Shown here in pieces: positions 1 to 64,000 of a DNA stretch of 64,000 nucleotides. Origin of the DNA: Actinomycetota bacterium (lineage in GTDB: Bacteria; Actinomycetota; Actinomycetes; S36-B12; FW305-bin1). Made by a program: the position numbers and the translations under genes. A model generated the notes under the pieces. It ran no database searches. It saw only the letters and a list, made by a program, of their open reading frames with translations, and had not been told where the DNA came from. The DNA is taken from NCBI GenBank assembly GCA_004297305.1, contig SCTR01000009.1:62001-126000 (forward strand), written 5' to 3'. Numbering within the stretch: position 1 is the stretch's first letter; each line of letters opens with the position of its first letter.

Positions 1-1
1 G

Positions 2-151
2 GACACCGCACAACGGGAGTACATCCAGAGCGTGACCGGGAGCGGGACGAGTACCGCTGCCGAACTCGCCCGGCTGGCCGACCTGAAGAACTCCGGTGTC
101 ATCACCGACGCGGAGTTCCAGGCGGCAAAGGCCAAGACGCTCAACGGCTAG
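2..151 (+). CDS. C-terminal end of a SHOCT-domain protein (partial)
   Basis: Only the last 49 codons are in the window; the frame enters at base 2 and stops at a TAG at 149-151. The visible end, with the run ELARLADLKNSGVITDAEFQ, is a SHOCT domain: a short Leu/Asp-rich helical hairpin usually found at the C-terminus of actinobacterial membrane or PH-like proteins, where it is thought to mediate oligomerisation. What precedes it is outside the window, so the full protein cannot be named. It reads toward the transporter at 239, with an 87-base gap. Confidence 0.7.
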   Translation, partial: DTAQREYIQSVTGSGTSTAAELARLADLKNSGVITDAEFQAAKAKTLNG

Positions 152-238
152 CACGGCGTATCCGTGTCGCCGGCGCTGGTCGTGGTAAGTCGGCACGCGT
201 CGTGGTGATGGAGACAGGGCACAGCGCGGAGGCGGCGG

Positions 239-1834
239 GTGGATGATCAGGCGCCGTCAGCTGCCGGCGAAACGCCGTTGAACTTCCGGCTGGCCTTGCT
301 GCTGGCCATGGCGATGTTCGTGCTGGTGGTGGACACCTCGCTGATGAACGTGTCCATCTCCGCCGTGGTTCGCGACCTGGACACCACCGTGAGCTCCGTC
401 CAGTCGGCGATCGCCTTGGAAGCGCTGGTGTCAGCGGCGTTCATCCTGATCGGCAGCAAGGTCGGCGACCTGATCGGCCGGAAACGTGCCTACGTTCTGG
501 GTCTGCTGGGCTACGCCGTCGGCGCATTGGCCATGACTGTCGCTCAGAGCATCACCGCGATCGTGATCTTCTGGGCCGTTGTCGGCGGCTTGGGCGCCTC
601 CTTGCTGCTGCCGGCGATGCAGTCGCTGATCCACGGCAACTTCTCCGGTGTCGCGCAGAAGCGGGTGTACGCCTTGGTGGGTGCCGCGGCCGCGATCGCG
701 GCCGCGGTGGGCCCGCTGCTGGGTGGCTTTATCACGACGTACCTGTCGTGGCGAGTGGCGTTCGGCCTCGAGGTCGTCGTGATCGTCGTGGTCCTCTCCG
801 GGATCGGGCTGGTCCGCGAGGTCCCCTACACCGGACCGCGGCAGGTGGACCCGCTGGGAGCCGTGCTGTCGGTCGTCGGCATGGGCGGCCTGGTGTTGGG
901 CATCCTGGTCTGGCAGGAAGGCGGCGAATTCGTCCTTGCCCTCCTGGTGCTCGGTGCGGCGGCGATGGGATGCCTCGTCGCCTGGCTGGTGCATCGCAAA
1001 CGGCGCGGCCGGCCGACGCTGCTGGATCCGGATCTGTTCCGGTCCCACCTGTTCCGCTTCGGGATCAGCGGGCAGACGCTGCAGCAGATCGCTCTCGGCG
1101 GCACGATGATCGCGTTGCCGATCTACCTGCAGATGGTGCTGGAATACAACGCCATGCAAGCGGGACTATCCCTTGCCCCGTTGTCGCTGAGCATGTTCGG
1201 CGCAGCACTCGTGGCCGGGCGGCGGGCCGGCAAACGGCGTCCAGCGGTGGTCATCCAGGCCGGTTTCGTCCTGCTCCTGGTCGGGCTGGTCGTGCTGCTG
1301 CCGATCGTGCCGCGCGCCAGCAGTGGCTGGTATCTGGCGATCCCGCTGGTCGTCGCCGGCTGCGGGCTCGGCTTGTTGGTGTCACAGCTGAACAACTACA
1401 CGCTGTCGCCGATCACCGAGGAGCGCGTCAGCGAAGCCGCCGGGGTGAACTCCGCGGCCGGGTCCTTCGGGCTCTCGTTCGGCCTGGCGTTCGCCGGCGC
1501 GATCATGCTGGCCACCCTGTCGTTCAGTTTCACGCGCCTGGCCGCCGACAGCGCCGTACTGGATCCCGCGCAACAGCAACAGGTCGCGACGGCGCTGAAC
1601 GAGGACGCGGAGATCATGAGCAACACTGCGCTGGCCGCCCAGCTGTCCGGTCAGCCCGCGGACGTCCAGGCCGAAGTGATCCGGATCAATACCGACGCGC
1701 GACACCGAGCCCTGCAGGTTGCGTTGCTCGTCCCGATCCTGGCCAGTGTCGGTGGTTTGTTCGTGTCGTTCCGGATGCGGCGACTACCCGATCCCCGTCC
1801 GTCGAATGGTGTCGAGGGCATCGCCCTCGGTTGA
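239..1834 (+). CDS. MFS drug-efflux transporter, DHA2 (14-TMS) family
   Basis: A 531-residue integral membrane protein of the major facilitator superfamily, probably a proton-coupled exporter of drugs or other hydrophobic compounds. It has about 14 hydrophobic segments. The loop 2-3 signature GSKVGDLIGRKR is near residue 75, and the antiporter motif C (AVGPLLGGF) near residue 155 marks drug/H+ antiporters. A start-side acidic residue in the first helix (VVDTSLMNVS) is typical of DHA2 members. The GTG start at 239 follows a GGAGG-type ribosome site. It is convergent with the hydrolase gene that ends at 1901. The substrate cannot be deduced, and no adjacent regulator is visible. Confidence 0.85.
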   Translation: MDDQAPSAAGETPLNFRLALLLAMAMFVLVVDTSLMNVSISAVVRDLDTTVSSVQSAIALEALVSAAFILIGSKVGDLIGRKRAYVLGLLGYAVGALAMTVAQSITAIVIFWAVVGGLGASLLLPAMQSLIHGNFSGVAQKRVYALVGAAAAIAAAVGPLLGGFITTYLSWRVAFGLEVVVIVVVLSGIGLVREVPYTGPRQVDPLGAVLSVVGMGGLVLGILVWQEGGEFVLALLVLGAAAMGCLVAWLVHRKRRGRPTLLDPDLFRSHLFRFGISGQTLQQIALGGTMIALPIYLQMVLEYNAMQAGLSLAPLSLSMFGAALVAGRRAGKRRPAVVIQAGFVLLLVGLVVLLPIVPRASSGWYLAIPLVVAGCGLGLLVSQLNNYTLSPITEERVSEAAGVNSAAGSFGLSFGLAFAGAIMLATLSFSFTRLAADSAVLDPAQQQQVATALNEDAEIMSNTALAAQLSGQPADVQAEVIRINTDARHRALQVALLVPILASVGGLFVSFRMRRLPDPRPSNGVEGIALG

Positions 1835-1900
1835 CCACACGGTGGCGTCCGTCGCGGGCGCTGCGGCGTTCGCGACCTGCCGGGACTCGATGCCGGCCAG

Positions 1901-3622
1901 TCAGTCCGAGCCGATCGCCGACCTGACCTGCGCGGTCTGCGCGGGTGTCCAGTTCGCCGGCTGCAGGACCGCCACCCACGCGTCGACGTACTCCTTCTGG
2001 TAGACGTGCCCGTGACCGTCCGGTACCCCGGTGGAGTGGACCATGTCGGCGGTCACCTGCCAGAAGGTGACCCAGGGCAGCCATCGCATCGCCGGGAGGA
2101 CGTCGGAGCCCGGAGCTTCGCGTAGCCAGTCAGGTTGGTGGAGCAGCAGATCGCCGGACCACCACACGATCGGGTCTGAGGCGTGTTGCAGGTAGGCGAT
2201 CCGGGGGCTGTCCCACGGTGTCGGCGGCGCGGCGAGATCGTCCGGGCTGGCGGCCCACCGTACGCCGCGGCCTTGCTGGTACACCGGCAGTATCTCCGGG
2301 GAGCCGGCGTCGCGGCCGTCGACGAGCGACTTCCACAACTCGGTGAAGTTGGGTGTGCCGGCCAGCACGGCCCCCGATGTCCGGGTCCGGAGGTCCTGGA
2401 GGGTGCCGAACGCCTCCTGGCCGCCGAACGAACCCAAACTCTCCCCGCTCACATACAGTTTGGGCCGGTGATCGGCGGGCAACTGAGACCAGGCGCGGTA
2501 GACGCCCTCGAAGAGCGCGACGCCGGCCTCCTGCGCCTTGGACTTGTCGACGAGGAAGGAAATCCAACTCGGCAGGTACGAGTACTGCATGGCGACGGTC
2601 GCCGTATCGCCGCCCATCACGTACTCGGCCGCGTCGACCGATGCCGGATCGACCCATCCCGTCCCCGTCGTCGTGGCGACGATCAGCGTCGCCCGCTCGA
2701 ATGCGCCGGCCCGACGCAGGTCCGCGACGGCCAGGTCGACGCGTTCGGACACCGTTGCTGCCGACTGCAATCCGACGTACACCCGGATGGGCTCGGCGGC
2801 CCCCGGCCGGCTGGTGACGCCGGTGATCTGGGCGGGTTTCGGTCCGCCGGCGACGAAGTTGCGGCCCTGCCGTCCCAAGGTGTCCCAGGCAATGAGGGAC
2901 TGGCTGCTTCCGGACCGCAGTGGCGTCGTCGGTTGCACCGTGCCGGAGTCGGTCGTGGTGTCCTTCACGCTGAACGCCGCGTTGGAGACCGCGATGAAGC
3001 CGCGGAGGATCACACCACTGACGACGCCGAGGACCAGCAGGATCACCGCGGCGACGGCGACGGTGCGGGCCAGCCACAGCGGGAGCCGTCCGACCGTGTG
3101 CCGGATGACCCAGCCGGTCAACCGCCGCAGGACCCGGCCCAGCGCCACCAGGCCCACGAAGACCAGCACCGCGACCACGGCGAGCAGGACAGGGTCGTAG
3201 CCGGCTGGCGGGGACATCTCCATCAGTTCGTGAAGCTCGACCTGCCAGCGCCGGCCCAGCAGCAGCATGACGACGCTGCCGACGGCCAGCACGATCAGGA
3301 GGATCCGCCAGGCCTGATGCCGGGCAGCCGGGGTCGGCCGCCAGGGACTGATACGCCGGATCAGCCAGCGCAGGGTTTCGCCGACGCCGTAGCCGAAGGC
3401 GGCCACGACACCGGTGACAACTCCTTGCAGCAGCGGAGACCGGGGGAGCAGCGACGGCGTCAGGGACGACGCGGCGAACAGCCAGCCGACCAGCGTGCCC
3501 AGCCAGCCATAGTGCGGCAACCGATCTCGCCGGCTCCCGTGGCGTGGCGCCGGCGCCGGCGGCGTAGCCGTCGTCGGTGAACTCGTCGGCGGCTCGCCTG
3601 CTGCGGATTCGGCGACAACCAT
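1901..3622 (-). CDS. Membrane-anchored alpha/beta-hydrolase family protein
   Basis: About 573 residues. The first part (to about residue 240) holds several transmembrane helices, including the stretch GWLFAASSLTPSLLPRSPLL, which I recognise from the N-terminal domain of the Abhydrolase_9 group. The C-terminal half is a soluble alpha/beta-hydrolase with a nucleophile elbow G-E-S-L-G near residue 390. A late histidine in the GHGHVYQ segment and an acidic residue (DPIVWW) could complete a triad. Family members are predicted membrane-bound serine esterases of unknown substrate. GTG and ATG start codons are adjacent (3625 and 3622); I chose the ATG. A 21-bp tandem repeat lies about 46 bases upstream. 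Confidence 0.8.
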   Translation of the reverse strand: MVVAESAAGEPPTSSPTTATPPAPAPRHGSRRDRLPHYGWLGTLVGWLFAASSLTPSLLPRSPLLQGVVTGVVAAFGYGVGETLRWLIRRISPWRPTPAARHQAWRILLIVLAVGSVVMLLLGRRWQVELHELMEMSPPAGYDPVLLAVVAVLVFVGLVALGRVLRRLTGWVIRHTVGRLPLWLARTVAVAAVILLVLGVVSGVILRGFIAVSNAAFSVKDTTTDSGTVQPTTPLRSGSSQSLIAWDTLGRQGRNFVAGGPKPAQITGVTSRPGAAEPIRVYVGLQSAATVSERVDLAVADLRRAGAFERATLIVATTTGTGWVDPASVDAAEYVMGGDTATVAMQYSYLPSWISFLVDKSKAQEAGVALFEGVYRAWSQLPADHRPKLYVSGESLGSFGGQEAFGTLQDLRTRTSGAVLAGTPNFTELWKSLVDGRDAGSPEILPVYQQGRGVRWAASPDDLAAPPTPWDSPRIAYLQHASDPIVWWSGDLLLHQPDWLREAPGSDVLPAMRWLPWVTFWQVTADMVHSTGVPDGHGHVYQKEYVDAWVAVLQPANWTPAQTAQVRSAIGSD

Positions 3623-3667
3623 CACATCACCTGATCTGTGTGCCCCTGGACCGGTACGGCGGATACC

Positions 3668-3709
3668 GGCCTCATCGTGGACTGCGGCGGCCTCATCGTG
3701 GACTGCGGC
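3668..3709. repeat. 21-bp direct repeat, two units, upstream of the hydrolase gene
   Basis: The unit GGCCTCATCGTGGACTGCGGC-like sequence occurs twice in immediate succession with a period of exactly 21 bp, about two helical turns. It sits 46-87 bases upstream of the start of the membrane hydrolase (3622, minus strand), in the promoter region. Paired operator sites on one DNA face are possible; a slipped-strand duplication is the simpler alternative. Confidence 0.6.
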
Positions 3710-3791
3710 GCGCCCGGCGGCCTCAACCGTTCAGCCGAGGCCGACACCATGACGGGCGCGTACGACGACGGCGGGCTTGTCGATCCATGCC

Positions 3792-4487
3792 TCAGTCGTG
3801 CAGCGTCAGGGATCGGAGATATCGCCTGCGGTAGTAGTGCTGGGCCAGTCGTACCGCCGGCCAGGCAGCCCGCCATCGACCGCCTCCGGGCGTGGTCAGC
3901 GAACGGATCGTCAAGGTCACGGTCCCAGCCCGGTTCCTCGACACGATGAAGGCCTCCTCGCCGGAGACCGGATGCCCGTCCAGCGTCCCGTAGGCCAAGC
4001 CGCACCGATCGTCGGTACGGATGACCGCCACCACCTCGATCGGCTCGTGGACCTGCCACAGCCAGGCGCTCGCTGTCAGCCAGTGCCGATCGCCCTGGCG
4101 TGCCTGGCCCCCACTGTCGAAACCCGCGCCGTCGAACTCGGCGCCCCCAAACTCGACGCTGTCGAACCCGGTGCCCCCGACCTCGGCGCTATCGAGGCCG
4201 ACGTCCGTCGACTCGACGCGGAACCCGCTGCGCGACTTCACCTTCCAGCTCAGTACGTCGGTGCATGCCGCCGACCAGGTGGCGTCGCCACTCCCGATCG
4301 CCACCGATCGTTCGTAGCTCCCGACGTGTGCTGGTGGCTGCCACCTGCTCGACTCGATCTGCGTGGCACCCACGAAGCCGTACGACAGGGTTCGCTCAGC
4401 CAAGGGGACCCCGCGCAGTCCGGCCACGGACTGATCCTGCCCGACGGAGGCAAGGAGGCGCCTGGCGCTGTGACGTAGGGCTGGCAC
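3792..4487 (-). CDS. DUF1990 family protein with a repetitive insert
   Basis: A 231-residue soluble protein. The landmarks of the DUF1990 family are present: SYGFVGATQ near the N-terminus, a central W-K segment (VLSWKVKSRSGFRVE), and the strongly conserved AYGTLDGHPVSGEEAFIV followed by a C-terminal amphipathic RYLRSL helix. The function of the family is unknown. Odd here is an insert after the WKVKSRSGF segment of repeated E/GGxxFDS/DG units, absent from typical members as I recall them. The GTG start at 4487 is the longest possible; an in-frame GTG at 4427 with an AGGA-type ribosome site would give a more typical length. It lies upstream of the hydrolase gene on the same strand. Confidence 0.7.
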   Translation of the reverse strand: MPALRHSARRLLASVGQDQSVAGLRGVPLAERTLSYGFVGATQIESSRWQPPAHVGSYERSVAIGSGDATWSAACTDVLSWKVKSRSGFRVESTDVGLDSAEVGGTGFDSVEFGGAEFDGAGFDSGGQARQGDRHWLTASAWLWQVHEPIEVVAVIRTDDRCGLAYGTLDGHPVSGEEAFIVSRNRAGTVTLTIRSLTTPGGGRWRAAWPAVRLAQHYYRRRYLRSLTLHD

Positions 4488-4621
4488 GGCGACGCGTCCT
4501 CAGGCCGACGTTTCAGCAGAACTCGGTTCCGGCACCGTCCCGCGGAGTTGACGGGCGCGTCGCCGTCGTTGGCCAGAATGCTCCAATGATCACGGGCACC
4601 GGGCCAGGACGTGGAGCCGCC

Positions 4622-4638
4622 AACGTCCGGCGGACGTT
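4622..4638. promoter_or_regulatory. 17-bp palindrome directly before the start of the 4639 gene
   Basis: AACGTCCG-G-CGGACGTT is a perfect inverted repeat with 8-bp arms and a single central base. It ends immediately before the GTG at 4639 and occupies the position of a ribosome-binding site. It could be an operator or an mRNA hairpin. Confidence 0.45.
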
Positions 4639-5016
4639 GTGGACGTCGTCGTCTACGTCGTCGTACTGAACCTTGCTATCCAGTTCGTTCCGTCGGTGCT
4701 CAGCGAGACCTTCACGCTCTCGTTGCCGACCGCCGTGCTGCTCAAAGTCGCTCTTGAGGTCGTGATCGTCCTCAAGAGCAGAATTCTCACCCGGTTCCGG
4801 GCGGCACCGACGCGATCAGGACGATGGGCAGCCGCAGCGCTGCTGTGGACTGTGGCGGCGGGCAGCAAGATCGTCGTACTCGAGCTGGTGGATCTGGTCT
4901 TCGGCGACGCCGTGAGCCTGGGGAACTTCGTCTCCGTCACCGCGTTGGTGGTCGCTCTGCTGCTGTCGCGCCTGGCCGTACGCCGCCTTCTCTACGACGC
5001 TGCAGCCAGTGACTGA
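4639..5016 (+). CDS. Small membrane protein of unknown function
   Basis: 125 residues with about three hydrophobic segments (roughly residues 3-45 in part, 67-88 and 92-112) and two basic loops. The central stretch ALLWTVAAGSKIVVLELVDL with an in-membrane Lys/Glu is characteristic, and I have seen similar short hypothetical membrane proteins in actinobacteria, but I cannot give a family name. The GTG start lacks a normal Shine-Dalgarno sequence because a perfect palindrome fills the preceding 17 bases. It is isolated, with DUF1990 diverging upstream and a gene-free stretch downstream. Confidence 0.6.
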   Translation: MDVVVYVVVLNLAIQFVPSVLSETFTLSLPTAVLLKVALEVVIVLKSRILTRFRAAPTRSGRWAAAALLWTVAAGSKIVVLELVDLVFGDAVSLGNFVSVTALVVALLLSRLAVRRLLYDAAASD

Positions 5017-5663
5017 CCGATTCCCGGTGGCGGTGCTCACCTGTTCTATGCACCTGGCTAGTCGGTATCGCCGGGCCGGACGCGTGTTCGGGAAGCCGCC
5101 GAAGACCTGAAGCGGCTCAAGTCGCCCTCGCGTCTCGGCGTCGAGGACGAGGTCGCGCGGGGTCGAAGGACCAGAACGCCCACCGATCACCCGCCCGGAC
5201 GTCATCCGCGCTGCGCGTCGCCCGACCGAACGTCGGTGCGTGGAGGGCAGTTGGATCCGCGAGATGGACTTCCAACAGTTGACGCCGATTCGTTGGAGTA
5301 GCCGACGGAGACTCCAATGATCGTTGGACCGAGTGGGCCGGACTCCAACGTGCGCCTCCGAGAGTCGGCCGTGGCGAACCGGACAACGACGGGCTTGTCG
5401 CGAAAGCCGTCCGAGGAGGTCGACCGTTCCCCCGACCTGCCGACCTTTGGAGCGGGTGACCGGTATCGAGCCGGCATGGCCGTCTTGGAAGTGGCCCTGA
5501 AGCCCTCCATGCGTTGCCGTCAGAACGCGTCGCTCCAAGTCAGAGGCCTAGTGGTGTCGGCCGGTGTCCGCGGATATCGCCTCGTGGCGCATGCATCGGC
5601 ACGGGATCGGGCACGACACGGACATCGGCGGGGGTGTTCGAGTCCGCTGACGTCCCTCGCGCC
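5017..5663. other. Gene-free junction between backbone and island A
   Basis: I see no convincing gene here. The open frames crossing it have no recognisable domain and appear to be chance frames in GC-rich DNA. The stretch contains a short inverted repeat (TTGGAGT...ACTCCAA around 5293-5320) and, at 5448-5491, a degraded copy of the tRNA-Gly 3' half that marks the outer boundary of the island array. Confidence 0.5.
5448..5491 (-). repeat. Degraded tRNA-Gly 3'-end copy (old attachment site)
   Basis: These 44 bases match the 3' half of the intact tRNA-Gly gene at 20402-20475 in the same orientation with four mismatches. They include the T-arm and part of the anticodon arm, and no matching 5' half is present. 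This is what remains of an att site after integrase-mediated insertion at a tRNA. The substitutions indicate it is older than the exact copy at 10703. Confidence 0.8.
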
Positions 5664-6923
5664 TCAGGGCTTCTTGGGTCGCGCGGGCACGGGGCGCGCC
5701 GGGGGCGCAACGGTGGTGTCGGCTTCGGGGCTGGCGAGTGCGCGCTCGAAGCCCGTGAACGCCTCGAAGAGCCCGATGGCCTCGAAGGCTCGGTTGCGTC
5801 GGCCGAGTGTCACCTGGCGGACGACGTCGGCCTCCACGAGTCGGGCGACGGCGTCGCTCGTCGCCTGGAAGGTGCGGCCGATGTGGGCCGCGGCCGTGGT
5901 CACGGAGAACACCGGCAGGCTGGGCAGGGCGGTGACCAGAAGGTCGGTGGCGGAGTTGCGGCGTACCGCGCCGAGCCTGGTTCGGGCGCCGGCCTCGAGT
6001 GCGACGAGATCGTCGGCGAAGCGGCTGGCGTCACGGCACGCGCGCCCTGTCGCCGAGAGGAACAGTTCGACCCACGCGAGCTGCGCCGCCGTGGTGTCGC
6101 CCTCGCCCCGGGTCGCGTCCAGGGCGGAGACGTAGCGGCCCGCCTCGGTGGCGAGCACCAGTGACACCGGGGGTACCACGCGTGCTGCGACACCGCGCCG
6201 TCGCAGCACGAGTTGGATCAGCGCTCGCCCGGTGCGACCGTTGCCGTCGGCGAACGGGTGGATCGTCTCGAACTGAGCGTGGGCCAGCGCTGCTTGGAGG
6301 AGCGCGGGATGGTCATCGTCGGAGAGGTAGCGCGCGAGGTCGTCCAGCAGTTCGGGCACGTCCTGCTCGGGTGGGGGAACGAAGGCTGCGGCGCAGGGGT
6401 TCGCGCCGCCGATCCAGTTCTGCTCGGTGCGCACGACTCCGGCCCACCGCTGGTCGCGCGTGCTGATCAGCAGGGCTTTGTGAATCGCGGTGAGGTCGTC
6501 GATGGTGACGGGTCGGCGTGGGTCTGCGGCACGGGCGAGTGCTTCGTCGAGTGCGTGGATGTTGCCCAGGACCGCCTTGGCCGTCTCGTCGTTGATCGGG
6601 AGACCCTCGCGCTCGGCTGCCTCGCTGCGTGCAAGCAGGCGGACGTTGAGCACTAGGCCCTCGATGTTGGAGCTGGCCACCGCTTCGGCGCGCAGCAGGA
6701 ACCGCGCCAACGGCTCGAGGTTGGCGAGCCCCGGGTGCTGGTCGTTCAGGTGACGCACTGCCTGCTCGACGTCGACCAGATCCGCCGCGAGCGAGGCAGG
6801 GACATCGAACGTCGCACCGATCAAGGGCGAAGGGACGTAGGACTCGTAGCGGCACGGTCGGCGCTCGGCACGCGTCGCGCCTGCCGGATCGCCCTCCCAC
6901 AACCGCGCCTCGTAACATCCCAC
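5664..6923 (-). CDS. Fic family protein (AMP-transferase-like)
   Basis: 419 residues. The Fic core motif HPFADGNGRTGR is near residue 220; the family uses it to transfer AMP or other nucleotide moieties onto target hydroxyls. An N-terminal inhibitory-helix motif of the S/T-xxx-E-G type (SSNIEG, about residue 83) indicates a self-inhibited class II protein. The C-terminal third looks like a winged-helix domain (ATSDAVARLVEADVVRQV), as in the Fic/DUF4172-like proteins. A TTG at 6929 directly abuts the AAGGAGG ribosome site, so I chose the GTG at 6923, which has six-base spacing. A 31-bp inverted repeat lies just upstream. A toxin or stress role is plausible in this island setting but not shown. 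Confidence 0.85.
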   Translation of the reverse strand: MGCYEARLWEGDPAGATRAERRPCRYESYVPSPLIGATFDVPASLAADLVDVEQAVRHLNDQHPGLANLEPLARFLLRAEAVASSNIEGLVLNVRLLARSEAAEREGLPINDETAKAVLGNIHALDEALARAADPRRPVTIDDLTAIHKALLISTRDQRWAGVVRTEQNWIGGANPCAAAFVPPPEQDVPELLDDLARYLSDDDHPALLQAALAHAQFETIHPFADGNGRTGRALIQLVLRRRGVAARVVPPVSLVLATEAGRYVSALDATRGEGDTTAAQLAWVELFLSATGRACRDASRFADDLVALEAGARTRLGAVRRNSATDLLVTALPSLPVFSVTTAAAHIGRTFQATSDAVARLVEADVVRQVTLGRRNRAFEAIGLFEAFTGFERALASPEADTTVAPPARPVPARPKKP

Positions 6924-6934
6924 AGCCAACCTCC

Positions 6935-6965
6935 TTATTCAAGGTTAACAGCGAACCTAGAATAA
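6935..6965. promoter_or_regulatory. AT-rich inverted repeat upstream of the Fic gene
   Basis: Arms TTATTCAAGGTT and AACCTAGAATAA are 12 bp each with one mismatch and a 7-base spacer, starting 12 bases before the Fic start codon. It is strikingly AT-rich for this genome. It is a good candidate operator or promoter element; the winged-helix end of the Fic protein itself is one possible binder. Confidence 0.55.
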
Positions 6966-7032
6966 ATGGAGCAGTTCGGGCAAATCGCTGCCTCAGCGAT
7001 CCGAGCTCTACCGGCACTCGCGATCGTCGCTC

Positions 7033-7723
7033 AACGGGCTGATCGCCGAGCAGCCTTGCCGGGTGGCTGGCGGTGGTACTCCCCGGTCGAGTGTGGAACG
7101 CCGGGATCTTGCGCAGCGGCTGCTGACACCAGCCCAGATCGAGGCCGTCGCCAATGCCATGCCACCTCGCTACCGGGTTCTGGTTTTGGCGGCGGCATGG
7201 TCGGGACTGCGTCAGGACGAACTGCTCGCCCTGACGCGCGCGGACTTGGACCTGGAGGCGAGCCCCCGGTGTTGCGGGTGCGCCGCCGGGTCCGGCGCAC
7301 GGACAGGGGCGGGGTCGACGTCGACACGCCCAGGACGGCTGCGTCCTGTCGGACGGTCGTGTTGCCTGCACCGCTGCGGGACGTCCTGGCCGACCACCTC
7401 GATGAGTACGTGGGCGATGATCCTGACGCGCTCGTGTTCGCGACGGCCCATCAGACCGTGCCCGCACGAAGCAACCTCACGGAAATGCTGCACCGGGCCA
7501 CGAAGGTCGCCGGGTAGAGGACATCAGGTTTCACGACCTTCGGCACTGCGCGCAGGTTCTGGCCGCTGAGAGCGGGGCGACGCTCGCTGAGCTGATGGCG
7601 CGGATGGGGCACGCCACCCCGAACGCGGCACAGATTTACATGCACGCCCGTGCAGAACGAGGAGCAGTGCTGGCCGAGGCGCTTGGCCGCGCCATGCAGG
7701 TCGGCCCGCGGCTCGAATGCTGA
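7033..7723 (+). pseudogene. Tyrosine integrase, truncated and twice frameshifted
   Basis: The C-terminal catalytic domain of an integrase closely similar to the intact one at 10877-12136. Similarity begins at LNGLIAEQPCRVAGGGTP and runs through SVERRDLAQRLL and AAWSGLRQDELLAL (first catalytic Arg). A one-base loss near 7264-7268 then shifts the frame into VRRRVRRTDRGGVDVDTP, and a TAG plus small indel near 7515-7522 shifts it again into RFHDLRHCAQVLAAESGATL and QIYMHAR (catalytic His-Arg, His and Tyr). It ends with a TGA at 7721. The N-terminal half is missing. All catalytic residues survive, so decay is fairly recent. No functional protein is expected. Confidence 0.85.
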
Positions 7724-7755
7724 ACCTTCTGTAACGCTGGGCGTTGCCGGTACGA

Positions 7756-8457
7756 CTAGCTGATGCGAACCGGTGCGAGGGCCAGGTGGGGTCGGCAGTG
7801 CGAGGTGTGGATGATCCACTCTGCCATCGACGGGTTGAGCGCCTGCAGAAGGTTCTCGAGCTGGTCCAGGCGATGGGCTAGGTGGACATTCGGCGTGAAC
7901 AGTGGCTCGTGGTGGGCGACGCGGTTGCGCAGGTTGTTCAGTGCGATCACCGTCCCGTGAACCTGCGGGCGGGTCGTACCCGCTGGGAAGGCGGCGTGGA
8001 GGTAGGGCGTCCACAGGGAGGCGGTGAGTCGGCGCGAGGTCAGCTTGGACCAGAAGCCGAACATCAGCTCCGCGACGATCTTGCCGCGTCCAGCCCCGCC
8101 GACGTGATCTCGCGCCGATTGAAGGAGGTCGCGCAACTCGGACTCTTCGGCCTCCAGCTTGTCGAGATTCGCTGACCGGTCTGGTGCGCGGGCGCTGGTG
8201 AAGATCGTGGACTCTGGATCCTCGGCCCAGTCCGGGCTGTCTGCTGTGAGCAGGACTCGGTCGTAGGCGTTGCGTAGCCCGACCTCGAGGTAGCCGAGGT
8301 CCCGCATGAGCGCTGTCGCCATCGAGCTGTTCCACTCATACAGGGCCAGCCCGCGGTCCCTGTCGCCGGCCGCGTCCACGTACGTCGCCAGGCGGGGCGC
8401 TGAGAGCCATGCCTCGACTGCGTCGTCGGGGACGCCCGAGAGGGGCCGGTCGCTCAC
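7756..8457 (-). CDS. Abi-like (Abi_2 type) protein
   Basis: 233 residues. Features shared with the Abi_2/AbiF-like group are YEWNSSMATALMRDLGYLEV in the N-terminal half, a W-x-P-Y-L-H-A-A-F block, and the conserved LRNRVAHHEPLF segment near residue 175; HEPN-type RNases use a comparable R-x4-6-H arrangement. Some Abi_2 members cause abortive phage infection, but that is family knowledge and not proof here. A TTG at 8499 would add 14 residues with a poor ribosome site; I chose the GTG at 8457, preceded by GGAG at eight-base spacing. It sits between the broken integrase and the metal-sensor operon, in opposite orientation. Confidence 0.65.
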   Translation of the reverse strand: MSDRPLSGVPDDAVEAWLSAPRLATYVDAAGDRDRGLALYEWNSSMATALMRDLGYLEVGLRNAYDRVLLTADSPDWAEDPESTIFTSARAPDRSANLDKLEAEESELRDLLQSARDHVGGAGRGKIVAELMFGFWSKLTSRRLTASLWTPYLHAAFPAGTTRPQVHGTVIALNNLRNRVAHHEPLFTPNVHLAHRLDQLENLLQALNPSMAEWIIHTSHCRPHLALAPVRIS

Positions 8458-8737
8458 TCGGTTGACTCCGCCTGGGGTGGGGGCTTTAATGGTCAGCAAG
8501 CCCCGAAGGATCGCCTCTGCGCAAGCAAGCCCCTCGGGGCTAAGCCTTGCCCTGAGGGTAGCGCTGGAATCGACGCTGACCTGCTCCTGGAACCCGACTT
8601 CTGGATACCGGTAGTCGGTGAAGCCGACGCGATGCGGGCGGTGGCCGGTTGTCGTGGAATTGGACCCTCGTGACCGCGTTTGGCGCGCAGCGGTGTGAAG
8701 CGAGTCGTCCGGAGGGAAACGCGCGGGCCGTCCCGGC

Positions 8738-8743
8738 TATTGT
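8738..8743 (+). promoter_or_regulatory. Putative -10 box for a leaderless arsR-cdf transcript
   Basis: TATTGT ends six bases before the ATG at 8750, and no Shine-Dalgarno sequence is present. The predicted transcription start therefore falls on or next to the start codon. An overlapping TTGCG...CGCAA inverted repeat around 8744-8759 could be the ArsR operator. Confidence 0.45.
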
Positions 8744-8749
8744 TTGCGT

Positions 8750-9100
8750 ATGCGCGCAAGCACGCAAGTAGCGTCGGAGGATGTCCTCACCCTCGCAGTC
8801 GAAGTGCTGCGGGTGCTGGCGGATCCGACGCGGCTCCAGATAGCGCAGCTGCTGCTCGACGACGAGTGCTCGGTGTCGGAGCTGGCCGCAGCCTTGGAAC
8901 GACCCATGCCGGGGGTCTCACAGCACCTAGCCAAGATGCGAATGGCACGACTAGTGAGCACCCGAAGGCAAGGGACGGTCGTGCTCTATCGCGTCGAGAA
9001 CGACCACGTGCGAGCCCTCGTCACGGACACCCTGGGTCATGTCGAGCACCTCATCGAAGACGTTCCATCACATCATCGCGCCGCGGAGGTGCAGTCATGA
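8750..9100 (+). CDS. ArsR/SmtB metal sensor, NmtR/KmtR-like
   Basis: 116-residue winged-helix repressor. The recognition region is CSVSELAAALERPMPGVSQH. The C-terminal helix carries a His pair spaced eleven residues apart, preceded by an Asn/Asp and followed at +3 by another His (NDHVRALVTDTLGHVEH), matching the alpha-5 metal site of SmtB and most closely the D-x-H...H-x2-H pattern of nickel/cobalt sensors such as mycobacterial NmtR. Metal binding there normally releases DNA. It overlaps the CDF exporter gene by four bases (ATGA), so it probably represses its own operon. A TTG at 8744 is an alternative start; the ATG fits the -10 box better. The exact metal is inferred. Confidence 0.85.
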   Translation: MRASTQVASEDVLTLAVEVLRVLADPTRLQIAQLLLDDECSVSELAAALERPMPGVSQHLAKMRMARLVSTRRQGTVVLYRVENDHVRALVTDTLGHVEHLIEDVPSHHRAAEVQS

Positions 9101-10362
9101 CCGACCACTCCGGCGAGAGCCCAAACACCGCGCATGAACCCGAGCCTCCGACGGAGCGTGATGCGCACGAGCCCGGAGTGAAGGCGCGACCTGACGTTCA
9201 CGCTGATGTCGGGGTGGCTCACGAGCACGATGACGACGACCACGGCCACGGCCACGGGCACGATGACGATCATGGTCACGGTGACGCTCACCACGCTCAC
9301 GAGCACGGCGCCGAGGATCAAGGCCACGGATCGACGGCAACGCGAGGAAGCGGTAGTGGCCACGACCATGGGCATCCCCACGGCGGGGGCCATGATCACG
9401 AGCACGCGACGTCGTTGTGGGGGCGGTCGCGGCATTGGCTGTCGGAGTTCCTCGGTGGTCACTCGCACGACGCGGCGGACCAGATCGACTCGGCGCTGGA
9501 GGCGGATGCCGCCGGGCGGCGGGCGCTGTGGATCAGCCTGGGCATCCTGGCGTTGACGGCGACGCTGCAGGCGTTCGTGGTGGTGCTCAGCGGGTCCATC
9601 GCGCTGCTGGGTGACACGCTGCACAACGTCGCCGACGCGGCGACGGCCATCCCGATCCTGGTGGCGTTCTCCCTCGCGCGGCGCTCCGCCAACGACACCT
9701 ACACCTACGGCTACGGCCGAGCCGAGGACCTCGCCGGGCTGTTCGTTGTCGCCATGATCGCGCTCTCGAGCATCATCGCCGGGTTCGAGGCGATCCGTCG
9801 CCTGATCCACCCGCAGGACGTGAGCCACCTGTGGGCCGTCGCCATCGCGGGGGTGATCGGGTTCGTGGGCAACGAGGTCGTGGCGCGCTACCGGGTCCGG
9901 GTGGGTCGCTGCATCGGTTCCGCCGCGCTGGTCGCCGACGGGCTGCACGCCCGCACCGACGGCTTCACCTCCCTCGCGGTCGTAATCGGCGCCGCCGGTG
10001 TCGCGTTGGGATGGCAGCGGGCGGACCCGATTGTCGGTCTGCTCCTCACCCTGGCCATCCTCGGGGTGCTCCGCTCGGCGGTGCGGCAGGTCGGTGCCAG
10101 GCTGATGGACGCGGTGAGCCCGCAGATGGTGGCCACCGCGCGGCAAGCGATCGGCAGCGTCGACGGGGTCGTCGAGGTACGCACCCTGAACCTGCGCTGG
10201 ATCGGGCACACGCTTCGCGCGGAGTCCGAGGTCGTCGTCCCGGGGGACGCAAGCCTGTCCGAGGCGCACGACATCGCCCACCACGCCGAGGAGCACTTGA
10301 AGGAGAGCCTGCCGCGGCTGACCTCCGCGGTCATCCACGTCAGCCCAATCGGCGCACACTGA
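9097..10362 (+). CDS. Cation diffusion facilitator (CDF) metal exporter
   Basis: 421 residues. An extremely His/Asp-rich N-terminal arm (about residues 40-110) precedes the six-helix CDF core and a cytoplasmic domain ending in AVIHVSPIGAH. The two membrane metal-site motifs are visible: H-N-V-A-D (starting at residue 176) in helix 2 and H-A-R-T-D (starting at 284) in helix 5, the HxxxD/HxxxD arrangement of zinc- or cobalt/nickel-exporting members. It should pump divalent cations out in exchange for protons. The ATG overlaps the sensor gene's TGA, with GGAGG upstream. Frames extending it upstream are not needed. It is transcribed with the sensor, a pairing also seen for KmtR and its CDF in mycobacteria. 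Confidence 0.9.
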   Translation: MTDHSGESPNTAHEPEPPTERDAHEPGVKARPDVHADVGVAHEHDDDDHGHGHGHDDDHGHGDAHHAHEHGAEDQGHGSTATRGSGSGHDHGHPHGGGHDHEHATSLWGRSRHWLSEFLGGHSHDAADQIDSALEADAAGRRALWISLGILALTATLQAFVVVLSGSIALLGDTLHNVADAATAIPILVAFSLARRSANDTYTYGYGRAEDLAGLFVVAMIALSSIIAGFEAIRRLIHPQDVSHLWAVAIAGVIGFVGNEVVARYRVRVGRCIGSAALVADGLHARTDGFTSLAVVIGAAGVALGWQRADPIVGLLLTLAILGVLRSAVRQVGARLMDAVSPQMVATARQAIGSVDGVVEVRTLNLRWIGHTLRAESEVVVPGDASLSEAHDIAHHAEEHLKESLPRLTSAVIHVSPIGAH

Positions 10363-10377
10363 GCACCGAACGGGAAC

Positions 10378-10535
10378 ACCTCGATGAAACCGGCTTCCAG
10401 TCGAACGGTGTCATCGACGGGGCGGCTTCGTGACCTTCTCGCGGTCGAGTTCGTCGGGCCACCCGACTCGTCGGCTTGCCAGACCGATGCATCGCAGGGG
10501 CAACCTGACGGAGATGTTGCACCGATTCCTCATGA
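10378..10535 (+). pseudogene. Short remnant of a third integrase copy
   Basis: Translation in shifting frames gives ASSRTVSSTGRLRDLLAVEF and RGNLTEMLHRF, which align with ASVRTVALPGPLRDALVEHL and RSNLTMMLQRA of the intact integrase, with the intervening codons deleted. It is a scrap of the catalytic domain left beside the 10703 att copy. No start or catalytic centre remains. Confidence 0.6.
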
Positions 10536-10702
10536 TTGGCGGGAGCCCGCGGTCACGTTTGTAGGTCCTGCGTGAGCGTGGCGCGGTACTGCTGGGCACG
10601 CGTGACCAGCTTCGCCGCGCGGGGTAACGGATTTGAGCGTGCGCGGGGGATAGAAACGATCATGTAACCAAGATCGATCGGCGCGTTTGCGCAGGTCGGA
10701 CA

Positions 10703-10747
10703 TGGAGCGGGTGACCGGGATCGAACCGGCATGGCCAGCTTGGAAGG
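10703..10747 (-). repeat. Exact 45-bp copy of the tRNA-Gly 3' end (att site)
   Basis: Identical to 20402-20446, covering the CCA end, T-arm and part of the anticodon arm of tRNA-Gly, in the same orientation. The flanks diverge at once on both sides. With the intact tRNA at 20402-20475 it forms the direct repeats bounding island B. Confidence 0.9.
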
Positions 10748-10793
10748 TTGCGTGTCGGATCAATTGATCATGGGCTGACCTGCGGGTACTCGA

Positions 10794-10889
10794 TGTTGGC
10801 GACCATCGTGCACACCTCTGTGGAGTACTCGTGGGATTGCGGTTCGCCGTGGTCCCTGTCCATGGAGGTGTGCACGATGGTGGCCAACA
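10794..10889 (+). promoter_or_regulatory. Long hairpin over the integrase ribosome site and start codon
   Basis: Left arm 10794-10824 and right arm 10859-10889 are 31-nt inverted repeats with three mismatches, separated by a 34-nt loop. The right arm contains the GGAGG and the ATG of the integrase (10877). If transcribed from upstream, the mRNA would fold so that the start is sequestered. A 12-bp perfect palindrome GATCAATTGATC at 10758-10769 lies between the att repeat and the hairpin. Confidence 0.7.
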
Positions 10890-12136
10890 CGACGGACCAG
10901 GCCGAGGCTGCGGACGGTGGGCGTCGCAGGCGTCGGGTGTGGGGAGCGGTGGAGCAGCTGCCCTCGGGGCGGTTCCGGGCCCGGATGGTCGCCCCCGACG
11001 GTCGGTACGTGTCGGCGCCGACGACGTTCACCACGCGCACGGACGCCGCGGTGTGGCTGGATCTGCAGCACGCGGACCTGGTTCGCGGGGTGTGGAAGGC
11101 GCCGAGGACCTCGGCGGGTGCGGCGTCCACGGTGGCCGAGTATGTCGCTCGTTGGATCGAGCAGCACCCGACGGCGAAGGACTCCACCAAGGGCCTGTAC
11201 CGGGGTCTGCTGCGGGGCTGCATCGCGCCCGACCTCGGCAAGGTCCGGCTCGGTGCCCTCACGGCGGACACGGTTCGAGCGTGGCACTTCAGTCTCGGGC
11301 GTCGCCTTGCCGCCGACTGCGCTGCCGAGCGGGACCGGCTCGCATTAGCCGGTCGGGCACCGAGCTCGGCGAGCGTACGGGATGGCCGGACCCGCCAGGC
11401 GCAGGCCTACCGGCTGCTGCGGGCGGCGATGGCCACGGCGCACGCCGACGGGTTGATCGGCGAGCAGCCGTGTCGGATCGCGGGTGCCGGCACGCCACGG
11501 CCGAGCGTCGAACGGCGGGACCTGGCCGAGCGGCTGCTCAGTCCGGGGCAGGTCCGACAGGTCGCGACGGCGATGCCGCCCCGGTACCGGGCCCTGGTTC
11601 TTGCGGCGGCGTGGTCGGGGCTGCGTCAGGGCGAGCTGCTCGCGCTGACCCGGGCGGACCTGGACCTGCACGCCGTCCCTCCGGTGGTGCGGGTACGCCG
11701 ACGGGTGCGACGCAACGATGACGGCAGCATGGATGTGGACACCCCGAAGTCGACGGCGTCGGTGCGGACCGTGGCGCTGCCGGGCCCGCTTCGTGACGCG
11801 CTGGTCGAGCATCTGGCCCGGTTCGCGTCGGACAGCTCGGGGGCGTTGGTGTTCGCGACCTCACGCGGGACGGTGCCGGCTCGCAGCAACCTCACCATGA
11901 TGCTGCAGCGCGCGACGGCGGCGGCGGGTCTGCCCCCGATCCGGTTCCATGATCTGCGGCACTGCGCCCAGGTGCTGGCCGCAGAGTCCGGGGCGACCCT
12001 GGCCGAGCTGATGGCCAGGATGGGGCACTCCACTCCCAATGCCGCCCAGGTCTACATGCACGCCCGAGCTGAACGCGACCGGGTCCTGGCCGACGCGGTC
12101 GGAGCGGCCATCAGCGCTGACGGGTCCTGGGTCTAG
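10877..12136 (+). CDS. int: Tyrosine site-specific integrase of island B
   Basis: 419 residues. An N-terminal AP2-like DNA-binding segment (GAVEQLPSGRFRARMVAPDG) is followed by a SAM-like core-binding domain and the catalytic domain. Catalytic residues seen: Arg in AAWSGLRQGELL, His-x-x-Arg in FHDLRHCAQVL, His in RMGHSTPNAA and Tyr in VYMHAR. It would recombine the tRNA-Gly 3' end with the circular element. I chose the ATG at 10877 because GGAGG stands seven to eight bases before it; the frame is open back to 10748, but that part is the inverted repeat. It is convergent with the kinase gene. No excisionase gene is recognisable nearby. Confidence 0.92.
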   Translation: MVANTTDQAEAADGGRRRRRVWGAVEQLPSGRFRARMVAPDGRYVSAPTTFTTRTDAAVWLDLQHADLVRGVWKAPRTSAGAASTVAEYVARWIEQHPTAKDSTKGLYRGLLRGCIAPDLGKVRLGALTADTVRAWHFSLGRRLAADCAAERDRLALAGRAPSSASVRDGRTRQAQAYRLLRAAMATAHADGLIGEQPCRIAGAGTPRPSVERRDLAERLLSPGQVRQVATAMPPRYRALVLAAAWSGLRQGELLALTRADLDLHAVPPVVRVRRRVRRNDDGSMDVDTPKSTASVRTVALPGPLRDALVEHLARFASDSSGALVFATSRGTVPARSNLTMMLQRATAAAGLPPIRFHDLRHCAQVLAAESGATLAELMARMGHSTPNAAQVYMHARAERDRVLADAVGAAISADGSWV

Positions 12137-12169
12137 GTTTATGACCCATCGAGCGCGGAATTCATCGCC

Positions 12170-13297
12170 CTAGTTGCCCGGTCGCCGTGTCGGTTCGCAT
12201 GTCGGGAGGGTGAGTGTGAAGCGGCTGCCGGTACCGGCTCCTCGACTCGCGACGGTGAGGGAACCTCGGTGGTCCTCAGCGATGGCGCGGGCGATGGTGA
12301 GCCCGAGTCCGCTACCGCCGCCGTTGTGGACGGCCCGAGCCGGGTCGGCGCGGTAGAACCGCTTGAAGATGTCGTCGAGTTGGTCGGGTTCGATTCCGTC
12401 ACCGTTGTCGGTGATCGCGATGGTCACGGCCTCGTCCCGGCCGTCGTGGATCGAGACGGTCACCACGCCGCCTCCTGGAGTGTGTCGGAGCGCGTTGTCG
12501 AGGAGATTGGCCAGGATCTGATGAATCCGTTCGGCGTCGGCGGCGACGAGCGGGCAGGAGGCGGGCAGCTCGAGCTCGAGGTCCACGCCTTTGTTCTGGT
12601 AGCCAGGTCGTGCGGCAGCGACCGCGTCGGCGACGATTCTGGCGGGGTCCGTCGGCGTGAGGACCAGCCCGAGGGCGTGCTCCTCGGCCGCTGCAGCCTC
12701 TTTGAGGTCACCGGCGAGTCGGCGGAGGCGCGCGACCTGGTCGCGCATCACCGCATAGGAGGGTGCATCGGGGGGGACGACGTGGTCTTCCATGCCGTCG
12801 ATGTAGGCCTCGAGGGTGGCCAGCGGGGTCCGCACCTCGTGGGCGAGGTCCGCGAGCATGCTGGTGCGGGTGGCATCGGTAGCGGCGAGCCGGTTTGCCA
12901 TGTGGTCGAACGCGTCGGAAAGGCGAGAGAGCTCGCTGCCGAAGCCGCCGGTCGGCACGGCCACGGCGTAGTTGCCGGCAGCCACGGCGTCGGCGGCGTC
13001 GGCGAGCTCGACGACGGGGTCGGCGACGCGGCGGACCAGGAACAAGGACACCAGGCCAGCGGTGGTGAGCGCGGCGACCATGGCCAACCCCAGCGAGATC
13101 GCGAACGAAGACGCGAATGCCTCTTCGGCGTGCTGTCTTACCTGGGGCGAGTCCTCGCCCGTTTGGGTGAGGTGCTCGGAGAACAGGGTGGGGGCAACCA
13201 GAACGGCGGCGACGATCAGGGTGAGCGCCCCGGTTCCGATGACGAGCAACTGCGCAATCATCAGCCGTGCGGCCAGACTGCTGGGTCGGCGCGTCAC
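12170..13297 (-). CDS. Sensor histidine kinase, CopS-like
   Basis: 375 residues. Two transmembrane helices (about residues 12-35 and 68-90) flank a short periplasmic loop; then a HAMP domain, a HisKA domain with the phosphoacceptor in LADLAHEVRTPLATLEAY (about residue 150), and an ATPase domain with N-box NLLDNALRHTP, G1 DNGDGIEP and G2 GGGSGLGLTIARAIAEDHRG. The GTG start at 13297 overlaps the TGA of the upstream regulator (GTGA), so the pair is translationally coupled. The cluster content suggests it senses extracytoplasmic copper, but the loop shows no clear metal motif. It is the last gene of the minus-strand operon. Confidence 0.88.
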   Translation of the reverse strand: MTRRPSSLAARLMIAQLLVIGTGALTLIVAAVLVAPTLFSEHLTQTGEDSPQVRQHAEEAFASSFAISLGLAMVAALTTAGLVSLFLVRRVADPVVELADAADAVAAGNYAVAVPTGGFGSELSRLSDAFDHMANRLAATDATRTSMLADLAHEVRTPLATLEAYIDGMEDHVVPPDAPSYAVMRDQVARLRRLAGDLKEAAAAEEHALGLVLTPTDPARIVADAVAAARPGYQNKGVDLELELPASCPLVAADAERIHQILANLLDNALRHTPGGGVVTVSIHDGRDEAVTIAITDNGDGIEPDQLDDIFKRFYRADPARAVHNGGGSGLGLTIARAIAEDHRGSLTVASRGAGTGSRFTLTLPTCEPTRRPGN

Positions 13298-14010
13298 TGC
13301 GAGGCCATGCCGTAGCCCACACCGCGGATGGTGCGGATGTAGGTGGGATTGATGGCGTTGTCTGCGAGCTTGCGGCGCAGGTGTCCGATGTGGACGTCGA
13401 CGACGTGCTCGTCGCCGTACCACTCCGGCCCCCACACGGCGTCGATGAGTTGGCGCCGGGTGAAGGCCGCGCGGGGGTGGGTCGCCATCGTGGCGAGCAG
13501 GTCGAACTCAGTGCGGGTCAGATCCATGGGTGCTCCGTCGAGGCTCGCCCGGTGGGCGACGGTGTCGACCAGCAGGCTGCCAACTGCGAGCGGCTCGGAT
13601 TCGGGTTTCGGTTCGGCGCCGCCGGCGGCACCGGCAACGGTACGGGGACGTCGCAGCATGGCGCGTACGCGTGCGATCAGTTCGCGGGGCGAGAACGGTT
13701 TGACCAGGTAGTCGTCGGCACCGACCGACAGGCCGACGACTTTGTCGACCTCCTCGTCGCGGGCGGTGAGCATGATGATGTAGGCGTCGCTGAACCCACG
13801 GACCTGGCGGCACACCTCGATGCCGTCGAGCCCTGGCAGCATCACGTCCAGGACGACGAGGTCGGGCCGATGCTCCAGTGCGGCGGCGACGGCGGTGGGC
13901 CCGTCGTGGGCGAGGTCGACGGCGAAGCCCTCGCGCTCCAGGTAGCTGGCGATCACAGTGGCCAGCGCCTGCTCGTCGTCGACGACGAGCACCCGTAGCG
14001 GGTCAGGCAT
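13294..14010 (-). CDS. OmpR/PhoB-family response regulator, CopR-like
   Basis: 238 residues. The receiver domain has the acidic pocket VVDDE, phosphoacceptor Asp55 in LVVLDVMLPGLDG, Thr in IIMLTAR and Lys in YLVKPFSPREL. An Ala/Gly/Pro/Glu-rich linker leads to a winged-helix output domain (DLTRTEFDLLATMATHP, VDVHIGHLRRKL, IRTIRGVGYGM). It is probably the activator of the divergent copper-defence operon through the repeats at 14395-14450. It lies 48 bases after the small SHOCT protein and is coupled to the kinase. The copper specificity is inferred from the cargo and the operator pattern. Confidence 0.9.
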   Translation of the reverse strand: MPDPLRVLVVDDEQALATVIASYLEREGFAVDLAHDGPTAVAAALEHRPDLVVLDVMLPGLDGIEVCRQVRGFSDAYIIMLTARDEEVDKVVGLSVGADDYLVKPFSPRELIARVRAMLRRPRTVAGAAGGAEPKPESEPLAVGSLLVDTVAHRASLDGAPMDLTRTEFDLLATMATHPRAAFTRRQLIDAVWGPEWYGDEHVVDVHIGHLRRKLADNAINPTYIRTIRGVGYGMASQ

Positions 14011-14058
14011 GTGCGTCCTCCGGCTGGTTCTCGTCCTGGAGGACGACGGTAGCCCGGG

Positions 14059-14325
14059 TCAGCTGTGCTGAGTCGGGGTCGTCGCGCTGCGGCCGTCCAG
14101 GATGTGTCGAGCCTCCGCATACTGCTCGGCGTCGATCTCGCCACTGGCGAACCGGCGGTCCAGGATCTGCCGCGGGGACTCGGCTGCTGGTGGGCGCGAC
14201 TCCCCACGGGTCAGCCGGGCGACCGCCCATACAACCAGGGAGATCAGCCCGCCCCAGACCAGGATCATCATCAGCATCCCGACGCCGGCACCCCAACCCC
14301 AGCCGTTGTCGTACCAACCCATCAT
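14059..14325 (-). CDS. Small SHOCT-domain membrane protein
   Basis: 88 residues. The N-terminus, MMGWYDNGWGWGAGVGM, leads into one transmembrane helix (about residues 15-40), followed by a SHOCT domain (ILDRRFASGEIDAEQYAEAR). Such Trp/Gly-rich single-pass SHOCT proteins are common beside copper genes and two-component systems in actinobacteria; their role is not established. GGAGG stands seven bases before the first of two adjacent ATGs. It is the first gene of the SHOCT-regulator-kinase operon, divergent from the multicopper oxidase. Confidence 0.8.
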   Translation of the reverse strand: MMGWYDNGWGWGAGVGMLMMILVWGGLISLVVWAVARLTRGESRPPAAESPRQILDRRFASGEIDAEQYAEARHILDGRSATTPTQHS

Positions 14326-14394
14326 GGCGCGCCTCCTGCGTCTGTCGCTGTTCTTCAGGGTGGCGCCTAGCCGTATCGATCGGCAGGGGCTGGT

Positions 14395-14450
14395 GATGAA
14401 GGTTCGATGAAGGCTTGCCGTCATGGGACCGGCTTCATCGAACCTTCATC
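14395..14450. promoter_or_regulatory. Four-half-site palindromic operator in the copper divergent promoter
   Basis: GATGAAGGTTCGATGAAG (14395-14412) and its exact reverse complement (14433-14450) flank a 20-nt spacer. Each 18-bp arm itself holds two GATGAAG units spaced 11 bp apart, the one-turn tandem spacing recognised by OmpR/PhoB-type dimers. TGAAGGTTCGATGAAGG resembles the tandem TGAAGATTT box I recall for the copper regulator CopR of Corynebacterium glutamicum. It lies 70 bases from the SHOCT gene and about 95 bases from the oxidase gene, so it can serve both operons. Confidence 0.75.
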
Positions 14451-14545
14451 GAAGTTCCGGCGAACTCACCGGGCGCGTCGTCGACAGTAGGGGTGGCGCC
14501 AGAGACGCGCCCGCCGTGACGGGCGCTAGACGCTGAGGAGGGGCC

Positions 14546-16024
14546 GTGCAGCCTGTCCCGCATGTGTCCCGCCGCCAGTTCCTGGCTGGGATGCTCGGCG
14601 TCGGCGCAGCAGCGGGGCTGTCGGCCTGTGGTCTGCGTCCGGGGCCGAGCCCGGTCGGACCGGGTGCGGTGGCCGCGGCGGAGTCCGCACGTGCGACCAC
14701 GGGCCGGGTCCGCTCGTTCGCGCTGCGGGCCCGACCGGTGGAGGTCGATCTCGGTGGTCGGTCGGTCACGACCTGGGGATACGGCGACGCCCTGCCTGGG
14801 GTGGCGTTCCGGGCCAGCGCAGGCGACCGGGTGCGGGTGGCGTTCACCAATGACCTGCCGGAGCCGACCAGCGTTCATTGGCACGGTCTGGCGATCCGCA
14901 ACGACATGGACGGCGTCCCGGGGGTGACCACTCCGGAGGTCGCCCCCGGTGGTGAGTTCGCGTTCGACTTCGTCGTCCCCGACGCGGGCACGCACTGGTT
15001 CCACCCTCACCACGGGATGCAGCTCGACCGCGGCCTGTACGCGCCGTTCATCGTCGACGACCCCACCGAGCCCGGCGCCTATGACGCGGAATGGGTCGTC
15101 GTGCTGGACGACTGGACCGACGGCGTCGGCCCCAGCCCCGAACAGATCTACGCCGACCTCAAGGCCGGCGGATCCTCAGGAATGGGCCACATGGGCACGG
15201 GTGGCATGAACGGCACGGGCATGGGTGGGATGGACGGCGGAGATGTCAGCTACCGGCTGTACTTGATCAACGGTCGGGCCCCCAACGACCCCGACGTGCT
15301 CACCGCCAAGCCCCGGCAGCGGATCCGGCTGCGGATCATCAACGCCGGCGCGGACACCATCTTCACAGTCGCCATGGGCGGGCACGACCTCACCGTCACC
15401 CACACCGACGGCTACCCGGTGCAGCCCGTGACCACCTCCGCGGTCCGCGTCGGGATGGGCGAGCGCTACGACGCGATCATCACCCTCACCGACGGGGTGT
15501 TCCCGCTGGTGGCCGAGCCGGTCGGCAAGTCGGGTCTGGCGCGCGCGCTGGTCCGCACCGGCGCCGGACCTGCCCCTGAGGATGGCTACCGGCCGACCGA
15601 GCTCGACGGCTACCCGCTGACCGTCGACGCGTTGCGCGCCGCGCCCGGCAGCGCCCTGCCGGCAAGGGACCCCGACACCGTGCAGGACCTGCTGCTGTCA
15701 GGCTCGATGGGGCCCTACGTCTGGACGATCAACGGACGCACCTACGACGACACCGTCCCGCTCACCATCAAGCACGGCCAGGCCGGCCGGCTGCGGATCC
15801 GCAACCACTCGATGATGCCGCACCCGGTTCACTTGCACGGGCACACCTTCCAGCTCGGCCCGGCCGGCGGTGCCGGCCCGCGCAAGGACACCGTGCTAGT
15901 TCCCGTGATGGGCGCCGTCGACGTCGACCTTGCCGCCGATAACCCCGGACAGTGGATGGTCCACTGCCACAACGCCTACCACGCCGAGGCCGGGATGATG
16001 ACCCGCCTCGACTACGTCACCTGA
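14546..16024 (+). CDS. Multicopper oxidase, Tat-exported
   Basis: 492 residues. The Tat signal SRRQFLAG (Arg9-Arg10) is followed by a lipobox-like LSAC, so the enzyme is probably exported folded and perhaps lipid-anchored at Cys28. All four copper-ligand clusters are present: HWHGLAIRN, HWFHPHHG, HPVHLHGHTFQL and HCHNAYHAEAGM. A Met/Gly-rich stretch around residues 212-230 (MGHMGTGGMNGTGMGGM) resembles the Met-rich cuprous-ion site of CueO-type enzymes. The likely role is oxidation of Cu(I) to the less toxic Cu(II) outside the membrane. The GTG start has a strong GAGGAGG. It is the first gene of the plus-strand copper operon and the presumed direct CopR target. Confidence 0.93.
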   Translation: MQPVPHVSRRQFLAGMLGVGAAAGLSACGLRPGPSPVGPGAVAAAESARATTGRVRSFALRARPVEVDLGGRSVTTWGYGDALPGVAFRASAGDRVRVAFTNDLPEPTSVHWHGLAIRNDMDGVPGVTTPEVAPGGEFAFDFVVPDAGTHWFHPHHGMQLDRGLYAPFIVDDPTEPGAYDAEWVVVLDDWTDGVGPSPEQIYADLKAGGSSGMGHMGTGGMNGTGMGGMDGGDVSYRLYLINGRAPNDPDVLTAKPRQRIRLRIINAGADTIFTVAMGGHDLTVTHTDGYPVQPVTTSAVRVGMGERYDAIITLTDGVFPLVAEPVGKSGLARALVRTGAGPAPEDGYRPTELDGYPLTVDALRAAPGSALPARDPDTVQDLLLSGSMGPYVWTINGRTYDDTVPLTIKHGQAGRLRIRNHSMMPHPVHLHGHTFQLGPAGGAGPRKDTVLVPVMGAVDVDLAADNPGQWMVHCHNAYHAEAGMMTRLDYVT

Positions 16025-16093
16025 CCCGATCCCACCCACCCACACCGCCGGGGACACCAGGTCGCCGGCGACCCCCGCAAGGAGAACGACGCG

Positions 16094-16726
16094 ATGCGCG
16101 CACGACCCCTCGCCCTGGCCGCCACCGGCCTCGCCCTCACCGCCGCGCTGACGGCCTGCGGCTCCGCCACAGACGCGAGCACGACCTCGGGGACGGAAGG
16201 GTCCAGCTCCTCCGCGACCACGTCAACGAGCGCCGCGGCGGGTGACGTCGCCTTCGCCCAGCTGATGATCCCGCACCACCGGCAGGCCGTAGAGATGGCC
16301 GATCTCGCGCTGGAGTACGGCTCATCCACCGAGGTCGTGCAGCTCGCCACCCAGATCAAGGCGGCCCAGGACCCTGAGGTCGAGCACATGACCCAGTGGC
16401 TGCAGGACTGGGGAGCACCCCCGGCGATGCCTGGATCCGACGACTCCGGGATGCCCGGAATGGATCACTCGGGGATGGACATGGGCGGGGTGGGCATGGC
16501 CGGGATGATGTCCGACGAGGACATGGTGAAGCTGGCCGAGGCACGTGGCGCCGACTTCGACGCCATGTGGCTGCAGATGATGATCGCCCACCACCGGGGT
16601 GCCGTGGCCATGGCTGAAGACGTCCTCGCCACGACCGATGACCCGCAGGTCACGGCCCTGGCCAACGCCGTCGTGAAGGGCCAGCAGGCCGAGATCGACA
16701 CCATGCAGCGGCTGCTCACCCGATGA
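16094..16726 (+). CDS. DUF305 family lipoprotein
   Basis: 210 residues. A lipoprotein signal ends in LTAALTACGS, then a Ser/Thr-rich spacer leads to the DUF305 helical domain with its paired-histidine motifs MIPHHRQAVEMADLAL and MIAHHRGAVAMAEDV. Between them is a Met/Asp/Gly segment (GMPGMDHSGMDMGGVGM) likely to bind soft metals. DUF305 proteins are frequent next to copper resistance genes and are thought to bind copper outside the cell. AAGGAG precedes the ATG. Its TGA overlaps the ATG of the next gene. Confidence 0.88.
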   Translation: MRARPLALAATGLALTAALTACGSATDASTTSGTEGSSSSATTSTSAAAGDVAFAQLMIPHHRQAVEMADLALEYGSSTEVVQLATQIKAAQDPEVEHMTQWLQDWGAPPAMPGSDDSGMPGMDHSGMDMGGVGMAGMMSDEDMVKLAEARGADFDAMWLQMMIAHHRGAVAMAEDVLATTDDPQVTALANAVVKGQQAEIDTMQRLLTR

Positions 16727-17637
16727 ACCGGATCAGCATCCGCGGCCGCCGCGGCGTGGCTGTGGCCGTCATGGTCTTGGCGAGTTTGTTCGTCGTGTCC
16801 GGGTGCGGCTCCGCACCAACGACGTCACCCGCCGCAACCGACATCCAGGGCGGTCAGGCCTCCTCCCCCGGGACCGGGCCTGCGGCCGCCGGGTCCGAGT
16901 GGGGGCATATCCACAACCTCACCGTGGACGGCGAACGGCTGCTGCTAGGGACCCACGAAGGCCTGTGGCAGCAGTCCCCCGGCCAACCCGCACAGCTGCT
17001 GAGCAATCCACCGTTCGACGTGATGGGCTTCGCGCTGTCCCAGCAGCACATGCTCGCCTCCGGCCATCCCGGCGAAGGCCAAGACCTGCCCGCCGACCTG
17101 GGGCTGCGCCAGTCCACCGACGGCGGCACCACCTGGGCCGGCGTGTCGCTGGAGGCGCAGGTGGACTTCCACCGGCTACGCGCCGCCCGTGCCGTCGTCC
17201 TCGGGCTGTCCGCCCACGACGGGCGGCTGCTGCGCTCGACAGACGCAGGCCGCACCTGGACCGACCTGGGGACCCCGCCGCTGTTCGACCTCGCCCTCGA
17301 CCCAGCCGACCCGGATCAGGTCGTCGGCACCACAGAACAAGGACCGGTGGTGAGCACCGACGGCGGGGCCACGTTCGCGCCCATCACCGGCGCCCCACTG
17401 TTGACGCTGCTGGCATGGACGCCGAAGGCGTTGTACGGGGTGATGTCCGATGGTGTCGTGCACACCTCGACCGACGGGGGCTCGACCTGGCACGTGACCG
17501 GCAACGTGCAGGGGCAACCGACAGCGCTCGCCGCCGATGCCGACAGGATCGTCGTGCTCGCCGGTGACATGATCGTGGAGTCCACCGACGGCGGGATGAC
17601 CTTCAGCCCGCGCATCACCGGGATTGCCGAGCACTGA
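16723..17637 (+). CDS. BNR/sialidase-like repeat lipoprotein (F510_1955 type)
   Basis: 304 residues. The lipobox VVSGCGS ends the signal peptide. The mature part is a beta-propeller with repeated S-T-D-G-G-x-T-W Asp-box motifs ([52 protein letters not shown]). Proteins of this kind are annotated as F510_1955 family glycosylhydrolases and recur beside DUF305 and copper ATPase genes; the glycosidase label is by fold only, and I see no reason to assign an enzyme activity. ATGA overlap with the DUF305 gene indicates one operon. It probably sits on the outer face of the membrane. Confidence 0.82.
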
Positions 17638-17674
17638 TATCGCCTCCATCCGCAACGAGAAGGAAGCACGAGCG

Positions 17675-20071
17675 ATGGGCACCGTGAGGCAGACCGCCGT
17701 CCTAGAGGTTTCCGGGGTGCAGTGGGCCTCCCAGCAAGCGGTCGCGGAGACGGTGCTGTCGCGGCGTCCCGGCGTGATCGCGGTCGACGTCAACCCGGTC
17801 GCCCAGAACGCCACCGTCACCTACGACCCGACCATCACCTCGGTGGTGGAGCTGGCTGCCTGGGTACGTGACTGCGGCTACCACTGCGCCGGCCAGTCCG
17901 TCCCCGCCCACATGTGCGACCCGATGACCGAACCCCAGCATGCAGCACATGAGGCACATCCGGGGCACGACGTCCACACAGGACACCCAGCGCCGATGGC
18001 GATGACTGCGCAAGATGCGATGGGACACGGCGGCCACCACGGCGGGACGTCGATGGCCGCGATGGTCGCCGACATGCGTCGGCGGTTCCTGGTCGCGGCC
18101 GTGCTGTCGATACCGATTCTGCTGTGGTCCCCGATCGGCCGCGACGTCCTCGGATTCGCTGCCTCGGCGCCGTTCGGGCTGCGCGACGACGTCTTCTCGC
18201 TGCTACTGAGCCTGCCGGTGATCTTCTACTCGGGCTGGATCTTCTTCGACGGCGCCTTCCGCGCCCTGCGCGCCCGCACCCTGGACATGATGGTGCTGGT
18301 CGCGGTGGCCATCGGAACCGGCTGGGGCTACAGCGTCATCGTCACCCTCACCGGCGGCGGGGAGGTGTTCTACGAGGCCGCCAGCGTGCTGACCGCATTC
18401 GTCCTTCTCGGCCACTGGTTCGAGATGCGCGCCCGCGGCGGAGCCAACGACGCCATCCGCACCCTGCTCGAGCTCGCACCCGCCAAGGCGGTCGTCCTGC
18501 GCGGCGGTGAACCGGTGGAGATCGACACCGCTGAGGTCACCGTCGGCGACGTGCTGCTGATCCGTCCGGGTTCGAAGATCCCGGTCGACGGGGTCGTGGA
18601 GTCAGGTGACTCCGAGGTGGATGAGTCCATGGTCACCGGGGAGAGCCTGCCCGTGACCAAGACGACCGGCTCAGCGGTCATCGGTGCGTCGGTCAACACC
18701 ACCGGGACGCTACGAGTGCGAGCAACCAAGGTCGGCGCGGACACCGCCTTGGCGCAGATCGTCGCACTGGTCCAGGAAGCGCAGAACTCCAAGGCTCCCG
18801 GCCAGCGACTGGCCGACCGTGCAGCGTTCTGGCTAGTGCTGGTCGCCCTGATCGGCGGAACGCTGACGTTCGCGGCGTGGACCGCGGCGGGTGCCTCGAT
18901 CCAGGAAGCGATGCTGTTCGCGATTACCGTGGTGGTCATCACCTGCCCCGACGCTCTCGGTCTCGCCACTCCGACCGCGATCATGGTCGGGTCCGGTCTG
19001 GGGGCCCAACGCGGTGTCCTGTTCAAGAACGCGACAGCCCTGGAAGCCTCCGCCGGTATTGACACCGTCGTGATGGACAAGACCGGGACCCTGACCAAGG
19101 GTCAGCCACAGGTCACCGACGTCGTCACTGAAGGCATGGACGAGCTGGAGATGCTCGCACTGGCGGCGGCCGTCGAGCGGGACAGCGAGCACCCCCTCGC
19201 GAGGGCGATCGTGAGCCACGCCGAAACCGTTGGCGCGAAGCGCCATCCTGTCAGTGACTTCCGCAGCGTGCCCGGTCACGGCGCCGCAGCGACGGTCGAC
19301 CAGCGTCACGTGCTCGTCGGGACCCGCAAGCTGATGGACGACAAGTCCGTCGACCTAGGCTCGATGAACGTGGCGCGAGAGTCGATGTCCGCTGAGGGCC
19401 GTACGGCGGTCATGGTCGCCGTCGACGGCCTTGCTGTGGGCGTTATCGCGCTTGCAGACGCACCGCGTGAGTCCGCGAAGGCTGCGGTGAGGGCCCTGCA
19501 CGACGCGGGAATCGCCGTGGTCATGCTCACCGGTGACAATCGGGCCACCGCCGACCGGATCGGCGAGATCCTTGGCATCGACACCGTCATCGCCGAAGTC
19601 CTCCCCGGAGACAAGGCCGCAAAGGTCGCCGAACTCCAGGCTCAGGGCAAGAAGGTCGCGATGGTCGGCGACGGCGTCAACGATGCACCGGCCCTCGCCC
19701 AAGCCGACCTTGGCATCGCGATCGGGGCCGGCACCGACGTGGCCATCGAGACCGCCGACGTCGTCCTCATGCGCTCGGACCCGCTCGACGTCCCGATCGC
19801 GCTGCAGATCGGGCGGGGCACCCGTCGGAAGATGCGCCAGAACCTCGGCTGGGCCGTCGGCTACAACGCGGTCGCGCTCCCCATCGCGGCCGGCATCTTC
19901 GAACCCGCTTTCGGGCTGGTCCTGCGACCTGAGATCGCCGCACTCACCATGTCCGGGTCATCGTTGCTGGTCGCCACCAACGCGGTCCTTCTCAAACGGC
20001 TGCCCCTGCCCGCGCCGCACCCGGCGTCAACCACCCCAACGACGGGCCCCCGTGAACGGAGCACCCCTTGA
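17675..20071 (+). CDS. Heavy-metal (copper) P1B-type ATPase with CPD motif
   Basis: 798 residues. An N-terminal HMA-like domain (about 1-65) is followed by a His/Met-rich linker and the transport core: actuator TGES, membrane motif C-P-D (Cys424), phosphorylation site DKTGTLT (Asp468), [10 protein letters not shown] and hinge GDGVNDAP. Cu-ATPases normally have CPC (CopA) or CPH (CopB); CPD is unusual, and the HMA domain has lost the CxxC pair. The His/Met-rich linker and gene neighbours still argue for copper export. The frame is open from 17624, but the ATG at 17675 after AAGGAAG is preferred. It is fourth in the operon and its stop overlaps the next start. Confidence 0.9.
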
Positions 20072-20229
20072 TTGCCTATCTGCTCGGCGGAGCCGCCGCA
20101 GCCTTCCTGGTCCTGCTCGTCGTCGGCGGGATCACCGGCCGGGTCCGGATCACGAGTTGCTGCGCCATTGCCGACCCCACCCGCGATGCGCGGATGCGAG
20201 ATCTGGACGAACTGGAACCCAGCGGATAA
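20068..20229 (+). CDS. 53-aa membrane peptide after the copper ATPase
   Basis: The TTG at 20068 overlaps the ATPase stop (TTGA) and the frame runs to TAA at 20227-20229. One transmembrane helix (about residues 3-24, [13 protein letters not shown]) is followed by [20 protein letters not shown] with a Cys pair. It is too short for most gene finders, but the coupled overlap and the clear membrane segment plus Cys-Cys support it. It may assist or regulate the ATPase or bind metal; no family name is assigned. Confidence 0.6.
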
Positions 20230-20401
20230 CGCCGGTTGGCGCCACCGTGTAGTCACGCTGTCGTCCCACGTCCCACGTCCCACGTCGCCAAGTCAGCGCC
20301 AGCCCGGACACTGGGGCTAACGTGGAATACCGCAGGCGGCTGGCCATGTCCCGCCAGGGGAGGCAGACCGACTCCCAAGCCGTTGACCTGCGGTGATGCT
20401 G
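20230..20401. other. Right-end spacer of island B
   Basis: No gene is seen between the last cargo gene and the tRNA-Gly attachment site. A 7-bp unit GTCCCAC is repeated three times in tandem at 20263-20283. Nothing else stands out. Confidence 0.4.
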
Positions 20402-20446
20402 TGGAGCGGGTGACCGGGATCGAACCGGCATGGCCAGCTTGGAAGG
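20402..20446 (-). repeat. Right att repeat of island B within tRNA-Gly
   Basis: Exact 45-bp direct repeat of 10703-10747. Identity stops within the anticodon arm, where 10748 has T and 20447 has C. Confidence 0.9.
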
Positions 20447-20475
20447 CTGGGGCTCTGCCATTGAGCTACACCCGC
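20402..20475 (-). tRNA. tRNA-Gly (anticodon TCC)
   Basis: Complete cloverleaf on the minus strand: acceptor GCGGGTG pairing with CACCCGC, D-arm GCTC-AATGGCA-GAGC, anticodon stem CCAGC/GCTGG around the loop CTTCCAA (anticodon TCC), T-arm CCGG-TTCGATC-CCGG, discriminator T, and an encoded CCA end. Its 3' half is the integration target of islands A and B; the gene is still intact because the element carried back the 3' end. Confidence 0.95.
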
Positions 20476-20570
20476 GGATGCGGTACGTCGTCCGGCTGAG
20501 CGCCGCGGATACGTCCCCGACGAGCCGCCGGAAGGGCGCCGCGTGGTCCCCTAGACTACCGCAGCCACCG

Positions 20571-20643
20571 CGGGGCGTAGCGTAGTGGCTAGCGCGCCTG
20601 CTTTGGGTGCAGGAGATCGGGAGTTCGAGTCTCCCCGCCCCGA
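20571..20643 (+). tRNA. tRNA-Pro (anticodon TGG)
   Basis: Acceptor CGGGGCG pairs with CGCCCCG. The anticodon stem CCTGC/GCAGG encloses loop TTTGGGT (anticodon TGG), and the T-arm is GGGAG-TTCGAGT-CTCCC. CCA is not encoded. A -10-like TAGACT at 20552-20557 lies 13 bases upstream. It is on the opposite strand from tRNA-Gly and directly upstream of tig. Confidence 0.95.
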
Positions 20644-20685
20644 CCGACACACTGCCACCCAGCCACCGATTCAGGAGACATTCAG

Positions 20686-22041
20686 GTGAAGAGCGCCGTC
20701 GAGACCTTGTCGCCCACGCGGGTCAAGCTGACCGTCGAGGTCCCGTTCGCCGAACTCTCGGCCAACCTGGACGCGGCGTACAAGAAGATCGCCTCCCAGG
20801 TGAACGTCCCCGGCTTCCGCAAGGGCAAGGTCCCGTCCCGGATCATCGACCAGCGGTTCGGCCGCGGCGCCGTGCTGGAGGAGGCCGTCAACGACGCGCT
20901 GCCGCACAAGTATGAGGATGCGGTGCGGGAGTCCGGCGTGGTCCCGGTGGGCCGGCCCGAGGTCGACGTCACCGAACTCGCCGACGGCGAGCACCTGACC
21001 TTCACCGCCGAGGTCGACGTACGGCCCGACTTCGATCTGCCGGAGTACGCCGGGATCAGTGTCGAGGTCGAGCCGGCCGAGCCCACCGAAGCCGACATCG
21101 AGCAGCAGCTGACGGCGTTGCGGGAGCGGTTCGCGTCGTACCGCACCGTGGAGCGTCCCGCGGCCGACGGGGACGTCCTGCTCCTGGATCTTCGGGGCAC
21201 CGACGACGGCGAGCCGGTCGAGGATCTGCAGGGCAGCGCGCTGTCGTACGAGGTGGGATCCGGTCAGCTGCTCGAGGGGCTCGACGACGCGGTCCGGGGT
21301 GCGGCTGCCGACGAGGAGCGGACCTTCACCTTCACCCCGACCGCCGGGGAGTACCTCGACCGGCCGCTCGAGGTGACCGTGACGGTGAAGGCTGTGCGCG
21401 AGCGCGACCTGCCGGCGGCCGACGACGAGTTCGCCCAGCTGGCCAGCGAGTTCGACACCATCGACGAGCTGCGGGCCGACATCACCGCGAGGCTGTCGCG
21501 GGTCAAGCGGCTGGAGCAGGGTTCGCAGGCTCGCGAGAAGGTGCACGACGCGTTGCTGGACTTGGTCGACATCCCGCTGCCGGAGAGCGCGTTGACCGCC
21601 GAGGTGGAGGAGCACTTCCAGGACGGCCACGGCGACGACGCACACCGCGCGGAGTTCGAGTCGAACGCCCGCCGGAGCCTGAAGAGCCAGTTCGTGCTCG
21701 ACAAGATCGCCGACGCGGAGGACCTCGCCGTGAGCGAGGCGGAGCTGTCGCAGTGGCTGGTCGGTCAGGCGCCGCGTTACGGCATGGCGCCCGATGCCTT
21801 CGCCCAGGCGCTGGTGCAGGCGGGCCAGGTCGCCATGGCCGTGTCCGACGTACGCCGGGGCAAGGCGCTGTCGGTGGTGCTGGAGGCGGCGACTGTCGTC
21901 GACACCGCGGGCAATCCCGTCGACCTCGCAGCGCTGCAGGCCGACCTGGCCACCGCCGGGACCGCGGCAGGCCACGACCACGACCACGACCACGACGATC
22001 ACGACGGTCACGACCACGACGGTCACGATCACGAGCACTGA
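20686..22041 (+). CDS. tig: Trigger factor, ribosome-associated chaperone
   Basis: 451 residues. The N-terminal ribosome-binding domain has the signature GFRKGKVP (about residues 44-51), followed by the FKBP-type prolyl isomerase domain (DGDVLLLDL..., about 160-240) and the C-terminal chaperone arms. It binds nascent chains at the ribosome exit. The last 25 residues are almost purely His and Asp with some Gly, a natural metal-binding tail not essential for the fold. The GTG start has AGGAG eight bases upstream. It stands before clpP1-clpP2-clpX, the usual bacterial order tig-clpP-clpX. Confidence 0.97.
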   Translation: MKSAVETLSPTRVKLTVEVPFAELSANLDAAYKKIASQVNVPGFRKGKVPSRIIDQRFGRGAVLEEAVNDALPHKYEDAVRESGVVPVGRPEVDVTELADGEHLTFTAEVDVRPDFDLPEYAGISVEVEPAEPTEADIEQQLTALRERFASYRTVERPAADGDVLLLDLRGTDDGEPVEDLQGSALSYEVGSGQLLEGLDDAVRGAAADEERTFTFTPTAGEYLDRPLEVTVTVKAVRERDLPAADDEFAQLASEFDTIDELRADITARLSRVKRLEQGSQAREKVHDALLDLVDIPLPESALTAEVEEHFQDGHGDDAHRAEFESNARRSLKSQFVLDKIADAEDLAVSEAELSQWLVGQAPRYGMAPDAFAQALVQAGQVAMAVSDVRRGKALSVVLEAATVVDTAGNPVDLAALQADLATAGTAAGHDHDHDHDDHDGHDHDGHDHEH

Positions 22042-22198
22042 GGTCGCCCGAGTCCGGATCGGTTGTGCCGACGGCGAACACCTGCCGTGCCGGGACTCTG
22101 CTATCGCCTCTGCGCGTTAGTGTCCGACAGGCGGTGATCCACCGACGAGGTGTCGCACCGTCGTCAGCCACGAACCGAACCGGACGGGAGGCTCCACC

Positions 22199-22843
22199 GT
22201 GAGCGCCATCGTGACCCCATCCCTGGTCGGCCCGCTCACGGGCCCGCTGTCGCACGGTGCGGTGGAATTCCGCGGCCCGTCCGGAGCCGGTTTCGGCTTC
22301 AACGACTGGGTCGACGAGCGGTTGCTCCGCGAGCGCATCATCTGGCTCGAGGGCGAGGTGCGCGACGACAACTCCAACCGGATCGTCAAGCAGCTGCAGG
22401 TGTTGTCGGCCGAGGATCCGGGTCAGGACATCACGCTCTACATCAACTCACCGGGCGGCTCGGTCACGGCCGGGATGGCCATCTACGACGCGATGCAGTT
22501 GATTCCGAATGACGTTGCGACAGTAGCGATGGGCTTGGCAGCGTCGATGGGCCAGTTTCTGTTGTGTGCGGGCGCGGCGAACAAGCGCAGCGCCACCCCC
22601 AACACCCGGATCATGATGCACCAGCCGTTGGGAGGGATCGGCGGCACCGCGTCGGACATCAAGATCCAGGCCGAGCAGATGATCTTCATCAAGAAGCGCA
22701 TGGCCGCCCTGATCGCCGAGCACTCTGGGCAGAGCCTGGAGACGATCGAACGAGACTCCGATCGCGACCGCTGGTTCACCGCGGCCGAGGCCAAGGACTA
22801 CGGGATCATCGACCAGGTGATCAACAACGGCGTCCCGGCCTGA
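22199..22843 (+). CDS. clpP1: ATP-dependent Clp protease proteolytic subunit 1
   Basis: 214 residues. The catalytic triad is recognisable: Ser116 in [10 protein letters not shown], His141 in [10 protein letters not shown] and an Asp near residue 190 ([15 protein letters not shown]). The LYINSPGG oxyanion-loop motif is intact. In actinobacteria ClpP1 and ClpP2 form one mixed tetradecamer that works with ClpX or ClpC1. A 157-base gap separates it from tig, and clpP2 follows after 31 bases in the same operon. GTG start. Confidence 0.97.
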
Positions 22844-22874
22844 CGACGACTGACGCGAGAAGGGATTTCCCACC

Positions 22875-23579
22875 GTGAGCTACGACCTCGACGCCGTCGC
22901 CGCTGCTGCGTTCCGTACGTCCGGGCACCGCGGCCACGCGCCATACCGTGCTGCGGGCGGATACGACGCGCCGACCGCGCGCTATGTCCTGCCCGAGTTC
23001 CGGGAGCGCCACGCCAACGGCGAACGCATTCACAACCCCTACACCAAACTCTTCGAGGAGCGGATCATCTTCCTCGGAGTCCAGATCGACGACGCCTCGG
23101 CCGATGACGTCATGGCGCAGCTGCTCTGCCTGGAGTCGATGGATCCGGATCGCGAGATCTCCATCTACATCAACTCGCCGGGTGGCTCGTACACCGCGAT
23201 GACCGCGATCTACGACACCATGCAGTTCGTCAAGCCGCAGATCCAGACCGTCTGCCTCGGGCAGGCGGCGTCGGCGGCAGCGGTGCTGCTGGCTGCCGGG
23301 ACGCCGGGCAAGCGCTTCGCTCTGCCGCACTCCCGGATTCTCATCCACCAGCCCTACACCGAGGGCGGCGGACAGGGCTCGGACATCGAGATCCAGGCCA
23401 ACGAGATCCTGCGGATGCGTAGCGAGATGCAGGACATCCTCGCCCTGCACACCGGTCGGACTGCCGCGGAGGTCGAGGCGGACATCGAGCGGGACAAGAT
23501 CCTGACCGCCGAGGCGGCCAAGGAGTACGGCATCGTCGACTCGGTCATCAGCTCGCGTAAGAGTCCGGTGCCCGCCTGA
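22875..23579 (+). CDS. clpP2: ATP-dependent Clp protease proteolytic subunit 2
   Basis: 234 residues with a longer N-terminal extension than ClpP1 (about 35 extra residues, probably a processed propeptide). Ser133 in [14 protein letters not shown], His in RILIHQPY and the YINSPGGS loop are present. It partners ClpP1 in the mixed proteolytic barrel. GTG start 31 bases after clpP1. Confidence 0.97.
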
Positions 23580-23825
23580 CCGCTACGCCGTTGGCTGAAC
23601 GGCCAACACGGCACGGCAATAGCCGGACTCTTTCGCGGGGGAGAGGTACCGTCTGAGCGCGGCCGGGATCGGCTGTACCGGTCGCCACGTGCGGCCGCCG
23701 TACGGAGGGCTCGCAGTCCTTGCGGTGGACGATCGCGGGATGGGCGGGCACGGTAGAGGTACGGACAGGACGGCACGACCTCGACACCAGGCCAAGCGCC
23801 TGACGGCGCGGAAGGGACCGAGGCT

Positions 23826-25112
<1,287 letters not shown>

Positions 25113-25131
25113 CGATCGGCTGCGCCTGACC

Positions 25132-25157
25132 GATCGGCAGGACCTGCCGTGCCGATC
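25132..25157. terminator. Candidate bidirectional terminator between clpX and its convergent neighbour
   Basis: Arms GATCGGC (25132-25138) and GCCGATC (25151-25157), with an alternative inner stem GGCAG/CTGCC. It lies between two convergent stop codons. There is no T-tract, as is common in GC-rich genomes, so support is structural and positional only. Confidence 0.35.
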
Positions 25158-25180
25158 CCCGGTCGCCGCCCGCCGCGGGG

Positions 25181-26221
25181 TTACTCGCCCGCGACGAGGA
25201 ATCCTGGCCAGACCACCGCCGCGAAGAACAGCACGGCGATGATGAGCAGGATCGCCAGCCAGGGCAGCAGGCGCGAGGCCCGGTTCTCGACAGCCGACTC
25301 CTGATCGTCGGTCGCCTCAGCTTCCGCGTCGGTTGACTCGATCACGTCGAGGTGGTCGGCCACGTCGACGTGATCGGCCGGTTCGTCATCGAGAGCGTCC
25401 TTGGTGGCCTTGTCGGCCCAGCCGGTTTCGCCGTCGGGCTCGGCCAGGAGCCTCGAGGCGTCGTCCGGTGCGGTCGGTGCCGGGTCGAGGATCGGATCGG
25501 CTGCCTGCAGCGCCTCGTGCGCGTTGACCGAGACCGAGTGGCCCAGCGGCGAGGGTGCGGGGAACGCAGCCGGTCGCGCCGGGCCGTCCACGGCGGGGTC
25601 GTCGACAACCCGGCCACCGACGAGCGAGTCACCGACAACCGGGCCGCCCAAGGCCGAGGCACCGAAGGCCAAGCCGCTGACGGCCGGGCTATCGGAGGCC
25701 GGCGTACCGACGGCGGGCGAGCCGGACGCGGACTTGTCCAGGGTCGGGCTATCCAGAGTGGAACCACGGGATACCGGGCCACCGAACGCCGGCGTACCGG
25801 CCTCCGGGTCGTCCAGGATCGGGCTGCCGAATGCCGGCGTACCGAACGACGGCACGCCGAGTGAGGGAGCCCCGGCTCCGGGTGCACCGAACGGCTCGCC
25901 GGGCGTGGGCGCAGCCGTCGTGGGCGCGGCGACTGTCGAGCCGATCGTCGGAAGTGTCGGGGCGGGCACGTGGTCGGTCGACGCCTCGGCGGATCGGCCG
26001 GCAGCGCCGACGCTCACCGGCTCCGGCAGCCCGGCACCGACAGACTCGGCACTGCTCGCCTCGGCACTGCTCGCTTCGGCGGCGGGCTCGGTCTCGGCGG
26101 TATCGGCCGCCGGGCGCAGCGCCAGCGCCCATGCCGGCAGGGGAACGCCCGGCAGGATGGCGATTGCGGCGCTGGGAGCCTCGCTCGTGGTGGGGGCGGG
26201 GCTGACCTCGTGGCGTGCCAT
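25181..26221 (-). CDS. Low-complexity tail-anchored membrane protein
   Basis: 346 residues, no known domain. Residues 1-260 are disordered and rich in Ala, Pro, Gly, Ser and Asp, with many degenerate 8-to-12-residue repeats of the pattern G-x-P-x-(F/V)-G/D-x-P or S-P-A-V-G-T-P. The end has an acidic patch (ADHVDVADHLDVIESTDAEA) and one transmembrane helix (LLPWLAILLIIAVLFFAAVV) just before the stop, so it is probably tail-anchored. A GAGGAG six bases before ATG 26221 favours that start over the frame's first start at 26269. The codon pattern is biased enough to open the opposite strand as well. It lies downstream of valS on the same strand. Function unknown. Confidence 0.6.
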   Translation of the reverse strand: MARHEVSPAPTTSEAPSAAIAILPGVPLPAWALALRPAADTAETEPAAEASSAEASSAESVGAGLPEPVSVGAAGRSAEASTDHVPAPTLPTIGSTVAAPTTAAPTPGEPFGAPGAGAPSLGVPSFGTPAFGSPILDDPEAGTPAFGGPVSRGSTLDSPTLDKSASGSPAVGTPASDSPAVSGLAFGASALGGPVVGDSLVGGRVVDDPAVDGPARPAAFPAPSPLGHSVSVNAHEALQAADPILDPAPTAPDDASRLLAEPDGETGWADKATKDALDDEPADHVDVADHLDVIESTDAEAEATDDQESAVENRASRLLPWLAILLIIAVLFFAAVVWPGFLVAGE

Positions 26222-26353
26222 GGACGACTCCTCGCGAGACGACGACGTCGAATCCGACCTGGTCGTCATCGGCCCGACCCGGGGACTACTTGACCCCTGG
26301 CGCCGGTCGATCCGCCGTACGTCCGCTGCGGACGCGTCGTGGCAGGGCAGGGG

Positions 26354-28924
26354 TCAGTCGGGCACGGGTGCGAGGTCGACCGCGCCCACCGACAGCGGGC
26401 CGTCGGCCTCGGTCAGGTCGAGCGCAGCGACCCGCCCGGCCGAGCGGAGGTCCGCCTCGGCCAGCCGGACCAGCGCTATCGCGCTGGCGGGCCCGGACAC
26501 CCGGACCGTGGCGACCTCCGCCCGCATGGACACCTTCGCCTCGGACTTGGCCCGCCGTACGCCGCTGAGCACGACGGCAGCGGCGCTGACGACCGCCGCG
26601 TCCCCGTCGCCGGCAGTGGCTCGCAACTCCTGCGCGGTCGGCCACGCCTCACGGTGGACCGAACCCGGCCGCCACCACGACCACACTTCCTCGGTCACGA
26701 ACGGCAGCACCGGGGCGAACAGCCGCAGCAACGTCGACAGCGCGATGCCGAGCGCGGCCCTCGCCGACGCCGCGGCGAGCGGGCCCCGGCCGCCGTACGC
26801 GCGGTCCTTGACCAGCTCGACGTGGTCGTCACAGAACGACCAGAAGAACGTCTCGGTCAGTTCCAGCGCGCGGGCGTAGTTGTAGTCCTCATAGGCGGCG
26901 GTCGCTTCGGCCACGACGTCGGCCAGCGCCGCCAGCATGGCCTGGTCGACCGGGTCGTTGACCGCGGCGGGATCGTCCACCACGTCGGCGCCCAGCACGA
27001 ACTTCGAGGCGTTGAGGATCTTGATGGCGAGCCGGCGGCCGATTTTCATCTGGCCGACGTCGAAGGCGGTGTCGGTCCCGGGGCGGCCGCTGGCGGCCCA
27101 GTAGCGCACGGCGTCGGCACCGTGCTCGTCGAGCAGGCCGAGCGGAGTGACGACGTTGCCCTTGGACTTGCTCATCTTCTTGCGGTCCGGGTCGAGGATC
27201 CACCCGCTGATCGCGACGTCGGTCCACGGCAACCTGTCGTCCTCGAGATGACTTCGCACGACCGAGGAGAACAACCAGGTCCGGATGATCTCGTGGGCCT
27301 GGGGCCGCAGGTCCATCGGTGAGACCCGTTGCCACAGATCAGGATCACGCTGCCAGCCGCCGGCGATCTGTGGTGTCAGCGACGACGTGGCCCAGGTGTC
27401 CATGACATCGGGATCGCCGGCGAAACCGCCCGGCACGCCACGTTGGTCCTCGGTGAATCCCGGCGGGACGTCGCTGCTGGGATCGACCGGAAGCCGATCG
27501 GTGTCCGGCAGCAGGATCTCGTCGTACGACGGCATCCCGTTGGCGTCCAGTCGATACCACAGCGGGATCGGGACGCCGAAGAACCGCTGGCGGGAGATCA
27601 GCCAGTCGCCGTTGAGTCCCTCGACCCAGTTCTCGTAGCGAATCCGCATGTGCGGCGGATGCCACGCCAACTGACGCCCCCGCTCCAGCAGCGCTGCGCG
27701 CAACTGGGCGTCGCGCCCACCGTTGCGGATGTACCACTGCCGGGTCGTGACGATCTCCAGCGGCTTGTCGCCCTTCTCGAAGAACTTGACCGGGTGCGTG
27801 ATGGCCCGGACGTCCCCGATCAGATCGCCGCTGGAGCGCAACAGCTCGGCCATGCGTTCGCGGGCGGTGTGGGTGGTGGTGCCGGCGAGGCTGTCGTACG
27901 CCGCACGCCCCTGCGGGCTGGTGATCCAGGTGGGCGGTTCTGGCAGGAGCCGGCCGTCCCAGCCGATCACCGGCCGGGTGGCCAGTTCCAGTTCGCGCCA
28001 CCACGTCACGTCGGTGGTGTCGCCGAACGTGCAGATCATCGCGATGCCGGAACCCTTCTGCGGGTCGGCGAGCCGGTGGGCGTGCACCGGTACGGTGACG
28101 CCGAAGACCGGCGTCGTCACCGTCGTCCCGACCAGGTCGCGGTAGCGCTCGTCGTCCGGATGCGCCACCAGGGCGACGCACGCGGCCAGCAGTTCCGGCC
28201 GCGTCGTCTCGACGTACACCGGTTCGCCGTCGGGGCGCCAGAACGAGATCCGGTGATACGCGCCCTGGCGTTCGCGATCCTCGAGCTCTGCTTGCGCGAC
28301 AGCGGTTCTGAAGGTGACGTCCCAGAGAGTGGGCGCCTCGGCCTGGTAGGCCTCGCCCCGTTCCAGGTTGCGCAGGAACGCCCGCTGCGAGACGGCGCGG
28401 GCGCCGTCGTCGATGGTCTGGTAGGTCTGCGTCCAGTCGACCGACAGGCCCAGCCGACGCCACAGCTGCTCGAACGCCTTCTCGTCCTCGGCGGTCAGGC
28501 GACCGCACAGCTCGACGAAACTGCGACGGGAGATCGGTATCGGCCGGGCCGGATCAGGCTTGGCCGGCGGTTCGAAGGACGGGTCGTACGGCAGGGACGG
28601 ATCGCACCGCACGCCGTAGTAGTTCTGCACCCGGCGTTCGGTCGGCAACCCGTTGTCGTCCCAGCCCATCGGGTAGAAGACCTCGTAGCCGCGCATCCGC
28701 TTGTACCGGGCGATCGCGTCGGTGTGGGTGTAGGAGAACACGTGCCCGACGTGCAGCGAGCCGCTGACCGTCGGCGGTGGGGTGTCGATGGAGAACACCG
28801 CGGACCGCGGGACCGAACGGTCGAAGCGGTAGATCCCCTGCTGGTCCCAGCTGCCGGCCCAGCGCTCTTCCAACCCGTCCAGCGTCGGTTTCTCGGGGAC
28901 CGCTGCGGCGGGCGTGGCGCTCAT
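26354..28924 (-). CDS. valS: Valine--tRNA ligase, apparently archaeal-type
   Basis: 856 residues, class Ia. The ATP-binding motifs are HVGH (HIGH variant) in SLHVGHVFSYTHTDAIA and KMSKSKGN. The segment MGWDDNGLPTERRVQNYYGV, followed by CDPSLPYDP, is diagnostic to me of the archaeal-like ValRS group found in some actinobacteria. The usual bacterial C-terminal coiled-coil arm is absent: the protein ends shortly after the anticodon-binding domain. It contains the CP1 editing domain in the middle. It charges tRNA-Val in the cytoplasm. It is divergent from folC, with only 44 bases between start codons. Confidence 0.92.
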   Translation of the reverse strand: MSATPAAAVPEKPTLDGLEERWAGSWDQQGIYRFDRSVPRSAVFSIDTPPPTVSGSLHVGHVFSYTHTDAIARYKRMRGYEVFYPMGWDDNGLPTERRVQNYYGVRCDPSLPYDPSFEPPAKPDPARPIPISRRSFVELCGRLTAEDEKAFEQLWRRLGLSVDWTQTYQTIDDGARAVSQRAFLRNLERGEAYQAEAPTLWDVTFRTAVAQAELEDRERQGAYHRISFWRPDGEPVYVETTRPELLAACVALVAHPDDERYRDLVGTTVTTPVFGVTVPVHAHRLADPQKGSGIAMICTFGDTTDVTWWRELELATRPVIGWDGRLLPEPPTWITSPQGRAAYDSLAGTTTHTARERMAELLRSSGDLIGDVRAITHPVKFFEKGDKPLEIVTTRQWYIRNGGRDAQLRAALLERGRQLAWHPPHMRIRYENWVEGLNGDWLISRQRFFGVPIPLWYRLDANGMPSYDEILLPDTDRLPVDPSSDVPPGFTEDQRGVPGGFAGDPDVMDTWATSSLTPQIAGGWQRDPDLWQRVSPMDLRPQAHEIIRTWLFSSVVRSHLEDDRLPWTDVAISGWILDPDRKKMSKSKGNVVTPLGLLDEHGADAVRYWAASGRPGTDTAFDVGQMKIGRRLAIKILNASKFVLGADVVDDPAAVNDPVDQAMLAALADVVAEATAAYEDYNYARALELTETFFWSFCDDHVELVKDRAYGGRGPLAAASARAALGIALSTLLRLFAPVLPFVTEEVWSWWRPGSVHREAWPTAQELRATAGDGDAAVVSAAAVVLSGVRRAKSEAKVSMRAEVATVRVSGPASAIALVRLAEADLRSAGRVAALDLTEADGPLSVGAVDLAPVPD

Positions 28925-28954
28925 GGGCGGTCATCCTATGAAGCGGCCTGCTCC

Positions 28955-28960
28955 TAGACT
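28955..28960 (+). promoter_or_regulatory. -10 box TAGACT, probably leaderless folC transcript
   Basis: TAGACT ends eight bases before the GTG of folC, and there is no Shine-Dalgarno sequence between them. Transcription should begin at or beside the start codon. The -35 region is not recognisable. Confidence 0.5.
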
Positions 28961-28968
28961 CACCGGTC

Positions 28969-30354
28969 GTGACCGGTCTGGCGGGCGAGCCCATCGGCCC
29001 GGCCGCAGCCGGCGCCGCCGAGGAGTTCGCCGCGGTCGAGGCGGCGCTGCAGGCGCGCTGGCCGGAGTCGCGGATCGACCCGAGCCTGGACCGGATGCGG
29101 TTGCTCACCGAGCTGCTCGGCGACCCGCAGCACGCCGCGCCCGTCGTGCACGTCGCCGGCACCAACGGTAAGACCTCGACGGCCCGGATGATCGATTCGC
29201 TGCTGCGGGCCTTCGGGCTGCAGACCGGCCTGACCACCAGCCCCCATCTGCAGCAGACCCGGGAACGGATCGTGGTGGGCGGCGACCCGATCAGCGCCGA
29301 GCGGTTCGTGGCGGTGTACCGCGACGTGGCGCCGTACGCGACGCTGGTCGACCAGCGCAGTGCGCGCGCCGGCGGACCCCCGGTGAGTTACTTCGAGCTC
29401 GTGGTGGCGATGGCGTTCGCGGCGTTCGCCGACGCCCCGGTCGACGCCGCGGTTCTCGAGGTCGGCCTCGGCGGGACGTGGGACGCCACGAACGTGGCCG
29501 ATGCGACCGTCGCGGTGATCTGCCCGATCGGGCTGGACCACACCGAGTTGCTCGGCGACTCGGTGGGCGCGATCGCGGCGGAGAAGGCAGGGATCATCAA
29601 ACCCGACTGCTTGGCCGTCAGCGGGCGGCAGGAACCCGACGCTCTGGCGGTGCTGGAGTCCGCCGCGACCGACGCCGGCACCTCGCTGGCGGTGGCCGGG
29701 CGTGACTTCGGCGTTCGCGCCCGGCGGGTGGCGGTCGGCGGACAAGAGGTCGACCTGCAGGGCCTGGCCGGTACGTACGAGGGCCTGTTCCTGCCGCTGT
29801 TCGGCCCGTACCAGGCCGACAACGCCGCGCTCGCCCTGGCGGCGGTCGAGTCGTTCCTCGGCGGCGGTTCCGGTGAGCTGGACCCGGCCGCGGTGTACGA
29901 CGGCTTCGCTGCCTCCTCGTCGCCGGGTCGGCTGGAGGTCGTCCGCCGCGGGCCGACGGTGCTGCTGGACGCTGCGCACAACCCCGCCGGCGCGCAGGCG
30001 CTGGTCGACGCCGTACGTGACTCCTTCGACTTCACCGTCCTGGTCGGCGTGGTCGGGATCCTCGAAGGCAAGGACGCGCGCGGCATCCTGACCACCCTCG
30101 AACCGGTGCTCGCCGAGATTGTCGTGACCCGGCCGCCATCGGCGCGGGGCCGGGACGCGGACGAGCTGGCCGCCGTGGCCGTCGAGGTGTTCGGTGCGGA
30201 CCGGGTCGAGGTCGTGCCCGACCTGGCGGACGCGCTGGACGCGGGAATCCGGCTGGCCGAGGAAGCCGCCGACGGACCCGGCAGCGGCGTGCTGGTGACC
30301 GGCTCGGTGGTCACCGTCGGGGCGGCGCGGGCGATGTTGCGGCGGGAGGGCTAG
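28969..30354 (+). CDS. folC: Folylpolyglutamate synthase / dihydrofolate synthase
   Basis: 461 residues of the Mur-ligase fold. P-loop HVAGTNGKTSTARM is near residue 65; LTTSPHL, the omega-type loop, SYFELVVAMAF, LEVGLGGTWDATN and LDAAHNPAGAQAL are all conserved. It adds glutamate to dihydropteroate and extends polyglutamate tails on folates. The GTG at 28969 follows a -10 box without leader. The DUF4233 gene follows two bases after its stop, so the two are co-transcribed. Confidence 0.95.
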   Translation: MTGLAGEPIGPAAAGAAEEFAAVEAALQARWPESRIDPSLDRMRLLTELLGDPQHAAPVVHVAGTNGKTSTARMIDSLLRAFGLQTGLTTSPHLQQTRERIVVGGDPISAERFVAVYRDVAPYATLVDQRSARAGGPPVSYFELVVAMAFAAFADAPVDAAVLEVGLGGTWDATNVADATVAVICPIGLDHTELLGDSVGAIAAEKAGIIKPDCLAVSGRQEPDALAVLESAATDAGTSLAVAGRDFGVRARRVAVGGQEVDLQGLAGTYEGLFLPLFGPYQADNAALALAAVESFLGGGSGELDPAAVYDGFAASSSPGRLEVVRRGPTVLLDAAHNPAGAQALVDAVRDSFDFTVLVGVVGILEGKDARGILTTLEPVLAEIVVTRPPSARGRDADELAAVAVEVFGADRVEVVPDLADALDAGIRLAEEAADGPGSGVLVTGSVVTVGAARAMLRREG

Positions 30355-30356
30355 CG

Positions 30357-30797
30357 GTGCGCGTGCTGTGCTCGTCGGTCCTGGTGTTCGAGGCGATCGT
30401 GCTCGGGCTGTCGATCCCGGTCGCGATCACCGTCGGCGGTTACCCCGCGACGGCGGTCGCGATCGGCGGCGGACTGCTCGTCCTGTTGTGCGTGGTGGCG
30501 ATCGGCACGCTGCCGCGGCTCCCCGGGGTCGTCCTGGGGTGGGCCGTGCAGGTCGGGGCGATCGGCAGCGCCGTGCTGGTGCCGGCGATGGTCATCCTGG
30601 GCGGCATCTTCGCGGCCCTGTGGTGGTGCGCCCTGCACTACGGGCGGCGCGCGGACCAGATCAGGTTCGCCACAGCCGGCCTGACGGCAACCACAGCCGG
30701 CCCTGTTGCAGCCGGCCCTGCTTCAGGTGGACCTGCGCCAGGTGGAACTGCCCCGTCCGGACCTGACGCCGGGCCCGGCCCGGACCCGGCCCGTTAG
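30357..30797 (+). CDS. DUF4233 membrane protein
   Basis: 146 residues with four predicted transmembrane helices and the conserved start LCSSVLVFEAIVLGLSIPVA, typical of the DUF4233 family found directly behind folC in actinobacteria. The last 40 residues are Ala/Gly/Pro repeats (AAGPASGGPAPGG). Role unknown; the fixed pairing with folC hints at folate or envelope physiology but proves nothing. The GTG start lies two bases after the folC stop. Confidence 0.9.
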   Translation: MRVLCSSVLVFEAIVLGLSIPVAITVGGYPATAVAIGGGLLVLLCVVAIGTLPRLPGVVLGWAVQVGAIGSAVLVPAMVILGGIFAALWWCALHYGRRADQIRFATAGLTATTAGPVAAGPASGGPAPGGTAPSGPDAGPGPDPAR

Positions 30798-30863
30798 TCT
30801 CGCCCACCGCCGGTCGGCCCGTACGACGCGGGCCACGACGACCGCCCGACCCGTGGAGTACCC

Positions 30864-31274
30864 GTGTCCGAGCGCACTTTGGTCCTGGTCAAGCCTGACG
30901 GCGTGGCTCGCGGCTTGGTGGGGGAGGTGCTGCGCCGGATCGAACGCAAGGGCTTCCGGCTCGTGGCCGTGGAGTTGCGCACCCTTGACCGAGCGACCGC
31001 CCAGGCCCACTACGCCGAACACACCGGCAAACCGTTCTTCGATCCGCTCGTGGAGTTCATCACGTCCGCGCCGCTGCTGGCCGCGGTCGTGGAGGGGCCC
31101 GATGTGATCGCTTCGTGGCGAACGATGATGGGTGCCACGAATCCGGTGCAGGCCGCCCCCGGCACGATCCGCGGCGACCTGGCGACGCAGACCCGCGAGA
31201 ACCTCACGCACGGTTCGGATTCGCCGCAATCCGCAGCACGTGAGATCGCTCTGTTCTTCCCCGGCCTGGCCTGA
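30864..31274 (+). CDS. ndk: Nucleoside-diphosphate kinase
   Basis: 136 residues. The phospho-histidine is His116 in NLTHGSDS. The N-terminal [13 protein letters not shown] and the nucleotide-binding MMGATNP are standard. It equalises nucleoside triphosphate pools using ATP. GTG start. It lies 66 bases after DUF4233 and 115 bases before mreB. Confidence 0.97.
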
Positions 31275-31389
31275 CCACGACCGCCCGAGACGGTGTCCGG
31301 GCCCGCCGGACCGGACCCGGGGACCCGCGCGGGCCCGTACGATGGGCCCCGCCGTACGTCCCCGGACTCTCCCGGAAGGCCCCCTCCCC

Positions 31390-32421
31390 ATGGCGAACAA
31401 CATGTCCTTCATCGGTCGTGACATGGCGGTCGACCTCGGAACGGCGAACACCCTCGTCTACGTCCGTGGCCGCGGCATCGTGCTCAACGAGCCGTCCGTG
31501 GTCGCGATCAACCAGGACACCGGGGGGATTCTGGCCGTCGGTTCGGAAGCCAAGAAGATGATCGGCCGTACGCCGGCCAACATCGTGGCGATCCGGCCCT
31601 TGAAGGACGGCGTCATCGCGGACTTCGACACCACCGAGCGGATGCTGCGCTACTTCATCCAGAAGGTGCACAAGCGCCGCCACCTGGCCAAGCCGCGGCT
31701 GGTCGTCTGCGTCCCCAGTGGCATCACCGGAGTCGAGCAGCGGGCCGTCAAGGACGCCGGGTACGCCGCCGGGGCCCGCAAGGTGTACCTGATCGAGGAG
31801 CCGATGGCGGCCGGGATCGGCGCCGGCCTGCCGGTCCACGAGCCGACCGGCAACATGGTCGTCGACATCGGCGGTGGGACGACCGAGGTCGCGGTGATCT
31901 CGCTGGGCGGGATCGTGACGAGCATCTCGATCCGCGTCGGCGGCGACGAGTTGGACACCTCGATCATCAACTACGTGAAGAAGGAGTACTCCCTCATGCT
32001 GGGGGAGCGCACCGCCGAAGAGATCAAGATGGCCATCGGGTCGGCCTTCCCGATGCCCGACGAGCCGCACGCGGAGATCCGCGGCCGCGACCTGGTGACC
32101 GGCCTGCCGCGCACGGTGGTGGTCACCGCCGAGGAGATCCGGCGGGCCCTGGACGAGCCGGTCAACGCCATCGTCGACGCGGTCAAGACCACGCTGGACC
32201 GGACCCCTCCGGAGCTGTCCGGCGACATCATGGACCGCGGCATCGTGCTGACCGGTGGTGGCGCGCTGCTCAAGGGGCTGGACGAACGGCTGCGGCACGA
32301 GACGGGCATGCCAATTGTGGTCGCCGACATCCCGTTGGACTGCGTCGCGCTGGGCTCGGGCAAGTGCGTGGAGGAGTTCGAAGCGCTGCAGCAGGTCCTG
32401 ACCTCCGAGCGACGGCACTAG
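31390..32421 (+). CDS. mreB: Rod shape-determining protein MreB
   Basis: 343 residues, actin-like ATPase. Phosphate-1 motif [13 protein letters not shown], phosphate-2 [19 protein letters not shown] and adenosine motif [14 protein letters not shown]. It forms membrane-bound filaments that position elongasome enzymes. I use the ATG at 31390; the frame opens 86 codons earlier, but that part overlaps ndk and lacks homology. A -10-like TACGAT at 31338-31343 would give a roughly 40-base leader. It heads the mreB-mreC-mreD-mrdA-rodA cluster. Confidence 0.97.
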
Positions 32422-32678
32422 CGGCGCCACTGACCGCGGCACTGCCTCGGCCGTTCCGGCCGGCGGCTCCGACGGCCCCGGCTGCCGATCCCGGCTGCCG
32501 ATCCCGGCGGTTCACGGCGCAGGCCCAGCCCTTCCGCGGGGCGACCACCGACTGATCGCGCGCCGGTGTCCGGCTGGCGTGCGTCCCAGGTCTGATCCCG
32601 GGCACGACGATGCCGCCCGGAGCGTCGTAACGGCGTAGCCTTCGCCGGGCCTTCCGGACGGCATCGACGTGAGGGGCG

Positions 32679-33725
32679 ATGAGGGATACCCGGCGTACCC
32701 GCCTGATCCTCGGGCTGGTGTTGTTGACCGCGCTCACCCTGATCGTGCTCGACCTCCGCGGCTCCGACGACGGGCCGCTGTCGCCGCTGCGATCCACCGC
32801 GGCGGCCGTCTTCGGGCCCATCGAGCGCGGCGTCACCACGGTGGTCGCGCCGATCGGCGGCTTCTTCTCGGAGTTCGGCTCCTGGGGGGACAAGGACGAC
32901 CGGATCCGCGCGCTCGAGGAGGAGAACGCCGCCCTGCGCAGTCAGCAGACGACGACAGCGCACGACGCCGAACGGCTCCGTCAGCTCGACGGCCTGTTGC
33001 GGGTGGCCGCCGCCGGCCAGTACCGGACCGTGCCGGCCCAGGTCATCGCCGTGGGGCCGGCCCAGGGATTCGCCTGGACCGTGACCATCGACGCCGGCTC
33101 CGACGACGGGTTGCAGAAGGAGATGAGCGTCATCAACGGCGACGGTCTCGTCGGCTACGTCCGCGAGGTGTCGCCGACGACGTCCCGGGTCGTGCTCATC
33201 GTGGACGCCACGGTCGTGGTCGGGGCACGGCTGGCCGGGACCGGCCAGCTCAGCACGGTCAGCGGCACCGGCCGGCAGGACCAGCTCGAGTTGCAGATGT
33301 TCAGCTCGTCCGCCCCGGTCGTCGCCGGTGACCGGCTGGTGACGTTCGGCTCGCAGAACGGGCTGTACCCGCCGGGCATCCCGATCGGCGCGGTGACCGA
33401 CGTCAAGGGGACGACCGGGCAGCTCACTCGGGTCGCCACCGTGAAGCCGTTCGCGGACATGGCGTCGCTGGACATCGTCGGGGTCATCGTGACGAAGCCG
33501 CGCACCGATCCGCGCGATGCCGTGCTGCCCCCGGCGCCGGCCGCCTCGACGCCGCCGGCCGCGCCGGCGGGCAGTGCCCCGGCCGCGTCGCCGGCGGCGA
33601 GCGCGACCTCGTCAGGTACGACGCGGAGCAGTTCGCCGCCGTCCTCGACGTCCACTTCAGGGTCATCGGCTTCGCGTGCGCCGGCCGCCAGTCGCTCGCC
33701 GTCGGCCGGAAGCTCTGCGAGGTAG
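32679..33725 (+). CDS. mreC: Rod shape-determining protein MreC
   Basis: 348 residues: a short cytoplasmic start, one transmembrane helix (about 9-25), a coiled coil (RIRALEEENAALRSQQ, about 75-105) and the beta-domain with GYVREVSPTTSRVVLIVDA. The last 60 residues are a Pro/Ala/Ser-rich tail that may reach into the wall. It links MreB to penicillin-binding proteins. A gap of 257 bases after mreB contains a 13-bp tandem repeat but no gene. The mreD start is two bases downstream. Confidence 0.95.
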   Translation: MRDTRRTRLILGLVLLTALTLIVLDLRGSDDGPLSPLRSTAAAVFGPIERGVTTVVAPIGGFFSEFGSWGDKDDRIRALEEENAALRSQQTTTAHDAERLRQLDGLLRVAAAGQYRTVPAQVIAVGPAQGFAWTVTIDAGSDDGLQKEMSVINGDGLVGYVREVSPTTSRVVLIVDATVVVGARLAGTGQLSTVSGTGRQDQLELQMFSSSAPVVAGDRLVTFGSQNGLYPPGIPIGAVTDVKGTTGQLTRVATVKPFADMASLDIVGVIVTKPRTDPRDAVLPPAPAASTPPAAPAGSAPAASPAASATSSGTTRSSSPPSSTSTSGSSASRAPAASRSPSAGSSAR

Positions 33726-33727
33726 CG

Positions 33728-34234
33728 GTGGTCCGCCGTGCCGCTCTGGTCGCCGTCCTGCTGGTGTGTGCCCTCACCCTGCAGTTGACGGTGCTGGCCC
33801 GGTTGCCGCTGCCGGGGGCGACACCGGACCTGCTGCTGGTCGTCATCGTCGCGCTCGGTATGGCCGACGGGCCGGGTACCGGTGTCGTCGCCGGGTTCGC
33901 GGGCGGGCTGCTCCTCGACCTCGTCCCACCGGCTGCCGGGACGGTGGGGGTGATGGCCCTGGTGCTGGCCGCCGTCGGCTACCTGGCGGGGCGGGTGAGC
34001 GACGTCGAGGATCGGCCGGTGCTGGTCACCATCGGTGTCGTGGTGGTGCTGGCCGCCGGCGCGCTGCTGGGGCGGGCCATCCTCGGCAGCCTGCTCGGCG
34101 ACGTGCGGGTGCTGTGGGAGGACATTCCGTCGCTGGCGCTGTCGGAAGTGGTGTACGTCGCCGTCCTCACGCCGTTCGTCGTCCCGTTCGTCGGCGCACT
34201 GGTCCGCCGGCTCGATCCCGCTGCCCGAGTCTGA
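33728..34234 (+). CDS. mreD: Rod shape-determining protein MreD
   Basis: 168 residues with five or so transmembrane helices; the GFAGGLLLDLVPP segment is characteristic of actinobacterial MreD. It belongs to the elongasome. The GTG start lies two bases after the mreC stop, indicating coupled translation. Confidence 0.92.
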   Translation: MVRRAALVAVLLVCALTLQLTVLARLPLPGATPDLLLVVIVALGMADGPGTGVVAGFAGGLLLDLVPPAAGTVGVMALVLAAVGYLAGRVSDVEDRPVLVTIGVVVVLAAGALLGRAILGSLLGDVRVLWEDIPSLALSEVVYVAVLTPFVVPFVGALVRRLDPAARV

Positions 34235-34382
34235 GGGTTAGGCTGCCGCGCAGCACGTTCGGCGGAACCCCTCGCGCTCGTGCCTCGTCCTACGCCCCGG
34301 CCTCGCGCGGCGAGGTCGCGTGGCCGCGCCGTACGCGACCGAGCGTGGCCCGCCCCGCCGTCCCAGCGACAGGAGCGATGCG

Positions 34383-36734
34383 GTGAGCGAGAGGTCGACG
34401 CTGCGGCTCGTCGTGCTCGCCGTCCTCGTGGTGTCGCTGCTCGGGACCCTGCTCGCGCGACTGTTCTACCTGCAGCTGGTGACCGGGGACACGTACGTGC
34501 AGGCCGCCGCCAACAACAGCCTGCGCGAGGTGGTGACGCCGGCCGCACGCGGGCTCATCGTGGACCAGGTGGGCCGCCCGCTGGTGGCTAACCGCTCGTC
34601 GCTGGTGGTCTCGGTCGACCGCACCGAGCTGGCCAAGCAGTCCGACGACGGCGTGGCGACGCTGACGCGGCTCGCCAAGACGCTGGGGACGACGTACGAC
34701 GACATCGCCCAGCGGCTGAAGGACTGCGGCTCGACGGGTGCCCAGCCCCCGCCGGTCTGCTGGAACGGGTCCCCGTTCGCCCCGATCCCGGTCGCCGAGG
34801 ACGTCAGCCAGGACGTCGCGCTGTCGATCATGGAACGCTCGATCGAGTACCCCGGGGTGTCGGCCGGGCTGAAATCGGTTCGGCAGTACCCGACGCCGTA
34901 CGGCGTCAACGCCGCGCACCTGCTGGGCTACCTCGGTCCGGTCAGCCAGGACGAACTCAGCCGGCAGACCTCGGACACGGCCGACGCGCAGCGGCTGCGG
35001 CGCAGCGACCTGGTGGGACGCGCCGGCATCGAGGACAGTTACGACGCGCAGCTGCGCGGCGTCCCGGCGATCACCAAGCTGGCCGTCGACAAGGCGCAGC
35101 GGGTGACCGGCACGGTGTCCACCGACGACGGCACGCCCGGCTCCAACGTGGTCAGCACGATCGACGCCCGGCTGCAGGCGGTCGTCGAGCAGCAGCTGCA
35201 GGCCGCGATCGACTGTGCCCGCGCCGGGTGCTCGCCGGTCGACTCCACCAAGCAGAAGCACGTGGCCGATTCCGGGGCCGCGGTCGTCGTCGACACCACC
35301 AACGGGCACATCCTGGCGATGGCGTCGTACCCCAGCTACGACCCGAACGTCTGGCTGGGCGGGATCTCCAGCAAGCAGTACAAGGACCTCACGTCGCCGG
35401 CCTCGGGCAAGCCGCTGACGGCCAGGGCGTTCCAGGGTCTCTACGCGCCGGGGTCGACGTTCAAGGCGATCACCACGACGGCGGCAGCGCGGTCGGGTTT
35501 CGATCTGGGCGGCAGCTACGACTGCCCGAGTTTCTACCAGGCCGGCAACCAGCAGTTCCAGAACCACGAAGGCGGCGCGTACGGCACGATCAGTTTGGAG
35601 CGTGCCCTGGAAGTCTCCTGCAACACGGTCTTCTACGGGATCGCCGACAGCATGTGGAAGCGAGCCGGCGGCCTGTCGGCGACGGTGACGTCGGCAGATC
35701 CGATCGCCACGGCCGCGACGAACTACGGCCTCGGCCAGCGCACCGGCATCGACCTGCCCGGCGAAGCAGCCGGGCAAGTGTCGAGCCGGCAGTACAAGCA
35801 GAAGGTGTGGGACACCAAGCACGACGCCTGGTGTGCCAGTGCGGCGGCCGGCTATCCGGAACTGCGGAAGACCAACAAGGACAAGGCCGACGAGTTCACC
35901 CGGCTGGACCGGGAGAACTGCGAGGAGGGCTATGTCTGGCGGGTCGGTGACGCGCTGAACGCGGCCATCGGCCAGGGCGACACCGTCGTGACCCCGCTGC
36001 AGATGGCTATGGCGTACGCCGCGATCGCCAACGGCGGCACGCTCTATCAGCCGCAGGTCGCCAAGGCGGTCGTGTCCGCGGACGGCAAGGCCGAGCCGAT
36101 CGCTCCGGTGGTCAAGGGCCGCATCGACGCGTCGAAGGCGACCATGTCGTTCCTCAACACCGCGTTGCAGGCGACCACGACCGACGGCACCGGCGCCCCG
36201 CCGTTCCAGGGCTTCCCGTTGGGCCGGATCCCGGTCGCCTCGAAGACCGGTTCCGCGCAGGCCACCGTCGACGGCAGCGCGGTGGACTCCACGGCCTGGT
36301 TCGCCAGTTTCGCGCCGGCGAACCAGCCCCGGTACGCCGTGGTGATGATGATCTCGCAGGGCGGGACCGGTTCGGGCACGGCAGGTCCGTTCGTCCGCAA
36401 CATCTACGAGGCACTCTTCGGCGTGCGGGGCAACACGATCGACCCCGCGCGCAGCGTCCTGGTCGGCGGTGCGCCGGCCGCCGCGCTGCCGGCGTTCGCC
36501 GCAGACGGCACGCCGATGACCCCCGAGACCGCCGCCGGGCAGCCGATGCCGACCACGTTGCCGTCCGACCAGCCCGTCACGCCCTCCCCGAGCAAGCGCG
36601 CCGGACGCGCCGCCCGTCACCGGGCGCGTCCCGGTCCGCACCGGTCGCGGCCACCCGTGCCGCGGCCGGGACGATGGCGCCGCTGGTGGCCTGGTGCCGG
36701 CCGGCGGCAGCGGCCGGGGATGAGGTCACCATGA
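34383..36734 (+). CDS. mrdA: Penicillin-binding protein 2 (elongation transpeptidase)
   Basis: 783 residues, one N-terminal transmembrane helix, a class B dimerisation domain and a transpeptidase domain. Active-site motifs: SxxK in YAPGSTFKAI, SxN in EVSCNTVFYG and KTG in VASKTGSAQ. It cross-links peptidoglycan during elongation with RodA. I chose GTG 34383, preceded by AGGAG, over an open frame from 34320. The C-terminus is unusual: after a Pro/Thr-rich linker the final 45 residues are Arg/Pro/His-rich (RAARHRARPGPHRSRPPVPR). Its TGA overlaps the rodA ATG. Confidence 0.95.
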   Translation: MSERSTLRLVVLAVLVVSLLGTLLARLFYLQLVTGDTYVQAAANNSLREVVTPAARGLIVDQVGRPLVANRSSLVVSVDRTELAKQSDDGVATLTRLAKTLGTTYDDIAQRLKDCGSTGAQPPPVCWNGSPFAPIPVAEDVSQDVALSIMERSIEYPGVSAGLKSVRQYPTPYGVNAAHLLGYLGPVSQDELSRQTSDTADAQRLRRSDLVGRAGIEDSYDAQLRGVPAITKLAVDKAQRVTGTVSTDDGTPGSNVVSTIDARLQAVVEQQLQAAIDCARAGCSPVDSTKQKHVADSGAAVVVDTTNGHILAMASYPSYDPNVWLGGISSKQYKDLTSPASGKPLTARAFQGLYAPGSTFKAITTTAAARSGFDLGGSYDCPSFYQAGNQQFQNHEGGAYGTISLERALEVSCNTVFYGIADSMWKRAGGLSATVTSADPIATAATNYGLGQRTGIDLPGEAAGQVSSRQYKQKVWDTKHDAWCASAAAGYPELRKTNKDKADEFTRLDRENCEEGYVWRVGDALNAAIGQGDTVVTPLQMAMAYAAIANGGTLYQPQVAKAVVSADGKAEPIAPVVKGRIDASKATMSFLNTALQATTTDGTGAPPFQGFPLGRIPVASKTGSAQATVDGSAVDSTAWFASFAPANQPRYAVVMMISQGGTGSGTAGPFVRNIYEALFGVRGNTIDPARSVLVGGAPAAALPAFAADGTPMTPETAAGQPMPTTLPSDQPVTPSPSKRAGRAARHRARPGPHRSRPPVPRPGRWRRWWPGAGRRQRPGMRSP

Positions 36735-37921
36735 GCAGCCACGGCTATCCGGCCAGTTCGGCGGTCCGGACCCGGATGCCGACCCGGGCCGACGGCAGGT
36801 CGGACTACCTCGGGCGGTTGGACTGGATCCTGCTGCTCGCCGCGCTCGCGCTGTCGGTCTACGGCTCGATCCTGGTGTGGTCGGCCAGCAAGGCGGACCT
36901 GGCACCGCGGACCGGGGACCTGCAGTACTTCCTCAAGCGGCAGCTGCTGAATCTCGTCATCGGCCTGGTGCTCGGGTACCTGGTCTCGCGGGTCAACCAT
37001 CGGCTGCTGCGCGCGTACACCCCGGTGCTGTACGTCGTCTCGCTGATCGGCCTGCTCGTCGTGCTGATCCCGGGCGTCGGCTCGTCGATCGCCGGGGCGA
37101 AGGCGTGGCTGGCACTGCCCGGGGGCTTCACGATCCAGCCGTCGGAGTTCGCCAAGGTGGCGATCATCCTGATGATGGCGATGATCCTCGCGGAGAAGCG
37201 CGACGCCGAGAGCGAGCCGCGTGACGCCGACGTCCTGCAGGCGTTGATCGTCGCGGCCATTCCGATCGCGATCGTGTTGGTGCAGAACGACACCGGCACG
37301 GTGCTGGTCATGGGGACGATCGTGATCACGATCGTTGCGGTGTCCGGCGCGCGTACCCGGTGGTTGGTCGGGTTGCTGCTCGGCACCGTGGTCGCCGTAC
37401 TGCTGGCGATCCAGCTGCACCTGCTGCAGCCGTACCAGGTCGATCGGCTGACGTCGTTCATCGACCCGGAGAACGCCAGCAGCCAGTCCGCCGGCTTCAA
37501 CACCGAGCAGGCCCGGATCGCCGTCGGCGGCGGCGGGCTGCTCGGCCGGGGGCTGTTCGAAGGCCCGCAGACGCAGGGCAGTTTCGTGCCGGTGAACGAA
37601 AGCGACTTCGTGTTCACGGTGGCCGGTGAGGAGCTCGGCTTCGTCGGCGGCGCGACGGTCATCGTGCTGCTGGGCGTCGTGCTGTGGCGCGGCATCCGGA
37701 TCGCCCTGCGGGCCGAGGACCTCTTCGGCCGGCTGGTGGCGACCGGGGTCGTGGCGTGGTTCGCCTTCCAGGCCTTCGAGAACATCGGGATGACCCTTGG
37801 GATCATGCCGGTGACCGGGGTCACACTGCCGTTCGTGTCGTACGGCGGCACGTCGATGTTCGCCACCTGGGTGGGCGTCGGGCTGCTGCAGAACATCCGG
37901 GTGCACGAAGCGGACAGCTGA
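36731..37921 (+). CDS. rodA: RodA, SEDS peptidoglycan glycosyltransferase
   Basis: 396 residues, about ten transmembrane helices. SEDS landmarks: QPSEFAKVAIILMMAMILA, the NESDFVFTVAGEELGF loop with the catalytic Asp region, and the C-terminal MPVTGVTLPFVSYGGTSMFA. It polymerises glycan strands with PBP2. ATGA overlap with mrdA sets the start at 36731, although the frame is open from 36674. Confidence 0.95.
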   Translation: MSSHGYPASSAVRTRMPTRADGRSDYLGRLDWILLLAALALSVYGSILVWSASKADLAPRTGDLQYFLKRQLLNLVIGLVLGYLVSRVNHRLLRAYTPVLYVVSLIGLLVVLIPGVGSSIAGAKAWLALPGGFTIQPSEFAKVAIILMMAMILAEKRDAESEPRDADVLQALIVAAIPIAIVLVQNDTGTVLVMGTIVITIVAVSGARTRWLVGLLLGTVVAVLLAIQLHLLQPYQVDRLTSFIDPENASSQSAGFNTEQARIAVGGGGLLGRGLFEGPQTQGSFVPVNESDFVFTVAGEELGFVGGATVIVLLGVVLWRGIRIALRAEDLFGRLVATGVVAWFAFQAFENIGMTLGIMPVTGVTLPFVSYGGTSMFATWVGVGLLQNIRVHEADS

Positions 37922-37932
37922 GCCCGGCTGGC

Positions 37933-37938
37933 TACTGT
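37933..37938 (+). promoter_or_regulatory. -10 box TACTGT for the radical SAM gene (leaderless)
   Basis: TACTGT ends six bases before GTG 37945. No Shine-Dalgarno sequence fits in between, so the transcript is probably leaderless. Confidence 0.45.
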
Positions 37939-37944
37939 GGGCCG

Positions 37945-39903
37945 GTGCCCGTGACGTCCGTGTTCCCCCGCCTGGAGGCGCTGCTCCCTCGGGTGCAGAA
38001 GCCGGTGCAGTACGTCGGCGGCGAGGTCAACGCCGTCACCAAGGACTGGGACGCCGCCGCGGTCCGGTGGGCCCTGCTCTACCCGGACGCCTACGAGGTC
38101 GGCGCACCCAACCAGGGGATGCAGATCCTGTACGAGGTACTGAACGAGGCCGACGGCGTGCTCGCCGAACGGGCGTACGCCGTCTGGCCCGACCTCGAGG
38201 CGCTGATGCGCGAGCACGGCGTACCGCAGTTCACCGTCGACGGGCACCGCCCGGTCGGGGAGTTCGACCTGCTCGGTGTCAGCTTCTCGACCGAACTCGG
38301 CTACACGAATCTGCTGACCTGCCTCGACCTCGCCGGAATCCCGTTGCACGCCAAGGATCGTGACGTGACGCACCCGGTCGTCCTCGCGGGCGGTCACGCG
38401 GCGTTCAATCCGGAGCCGATCGCCGACTTCATCGACGCCGCCGTCCTGGGGGACGGCGAAGAGGCGGTGCTGCTCGTCACCGCGCTGGTCCGCGACTGGA
38501 AGGCGGCGGGCCGCCCGGGCGGCCGGACCGGCCTGCTCGATGCGTTGGCCCGCACCGGAAGTGTCTACGTACCGGCACGTTACGACGTGCGCTACCTGCC
38601 CGACGGCCGCATCGCCGCCGTGACGCCGACGGCCGCCGATATCCCCTCCCGCGTCGCCAAGCACACGCTGGTCGATCTCGACGCGTGGCCGTATCCGCGG
38701 GCCCCCCTCGTCCCGCTGGCGGAGACCGTGCACGAGCGAATGAGCGTGGAGATCTTCCGCGGCTGCACCCGCGGCTGCCGGTTCTGCCAGGCCGGGATGA
38801 TCACCCGGCCGGTGCGCGAGCGGTCGATGGCCACCGTCGCGCAGATCGTGGACAACGGCTTGCGGCGCACCGGATACGAGGAGGTGGGGCTGCTCAGCCT
38901 GAGCAGCGCCGACCACAGCGAGATCGGTGAGCTGGCCCGCGGGCTGGCCGACCGCTACGAGGGAACCGAGACGGCACTGTCGTTGCCGAGCACCCGCGTC
39001 GACGCGTTCAACGTCGATCTGGCCGGCGAACTGTCCCGCGGTGGCCGCCGTAGCGGGCTCACGTTCGCGCCCGAAGGCGGCAGCGAGCGGATTCGCCAGG
39101 TGATCAACAAGATGGTCACCGAGGAGGACCTCATCCGGACCGTGACGGCGGCGTACGGCGCTGGCTGGCGGCAGGTCAAGTTGTACTTCATGTGCGGGCT
39201 GCCGACCGAGACCGACGCGGACGTGCTGCAGATTGCCGAACTGGCCCAACGGGTCATCGAGGCCGGCCGGCAGGCCGCCGGCACGCGCGACATCCGGTGC
39301 ACGGTCAGCATCGGCGGTTTCGTCCCCAAGCCGCACACGCCGTTCCAGTGGGCCGCCCAGCTCGGCCACGAGCAGACCGACGCGCGGCTCGCGGCGTTGC
39401 GTGACGCGATCCGCTCGGACCGCCGCTACGGCCGTGCGATCGGGTTCCGGTATCACGACGGCCGTCCCGGAATCGTCGAGGGCCTGCTGTCGCGGGGCGA
39501 TCGCCGGGTGGGCCGGGTCATCGAAAACGCTTGGCGCGCAGGGGGACGGTTCGACGGATGGAGCGAGCACTTCTCGTTCGACCGCTGGATGACGGCGGCG
39601 GCGCAGGCCTTCGCCGACGAGCCCGTGGACGTCGACTGGTACACGGTGCGGGAGCGCGGTCGCGACGAAGTGCTGCCGTGGGATCACCTCGATGCCGGCC
39701 TGGACAAGCAGTGGCTCTGGGAGGACTGGCAGGCCGCCGTGGCCGGCGGCGAGGTGGGCGACTGCCGCTGGACGCCGTGCTACGACTGCGGCGTCTGCGA
39801 CACGATGGGCACCCAGATCGAGGTGGGTCCGTCGGGCAGACCGCTGCTGCCGCTGTCGGTCCGGCCGGCCGGCGTTGGTCTCGCGGACGCGCAGCCTCGA
39901 TGA
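37945..39903 (+). CDS. Radical SAM protein, TIGR03960 family
   Basis: 652 residues. A B12-binding-like N-terminal region is followed by the radical SAM core, with the cluster-binding CTRGCRFCQAG near residue 275 and downstream LSLSSADHSEIGEL and GSERIRQVINKMV. A C-terminal Cys motif (CRWTPCYDCGVCD) is typical of TIGR03960. The family is nearly always adjacent to the DUF2344 protein and RNase E/G, and its substrate is unknown, with tRNA or ribosome modification as a guess. The frame is open from 37684; the GTG at 37945 matches where family homology begins and follows a -10 box. Its TGA overlaps the next ATG. Confidence 0.9.
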   Translation: MPVTSVFPRLEALLPRVQKPVQYVGGEVNAVTKDWDAAAVRWALLYPDAYEVGAPNQGMQILYEVLNEADGVLAERAYAVWPDLEALMREHGVPQFTVDGHRPVGEFDLLGVSFSTELGYTNLLTCLDLAGIPLHAKDRDVTHPVVLAGGHAAFNPEPIADFIDAAVLGDGEEAVLLVTALVRDWKAAGRPGGRTGLLDALARTGSVYVPARYDVRYLPDGRIAAVTPTAADIPSRVAKHTLVDLDAWPYPRAPLVPLAETVHERMSVEIFRGCTRGCRFCQAGMITRPVRERSMATVAQIVDNGLRRTGYEEVGLLSLSSADHSEIGELARGLADRYEGTETALSLPSTRVDAFNVDLAGELSRGGRRSGLTFAPEGGSERIRQVINKMVTEEDLIRTVTAAYGAGWRQVKLYFMCGLPTETDADVLQIAELAQRVIEAGRQAAGTRDIRCTVSIGGFVPKPHTPFQWAAQLGHEQTDARLAALRDAIRSDRRYGRAIGFRYHDGRPGIVEGLLSRGDRRVGRVIENAWRAGGRFDGWSEHFSFDRWMTAAAQAFADEPVDVDWYTVRERGRDEVLPWDHLDAGLDKQWLWEDWQAAVAGGEVGDCRWTPCYDCGVCDTMGTQIEVGPSGRPLLPLSVRPAGVGLADAQPR

Positions 39904-40688
39904 GTCGTCGCCAGCCCGATCGCGACGTCGCCCCGGCGGTGCAGCGGTTGCGGTTCCGGTACGCCAAGCGCGGCCGGCTGCGCTTCTCCAGCCATCGCGA
40001 CTTCCAGCGCGCCCTGGAACGGGCCATCCGGCGGGCCGGCGTGCCGGTCGCGTTCAGTGCGGGGTTCAGCCCCCATCCGAAGATCTCGTACGCCGGGGCA
40101 GCCCCGACCGGCGTGGCGAGCGAGGCCGAGTACGTCGAGGTGGCCGTGGTCGAGCGATGCGATCCGGCGCTGGTCCGTGCCGCCCTCGACGAGGCCCTGC
40201 CCGCCGGGCTGGACGTGATCGAGGTCGTCGAGGCACTGACTCCCGATCTGCCGCAGCGACTCGAGGCCAGCGTGTGGCGCATCGCCCTGCCGGGCGTCAC
40301 GCCGCGGGAGGCCGACGCGGCTTGCCACGCCCTACTCGGGGCAGCCGCGATCGAGGTCGAGCGGGTGACCAAGGCCGGGGTACGCCGCTTCGACGCTCGG
40401 GCCGCCGTGCTCTCCCTCGTCGTCCTGCCGCCCGACACCCTGCCGCCCGACACCGACGGCGTGAGGGCCGATCCCCAGCAGCCTTGTGCGATACTCGAGG
40501 CGGTCGTTCGGCACGTGACACCGTCCGTACGACCCGACGACGTCCTCACTGCATTGCGGTCAGTGGCGGACCTGGCGCCGCCGGAGCCCCCTCGGGTGAT
40601 CCGGCTGGCGCAGGGGCCACTGGTCGCCGGGGACACCTCAGTGGGCGACCCGCTCGCCCCCGATCGTGAGGCCGCCGTCGGCGTCTGA
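39900..40688 (+). CDS. TIGR03936/DUF2344 family protein
   Basis: 262 residues. Conserved motifs LRFSSHRDFQRALERAIRRA and FSAGFSPHPKISYAGAAP identify the family, which in many genomes is fused to or follows the TIGR03960 radical SAM protein. Function unknown, presumably in the same modification pathway. ATGA overlap with the radical SAM gene fixes the start at 39900. Confidence 0.9.
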   Translation: MSRRQPDRDVAPAVQRLRFRYAKRGRLRFSSHRDFQRALERAIRRAGVPVAFSAGFSPHPKISYAGAAPTGVASEAEYVEVAVVERCDPALVRAALDEALPAGLDVIEVVEALTPDLPQRLEASVWRIALPGVTPREADAACHALLGAAAIEVERVTKAGVRRFDARAAVLSLVVLPPDTLPPDTDGVRADPQQPCAILEAVVRHVTPSVRPDDVLTALRSVADLAPPEPPRVIRLAQGPLVAGDTSVGDPLAPDREAAVGV

Positions 40689-40820
40689 GTGGCCGCCCCG
40701 CGTGGCCGCCCCGGCGTACCCCCACAGGCTTTTCGCCGTGTTCGCCCGAGAGGGCAGGCCGGCGACGACAGGTCCCTGTCCGCGTCGTGCGACGCCGGGG
40801 ACCGGGACGGGAGTCCCCGT

Positions 40821-43706
40821 ATGAGCGATACCACCTCACCTGCGACCACCGACGGCGTCGCCGCAGTCGAGCCCGCCGCGGCCAAGCCTCGCCGCCGTCG
40901 GGCGGCGTCCCGCCCGGCTGGCCCGCCCGCCGTCGATACGCCGCACGACGCCGCGACACCCGAGGCTGCGACACCTGACGCTGGGCCGGCTGGTGCTGGG
41001 ACGGCCGACGCGGCGGCCACGCCGGAGCCGGTCGACGCCGCCACGGTGGCGACGGAGCCGGCGGCAGCGCCGCGGGCGCGGACGACGAGGCCCCGGACGC
41101 GGAAGGCGGCCGCGAAGCCGCCTGCCGACCCGGCTGTCGTGTCGACGCCCGCCGAGGCGAGCCAGACGACGGGCGGCCCCGACCTACCCGCGGCGACGGC
41201 CGACGCGACGGTCCCGGACAGCGCGGTTCCCGGCGATGGGGCCAGCGGCGACGCCGCTGCCGGGCCGCCGTCGGCGGTCGTGCCGGCGTTCGCCGCCCCG
41301 GTGTTCCAGGAGCCGGTTGCCGCCACCCGCCCCCGGCGGACCCGCCGTACGGCGAAGGCCCAGGTCCCGGCTCCCGCGCTGTTCGACGACGTCGAAGCGT
41401 CGCGGGTCGCGCACGCCGAGGCCGAGGCAGCAGACGGCGAGGCCGCCGATGCCGAGGCTGCGGACTCGATCGACGTGGGGCCGGCCGTTGCTCTCGCTGC
41501 CGAGACGGTCTCCGACGACGGGGTGGCCCGACTGACCGACGACGAGACCAGCGAATCGGCGGACGGGACCGAGCAGTCGTCGGGCGACGGTGCGGCGGAC
41601 GACGACAGCGGCGCACCCCGCCGCCGGCGGCGGCGCGGCGGCCGGGGACGCCGGCGTCGGCAGGGCGACGACGACGAGGCAGGCCCGGGCAACGACGCGG
41701 AGAGCGCGGCGGCCGCGTCGGCTCAGGATGGCTCGACGGACGACTCAGCCGGGTCTGCCGCCGACGGAACGACCGACGGCGGCATGACCGACCACGGGGA
41801 CGACGACGGAGCGGACGCCGACGTGAATGCCGACGGGCCGGTCCGCCGCCGCCGGCGGCGCCGCCGGCGTGGCGCCGCCGATGTCGACGAGCCGTCCGCC
41901 GACGAGGGTGCCGCGACCGTGGTCCGGGTCCGCGAACCGCGCGCCCGGTCCACGGAGATCACCGCACTCAAGGGGTCGACGCGGCTGGAAGCGAAGCGGC
42001 AACGCCGCCGCGAGGGCCGCGAAGCGGGCCGCCGCCGCGTACCGATCCTGACCGAGGCCGAGTTCCTTGCCCGGCGCGAGGCCGTCGACCGGACCATGGT
42101 CGTCCGGCAGGCCGACGGCAGGACCCAGATCGCCGTGCTGGAAGACGGCGTCCTGGTGGAGCACTACGTCGACGCCGGCGGTTCCTCGGCCGCACTGGTC
42201 GGCAGTGTCCATCTCGGCCGGGTCCAGAACGTGTTGCCCTCCATGGAAGCGGCGTTCGTCGACATCGGTCGTGGCCGCAATGCGGTCCTGTACGCCGGCG
42301 AAGTCAACTGGGATGCCGTCGGGCTGGAGGGGCAGCCCCGCCGGATCGAACTGGCCCTGAAGTCCGGCGACGCCGTACTGGTTCAGGTGACCAAGGAACC
42401 GATGGGGCACAAGGGCGCCCGGCTGACCAGCCAGGTGTCGTTGCCGGGTCGCTACCTGGTCTACGTCCCGGACGGCTCGATGACCGGGATCAGTCGCAAA
42501 CTGCCGGACAACGAGCGTTCCCGGCTCAAGGGGATTCTCAAGCGGATCGTTCCGGACGACGCCGGCGTCATCGTGCGGACGGCGGCGGAGGGCGCGTCGG
42601 AAGAGGAACTCACCAGCGACGTGAACCGGCTGGCCGCGCAATGGGCGGAGATCAGCCAGAAGGCCAAGACCGCAGCGGCGCCAGCCCTGTTGCACGGTGA
42701 GCCAGACCTGGCGATCAAGGTCGTCCGCGACGTGTTCAACGAGGACTTCACCCGGCTCGTGGTCGCCGGTGCCGGCGTCGGCGACGCCATCGAGTCGTAC
42801 CTCGGTGGCGTAGCGCCCGATCTGGCGGCTCGTATCGAGCGCTGGAACGGCGACGGCGACATCTTCGCGTCGTATCGGGTCGACGAGCAGCTGGCAAAGG
42901 CGTTGGACCGCAAGGTGTGGCTGCCGTCGGGCGGGTCCCTGGTCATCGACCGCACCGAAGCCATGACCGTCGTCGACGTGAACACCGGGAAGTTCACCGG
43001 GCAGGGCGGCAACCTCGAGGAGACGGTGACCCGCAACAACATCGAGGCGGCCGAGGAGATCGTGCGGCAGCTGCGGCTGCGCGACATCGGCGGCATCATC
43101 GTCATCGACTTCATCGACATGGTGTTGGAGAGCAACCGCGAACTGGTCCTGCGAAGGCTCGTGGAGTGCCTGGGCCGGGACCGCACCAAGCACCAGGTGG
43201 CCGAGGTGACCTCGCTCGGGCTGGTCCAGATGACGCGCAAGCGCATCGGGCAGGGGTTGCTGGAGGTCTTCAGCGAGCCGTGCGAGGCCTGCCACGGCCG
43301 AGGCGTGACCATTCATCTGCACCCCACTGCCGGTACGCCGGCCACCGAGCCCGCCGCGCCGGCGGGCAAGCGCCGGCGCGGCAGCAAGACCGTGGCCCGC
43401 GATCTCGGCCTGCACGACCCCGCCGAGGTGGCCGCCCGGGCGCTGCGCGGGACGAACGGGGCCGACCCCGAGCCCGCCGACGCCGAGTCGACCCCAGCCG
43501 AGCCGACCCCAGCCGAGGGAGCGTCGGGCACCGCGCCAGCAGAGACGGCGGCGGTGGCTGACGAGGCAGCAGCATCGGCTCCGGCCGAGCCGGCTTCGGA
43601 TGCGGCCTCCGCAGGCGCCGCCACCGAGGACCCCACGGCGGCACTGGTCGCCGAGGCGGCCGCTGCAGCCGAGCCGATCGGAGCGGAGGAACCCGCGGCG
43701 GTTTGA
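40821..43706 (+). CDS. rne: Ribonuclease E/G family protein
   Basis: 961 residues. The N-terminal 390 residues are low complexity, alternating Ala/Pro/Asp-rich acidic stretches with Arg clusters ([14 protein letters not shown]), a likely RNA- and partner-binding arm. The catalytic core follows: an S1 domain (VGSVHLGRVQNVLPSMEAAF), an RNase H-like/DNase I-like centre (VVDVNTGKFTGQGGNLEETV and IVIDFIDM) and the Zn-link CEACHGRG. A second Ala/Pro/Glu-rich tail ends the protein. It initiates mRNA decay and rRNA maturation. I chose the ATG at 40821 after GGGAG; the open frame upstream to 40689 has no homology. Confidence 0.93.
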   Translation: MSDTTSPATTDGVAAVEPAAAKPRRRRAASRPAGPPAVDTPHDAATPEAATPDAGPAGAGTADAAATPEPVDAATVATEPAAAPRARTTRPRTRKAAAKPPADPAVVSTPAEASQTTGGPDLPAATADATVPDSAVPGDGASGDAAAGPPSAVVPAFAAPVFQEPVAATRPRRTRRTAKAQVPAPALFDDVEASRVAHAEAEAADGEAADAEAADSIDVGPAVALAAETVSDDGVARLTDDETSESADGTEQSSGDGAADDDSGAPRRRRRRGGRGRRRRQGDDDEAGPGNDAESAAAASAQDGSTDDSAGSAADGTTDGGMTDHGDDDGADADVNADGPVRRRRRRRRRGAADVDEPSADEGAATVVRVREPRARSTEITALKGSTRLEAKRQRRREGREAGRRRVPILTEAEFLARREAVDRTMVVRQADGRTQIAVLEDGVLVEHYVDAGGSSAALVGSVHLGRVQNVLPSMEAAFVDIGRGRNAVLYAGEVNWDAVGLEGQPRRIELALKSGDAVLVQVTKEPMGHKGARLTSQVSLPGRYLVYVPDGSMTGISRKLPDNERSRLKGILKRIVPDDAGVIVRTAAEGASEEELTSDVNRLAAQWAEISQKAKTAAAPALLHGEPDLAIKVVRDVFNEDFTRLVVAGAGVGDAIESYLGGVAPDLAARIERWNGDGDIFASYRVDEQLAKALDRKVWLPSGGSLVIDRTEAMTVVDVNTGKFTGQGGNLEETVTRNNIEAAEEIVRQLRLRDIGGIIVIDFIDMVLESNRELVLRRLVECLGRDRTKHQVAEVTSLGLVQMTRKRIGQGLLEVFSEPCEACHGRGVTIHLHPTAGTPATEPAAPAGKRRRGSKTVARDLGLHDPAEVAARALRGTNGADPEPADAESTPAEPTPAEGASGTAPAETAAVADEAAASAPAEPASDAASAGAATEDPTAALVAEAAAAAEPIGAEEPAAV

Positions 43707-43847
43707 CCCCGCCGGTCGCCGATCCGTACCCTGCCCCGGGTGCCCGGCACCGTGTCGGCGTGCGCCCAGTCGGCCGCCGTCCCCGAGCAAGCGCGCAAGC
43801 GAACAGGACTGCCGCTCGGCATGCCTGTGACGAGAAGGAGTTGACCG

Positions 43848-44162
43848 GTGTACGCCATCGTCCGCGCCGGCGGTCGCCAGGAGAAGGTCGCCATCGGCGA
43901 CGAGATCGTGCTGGACCGACTCGGCGACGAGCCGGGGTCGACCGTTGCCCTGCCCGCTGTCCTTCTCGTCGACGGCGGCAGCGTCACGTCGGACGCCGCG
44001 GCGCTCAAGCAGGTCGCCGTCACAGCTGAGGTCCTGGCACACACCCGCGGCCCCAAGATCGACATCCTCAAGTTCAAGAACAAGACCGGCTACCGCCGCC
44101 GCCAGGGTCACCGTCAGGACCTGACCCGGGTGCGCGTCACGGCCATCAGCACCGGGAAGTGA
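43848..44162 (+). CDS. rplU: 50S ribosomal protein L21
   Basis: 104 residues, standard length. [20 protein letters not shown] and the C-terminal [16 protein letters not shown] are typical. The GTG start has AAGGAG upstream. The 141-base leader after rne may carry an L21 regulatory structure, but I see no specific one. rpmA follows after six bases. Confidence 0.97.
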
Positions 44163-44168
44163 CGACGG

Positions 44169-44423
44169 ATGGCTCACAAGAAGGGTGCGTCCAGCACCAG
44201 GAACGGTCGGGACAGCAACGCCCAGCGATTGGGCGTCAAGCGTTTCGGCGGCCAGCTCGTCAACGCCGGTGAGATCCTCGTGCGCCAGCGCGGGACCCAC
44301 TTCCACCCGGGCCTCAACGTGGGACGCGGGGGCGACGACACGCTGTTCGCACTCGCGGCCGGCACTGTCGAGTTCGGCACCCGGCGCGGTCGCCGCGTCG
44401 TCAACATCGCCCCGCTCGCCTGA
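44169..44423 (+). CDS. rpmA: 50S ribosomal protein L27
   Basis: 84 residues. [20 protein letters not shown] and [22 protein letters not shown] are diagnostic. It reaches the peptidyl-transferase centre. It is followed by a hairpin CCGGAG-CGG-CTCCGG around 44456-44470, then obgE. Confidence 0.97.
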
Positions 44424-44534
44424 CCGCAGGCCTCCCGACGCCGGGGTGCGTCGAACCGGAGCGGCTCCGGGCGGACGCAGCAACGGCAGACTCCCCACCC
44501 CGTCGACGGTGAGCGCTCCTGCACGGAGCATCTG

Positions 44535-45890
44535 ATGACGACCTTCGTGGACCGAGTCGCGCTGCACGTGGCAGGCGGCGACGGCGGACACGGGTGTGCG
44601 TCGATCCGGCGGGAGAAGTTCAAGCCGCTCGGCGGGCCCGACGGCGGGGACGGTGGCGACGGCGGGGACGTGGTCCTCGTCGTGGACTCCCAGGTCACCA
44701 CGCTGCTGGACTACCACCGCAGTCCGCACCGGTCCGCGCCCAACGGCCGGCCCGGCCAGGGCGACAACCGGGACGGTGCCAAGGGGACCGACGTCGTCCT
44801 GCCCGTCCCGGACGGCACGGTCGTGTCCACCGGTGACGGCGAAGTGCTGGCGGACCTGGTCGGTGCGGGGACCTCGTACGTCGTCGCCCGTGGTGGCCGC
44901 GGTGGACTGGGCAATGCCGCGCTGGCCTCGCAGCGTCGCAAGGCACCCGGGTTCGCGCTGCTCGGCGAGCCCGGCGACCGCGCCGAGGTCGTCCTGGAGT
45001 TGAAGACCGTCGCCGACGTCGCCCTGGTGGGTTTCCCGTCGGCCGGCAAGTCGAGCCTCGTGGCCGCGATGAGCGCGGCCCGCCCCAAGATCGCCGACTA
45101 CCCGTTCACGACCCTGGTCCCGAACCTCGGCGTCGTCACGACCGGCGACGCGGTGTTCACCGTCGCCGACGTCCCCGGGCTCATTCCCGGCGCCAGCCAG
45201 GGCCGAGGGCTGGGACTGGAGTTCCTGCGGCACGTCGAGCGCTGTTCGGTACTGGTCCACGTCCTGGACTGCGCCACCCTCGACCCCGGCCGCGATCCGC
45301 TGACCGACCTCGCGGTCATCGAGGCGGAGCTGGCGGCGTACGGCGGACTGGCCGACCGGCCGCGCATCGTCGCGCTGGCGAAGATCGACGTGGCCGAGGC
45401 CCGTGAACTGGCCGACTTGGTGGCCGGCGAACTACGCGCCCGTGGCCTGCCGGTCGTGGCCGTGTCCGCGGTGTCGCACGAGGGACTCCGGGAGCTGGCG
45501 TTCGTCATGGCCGGCCACGTGCTGGCGGCGCGGGCCGCCAGCCAGCCCGGCGAGGCGCCCCGGCTGGTCATCACGCCCCGTGCCGTCGACGACGCCGGGT
45601 TCACCGTCGTACCGGAGGGGGACGGCTTCCGGGTGCGCGGCGACCGGCCGGAGCGCTGGGTCCGGCAGACGGACTTCAGCAACGACGAGGCCGTCGGCTA
45701 CCTGGCCGACCGGCTGGCGAAACTCGGCGTGGAAGATCAGCTCGTGGCGCTGGGTGCCACCCCTGGGGTGCCGATCATCATCGGACCGGCCGACAACGCG
45801 GTGGTGTTCGACTGGGAGCCCACGGTGCCCGCCGGGGCCGGACCATCGCAGGGGCCACGGGGCACCGACGCACGGGTGGAACGCCGGTGA
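44535..45890 (+). CDS. obgE: Obg family GTPase
   Basis: 451 residues: a Gly-rich Obg domain ([15 protein letters not shown]...), a GTPase domain with P-loop [10 protein letters not shown] and [10 protein letters not shown], and a C-terminal OCT domain (about 345-420). It acts in 50S assembly and the stress response. ATG start. Its TGA overlaps the GTG of proB. Confidence 0.97.
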
Positions 45891-47029
45891 GCCTGGAACC
45901 CGGTGCTGGGCAACGGCGACCGCAGGTGCTCGGTGCCCGTCGGGTGGTGGTCAAGATCGGCTCGTCGTCGATCACCGGCGGTGACGACGGCGTCGACGCC
46001 GGCCAGCTCGACGCCCTGGTCGACGTGCTGGCAGCGGTACGCCGTCGCGGTGCCGACGTCGTGCTGGTGTCCAGCGGGGCGATCGCCGCGGGATTCGCGC
46101 GGCTCGGCCTGCCCCGCCGTCCCCGTGACCTGGCCTCCCAGCAGGCCTCGGCCAGCGTCGGGCAGGGCGTGCTCATGGCCCGGTACGGCGCCGCCTTCGG
46201 CCGCTACGGCGTCACCGTCGGCCAGGTGCTGCTGACCGCCGAGGACGTCACCCGCCGGGCGCACTACCGCAACGCGCAGCGCACCTTGTTCCGGTTGCTG
46301 GAACTCGGCGCGGTACCCGTGGTCAACGAGAACGACACGGTCGGGACCGACGAGATCCGGTTCGGCGACAACGACCGGCTCGCAGCGCTGGTCGCCCACC
46401 TCGTGCACGCCGACCTGCTGGTGCTGCTCAGCGACGTGAACGGGCTGTACGACGGCCCCCCCAGCCGCGACGGGGCGCGGTTGGTCGCCGAGGTCCGCGG
46501 CGCCGACGACCTGACCGGCATCAGCCTGGGCGGGACCGGCGGCGCCGGTGTCGGGGTGGGCGGCATGACCACCAAGGTCGACGCGGCGCGGATCGCGACG
46601 GTCGCCGGGATTCCCGTGGTGCTCACCGCCGCGTCGCTGGCGGCGGCCGCCCTGGCCGGTGAGCCGGTCGGAACCTTGTTCCACCCCACCGGTTCCCGGC
46701 CGCCGACGCGACTGTTGTGGTTGGCACACGCGACCGCTCCCGCTGGCCGGCTGCACCTCGATCGGGGTGCCGTCGACGCGGTGGTCGGGCGCCGGATGTC
46801 GCTGCTGCCGGCGGGGATTACGACGGTGGACGGCGACTTCGCCGCCGGAGATCCGGTCGACCTTCTGGACGAAAACGGTCACACGGTGGCCCGCGGGCTG
46901 GTCAACTTTGACGCAGCAGAACTCCCGGGGCTGCTGGGCAGGTCGACCCGGGATCTGGCCCGGGAACTCGGTCCGGCGTACGAGCGGGAGGTCGTCCACC
47001 GCGACGATCTCGTTCTGCTGCGCCCCTGA
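45887..47029 (+). CDS. proB: Glutamate 5-kinase
   Basis: 380 residues: amino-acid kinase domain ([65 protein letters not shown]) plus a C-terminal PUA domain. It catalyses the first step of proline synthesis. GTGA overlap with obgE fixes the start. Confidence 0.97.
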
Positions 47030-47074
47030 TCGCCTGTAACCGGCTCTCGTACGCCGCCGGACTCGGAGGTGGAC

Positions 47075-47446
47075 GTGACCGACCTCCGAGCAGTGCCGGT
47101 GGACGATGCGTGGTTGTGGCACGTCACGGTGACCGTGTGCGGTCAACTCGTTCCGGCAGCAGAGATCCGGGCGGGTCTGCAGCGGCTGGCCGACGAGCAT
47201 CCGTTCCTGCTGGCAGCGCGTTACGCGCCCGACCGCGCCGAGATTCACTACTGGGAGGAGGGTCCCGACGTGCGGGTGGTCACCGAACTGGCCATGGACG
47301 TCTGGGAGGCGCACCGCGGCAGTGCGGGCCTGCCGGACTGGCACGTGGTCGGCGTCGAGGTACTCGATCGGGAGACCGTCCATCGACGAGGGCGAACCGC
47401 GGGCCGCAGCGGTCCGTTCGCCGTCGCCGGCGTCGCCCCGTTCTGA
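47075..47446 (+). CDS. Conserved small protein between proB and proA, unknown function
   Basis: 123 residues, no signal or membrane segment. Landmarks are WLWHVTVTVCGQLVPAAEIR, ADEHPFLLAARYAPDRAEIHYWEE and WHVVGVEVLDRETVHRR; it looks like a compact alpha/beta protein with two repeated beta-alpha units. I have no reliable family name. GGAGG five to six bases before GTG 47075 favours that start over GTG 47069. It probably belongs to the obgE-proB operon. Confidence 0.75.
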   Translation: MTDLRAVPVDDAWLWHVTVTVCGQLVPAAEIRAGLQRLADEHPFLLAARYAPDRAEIHYWEEGPDVRVVTELAMDVWEAHRGSAGLPDWHVVGVEVLDRETVHRRGRTAGRSGPFAVAGVAPF

Positions 47447-47637
47447 CTCTCGTTGGGCTGCAGGGCATCTCGCCGAATCGGCACACGACCGTCGGCGTAG
47501 GCCGAGGCAGGCGGTCCGCGCTCGGTGGTGACGTCGACGGCGCGGGTGGCCCGGGTCAGGGACCTGGCTCGGGGCACGGCAGGGCGCGGCGTCGCCGGCT
47601 GGCGGCGCAAGGGTCGGTCGCCGGGGGCGGGGATGCG

Positions 47638-47643
47638 TAGCCT
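47638..47643 (+). promoter_or_regulatory. -10 box TAGCCT for proA (leaderless)
   Basis: TAGCCT ends exactly six bases before the proA ATG, with no Shine-Dalgarno sequence. It is consistent with a leaderless transcript and with proA being transcribed independently of proB. Confidence 0.45.
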
Positions 47644-47649
47644 GGTGCC

Positions 47650-48939
47650 ATGACAGATGACCAGCGCGCCGAGGCCGAGCGCGCCGAGGTACTCGCCGTC
47701 GCCGCCCGTGCCCGTGAGGCCGCTGCGGCCCTGCGGACGGTGACGCGGCAACGCAAGGACGCTGCACTGCGGGCTGCTGCCGACGCCCTGGTGGCGGCCA
47801 CGCCGCGGATCGTGGCGGCCAACGCCGAGGACGTCGAGGCGGCACGGGCCGCCGGTGAGTCCGCCGGCATCGTGGACCGGCTGACCCTGACCGCCGAACG
47901 GATCGCCGGCATTGCCGCGGCCCTGCGGGACGTCGCCGAGCTGCCGGACCCGGTGGGGGAGGTGGTCCGCGGCTCGACACTGCCCAACGGTCTGGAGGTC
48001 CGCCAGGTCCGGGTGCCCCTCGGCGTGGTCGGGATGATCTACGAGGCGCGGCCCAACGTAACCGTGGACGCCGCCGGGTTGTGCCTGAAGAGCGGCAACG
48101 CCGCGCTGCTGCGGGGTTCCTCCTCGGCGTACCGGTCCAACGTCGTGCTGGTCGACGTCCTGCGGGAAACCCTTGCCGCAGAGGGACTCCCCGTTGATGC
48201 GGTCAGCCTGGTGCCGGGCACTTCGCACGACTCGGTCGGATATCTGATGACCGCCCGCGGCCTGGTGGACGTGTTGATCCCGCGCGGCGGCGAGGCGCTG
48301 ATCCGCCGCGTCGTGGACGGCTCGACGGTCCCGGTGATCGAGACCGGGGTCGGCAACTGCCACGTGTACGTCGACGAGTCCGCCGACGTGGCGAAGGCGA
48401 TCGCGGTACTGCTGAACTCGAAGGTGCAGCGGCCCAGCGTGTGCAACGCGGCCGAGACGCTGCTGGTGCACGCCGGGATCGCCGATCGTTTCCTGCCGGC
48501 CGCGCTGCGCGCGCTGCACGACAGCGGTGTCACGGTGCACGGGGACAAGCTGGTGGAGTCGTACGCCGAGGACTCCGGCGTCGCGTTCGCGTCGGTCACC
48601 GACGAGGACTGGGCGGCCGAGTACTACTCGCTGGATCTCGCCGCCGGCGTCGTGGACTCGCTCGACGACGCGCTGGCCCACATCCGGCGCTGGTCCAGTG
48701 GGCACACCGAGGCGATTCTGGCCGACTCGCAGTCGGCGGTACGTCGATTCGTGGCCGGGGTCGACTCCGCCGCGGTAATGGTCAACGCCTCCACCCGTTT
48801 CACCGACGGCGGCGAACTCGGCTTCGGCGCGGAGATCGGCATCTCGACGCAGAAACTGCACGCTCGCGGACCGATGGGCCTGGCCGAACTCACCACGACC
48901 ACGTTCGTGGTCACCGGCGACGGGCACGTTCGCGGGTGA
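47650..48939 (+). CDS. proA: Glutamate-5-semialdehyde dehydrogenase
   Basis: 429 residues, aldehyde-dehydrogenase superfamily. [19 protein letters not shown] and the catalytic Cys in [17 protein letters not shown] are diagnostic, and the C-terminus [19 protein letters not shown] is conserved. It reduces glutamyl-5-phosphate, the second proline step. 203 bases without a clear gene separate it from the preceding small protein. Confidence 0.97.
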
Positions 48940-49018
48940 GCGGCGGCACCGGGATACGCTGTGCGCCGCAGCGGGGTCGCCGCCGGAGCCCGATCCGCAA
49001 CGAGATTGAGGGACGCCC

Positions 49019-49165
49019 ATGAGCCTGGCCACCATCGCCGCGCACGCCGCCGAGACGACCGAGGCGCACGTCGAGATGCCGAGCAAGTGGGTTTACGGCG
49101 TCGTCAGCCTCGCGATTCTCCTGGTCGCCTTGTGGATCATCACTCGGCTCAACCTCGACCGCTGA
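49019..49165 (+). CDS. 48-aa single-pass membrane protein
   Basis: ATG 49019 to TGA 49163-49165. Residues 1-22 are polar; one transmembrane helix follows (KWVYGVVSLAILLVALWIIT), ending with RLNLDR. A small protein of this type lies between proA and nadD in other actinobacteria as I recall, but it has no name. A GAGGG motif nine to ten bases upstream can serve as ribosome site. Confidence 0.6.
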   Translation: MSLATIAAHAAETTEAHVEMPSKWVYGVVSLAILLVALWIITRLNLDR

Positions 49166-49180
49166 GGCAAGGCGGCGGGG

Positions 49181-49264
49181 GAATGGCTCATCCTGACCAG
49201 GCCGGGACCGTCAACCGCGGTGGAGTGGCTCACCGTGACCGGGCCGGGACCGTCGGGCGCGGGG
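49181..49264. repeat. Imperfect 42-bp tandem repeat upstream of nadD
   Basis: Two units starting at 49181 and 49223 share the pattern GGCTCA..TGACC.GGCCGGGACCGTC with about nine differences. It fills the space between the 48-aa gene and the nadD promoter. Confidence 0.6.
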
Positions 49265-49269
49265 CGGAT

Positions 49270-49275
49270 TAGGGT
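49270..49275 (+). promoter_or_regulatory. -10 box TAGGGT for nadD (leaderless)
   Basis: TAGGGT ends six bases before the GTG of nadD, with no Shine-Dalgarno sequence between. Confidence 0.45.
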
Positions 49276-49281
49276 CTCGCC

Positions 49282-49881
49282 GTGACGCGGCGCCGGCGAG
49301 TGGGGGTGATGGGCGGGACGTTCGACCCGGTCCACCACGGCCACCTCGTCGCCGCATCCGAGGTCGCGCACCGGTTCGACCTGGCCGAGGTCGTGTTCAC
49401 GCCGACCGGCCAACCCTGGCAGAAGGCCACTCGTACCGTCAGCCCAGCCGAGGACCGCTACCTGATGACGGTGATCGCCACCGCGGGCGACCCGCGATTC
49501 GTGGTCAGCCGCGTCGACGTCGACCGCACGGGGCCCACGTACACGGTGGATACGTTGCGCGACCTGCGCTCGTCGTACGACAAGGACGTGGAGTGGTACT
49601 TCATAACCGGGGCCGACGCGCTGGGGCAGATCCTGACCTGGCACGACCACGCGGAGGTGCTGGCGCTGGCGCATTTGGTCGGGGTGACGCGGCCCGGCCA
49701 TGAGCTGGCCGATCCGGGGCTGCCCGCCGGCGCGGCGACGCTGCTGGAGATCCCCGCGCTGGCGATCTCGTCCACCGACATCCGCCGCCGCGTCGCCCGC
49801 GGTGAACCGGTGCGGTATCTCGTGCCGGAGGGCGTCGAGCAGTACGTCGCCAAGCGTGGCCTCTACCGGGGCCCGCGATGA
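49282..49881 (+). CDS. nadD: Nicotinate-nucleotide adenylyltransferase
   Basis: 199 residues. Nucleotidyltransferase signature [12 protein letters not shown] and [11 protein letters not shown] (ISSTxIR) are both present. It makes nicotinate adenine dinucleotide in NAD synthesis. Its TGA overlaps the ATG of the LCP gene. Confidence 0.97.
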
Positions 49882-51296
49882 CCGACGCCTACCCGCCGAC
49901 GGTGGGAGCGGAGCCGCCGCCGCAGGTGAATGGATCCGGTGGCCTGTCGGCCGGCGGGTCCGGCCGCCGGTCGGGCCAGCGGTCGCGCGACAGCCGTGGT
50001 GGCTGGTTCGGCGGTCGGCCCCGTCGCGGGTCCGGGGAGGCAGCCGCTGCCGATGGCGCCCGGCCGGCGATGCGACAAGGGCGGGAGGCCGTCCGGCGTC
50101 GCCGCAACCGTCGCCACCTCACCGTCACCGCCGTGCTCGCGGCCGTGCTCGTCGGGGCGGTCCTGGTCGTGGTGTGGACCCTGGGCCGGCCCGAGACCCC
50201 GGGCGCCGCCCCGGCCCCGACCCCCACGCCGTCGAGCACCTGGTTCGACCAGCAGCGCACGCTGCTGGTGCAGGTCCGCGACGACGACGGGCTCACCACC
50301 GGCACGGTCCTGCTGGCCGTGGGCGGCGGTCCCGGCTCGGTGGTCCAGCTGACCCTGCCGCCGAACCTCACCGTCGATGTGGCCGGAGCCGGGACGGTGA
50401 CGCTCGCCAACGCCGCGCGGCTGCCGGACACCCTGGCCAGCGTCGACGCGGTGTCCGACCTGCTCGGCGTCCGGGTCGACGGCGGGCTGGCGCTGGACCG
50501 GCTGGCCTTCGCGGGGCTGGTCGACGCGATCGGCGGGGTGACCATGGACGTCGCCACCGGACTGACCCGGACGACGCCGGACGGCAAGACGACCCTGCTG
50601 GTACCGGCCGGCCGGCAGACCCTCAGCGGGGTGGCCGCCGCGGACTACGTCACCACGCTCGGCCCCGGTGAGGGGCAAGCCGCCCTCACGGCCCGTTTCG
50701 TCGCCGTACTCGACGAGGTGATACGGCGGCTTCCCGAGGACCCGCCGCGGCTGCGGGCGGTCCTCACGTCGCTGGGCGCCCTGTCGCGGACCACGATCCC
50801 CACCGACGACCTGACCGCGATGCTCCTCGAGCTGCGGTCGCGCCTGCTGGCCGGGGCGCCCAAGACCGACGAACTGCCGACCACGTCGCTGGACATCGCG
50901 ATCCCGCCGACGTCACGGATCAGGGCACGCGACGCGGCCGCCCTGACCCGGGACCTGTTCCCGGAGGCGTTGCGGGACGCCTCGGACGGTACGACCCGGG
51001 TGCGGGTCCTGGTGCAGAACGGGGTCGGGACGCCCGGCCTGGGTGGGCTGGCACGCGACCGGCTGTACGAGGGCGGGCTCACCTACGTCAACGGTGGCAA
51101 CGCCGACTCCTTCGGCCACACCGACACGGTGGTCGTGGTCGCCGCCGACGATCCGCAGGGGCCGAAGAACGCCGCGGCGGTCGTCGCGGCGCTCGACGTC
51201 CCGCCCTCGGCGGTTCGGGTCAGCGAGCAGACGCAACGCATCGCCGACGTCGTGGTCGTCCTCGGCAGCGACTTCGTCGACGGTTCGCCCGCGTGA
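49878..51296 (+). CDS. LCP (LytR-CpsA-Psr) family protein with LytR C-terminal domain
   Basis: 472 residues. The basic, disordered N-terminus (about 1-75) is followed by one transmembrane helix ([21 protein letters not shown]), an extracytoplasmic LCP-like domain (about 125-300; [12 protein letters not shown] is the usual LCP landmark) and a LytR_C domain ([16 protein letters not shown]). LCP enzymes attach glycopolymers to peptidoglycan. Several Arg/Asp residues of active LCP enzymes are hard to place here (the [11 protein letters not shown] segment replaces the usual ALxYVRxR), so activity is uncertain. ATGA overlap with nadD. Confidence 0.85.
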
Positions 51297-51637
51297 GACC
51301 CTGACACGTCCCGCTTCCAGACCGAAGGACCTTCCGTGACCGCATCGCCCCGGGCCGTCGAGCTGGCCGTCGCGGCCGCCGAGGCAGCCGCGGACAAGCT
51401 GGCGGAGGACATCGTCGCGATCGACGTCAGCGACCACCTGGTCATCACCGACGTCTTCGTATTGTGCTCGGCGCCCAACGAGCGGCAGGTCGGCGCGGTC
51501 GTGGAGGAAGTCGAGAAGCGGCTGCACCAGCTCGGGGTGCGAGCGGTACGGCGCGAAGGCGAACGGGAGAACCGCTGGGTGCTGCTCGACTTCGTCGACA
51601 TCGTCGTGCACGTCCAGCAGTCCGAGGAGCGGGTGCA

Positions 51638-54217
<2,580 letters not shown>

Positions 54218-54244
54218 GGTGGCCTCTTTCGCCTCGAAAGGTCG

Positions 54245-54544
54245 TCAATAGGTTGAAGCGGCATCAGGTGACGGTGGTGGAAAATGTCCACCACCGCGAT
54301 GCCGTGCGGAGCGGCTGCCTTCGCGGGCTGACGGTCCCCGGGGTTTTCCGGAACCGTCAAGGCGACCCGATGATTCGGGTCCGATGCCGTCGGGCGGGCG
54401 CAGACCGTAGGGGTCTGGCTCGTTGTTGATCCAGGCGCGGTGCCGTGCCGCGGCGATCCCGAGCACCCACTCGATGAGCCTGGCCAGGTCAGGCTCATCA
54501 CGCCACGTCACGCGCAGCCGCAGGTTCCTCGCATCAGAGTTCAT
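54245..54544 (-). CDS. Small protein upstream of the recombinase, unknown function
   Basis: 99 residues from ATG 54544. The N-terminal half is ordered (NLRLRVTWRDEPDLARLIEW followed by VLGIAAARHRAW) and the C-terminal half is Gly/Pro/Ser/Arg-rich. I have no family name. A GTG at 54628 would add 28 residues. It ends 27 bases before the recombinase start, so it is probably in the same operon; a directionality factor would be a natural but unproven role. The left copy of the TetR-linked inverted repeat is about 80 bases upstream of its start. Confidence 0.5.
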   Translation of the reverse strand: MNSDARNLRLRVTWRDEPDLARLIEWVLGIAAARHRAWINNEPDPYGLRPPDGIGPESSGRLDGSGKPRGPSAREGSRSARHRGGGHFPPPSPDAASTY

Positions 54545-54622
54545 GCCAGGTAGGTGCGCAGCACTTCCCAGAACGCGAACACCCTGACGAATTACCGCCC
54601 GCCGCACGACCCACTTCCGAGG

Positions 54623-54670
54623 GGACACGCCTCTTGCAAGTCGAGGACCGTACTACTCCGTATGGAATTG
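54623..54670. repeat. Left copy of 48-bp inverted repeat flanking the tetR gene
   Basis: Pairs with 55341-55388 in inverted orientation: 41 of 48 positions match. It contains the imperfect dyad CGTAC-N6-GTATG, a plausible TetR operator core. It lies between the tetR stop and the small-protein/recombinase operon. Confidence 0.75.
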
Positions 54671-54683
54671 TCTCAGGGTCAGA

Positions 54684-55349
54684 CTACGCCTCTTCACGGT
54701 CCGGGAACAGGTAGAACGCGATCTTCGGCAACCTGACCAGCCCCCGCCCGAGTGCGGCGGTGAACAGTTCCTTAGCGAGGTGCTCGAACTCCGGAGCGAG
54801 GAAGCTGGCGGCCGCGTCAGCCACCTCGGGGTCCTCGGCAGGGTCGTCGGCGCGGAGCATCACCACGACCGCGCCACGGATGTCGTCGCACCAGTCCTGG
54901 GTCGCTTGCGCGAGCGGTTTGATCGCCCCGGCCACCCCGTCAGCCATCAGCCGGATCAACGCCTGACCTTCGCGACGGTCGAACAGCCGATCCAGCGCGG
55001 CCACGATGTGCTCACGCACCACCTCAACATCAGCACCCACTGGCGCGGGCGTGCCGTCGAGGAACGCAAGGGTGCTCGCCCGCATGTGACTGATCGCATC
55101 CAGCGCCAGCCCCTCCTTCCCCTTGCCGGGGAAGTGGTGGTACATGCTGCCCTGACCGATGCCCGAGCGTTGCTGGATCATCACCGGGCTCGTCGCCTCG
55201 AACCCACGCTCCGACAGCAACTTGCATGCCGCGGCCACGAGCTTCTGCTTCGAGTCATACGCCGGACGCCCCGGACCCCGCCGCTGCTCCACCACCTGAT
55301 CGCTCCTCGCCGCCTGACGGCCTGATCCGGCCGCGCTGCCCAATTTCAT
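54684..55349 (-). CDS. TetR family transcriptional regulator
   Basis: 221 residues. The helix-turn-helix covers KLVAAACKLLSERGFEATSP to GIGQGSMYHHFPGKGKEGLA (about 33-80), and the ligand domain has the TetR_C LmrA/YxaF-like layout with KPLAQATQDWCDDIRGAVV. The ATG at 55349 lies inside the right inverted repeat, so the protein probably represses its own gene by covering the start. The frame extends upstream to 55745 without homology. It is divergent from the methyltransferase gene and placed between the recombinase module and the defence genes, so it may control either or both. Confidence 0.85.
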   Translation of the reverse strand: MKLGSAAGSGRQAARSDQVVEQRRGPGRPAYDSKQKLVAAACKLLSERGFEATSPVMIQQRSGIGQGSMYHHFPGKGKEGLALDAISHMRASTLAFLDGTPAPVGADVEVVREHIVAALDRLFDRREGQALIRLMADGVAGAIKPLAQATQDWCDDIRGAVVVMLRADDPAEDPEVADAAASFLAPEFEHLAKELFTAALGRGLVRLPKIAFYLFPDREEA

Positions 55350-55388
55350 ACAGAGTAGTACGGACCTTGACCTGCAAGACGCGTGACC
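55341..55388. repeat. Right copy of 48-bp inverted repeat, overlapping the tetR start
   Basis: Reverse complement of 54623-54670 with seven mismatches. It includes the tetR ATG (55347-55349) and the dyad CGTAC-N6-GTATG. The remaining 227 bases to the methyltransferase start show no gene. Confidence 0.75.
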
Positions 55389-55615
55389 TCCCAGATGGGT
55401 TCTTGGACGGGAAAGGAACTCTGGCATCCCAGGGCGGAGGCTGGACGGGGGTGTGGGTTGAGGTTTCACATCGCGGCTGCCTTCATCGACTCTGCACGAC
55501 CGCTGCATGTCGGCTTCAGAAATGTCAGTGGGTTCTGGGAGACTTGCAGACACGGCGGAGCGAGACCGCTGGCCCTGGCCGAGGCCAGATGGGAGTGACC
55601 AGACGAGGAGGCGGC

Positions 55616-56989
55616 ATGGCGTCCGGAGCACCAGCCTTCGAGTTCGTCGACCTCTTCGCCGGCCTTGGTGGCTTCCATGTCGCACTCGAAAGCCTCGGCG
55701 GCGAGGGAGTGTTTGCAGCCGAATGGGACTCGACGCTGAACGCACTCTACAAAGACAACTTCGGCATCACGCCTTGGGTAGACGTGAACGATCTGAGCGA
55801 TGAGGCGACGATCGCGCGCGAGGTACCGGAACACGACGTCCTGACCGCCGGCTTCCCTTGCCAGCCGTTCTCGAAGGCTGGCGAGCAACTGGGATTCAGT
55901 CACACGCTTCAAGGCAAGCTGTTCTTCAAAGTGCTGGCGATTCTCAAGGAGAAGCGGCCACGGCGCTTCATCCTCGAGAACGTGCCGAACATCATGCGCC
56001 ACCAGAACGGCGCGACTCTGGCCACCATCCGCAAGGAACTCGAAGACCTCGGCTACACCGTCGATGTGCACAAGTTCTCGCCGCACGAGTTTGGAGTGCC
56101 GCAGATTCGAGAGAGGGCGTACTTCGTCGGCTCCCTGGACGGACTTGAAGGATTCCAGTGGCCGACGCCTGCTCGGCCGAAGACGGACATCAGCAGCGTC
56201 CTCGACAGAGATGCGAAGCCGAGTCGCGTGATCCCGGCTCAGACGCTGCGAGCGATCGACATGTGGGATGACTTTCTCAAGCTCGCGCCGGAGTCGCTGA
56301 AGCTCCCGTCGTTCCCGATCTGGTCGATGGAGTTCCGCGCGACCTACCCATACGAGGACGCCACGCCGCCAGCGATCTGGAAAGAACTCGGCCCTCGCGA
56401 CTTGGACAGTGCGCTCGGTAGCTTCGGGTTCGGGCTGAAGGGATTGGCGAAGGAAGCGCAGTTCGAGTTGCTGCCGAGTCATGCTCGCAGGCCCGCCGAC
56501 CTCAAGTTCCCCTCGTGGAAGCAAGCATTCATCCGCCAGAATCGACAGTTCTACTGGGCGAATCAGAGGTGGATCGATCCGTGGCTCGATCAGTGGAGGC
56601 CGTGGGAGTTGCCGTCCAGCCTTCAGAAGTTCGAGTGGAACGTGCAAGGCGGCGAGCGACGAATCGACAAGTATGTTTTGCAGGTGCGGGCCTCGGGCAT
56701 TCGCGTGAAGCGGACTTCGACGGCTCCCAGCCTCATCGCCATGACGCACACTCAGGTTCCTATTCTCGGCAAGAACCTCGTCGGAGTCCGTCGCTACATG
56801 ACCCCTGCCGAGTGTGCAGCTCTACAAAGCCTCGGCTCGATCTCGCTTCCAGAAGGTGACCTTCGGGCATACAAGGCTCTCGGCAACGCTGTCAACGCAG
56901 ACGTGGTTCGCGCGATCGCTGAGCCGCTTCTGCGGGGTCTCGACCAGTCTTCAGCGGCTTCTGAGGACTCGGAAAGTGCTGCGGCGTAA
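55616..56989 (+). CDS. C5-cytosine DNA methyltransferase (DruM/DrmMII-like context)
   Basis: 457 residues. Motif I FVDLFAGLGGFHVALE (residues 10-25), motif IV with catalytic Cys82 in AGFPCQPFSKAGEQLGF, motif VI RRFILENVPNI, motif VIII QIRERAYFVG, and at the C-terminus motif IX (VRRYMTPAECAALQSLG) and motif X (AYKALGNAVNADVVRAI). The target-recognition region is about 250-380. It methylates cytosine in an unknown sequence. GAGGAGG four to five bases before ATG 55616 sets the start, although the frame is open from 55226. No restriction endonuclease accompanies it; the next two genes suggest a host-marking role in a defence system. Confidence 0.93.
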   Translation: MASGAPAFEFVDLFAGLGGFHVALESLGGEGVFAAEWDSTLNALYKDNFGITPWVDVNDLSDEATIAREVPEHDVLTAGFPCQPFSKAGEQLGFSHTLQGKLFFKVLAILKEKRPRRFILENVPNIMRHQNGATLATIRKELEDLGYTVDVHKFSPHEFGVPQIRERAYFVGSLDGLEGFQWPTPARPKTDISSVLDRDAKPSRVIPAQTLRAIDMWDDFLKLAPESLKLPSFPIWSMEFRATYPYEDATPPAIWKELGPRDLDSALGSFGFGLKGLAKEAQFELLPSHARRPADLKFPSWKQAFIRQNRQFYWANQRWIDPWLDQWRPWELPSSLQKFEWNVQGGERRIDKYVLQVRASGIRVKRTSTAPSLIAMTHTQVPILGKNLVGVRRYMTPAECAALQSLGSISLPEGDLRAYKALGNAVNADVVRAIAEPLLRGLDQSSAASEDSESAAA

Positions 56990-57082
56990 CCCGGTGTACC
57001 GGCTCCGGCCTCTTGTCGCGGCACCGATGTCGGGACCCCTCGCTAGCCTGGGATGCACAGAGTGGTGTGGGGGAGACTGGCC

Positions 57083-60046
57083 GTGAGTTCCGAGTACGAG
57101 CGCGTGAGCGAGGCGATCGCTGACGTCATGTTCGGCTCCGCTCAGGCCGGGCGACCGGTCTATGCGCTTGCGGACACCGAGACGATTCGGCGCGTGCTCC
57201 AGGCTGCTGAAACCGAGGATCGGACGCTCGCAGGGCTGTCGGCGGTCGTCAGATCGTCGCTACAAGTAGACGAGGCTGGCGTAGCCCCGTTTCGCTGGCA
57301 GGCCGAGGCAGCGCAACGCCATCGGCGCTCGCCGCTTGAAACTCCGCCCGCGCTCCCCATTCTCGTGGCGCTGTCGATCGCCGCAGAACAGATGCAGGCG
57401 GACGGCGACCTGGCGGCCCACAACTACTACTCGCGACTGCATCGGCTCTTGCATGTCCCGACGACCGAGTACTTGCGAGTCGAGAACGACTATCGCCGGG
57501 TCGCCGATCTGCTGTGGGGATCGCTGAACTCCTGGCTCGAAGCTTGGGACGGTGAGCGCGGAATCCCGACGGCCTACGCCGTCGGCGGCCACGCCTTCAT
57601 CGGGCTGCCGATGTCGCAGGCAGTCGTCCGGCAACACGATCGTGCCGGCCTCCACGAACTCTTCGCTATTGAGGGCATGACCCCGGGTCTGCGCATCTCG
57701 CCGAACGACATGAGTCTCGCAATGGACCCCTATGCGACGGTCACTCCGAGCCTCCCCCTCAGTTCGCATCTTGCTCGTCTCTGGCGGGATTCGGCGGCCC
57801 GAGAGCGCATCGTCAATGCCGCTTGTCTCGAACTCGAAGCATGGGATGGGTCGGGGATCGAATCGGTCGCCTCTGCGCGACCCGTCGTCACGACGCGCCT
57901 GCTGGCGTTCTTGCGTACATTCCCTCGCAAGTCGATTGAGTTCAACCTGATGCTCCCGTACCGCTCGGAAGGGCCGGACATCGCCCGGTTCCAAGTCGCC
58001 GACGAGGAGTCCATTGTCCCGACCGTCGCCGGGCCCGGTGGCTCCACGCGGCTCTCCGGTGCTGAGGGAGTCAGCGCTGCGTCGCTCGTCGGGGAGCAGC
58101 TAACTGGGGAGTTCGGGGATGACGAGAGTCGCCCCTTCGGTCGTCGCCCGAAGCGAGTCGCTCCGCTCCGATGGGACGACCTTCAGGGGGCATTCGTCGA
58201 GATCGAGCGTATTTCGCTCGGCGAGGACAGCATCGTCCTGGCACGGTCGGACGCGCGCCAGCGGGTCGAGACTCACCTTGCGGCTCACGCCCGACCGGGA
58301 TGGCATGAACTTGTCGACCTCCCAGGTGCGCCGGAGGGGTGGGTGGTTTACGAGCACGTCCAGATCGTGTCCGCGCCGACCGGGCAACTGCACTTCGATC
58401 TCTTGCCACTCGCGCCCCGCGCGCGGACGAGTCTGACGCTGCGCGGGGGATTCGTACTTCCCGGGTTGCTTCGCAAGTGGTCGGTGATGGAGCCACCTGA
58501 GGTCGTCGCCCTCGCCGCTGGAGCCTCCTCGGTCGGCGTTCGCGTTTACGGCGGCACCCGTGTCGACCCGGCCGAACTCATCGCTGAGTCCCTACAGCCC
58601 GGCGAGCTCGCGGTGCTTCCGCTCATGGATCAGGGCCTAACTGACGGTGAGTACGTCGTCGCGATGTTCGTAGACGACGCGAATAAGCCGTCGTCAACGG
58701 CGCTCCTCCGACTGCGATCGGCAAGCACTCCGCAGTTCCGCGTCGAGGACGTCGATATCCGTTTGGTCTACTCGCCTGATTCTTCGCCGCGCTGGCCGTT
58801 GACCGCTGGCCCCGCCGAGTGGCCGAGTCATGTCAACGGAGCGAGGACAGTTGGTCTCGAACCGCGCCGCGACGGCGGCACAGTGCCGATGCCGGAGTTC
58901 GTTCCCCGAGAGCGAAGCGCGTCTACCGCATCGGTTGCGAAGACTCGGGTGGGCGTGCCGATGGCGAGCGACTCGTGTCTCATTACCGGGATGCACCGAT
59001 TCCTGCTCCCGCCCGTGCTCCCCGGCCAGGCACCTACGCGGAGCATCGAGGGCGAGTGCACGACCTGCGGGCTCGTGCGTCGCTTCGCTGGAACCCCCTG
59101 GGCCGCGAAGAGGAAGGATGGCGCGGCCAAGACGATCGTTGTCCCGGAAATCCCGCCGGTGATCGAGTCGGACGAGCCAGACTTCGAGGTCGCGTTCGAC
59201 GCACTGAACCACGTCGGGACCGGCTCGTTCGGAGCGTTCGAGCGAATCGCCGCCCAGGTCGAGGGCTCGGGCCTGTTCGCGGACTCGTTCCTCCGACGGC
59301 TTGAAGTCGTAGGTCATGTGGACGTAGCCAGAGACGACTATCTCCAGGTGACCGAATGGGCGGTGAACACGTCCACGCTCGTTCCGACGGGTGACGGGTT
59401 GTGGGTGCTCATCGGGTCGCGCTCCAGCGCGCTGCTGGAGCAGCTCGAGGAGTTGCTCCGCACCGGCGCTGTCGTGCGCACGAGCGTTGATGCCGAACTC
59501 GCCCGCGTAGAGGTCGCTGGCACGCTGCCGGTCGGTCCATTGGCCGACGCCGGGATCGCTGTTCTGGAGACCTCACCGGTCAAGGACATCGTTGAGGCGT
59601 TGCCGCCACTCAGTGAGGTGGCGACATCGCTCAAGCGGGTAATCGTGCCGAGGCACCGGTCTGCAGAGTTCTGGGACACGACCTCGGCCTCGTGGCACCC
59701 TGCGACGTCGCTGGTCAGGGTTGGCTCATATCGGCTCAAGGACTTCGGCTCGACCTACGCGATCCGCACCGCCGATGACATTGCAAGCGGCACGATCGGG
59801 CTCGGAAACGCGCAGATCGTGAAGCACATCGCGAACCTCTGGGCTCGTGACCCCCTCGTTGGCTACAACTCGCGCAGCGGCTCAGTTGTCACGCCTCTTG
59901 GCGCGGATTTGCCGGCCTTGTATGGGCGCGCCCTCGCGCTTTGCTCAGGACGAGCACCGCGAGAGATCGTGAATCACCGGATGCTCCAATACCCGTCAGT
60001 GCCGCGCGCCGTCGCGGACGTCATCTACGATCGAGTGAGCCGGTGA
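57083..60046 (+). CDS. 987-aa protein of unknown function coupled to the helicase (DruH-like candidate)
   Basis: A large, soluble, mostly ordered protein with no domain I can name. The N-terminal part is helical ([32 protein letters not shown]). Middle parts look like beta-rich repeats ([32 protein letters not shown]). A possible zinc site comprises Cys632, His638, Cys659 and Cys662 ([14 protein letters not shown]). A C-terminal [19 protein letters not shown]-containing segment resembles an adaptor more than an enzyme. GTG 57083 has GGGAGA upstream; the open frame reaches 57053. Its stop overlaps the helicase start (GTGA). Size and position match the partner of DruE in Druantia type III, but I cannot confirm homology by eye. 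Confidence 0.75.
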
Positions 60047-63000
60047 GCAGCATGTCGTTCCCCACCCCCGTGAAGATCGCCGATGACCTCCGCGACGCGT
60101 TTCTCCGATACATCGACACCGCCTACGCGCTGCTGGACCAGGCCCTCATCGAAGAGCGGCGGCGCCTGCTGCTCGAAGGGCAGGGCAACCTGTTCGCCCC
60201 GCTCATGCTCGAACCCGTCCTACCCTACGACGGGGTCGCGTCAGTCGCCGAGGCGGCGAGTCAGGCCGATGTCGACGCACGTGATCTCGGCGACGTCATC
60301 AGGGCTGTCTTTGGCGTTACGCCGGATGCGCTCGCTGGCGTCAAGCTCCGTAAGCACCAAGCGGTAGCGCTTGCAACGCACTTCGCGCCAGGGACCGCGC
60401 ACAACCCAGTTGTGACATCAGGCACGGGGTCTGGCAAGACGGAGTCCTTCTTGATACCGCTCTTGAGCCGGATCGTGGCTGAAAAGCGGTCAGCAGCGGC
60501 ACTGTCTCCGGTCCACGAGTGGTGGGATCTGAAGCGGCAGAGCGACAACTGGCAGCCGGCGCGAACAGTTGGAGCGACCCCGGCAGCAGTTCGATCGGTC
60601 ATCCTCTACCCGACCAATGCGCTGGTCGAGGATCAGGTTGCGCGGCTCCGCCGGGCCGTCCGCGGCCTGCGGGATCAGGAGTCGCCTATCGACCTCTGGT
60701 TCGGGCGTTACACCGGGGCGACGCCGGGCTCAGGTGGAGTTCCGACCGGGAAGGTCTCAGCACCCGCTACTGCTGACGCGGCCCGTGACATGCGGGAGCT
60801 ATCGCGTCTCAACGCGCGGCTCGCCGAACTCAACGACCCGGAGTTGATGGCTCAGTTCCAGGACCCCTACGCTGGCGAACTCATCACCCGGTGGGACATG
60901 ATCGCCACCCCACCCGATGTGCTCGTCACTAACTACTCGATGCTCAACGTGATGCTGATGCGCGACGTCGAGGAGCCCATCTTCGAGTCCACTCGGCGGT
61001 GGCTTCAGCGATCGTCGGATCACGTCTTCACTCTCGTAGTCGACGAATTGCACCTGTACCGTGGAAGCACCGGGGCCGAAGTCGGGATGGTCGTCCGAAA
61101 CCTGGCATCGCGGCTCGGGCTTGAGCCTTCTTCCGACCAGTTCAGGATCATCGCGACCAGCGCCTCCCTCCCAGGGGATGACTCGGGTCTGGAGTACCTG
61201 GAACGATTCTTCGGCGTCGACAGAGCGTCCTTCCTGATCGAGCCTGGGCAGCCGCGGCCGCTGGTGCCAGAGAACAAGCCGACTGCTGGCGATGTGCTGA
61301 GTATTGCCCCGAACGAGCTGCCGGAAGCTGCTGCGAGAGATCGCTGGGCGGAGACGATCGCTGCTGCGTGCGCTGACCCTGGCGACGGGCGCCCCAAGGC
61401 CACGCGAATTGACACTGTTGCGACTCGCCTATTCGCGGACGATCCGCTCGCATCATCGGCGCTTGCGACGATGCTCGTTGGACTCGCAGACGCGGCGAAG
61501 CCCGCGGTCCAGTTCCGCGGCCACGTCATGATGCGAGGGATGCGTGGGCTCTGGGCCTGCGCTGACCCCGCCTGCCCCGGTGGCACCGATTCAGAGCCTC
61601 GGCGAGTAGGTCGGATGTATGACACGCCGCGGTCGACCTGCGCCGACTGCGGCGCACGAGTGCTTGAACTTCTCTACTGCTTTGAGTGTGGCGATGTCAG
61701 CCTCGGGGGCTACGTCGTGGACCGACCCGACCGCGGGGCTGTCATGCTCTCGACGACTCCGGTCACGCCTGGTGAGAACTCGGGTGACTTCGTGTACCGA
61801 AGGAACGACGATGAATACCGATGGCTCTGGCTCGGTTCGCCGGTTCCCGATTCCCCCAGCCGTCACAAACTCCCCGCCGACATGGATGAGAACCAGGCCA
61901 CCATCGAGACCAACTTCGGGGCCGCGACCTGGAATCCCAAGCTCGGGTCGCTCATTCTCGGCAACTCGCCCGACGGCATCCCAGCAGTCGTCCTCAGCCA
62001 CAACGCGGGCGATGACAGCGGATTGGCACTCCCCGCGCTGCCGGAAGCCTGCCCGCGATGCGGTGGGAGTCAGGACAACCGAGATGCTGCGGTCTACTTC
62101 GCCGGCAATGTCCGATCGCCGATTCGTGCACATACGTCTGGCCGCGCGCAGCTCAACCAAATGGCGGTCTCTCAGTTGTTCCGCAGCCTCGGGTCGGAGG
62201 CGGCCGAGTCGAGGACGATCGTCTTCACCGACAGCCGGGACGACTCCGCGCGCATTGCCGCCGGGATCGCGCTCAACAACTTCCGCGACCAGGTGCGACA
62301 GGTCGTCCGGCAACTGCTCCACGGGCGCGAGAACCCTGTTCCGATTCTGCGCGCACTCCTGCGTAACGAGCTGGATGGTGATGGCCTCGAACGCGCTGAG
62401 ATGCTGCGTTCCAGCCGTCGGGAGCTGTTCGACAAGCTCCGACTGGAGAGTCTCGGTGCCGCTGACGCATCGGACTTGGCGACGATCGCTGCCGCAGAAA
62501 GGGAGACCGAATCTCTGCCGTGGTCTAGGCTCATCCACGATGCCGAGCGGGTGATGCTTGAGGTCGGCGTGAACCCGGCTGGCCCGGGACCGTCGGTGGC
62601 AGAAAGCGAGGGTGACGCCCCTTGGTATCGCGCCTACGCGCCGCCGATCCGCAACGCCTGGGAGCCGCTGACCGACGCGATAGCGCGGCCCATTCGCCAG
62701 GACCGCTATCGGCTCACTGCGACCGCCGTCGCAGAGGCCGTCTTCGACCGTGCCTCGCGCGACCTCGAATCGACCCGCCTTGGAGTCGTGAGGGCACGGC
62801 CGCTTGCACCCGACGGCTGGGGTTTCTCGACGGAGATCGCGGGGGACGTGGTCGCGAGCGTCATCCGGCTACTCGGGATCGCGAAACGATTCGAGGGCGG
62901 GTACGCGGCTCGATCGAACTCAGCACCGAAGGTCGTCGGCACCTACCTCAAGAGGGTCGCAGCGAAGCAGCAGGTCGACTGGCAGACGCTGCTGTCGAAT

Positions 63001-64000
63001 GTCGGCGAGTTCCTCCGCGAGGGCGGGATCGTTGACGAGACATGGGCGCTCAGAACTCAGACTGGGCAGGATGCCCTTGAACTCAGGACCCCAGGCGACA
63101 AGGTCTGGGTCTGTGACAACTGCAGCACGACTCATCTGCACCCATCGGCTGGTGTCTGCACCAATGAGGAATGCCCGAACGGCGTGCTGCGCGAGGAGGA
63201 GTGGTCTGAGGAGCTCGACTACTACGGATGGCTCGCCTCGCAGCCGCTTCGACGTATGCGCGTCGCTGAGCTGACGGGCCAGACGCGGCTCGCTGACCAG
63301 CGGACGCGACAACGTCTGTTCAAGGGCGCTGTGCTGCCGGCGCCCGCCGAGAGTGGACTCGCTGACCCGCTTGACCTGCTTTCGGTAACGACCACGATGG
63401 AGGTCGGTGTCGACATCGGCTCCCTCCGAGCTGTTGCGATGGCGAACATGCCGCCCCAGCGGTTCAACTATCAGCAGCGCGTCGGTCGGGCTGGACGCTC
63501 CGGTCAGCCGTTCTCTTTCGCGGTCACCGTGTCGCGCGACCGCGCGCACGATGACTATTACTTCCAGGCGCCGGAGAAGATGACCGCGGCCGATCCGCCA
63601 CCACCGTTCATCGACTTGTCGCGACCGCGGATCGTTCGCCGTGTGATCGCTGCGGAGCTTCTGCGACGGGCATTCCTCGCCAGTCAGAATCCACCTCGGA
63701 GAACCGGCGACAGCATCCACGGCACGTTCGGCTCGGCGAGTGATTGGGCGTCGCGGCGCGCGGACGTCGAGGCATGGCTCCAGGTATCGAAGGATGTTCC
63801 AGAAGTCTGTGAGCGGTTCAGCGCGTACACCGCCCTCGATGTCGACGACCTCAAGAACTGGGCGCGGACTGGTCTGGTGACCGACATCGACGAAGCCGTC
63901 GGTAACCCGTACTTCCAGCACACCGAACTCAGCGAGTTGCTTGCGAACGCCGGCGTGCTCCCAATGTTCGGTTTCCCGACCCGGGTCCGTCCGCTCTACT
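60043..64000 (+). CDS. Giant SF2 helicase, DruE-like, truncated by the window edge
   Basis: 1,319 codons visible, no stop before 64000. Helicase motifs: Walker [11 protein letters not shown] (about 126), Ia [14 protein letters not shown], Walker B variant DELH (about 334), [25 protein letters not shown] (about 726), [13 protein letters not shown] and [14 protein letters not shown] (about 1146). Cys clusters lie between the two RecA lobes (CADPAC, CADCG, CFECGD, CPRCGG) and before motif V (CDNC...C). This organisation, the length and the N-terminal [20 protein letters not shown] resemble DruE/DUF1998 helicases; a DUF1998 domain would lie past the edge. The start is GTG 60043, overlapping the previous stop, or ATG 60052. 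Confidence 0.88.

Follow-up and report, generated by a model that had tools for sequence, protein, structure and literature searches.

The operon and its surroundings

We re-read the window (64,000 nucleotides, positions 62001-126000 of an actinobacterial contig, from a genome of 2.68 Mb) and found three ORFs in one direction, encoding DruM, DruF and DruE, at the positions where an earlier note on this DNA had correctly placed a C5-methyltransferase, a 987-aa protein and a helicase. DruM, a C5-cytosine DNA methyltransferase of 457 aa (PF00145, PDLC00034), occupies positions 55616..56989 of the forward strand. On the same strand, DruF follows at 57083..60046 (987 aa; identified by the profile DruF2 PDLC00016 at E=0, alignments and an AlphaFold2 model), and DruE, a YprA-family SF2 helicase of 1784 aa (DruE2 PDLC00015; DEAD, Helicase_C and MZB/DUF1998 domains), begins at 60043, overlapping the end of DruF at 60046 in the GTGA that had been described. 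A longer DruF could start at the ATG at 57053, but the GTG at 57083 is the better start, because GGGGGAG lies just upstream of it and the alignment of the relatives begins there. The source contig runs past the window, and DruE extends beyond position 64000 to a stop at 65397 (L002:12398), 1397 bp outside the window. Reading on past 64000 had been proposed as a check for the DUF1998 end of the helicase and for further genes: that end is present, but DruE is the last gene of the operon, and a profile search of the downstream contig revealed a type I-C cas operon instead of a further Druantia gene. The operon is real and intact, a three-gene Druantia-type unit of a DNA methyltransferase, DruF and the DruE helicase with a presumed anti-phage function.

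The operon presumably lies in a mobile element, because a large serine recombinase gene is found beside a tRNA gene upstream of it. The recombinase gene (52640..54217, reverse strand, C-terminal end approximate; Pfam Resolvase, Recombinase and Zn_ribbon_recom) adjoins a tRNA-Ala (GGC) gene (52521..52595, forward strand; ARAGORN), the 3' end of which is a likely attachment site. Similarity to an element of Tersicoccus phoenicis begins at 52572, within this tRNA gene. The related large serine recombinases lie at tRNA-Ala(GGC) in the window and in a further genome (G419, L046) and at tRNA-Val(TAC) in Tersicoccus (L004:5480-7179), and the element seems to use different tRNA ends. These features support the mobile element proposed by the earlier note, although a search of about 60 kb downstream for a second copy of the tRNA end, which would mark the right attachment site, gave nothing. 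Beside druM, a TetR-type regulator is encoded on the reverse strand (54684..55745; Pfam TetR_N, E=5.2e-10), the true start of which is probably downstream of the ORF start. Between the recombinase gene and cas3 there is no unassigned large ORF.

A small HTH (resolvase-like) ORF follows druE (L002:12706-13251; L004:18439-19269 in Tersicoccus), with 82% nucleotide identity over 278 bp between the two elements. The type I-C CRISPR-Cas system just downstream of the window (L002:13148-19723, L003:1147-8381) comprises Cas3, Cas5c, Cas8c, Cas7c and Cas4, as assigned by profile, and an array of 100 near-identical repeats with 99 spacers and no duplicates. None of the spacers convincingly matches the loci analysed here.

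Relation to the Druantia types

The PADLOC scores of DruE, DruF and DruM exclude a chance match, and the assignment of the operon to the Druantia family made in the earlier note was borne out. DruE matches the DruE2 profile over residues 8-1780 with 1500 bits (E=0), compared with 1326 bits for DruE4, 565 for DruE1, 371 for DruE3 and about 33 for DrmA. Its C-terminal end, beyond the window, is intact and carries the MrfA Zn-binding (DUF1998-type) module, with MZB PF09369 above the cut-off. DruE is therefore a large YprA-family helicase with a DUF1998/MZB module, as is characteristic of the Druantia family. Related solved structures are 9wae and 9tu7; a literature search found no paper on 9wae. 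That the operon could instead be DISARM or another YprA-helicase system, which the earlier note had named as a possible refutation and to which the weak DrmA match (E=6e-9) might point, is refuted to near certainty, with DruE2 far ahead of DrmA, cas genes rather than drmB/drmC downstream, and DruF present.

DruF matches DruF2 with 1025 bits over nearly its full length (residues 13-996 of the ATG-started ORF). DruM matches Pfam DNA_methylase (E=1.9e-59) and, over its full length, the DruM2 profile PDLC00034 (235 bits, E=2.3e-70), although the generic profile MTase_II PDLC03272 scores about as well (242 bits); the methyltransferase had rightly been described as type II-like. The 987-aa protein had been compared to the single large partner of type III, and a core of two proteins, a large partner and DruE, is indeed common to both systems. 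However, no DruH is present among the PADLOC matches of DruF (997-aa form) at E<=0.01, and the PLD nuclease domains that have been described in type III (PMC13192584) are missing from DruE. We rejected the type III reading on the profile scores.

DruF consists of a helical N-terminal section, a beta-rich centre, a CxxC Zn-like site (C632, H638, C659 and C662) and a C-terminal domain (59288..60046) resembling DruL of type IV Druantia. In isolation, this domain (the last 250 residues) matches DruL4 PDLC00057 with E=7.8e-17, and the match recurs in five relatives. Because the C-terminal quarter matches DruL, the 987-aa protein looks like a fusion of DruF and DruL in one chain. An AlphaFold2 model from 23 sequences reached moderate confidence (mean pLDDT 75; an earlier model from 7 sequences was poor, at 58.5). 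Foldseek searches with the better model gave no confident PDB relative of the fold at E<=0.001; two marginal matches to phage tip proteins (TM about 0.08) were not relied on, and the beta-rich middle gave short, only weakly fitting Ig/FNIII-like matches (3d1m, 3idu). A search of PDB chains with a DruF profile gave no match, and no DruF was found in viral contigs; of the helicase, phages yielded two fragments only. Proteins of this size are already known to the PADLOC curators, since the DruF2 set includes profiles of 1011 and 1030 positions. We found no paper describing a DruG-less branch with fused DruF in our literature search.

Type II is defined by DruM, DruF, DruG and DruE and has been reported only from Proteobacteria in the PADLOC survey, whereas type IV comprises DruE, DruF and DruL without DruM and DruG (PMC8565338). 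The operon in the window shares with type II its best profiles, DruE2 and DruF2, and the C5-methyltransferase. It differs in its actinobacterial host, in the length of DruF (about 1000 aa with the DruL-like C-terminus, compared with about 690 aa in type II) and in the absence of DruG: nothing in the whole genome matches the profile PDLC00024 (939 positions) at E<=1, which is why we do not file the operon as type II. With type IV, it shares the lack of DruG and the presence of a DruL domain. Yet that domain occurs only fused to DruF and not as a separate gene, DruM is present, and DruE scores higher with DruE2 than with DruE4 and branches apart in the DruE tree. The gene set matches no published Druantia type exactly.

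With the DruE2, DruF2 and DruM2 profiles all matched and DruG alone missing, the operon might be a canonical type II system that recently lost DruG, in which case the copy in the window could be degraded or inactive. We consider this very improbable. DruG is also missing from all ten fused-DruF relatives that were searched, which refutes a recent local loss; moreover, the ORFs are intact, conservation of the DruF-DruE block extends to Tersicoccus, and the fused DruF has the DruL-like domain found in type IV. The most fitting name for the operon is a DruG-less II/IV variant, on a branch between types II and IV. The earlier proposal of a hybrid or new subtype holds in that no published type fits, but the mixture is of types II and IV instead of II and III, and it does not stand alone: a DruF of about 1000 aa occurs in at least 14 other loci, 13 of which join the window in one DruE clade.

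Related loci and the histories of the three genes

We found fused DruF in Tersicoccus phoenicis, several actinobacterial genomes and two alphaproteobacterial plasmids. In the DruE tree, the 14 fused-DruF loci (the window and the 13 relatives with a DruE sequence) form one clade with full support (100/100), separate from nine loci in which DruF and DruL are split or DruF is divergent. Within the clade, the window pairs tightly with Tersicoccus, and a long stem leads to this pair.

DruF and DruE adjoin in every complete fused locus. DruM is found near them in 11 of the 13 fully covered actinobacterial fused loci, on varying strands and sides, and shares their operon in the window, in Tersicoccus and in L029 and L082; the remaining two loci (L030 and L083) have none within about 17 kb. 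Other genes are attached in places. DruK, a PD-(D/E)XK Cas4-like nuclease with a profile in PADLOC-DB and, in our literature search, no paper, directly follows DruE in six loci (L029:16403-17482, L032:1544-2626, L031, L074, L079 and L082). A gene with an MTaX1 domain or a related one lies near DruM in four (L076, L077, L078 and L082), and a UvrD-like gene is part of the plasmid loci. The window and Tersicoccus loci contain none of these genes. Elsewhere in the genome of the window, DruK has just weak matches (E=7.8e-7 and 0.02), located on a different contig, which we take as other PD-(D/E)XK proteins.

Two gene neighbourhoods stood out among the relatives. In L030, which lacks DruK, a 222-aa protein coupled to DruE (L030:16242-16910) has no Pfam, PADLOC or NCBIfam match, and its H-G and DGC motifs appear caspase/CHAT-like by eye. 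On an Alisedimentitalea plasmid (L016:20440-25150), genes for a UvrD-like protein, a C5-methyltransferase and an MvaI/BcnI-type restriction enzyme come after those for fused DruF and DruE.

The Tersicoccus locus (NZ_MRDE01000038.1) has the same three-gene order and recombinase as the window, and its DruF and DruE are 95% and 96% identical to those of the window. In contrast, the two DruM proteins are only 65-66% identical, and the Tersicoccus element is located at tRNA-Val and not at tRNA-Ala. At the nucleotide level, positions 57071-65414 are 93.6% identical, a block that starts 12 bp ahead of druF and ends 17 bp past druE, whereas the flanks are 70-82% identical (druM region 70%, recombinase 81%). 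Distances at fourfold-degenerate sites are 0.18 for DruF and 0.19 for DruE, compared with 0.75 for the recombinase and 2.1 (saturated) for DruM. Selection on the proteins therefore cannot explain the block, and the two copies of DruF-DruE descend from a more recent common ancestor than the sequences on either side.

Comparison of identity matrices from eight loci, a small sample in which related loci are not independent, gave a correlation of r=0.99 between DruE and DruF (permutation p 2.5e-5) and of r=0.36 between DruE and DruM (p 0.04). DruF diverges faster than DruE (27-35% versus 40-44% identity), and the DruM of the window is 34-36% identical to that of most relatives. The opposite combination to that in Tersicoccus is seen in L029 and L077, where DruM is 88% alike and DruE merely 43%. 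Since DruM differs between nearly identical DruF-DruE pairs and is also similar beside dissimilar ones, these comparisons show that it has been swapped: DruF-DruE forms a tight core, and DruM appears to be an interchangeable add-on to this fixed pair.

A proposed mechanism

A literature search found no published mechanism for Druantia types II and IV. In type III, the sensor is probably DruH, and DruE combines helicase and nuclease and loads on intermediates that contain 3' ssDNA (PMC13192584). In Mycolicibacterium, DruH and DruE are sufficient and block phage DNA circularisation and replication (PMC13316683). In the window, neither DruM nor DruF nor DruE contains a recognisable nuclease. An alignment of 23 DruE proteins retains the DUF1998 cysteines, but no nuclease residues are conserved after them at the C-terminus, and we rejected a nuclease in DruE for lack of conserved catalytic residues. 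In this respect the C-terminus agrees with a published account of type II, in which the Vsr domain is inactivated (PMC12458937).

We hypothesize that the operon represents a DruG-less II/IV branch in which DruF senses, DruE acts on phage DNA intermediates and DruM is accessory, a reading to which we assign a probability of roughly 60%. The DruF-DruL fusion would sense infection and license DruE, which would load on ssDNA-containing phage replication intermediates and block or expose them. Because no nuclease is recognisable in the operon, destruction of the DNA would be left to host nucleases or to an unrecognised activity of DruF; alternatively, the phage DNA may be blocked without being cut. 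The exchangeable DruM would modify host DNA or add an accessory restriction-modification-like layer, and would not be a matched specificity partner of DruF-DruE. We infer the role of DruM and the source of cleavage, as well as sensing by DruF. Since the fold search gave no confident PDB match, DruF is proposed as the sensor by analogy and from its faster divergence relative to DruE; faster divergence of DruH than of DruE has been reported in type III. The constant pairing of DruF with DruE, the faster divergence of DruF and its beta-rich middle support the sensor model without proving it.

A bolder reading, which is possible at slightly under even odds, is that the fused-DruF loci constitute a separate DruG-less subtype. 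Fused DruF-DruL and DruE would form an autonomous core of two proteins to which DruM, DruK and MTaX1-type genes attach and from which they detach, and the operon in the window would be a minimal form able to defend without encoding a nuclease.

The frequent presence of DruM, found in 11 of the 13 covered loci, counts against our preferred explanation, as it argues that DruM is needed for something. Together with the shared operon in four loci, it would fit a system resembling restriction-modification, in which host DNA carries DruM methylation at certain sites and DNA that lacks it at those sites is attacked by DruF-DruE. We regard such a system as unlikely. The histories of DruM and DruF-DruE are decoupled in both directions, an argument that is weaker if the DruM targets are identical; L030 and L083 have no DruM nearby; and type III is functional with no methyltransferase (PMC13192584, PMC13316683). 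Given the swaps, a matched self-mark is less likely, unless a single target is common to all DruM, and most likely DruM protects host DNA loosely or adds a layer of its own.

Through its DruF-DruL fusion, the fused-DruF branch connects types II and IV, and its loci reveal the genes that move together. The exchange of DruM between nearly identical DruF-DruE pairs would provide a clear test of methylation as a self-mark versus an accessory function, and the operons of Tersicoccus and the window amount to a natural swap experiment.

Follow-up and report, generated by a model that had tools for sequence, protein, structure and literature searches.

The locus considered here raises the question of what a large protein encoded directly upstream of a helicase does, and to what kind of system the two belong. 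The window, i.e., the whole stretch of 64,000 nucleotides from an Actinomycetota bacterium that was analyzed, carries the gene at positions 57083..60046 of the + strand, an open reading frame of 987 aa, as the initial annotation had it, which is uninterrupted and begins with a GTG codon. The longest reading frame opens at an ATG at 57053, 30 bases before 57083; the start at 57083 coincides in the alignment with that of the closest relatives (L011 and L015) and is preceded by GGGGGAG. The GTG of the helicase gene (60043) overlaps the TGA stop of the partner (60044-60046) in the form GTGA, with an alternative helicase ATG at 60052, and this overlap makes the translational coupling that had been proposed for the two genes plausible.

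The initial annotation had regarded the gene as the least explained one of its size in the window, and sequence searches against Pfam, NCBIfam, and the PDB indeed gave no significant match. Since neither Pfam nor NCBIfam recognizes it, the protein seems unexplained in ordinary annotation. A match to RPA12 (0.0076), lying over a fibronectin type III (FnIII)-like region, was taken as chance, and the viral contigs searched contained no relatives. The defence-system models of PADLOC give a different answer: DruF2 (PDLC00016) matches the protein with 1025 bits and E=0, from residue 3 to 986 and from profile position 22 to 1029 of 1030, so that the gene can no longer be called unexplained, and the family matched is a described defence family, not an enzyme family. 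Membership in the DruF family is all but certain; a single type I DruC sequence showed no similarity to DruF. The gene upstream encodes a C5-cytosine DNA methyltransferase of 461 aa, DruM (55604..56989, + strand; PF00145, E=2e-59), which ends 93 bases 5' of the gene under study, is the only protein of the 2.68-Mb genome found to match PF00145, and matches DruM2 (PDLC00034) over nearly its full length with 235 bits, a generic MTase_II model scoring slightly higher. The helicase, a YprA-like SF2 protein of 1784 aa, begins at 60043 on the + strand and runs through 64000 past the window edge, ending near G000:C9:127397 (reading frame on L002: 9942/10044-15398); the full protein matches DruE2 (PDLC00015) with 1500 bits over residues 8-1780. 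In the loci of relatives with enough flanking sequence, druE likewise lies directly 3' of druF, or of druF and druL. The DruF2 and DruE2 matches, together with the upstream cytosine methylase and its DruM2 match, identify the locus as Druantia, i.e., as a recognizable variant of a known defence machine and not an unknown one, and it is very probably part of an anti-phage system.

The gene is longer than a plain druF, and its last third has an identity of its own. DruL4 (PDLC00057) matches residues 736-983 with E=9.5e-16, and more distantly related loci encode the two parts separately, with druF (about 550-720 aa) next to druL (about 300-450 aa) and both ahead of druE. An independent druL lies between druF and druE in Pseudarthrobacter (L032, 721+308 aa), Planotetraspora (L035), a Chloroflexota MAG (L036, 690+295 aa), Deinococcus (L043), and Calothrix (L044). 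A profile built from the fused C-termini and three separate DruL proteins, with the cyanobacterial one left out, found that separate cyanobacterial DruL with an hhalign probability of 98.2%. Because residues ~700-987 match a protein that elsewhere has its own gene between druF and druE, we conclude with high confidence that the gene is a DruF-DruL fusion, hereafter druFL, whose DruL part (aa 691-987; 59153..60043, + strand) is supported by the AlphaFold2 model, structural matches, and hhalign. Two further observations concern DruL. The type I protein DruD (L045:7180-7962) is collinear with the DruL C-terminus at an hhalign E of 0.17, which is not significant; a distant relation of DruD and DruL is possible, and a plasmid collection yielded no further relatives for a profile. 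A divergent Druantia locus (L010; G236:C92:44000-59026) carries a methylase, a DruF-like protein of 850 aa that is matched in the middle only, a separate DruL of 356 aa, DruE, and a DruK-like gene.

The junction of the two halves holds the Cys/His cluster on which the initial annotation had focused. C632 (codon at 58976), H638 (58994), C659 (59057), and C662 (59066) are present as described and, non-conservation among homologues having been named at the outset as a refutation, all four prove invariant in the 20 fused homologues that contain the region, down to 22% identity. They are the only invariant ones among the 26 Cys and His residues of DruFL, the other 22 varying in the same 20 homologues, and this conservation is more than chance. 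On the strength of these four candidate ligands, the stretch of aa 626-690 (58958..59152, + strand) can be described as a putative zinc module. The C-H-C-C site is absent from the split DruF and DruL proteins that were aligned or read, and in one of the fused proteins (L031) the set is incomplete. When the loci are arranged by a DruE tree, the 22 that combine the fusion with the site make up one side of a single branch with a support of 99, and this clade covers Actinomycetota and Proteobacteria; since the fused protein served as the query in gathering the loci, the frequency of fused versus split forms cannot be read from them.

The helical N-terminus and beta-rich middle that had been proposed from the sequence agree with the AlphaFold2 model; for folding, alignment A4 was taken in place of A3, two rows of which stemmed from loci outside the selection rule. 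The whole protein was modeled with a pLDDT of 81.6 and a pTM of 0.73, and the C-terminal 298 residues alone with 91.8 and 0.86. DruF thus comprises a helical domain (aa 1-268; 57083..57886, + strand), delimited by the modeled secondary structure and the alignment and containing a near-invariant SQAxVRxxDR motif at aa 178-187, and a beta-rich region (aa 269-600; 57887..58882, + strand). The zinc module is poorly modeled, with 613-627 and 672-688 of low confidence. The view that no fold can be recognized does not hold for parts of the protein. Residues 448-546 are predicted to form an Ig/FnIII-like sandwich, the best VIA-align match being TEP1r (Z 8.3, rmsd 2.6 over 84 residues), followed by many FnIII/C3 domains near Z 7-8, values of Z 6-8 being common for unrelated beta sandwiches. 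The opening of the DruL part (aa ~698-763) is likewise predicted to be a winged helix, the majority of its top structural matches being winged helices at Z 6-7.8, again a range common for unrelated winged helices. Foldseek searches of the PDB with the whole and the C-terminal models gave no match below 0.001, and a viral structure library none below E 0.001, with weak matches to tail-tip J-like proteins. No PDB chain resembles DruF or DruL by sequence; relatives of DruE and DruH have been solved (9wae, 9tu7, 9tud).

How the locus fits the published Druantia types depends on which components are counted. Type IV has been described as DruE, DruF, and DruL without DruM or DruG (PMC8565338); all three are present here, in the F-L-E order of the split loci, but F and L are joined in a single protein whose junction holds a zinc-like module, and a cytosine methylase lies 5', contrary to the type IV description. 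Type II (DruM, DruF, DruG, DruE) has been described from Proteobacteria only (PMC8565338); DruM, DruF, and DruE are shared with it, whereas the present locus has DruL, an actinomycetotal host, and no DruG that could be found. One could regard the locus as a canonical type II system whose DruG was lost or overlooked, given that the best PADLOC models for F and E carry the type II label and that, of the Druantia models, DruM2 fits the methylase best. Neither DruG model (PDLC00024, PDLC00025) finds a match in the genome or in 18 relatives, however, an absence made less certain by PDLC00024, which matched none of the control genomes that PDLC00025 did match, and the type IV marker DruL is present as the C-terminal part of DruFL, all of which leaves the canonical type II reading very unlikely. 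The composition of the locus instead links the published types II and IV. The long form as such is already catalogued, its function unstated, in the DruF2 models of PADLOC (PDLC00016 and PDLC00023; ~1010-1030 aa), the former matching full-length, but the model description marks neither the DruL last third nor the C-H-C-C site. Outside Druantia, DISARM (DrmA/DrmB), Dpd (DpdJ), and ARMADA (YprA-family) have a related helicase, but DpdJ and DrmA score only 53 and 33 bits against the helicase compared with 1197 for DruE2 (window part), and DruFL matched none of the PADLOC models of DISARM, Dpd, and ARMADA.

The surroundings of the three genes were also inspected. A large serine recombinase (Resolvase, Recombinase, and zinc beta-ribbon domains) adjoins a tRNA-Ala gene (window 52521-52595 and 52600-54217), which suggests that an island has integrated here, although the final 16-40 bases of the tRNA did not recur in the sequence that was searched. 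A TetR-family regulator lies between the recombinase and druM (window 54684-55745, - strand). After the Druantia genes, just past the window (G000:C9), follows a type I-C CRISPR-Cas system with Cas3c, Cas5c, Csd1/Cas8c, Cas7, Cas4, and Cas1 (L002:16148-19435, L003:39-4623, and L003:4742-~12000), whose array comprises about 100 repeats, each about 37 nt long.

Comparison with related loci separates druFL-druE from its neighbours. The window and Tersicoccus phoenicis (L011) are 93.6% identical over a block that opens 12 bases 5' of druFL and closes 17 bases past druE, and 70-82% identical in the aligned parts of the flanks (methylase stretch 70%, recombinase region 81%). Over 210 locus pairs, which are related by descent and do not count as independent, F is less conserved than E in every pair (33% vs 45%), and divergence correlates at r=0.97 between F and E and at r=0.61 between F and M. 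The druFL-druE pair therefore moves and diverges as a single cassette, with the methylase exchanged separately, and the assignment of DruFL as a helicase partner in the initial annotation gains from both the exchange and the parallel divergence. The same data bear on the idea of a restriction-type system, in which DruM would mark host DNA while DruFL-DruE attacked unmarked DNA, with DruFL as the specificity subunit. Of 31 loci, 23 do have a C5 methylase at a distance of at most 10 kb, and DruM is the one such enzyme found in this genome. Its position, strand, and subfamily vary between loci, however, eight of the 31 show none (some being cut by contig ends), and close F-E pairs occur with unrelated methylases, as in the window and L015, where F is 82% and the nearby methylases 22% identical. 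In several Proteobacteria, moreover, the methylase adjoins an MvaI/BcnI-type endonuclease and may therefore belong to a separate restriction-modification system. We consider the restriction-type reading doubtful.

Which component would then damage the target is a second point on which the neighbours are informative, as the gene 3' of druE differs by lineage: it is a DruK-like nuclease in some, a 655-aa ATPase in others, and neither in others again, including this locus, where no nuclease was recognized. The ATPase, found directly 3' of druE in seven loci (L007, L008, L024-L027, and L034), has weak similarity to NERD+UvrD and GajB models, and an MvaI/BcnI-type endonuclease is near in five of the seven. 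For types I and II, the C-terminal region of DruE has been described as a Vsr that is inactivated (PMC12458937), and in the fusion clade it keeps an HPLW motif with no PD-(D/E)xK residues visible by eye. Such a lack of recognizable nucleases, along with the DruK or ATPase/MvaI genes missing here and the near-invariant polar motif in DruF, could mean that DruFL is itself a nuclease or other enzyme whose active site is of a type not yet described, the part of DruE being confined to unwinding. Walker A, PD-(D/E)xK, HKD, and HNH motifs were looked for in DruFL and none was found, in line with what had been read from the sequence at the outset; most of the conserved residues are of a structural kind (G, P, W, L, A), and other Druantia lineages have a separate nuclease gene beside FL-E, which would perhaps then be needless. 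An enzymatic DruFL is accordingly unlikely, and a little less probable still is its more specific form, in which a catalytic site, e.g., around SQAxVRxxDR, would make DruFL the effector of Druantia loci in which no nuclease is recognized, and the zinc module would connect this effector with the winged helix as the part that recognizes DNA.

We favor, as the probable reading, that DruFL serves the DruE helicase as partner within a Druantia locus of three genes, druM-druFL-druE, and acts as a sensor or adaptor; for the sensor/adaptor mechanism in itself, which is argued by analogy, we see about an even chance. A protein would be recognized by the Ig-like region and DNA bound by the winged helix, while a structural zinc knuckle, formed by the C-H-C-C module, would keep both halves in register. 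DruFL could in this way load DruE on phage DNA or on intermediates of replication, or license it there; DruM may mark host DNA or serve as an independent restriction neighbour. The analogy is with DruH of Druantia III (PMC13192584, PMC13316683; PDB 9tud), a partner of ~1000 aa encoded just 5' of DruE that has an Ig-like region and, like DruF, diverges faster than DruE; with its Ig-like domains, it has been proposed to be the sensor (PMC13192584). Against the analogy stand the nuclease activity of DruH itself, reported in a preprint (PMC13192584), and the missing similarity to DruF at the profile level, where the DruFL alignment A4 compared with four DruH sequences gave an hhalign probability of 0.1% (E 0.41), DruH having been taken from a plasmid because the family model PDLC00038 matched nowhere; the two may nonetheless be related in fold. 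Against recognition of a protein by the Ig-like region, this region does not clearly exceed the remainder of F in variability.

For the family, the composition of this locus unites two published Druantia types, in that the long "DruF2" proteins consist of DruF and DruL together, and locus lists that require a separate DruL or DruG may therefore misfile such systems. The joint evolutionary unit is DruFL-DruE, around which methylase and nuclease genes are swapped, and the domain map together with the four Cys/His residues makes the role of the helicase partner directly testable.
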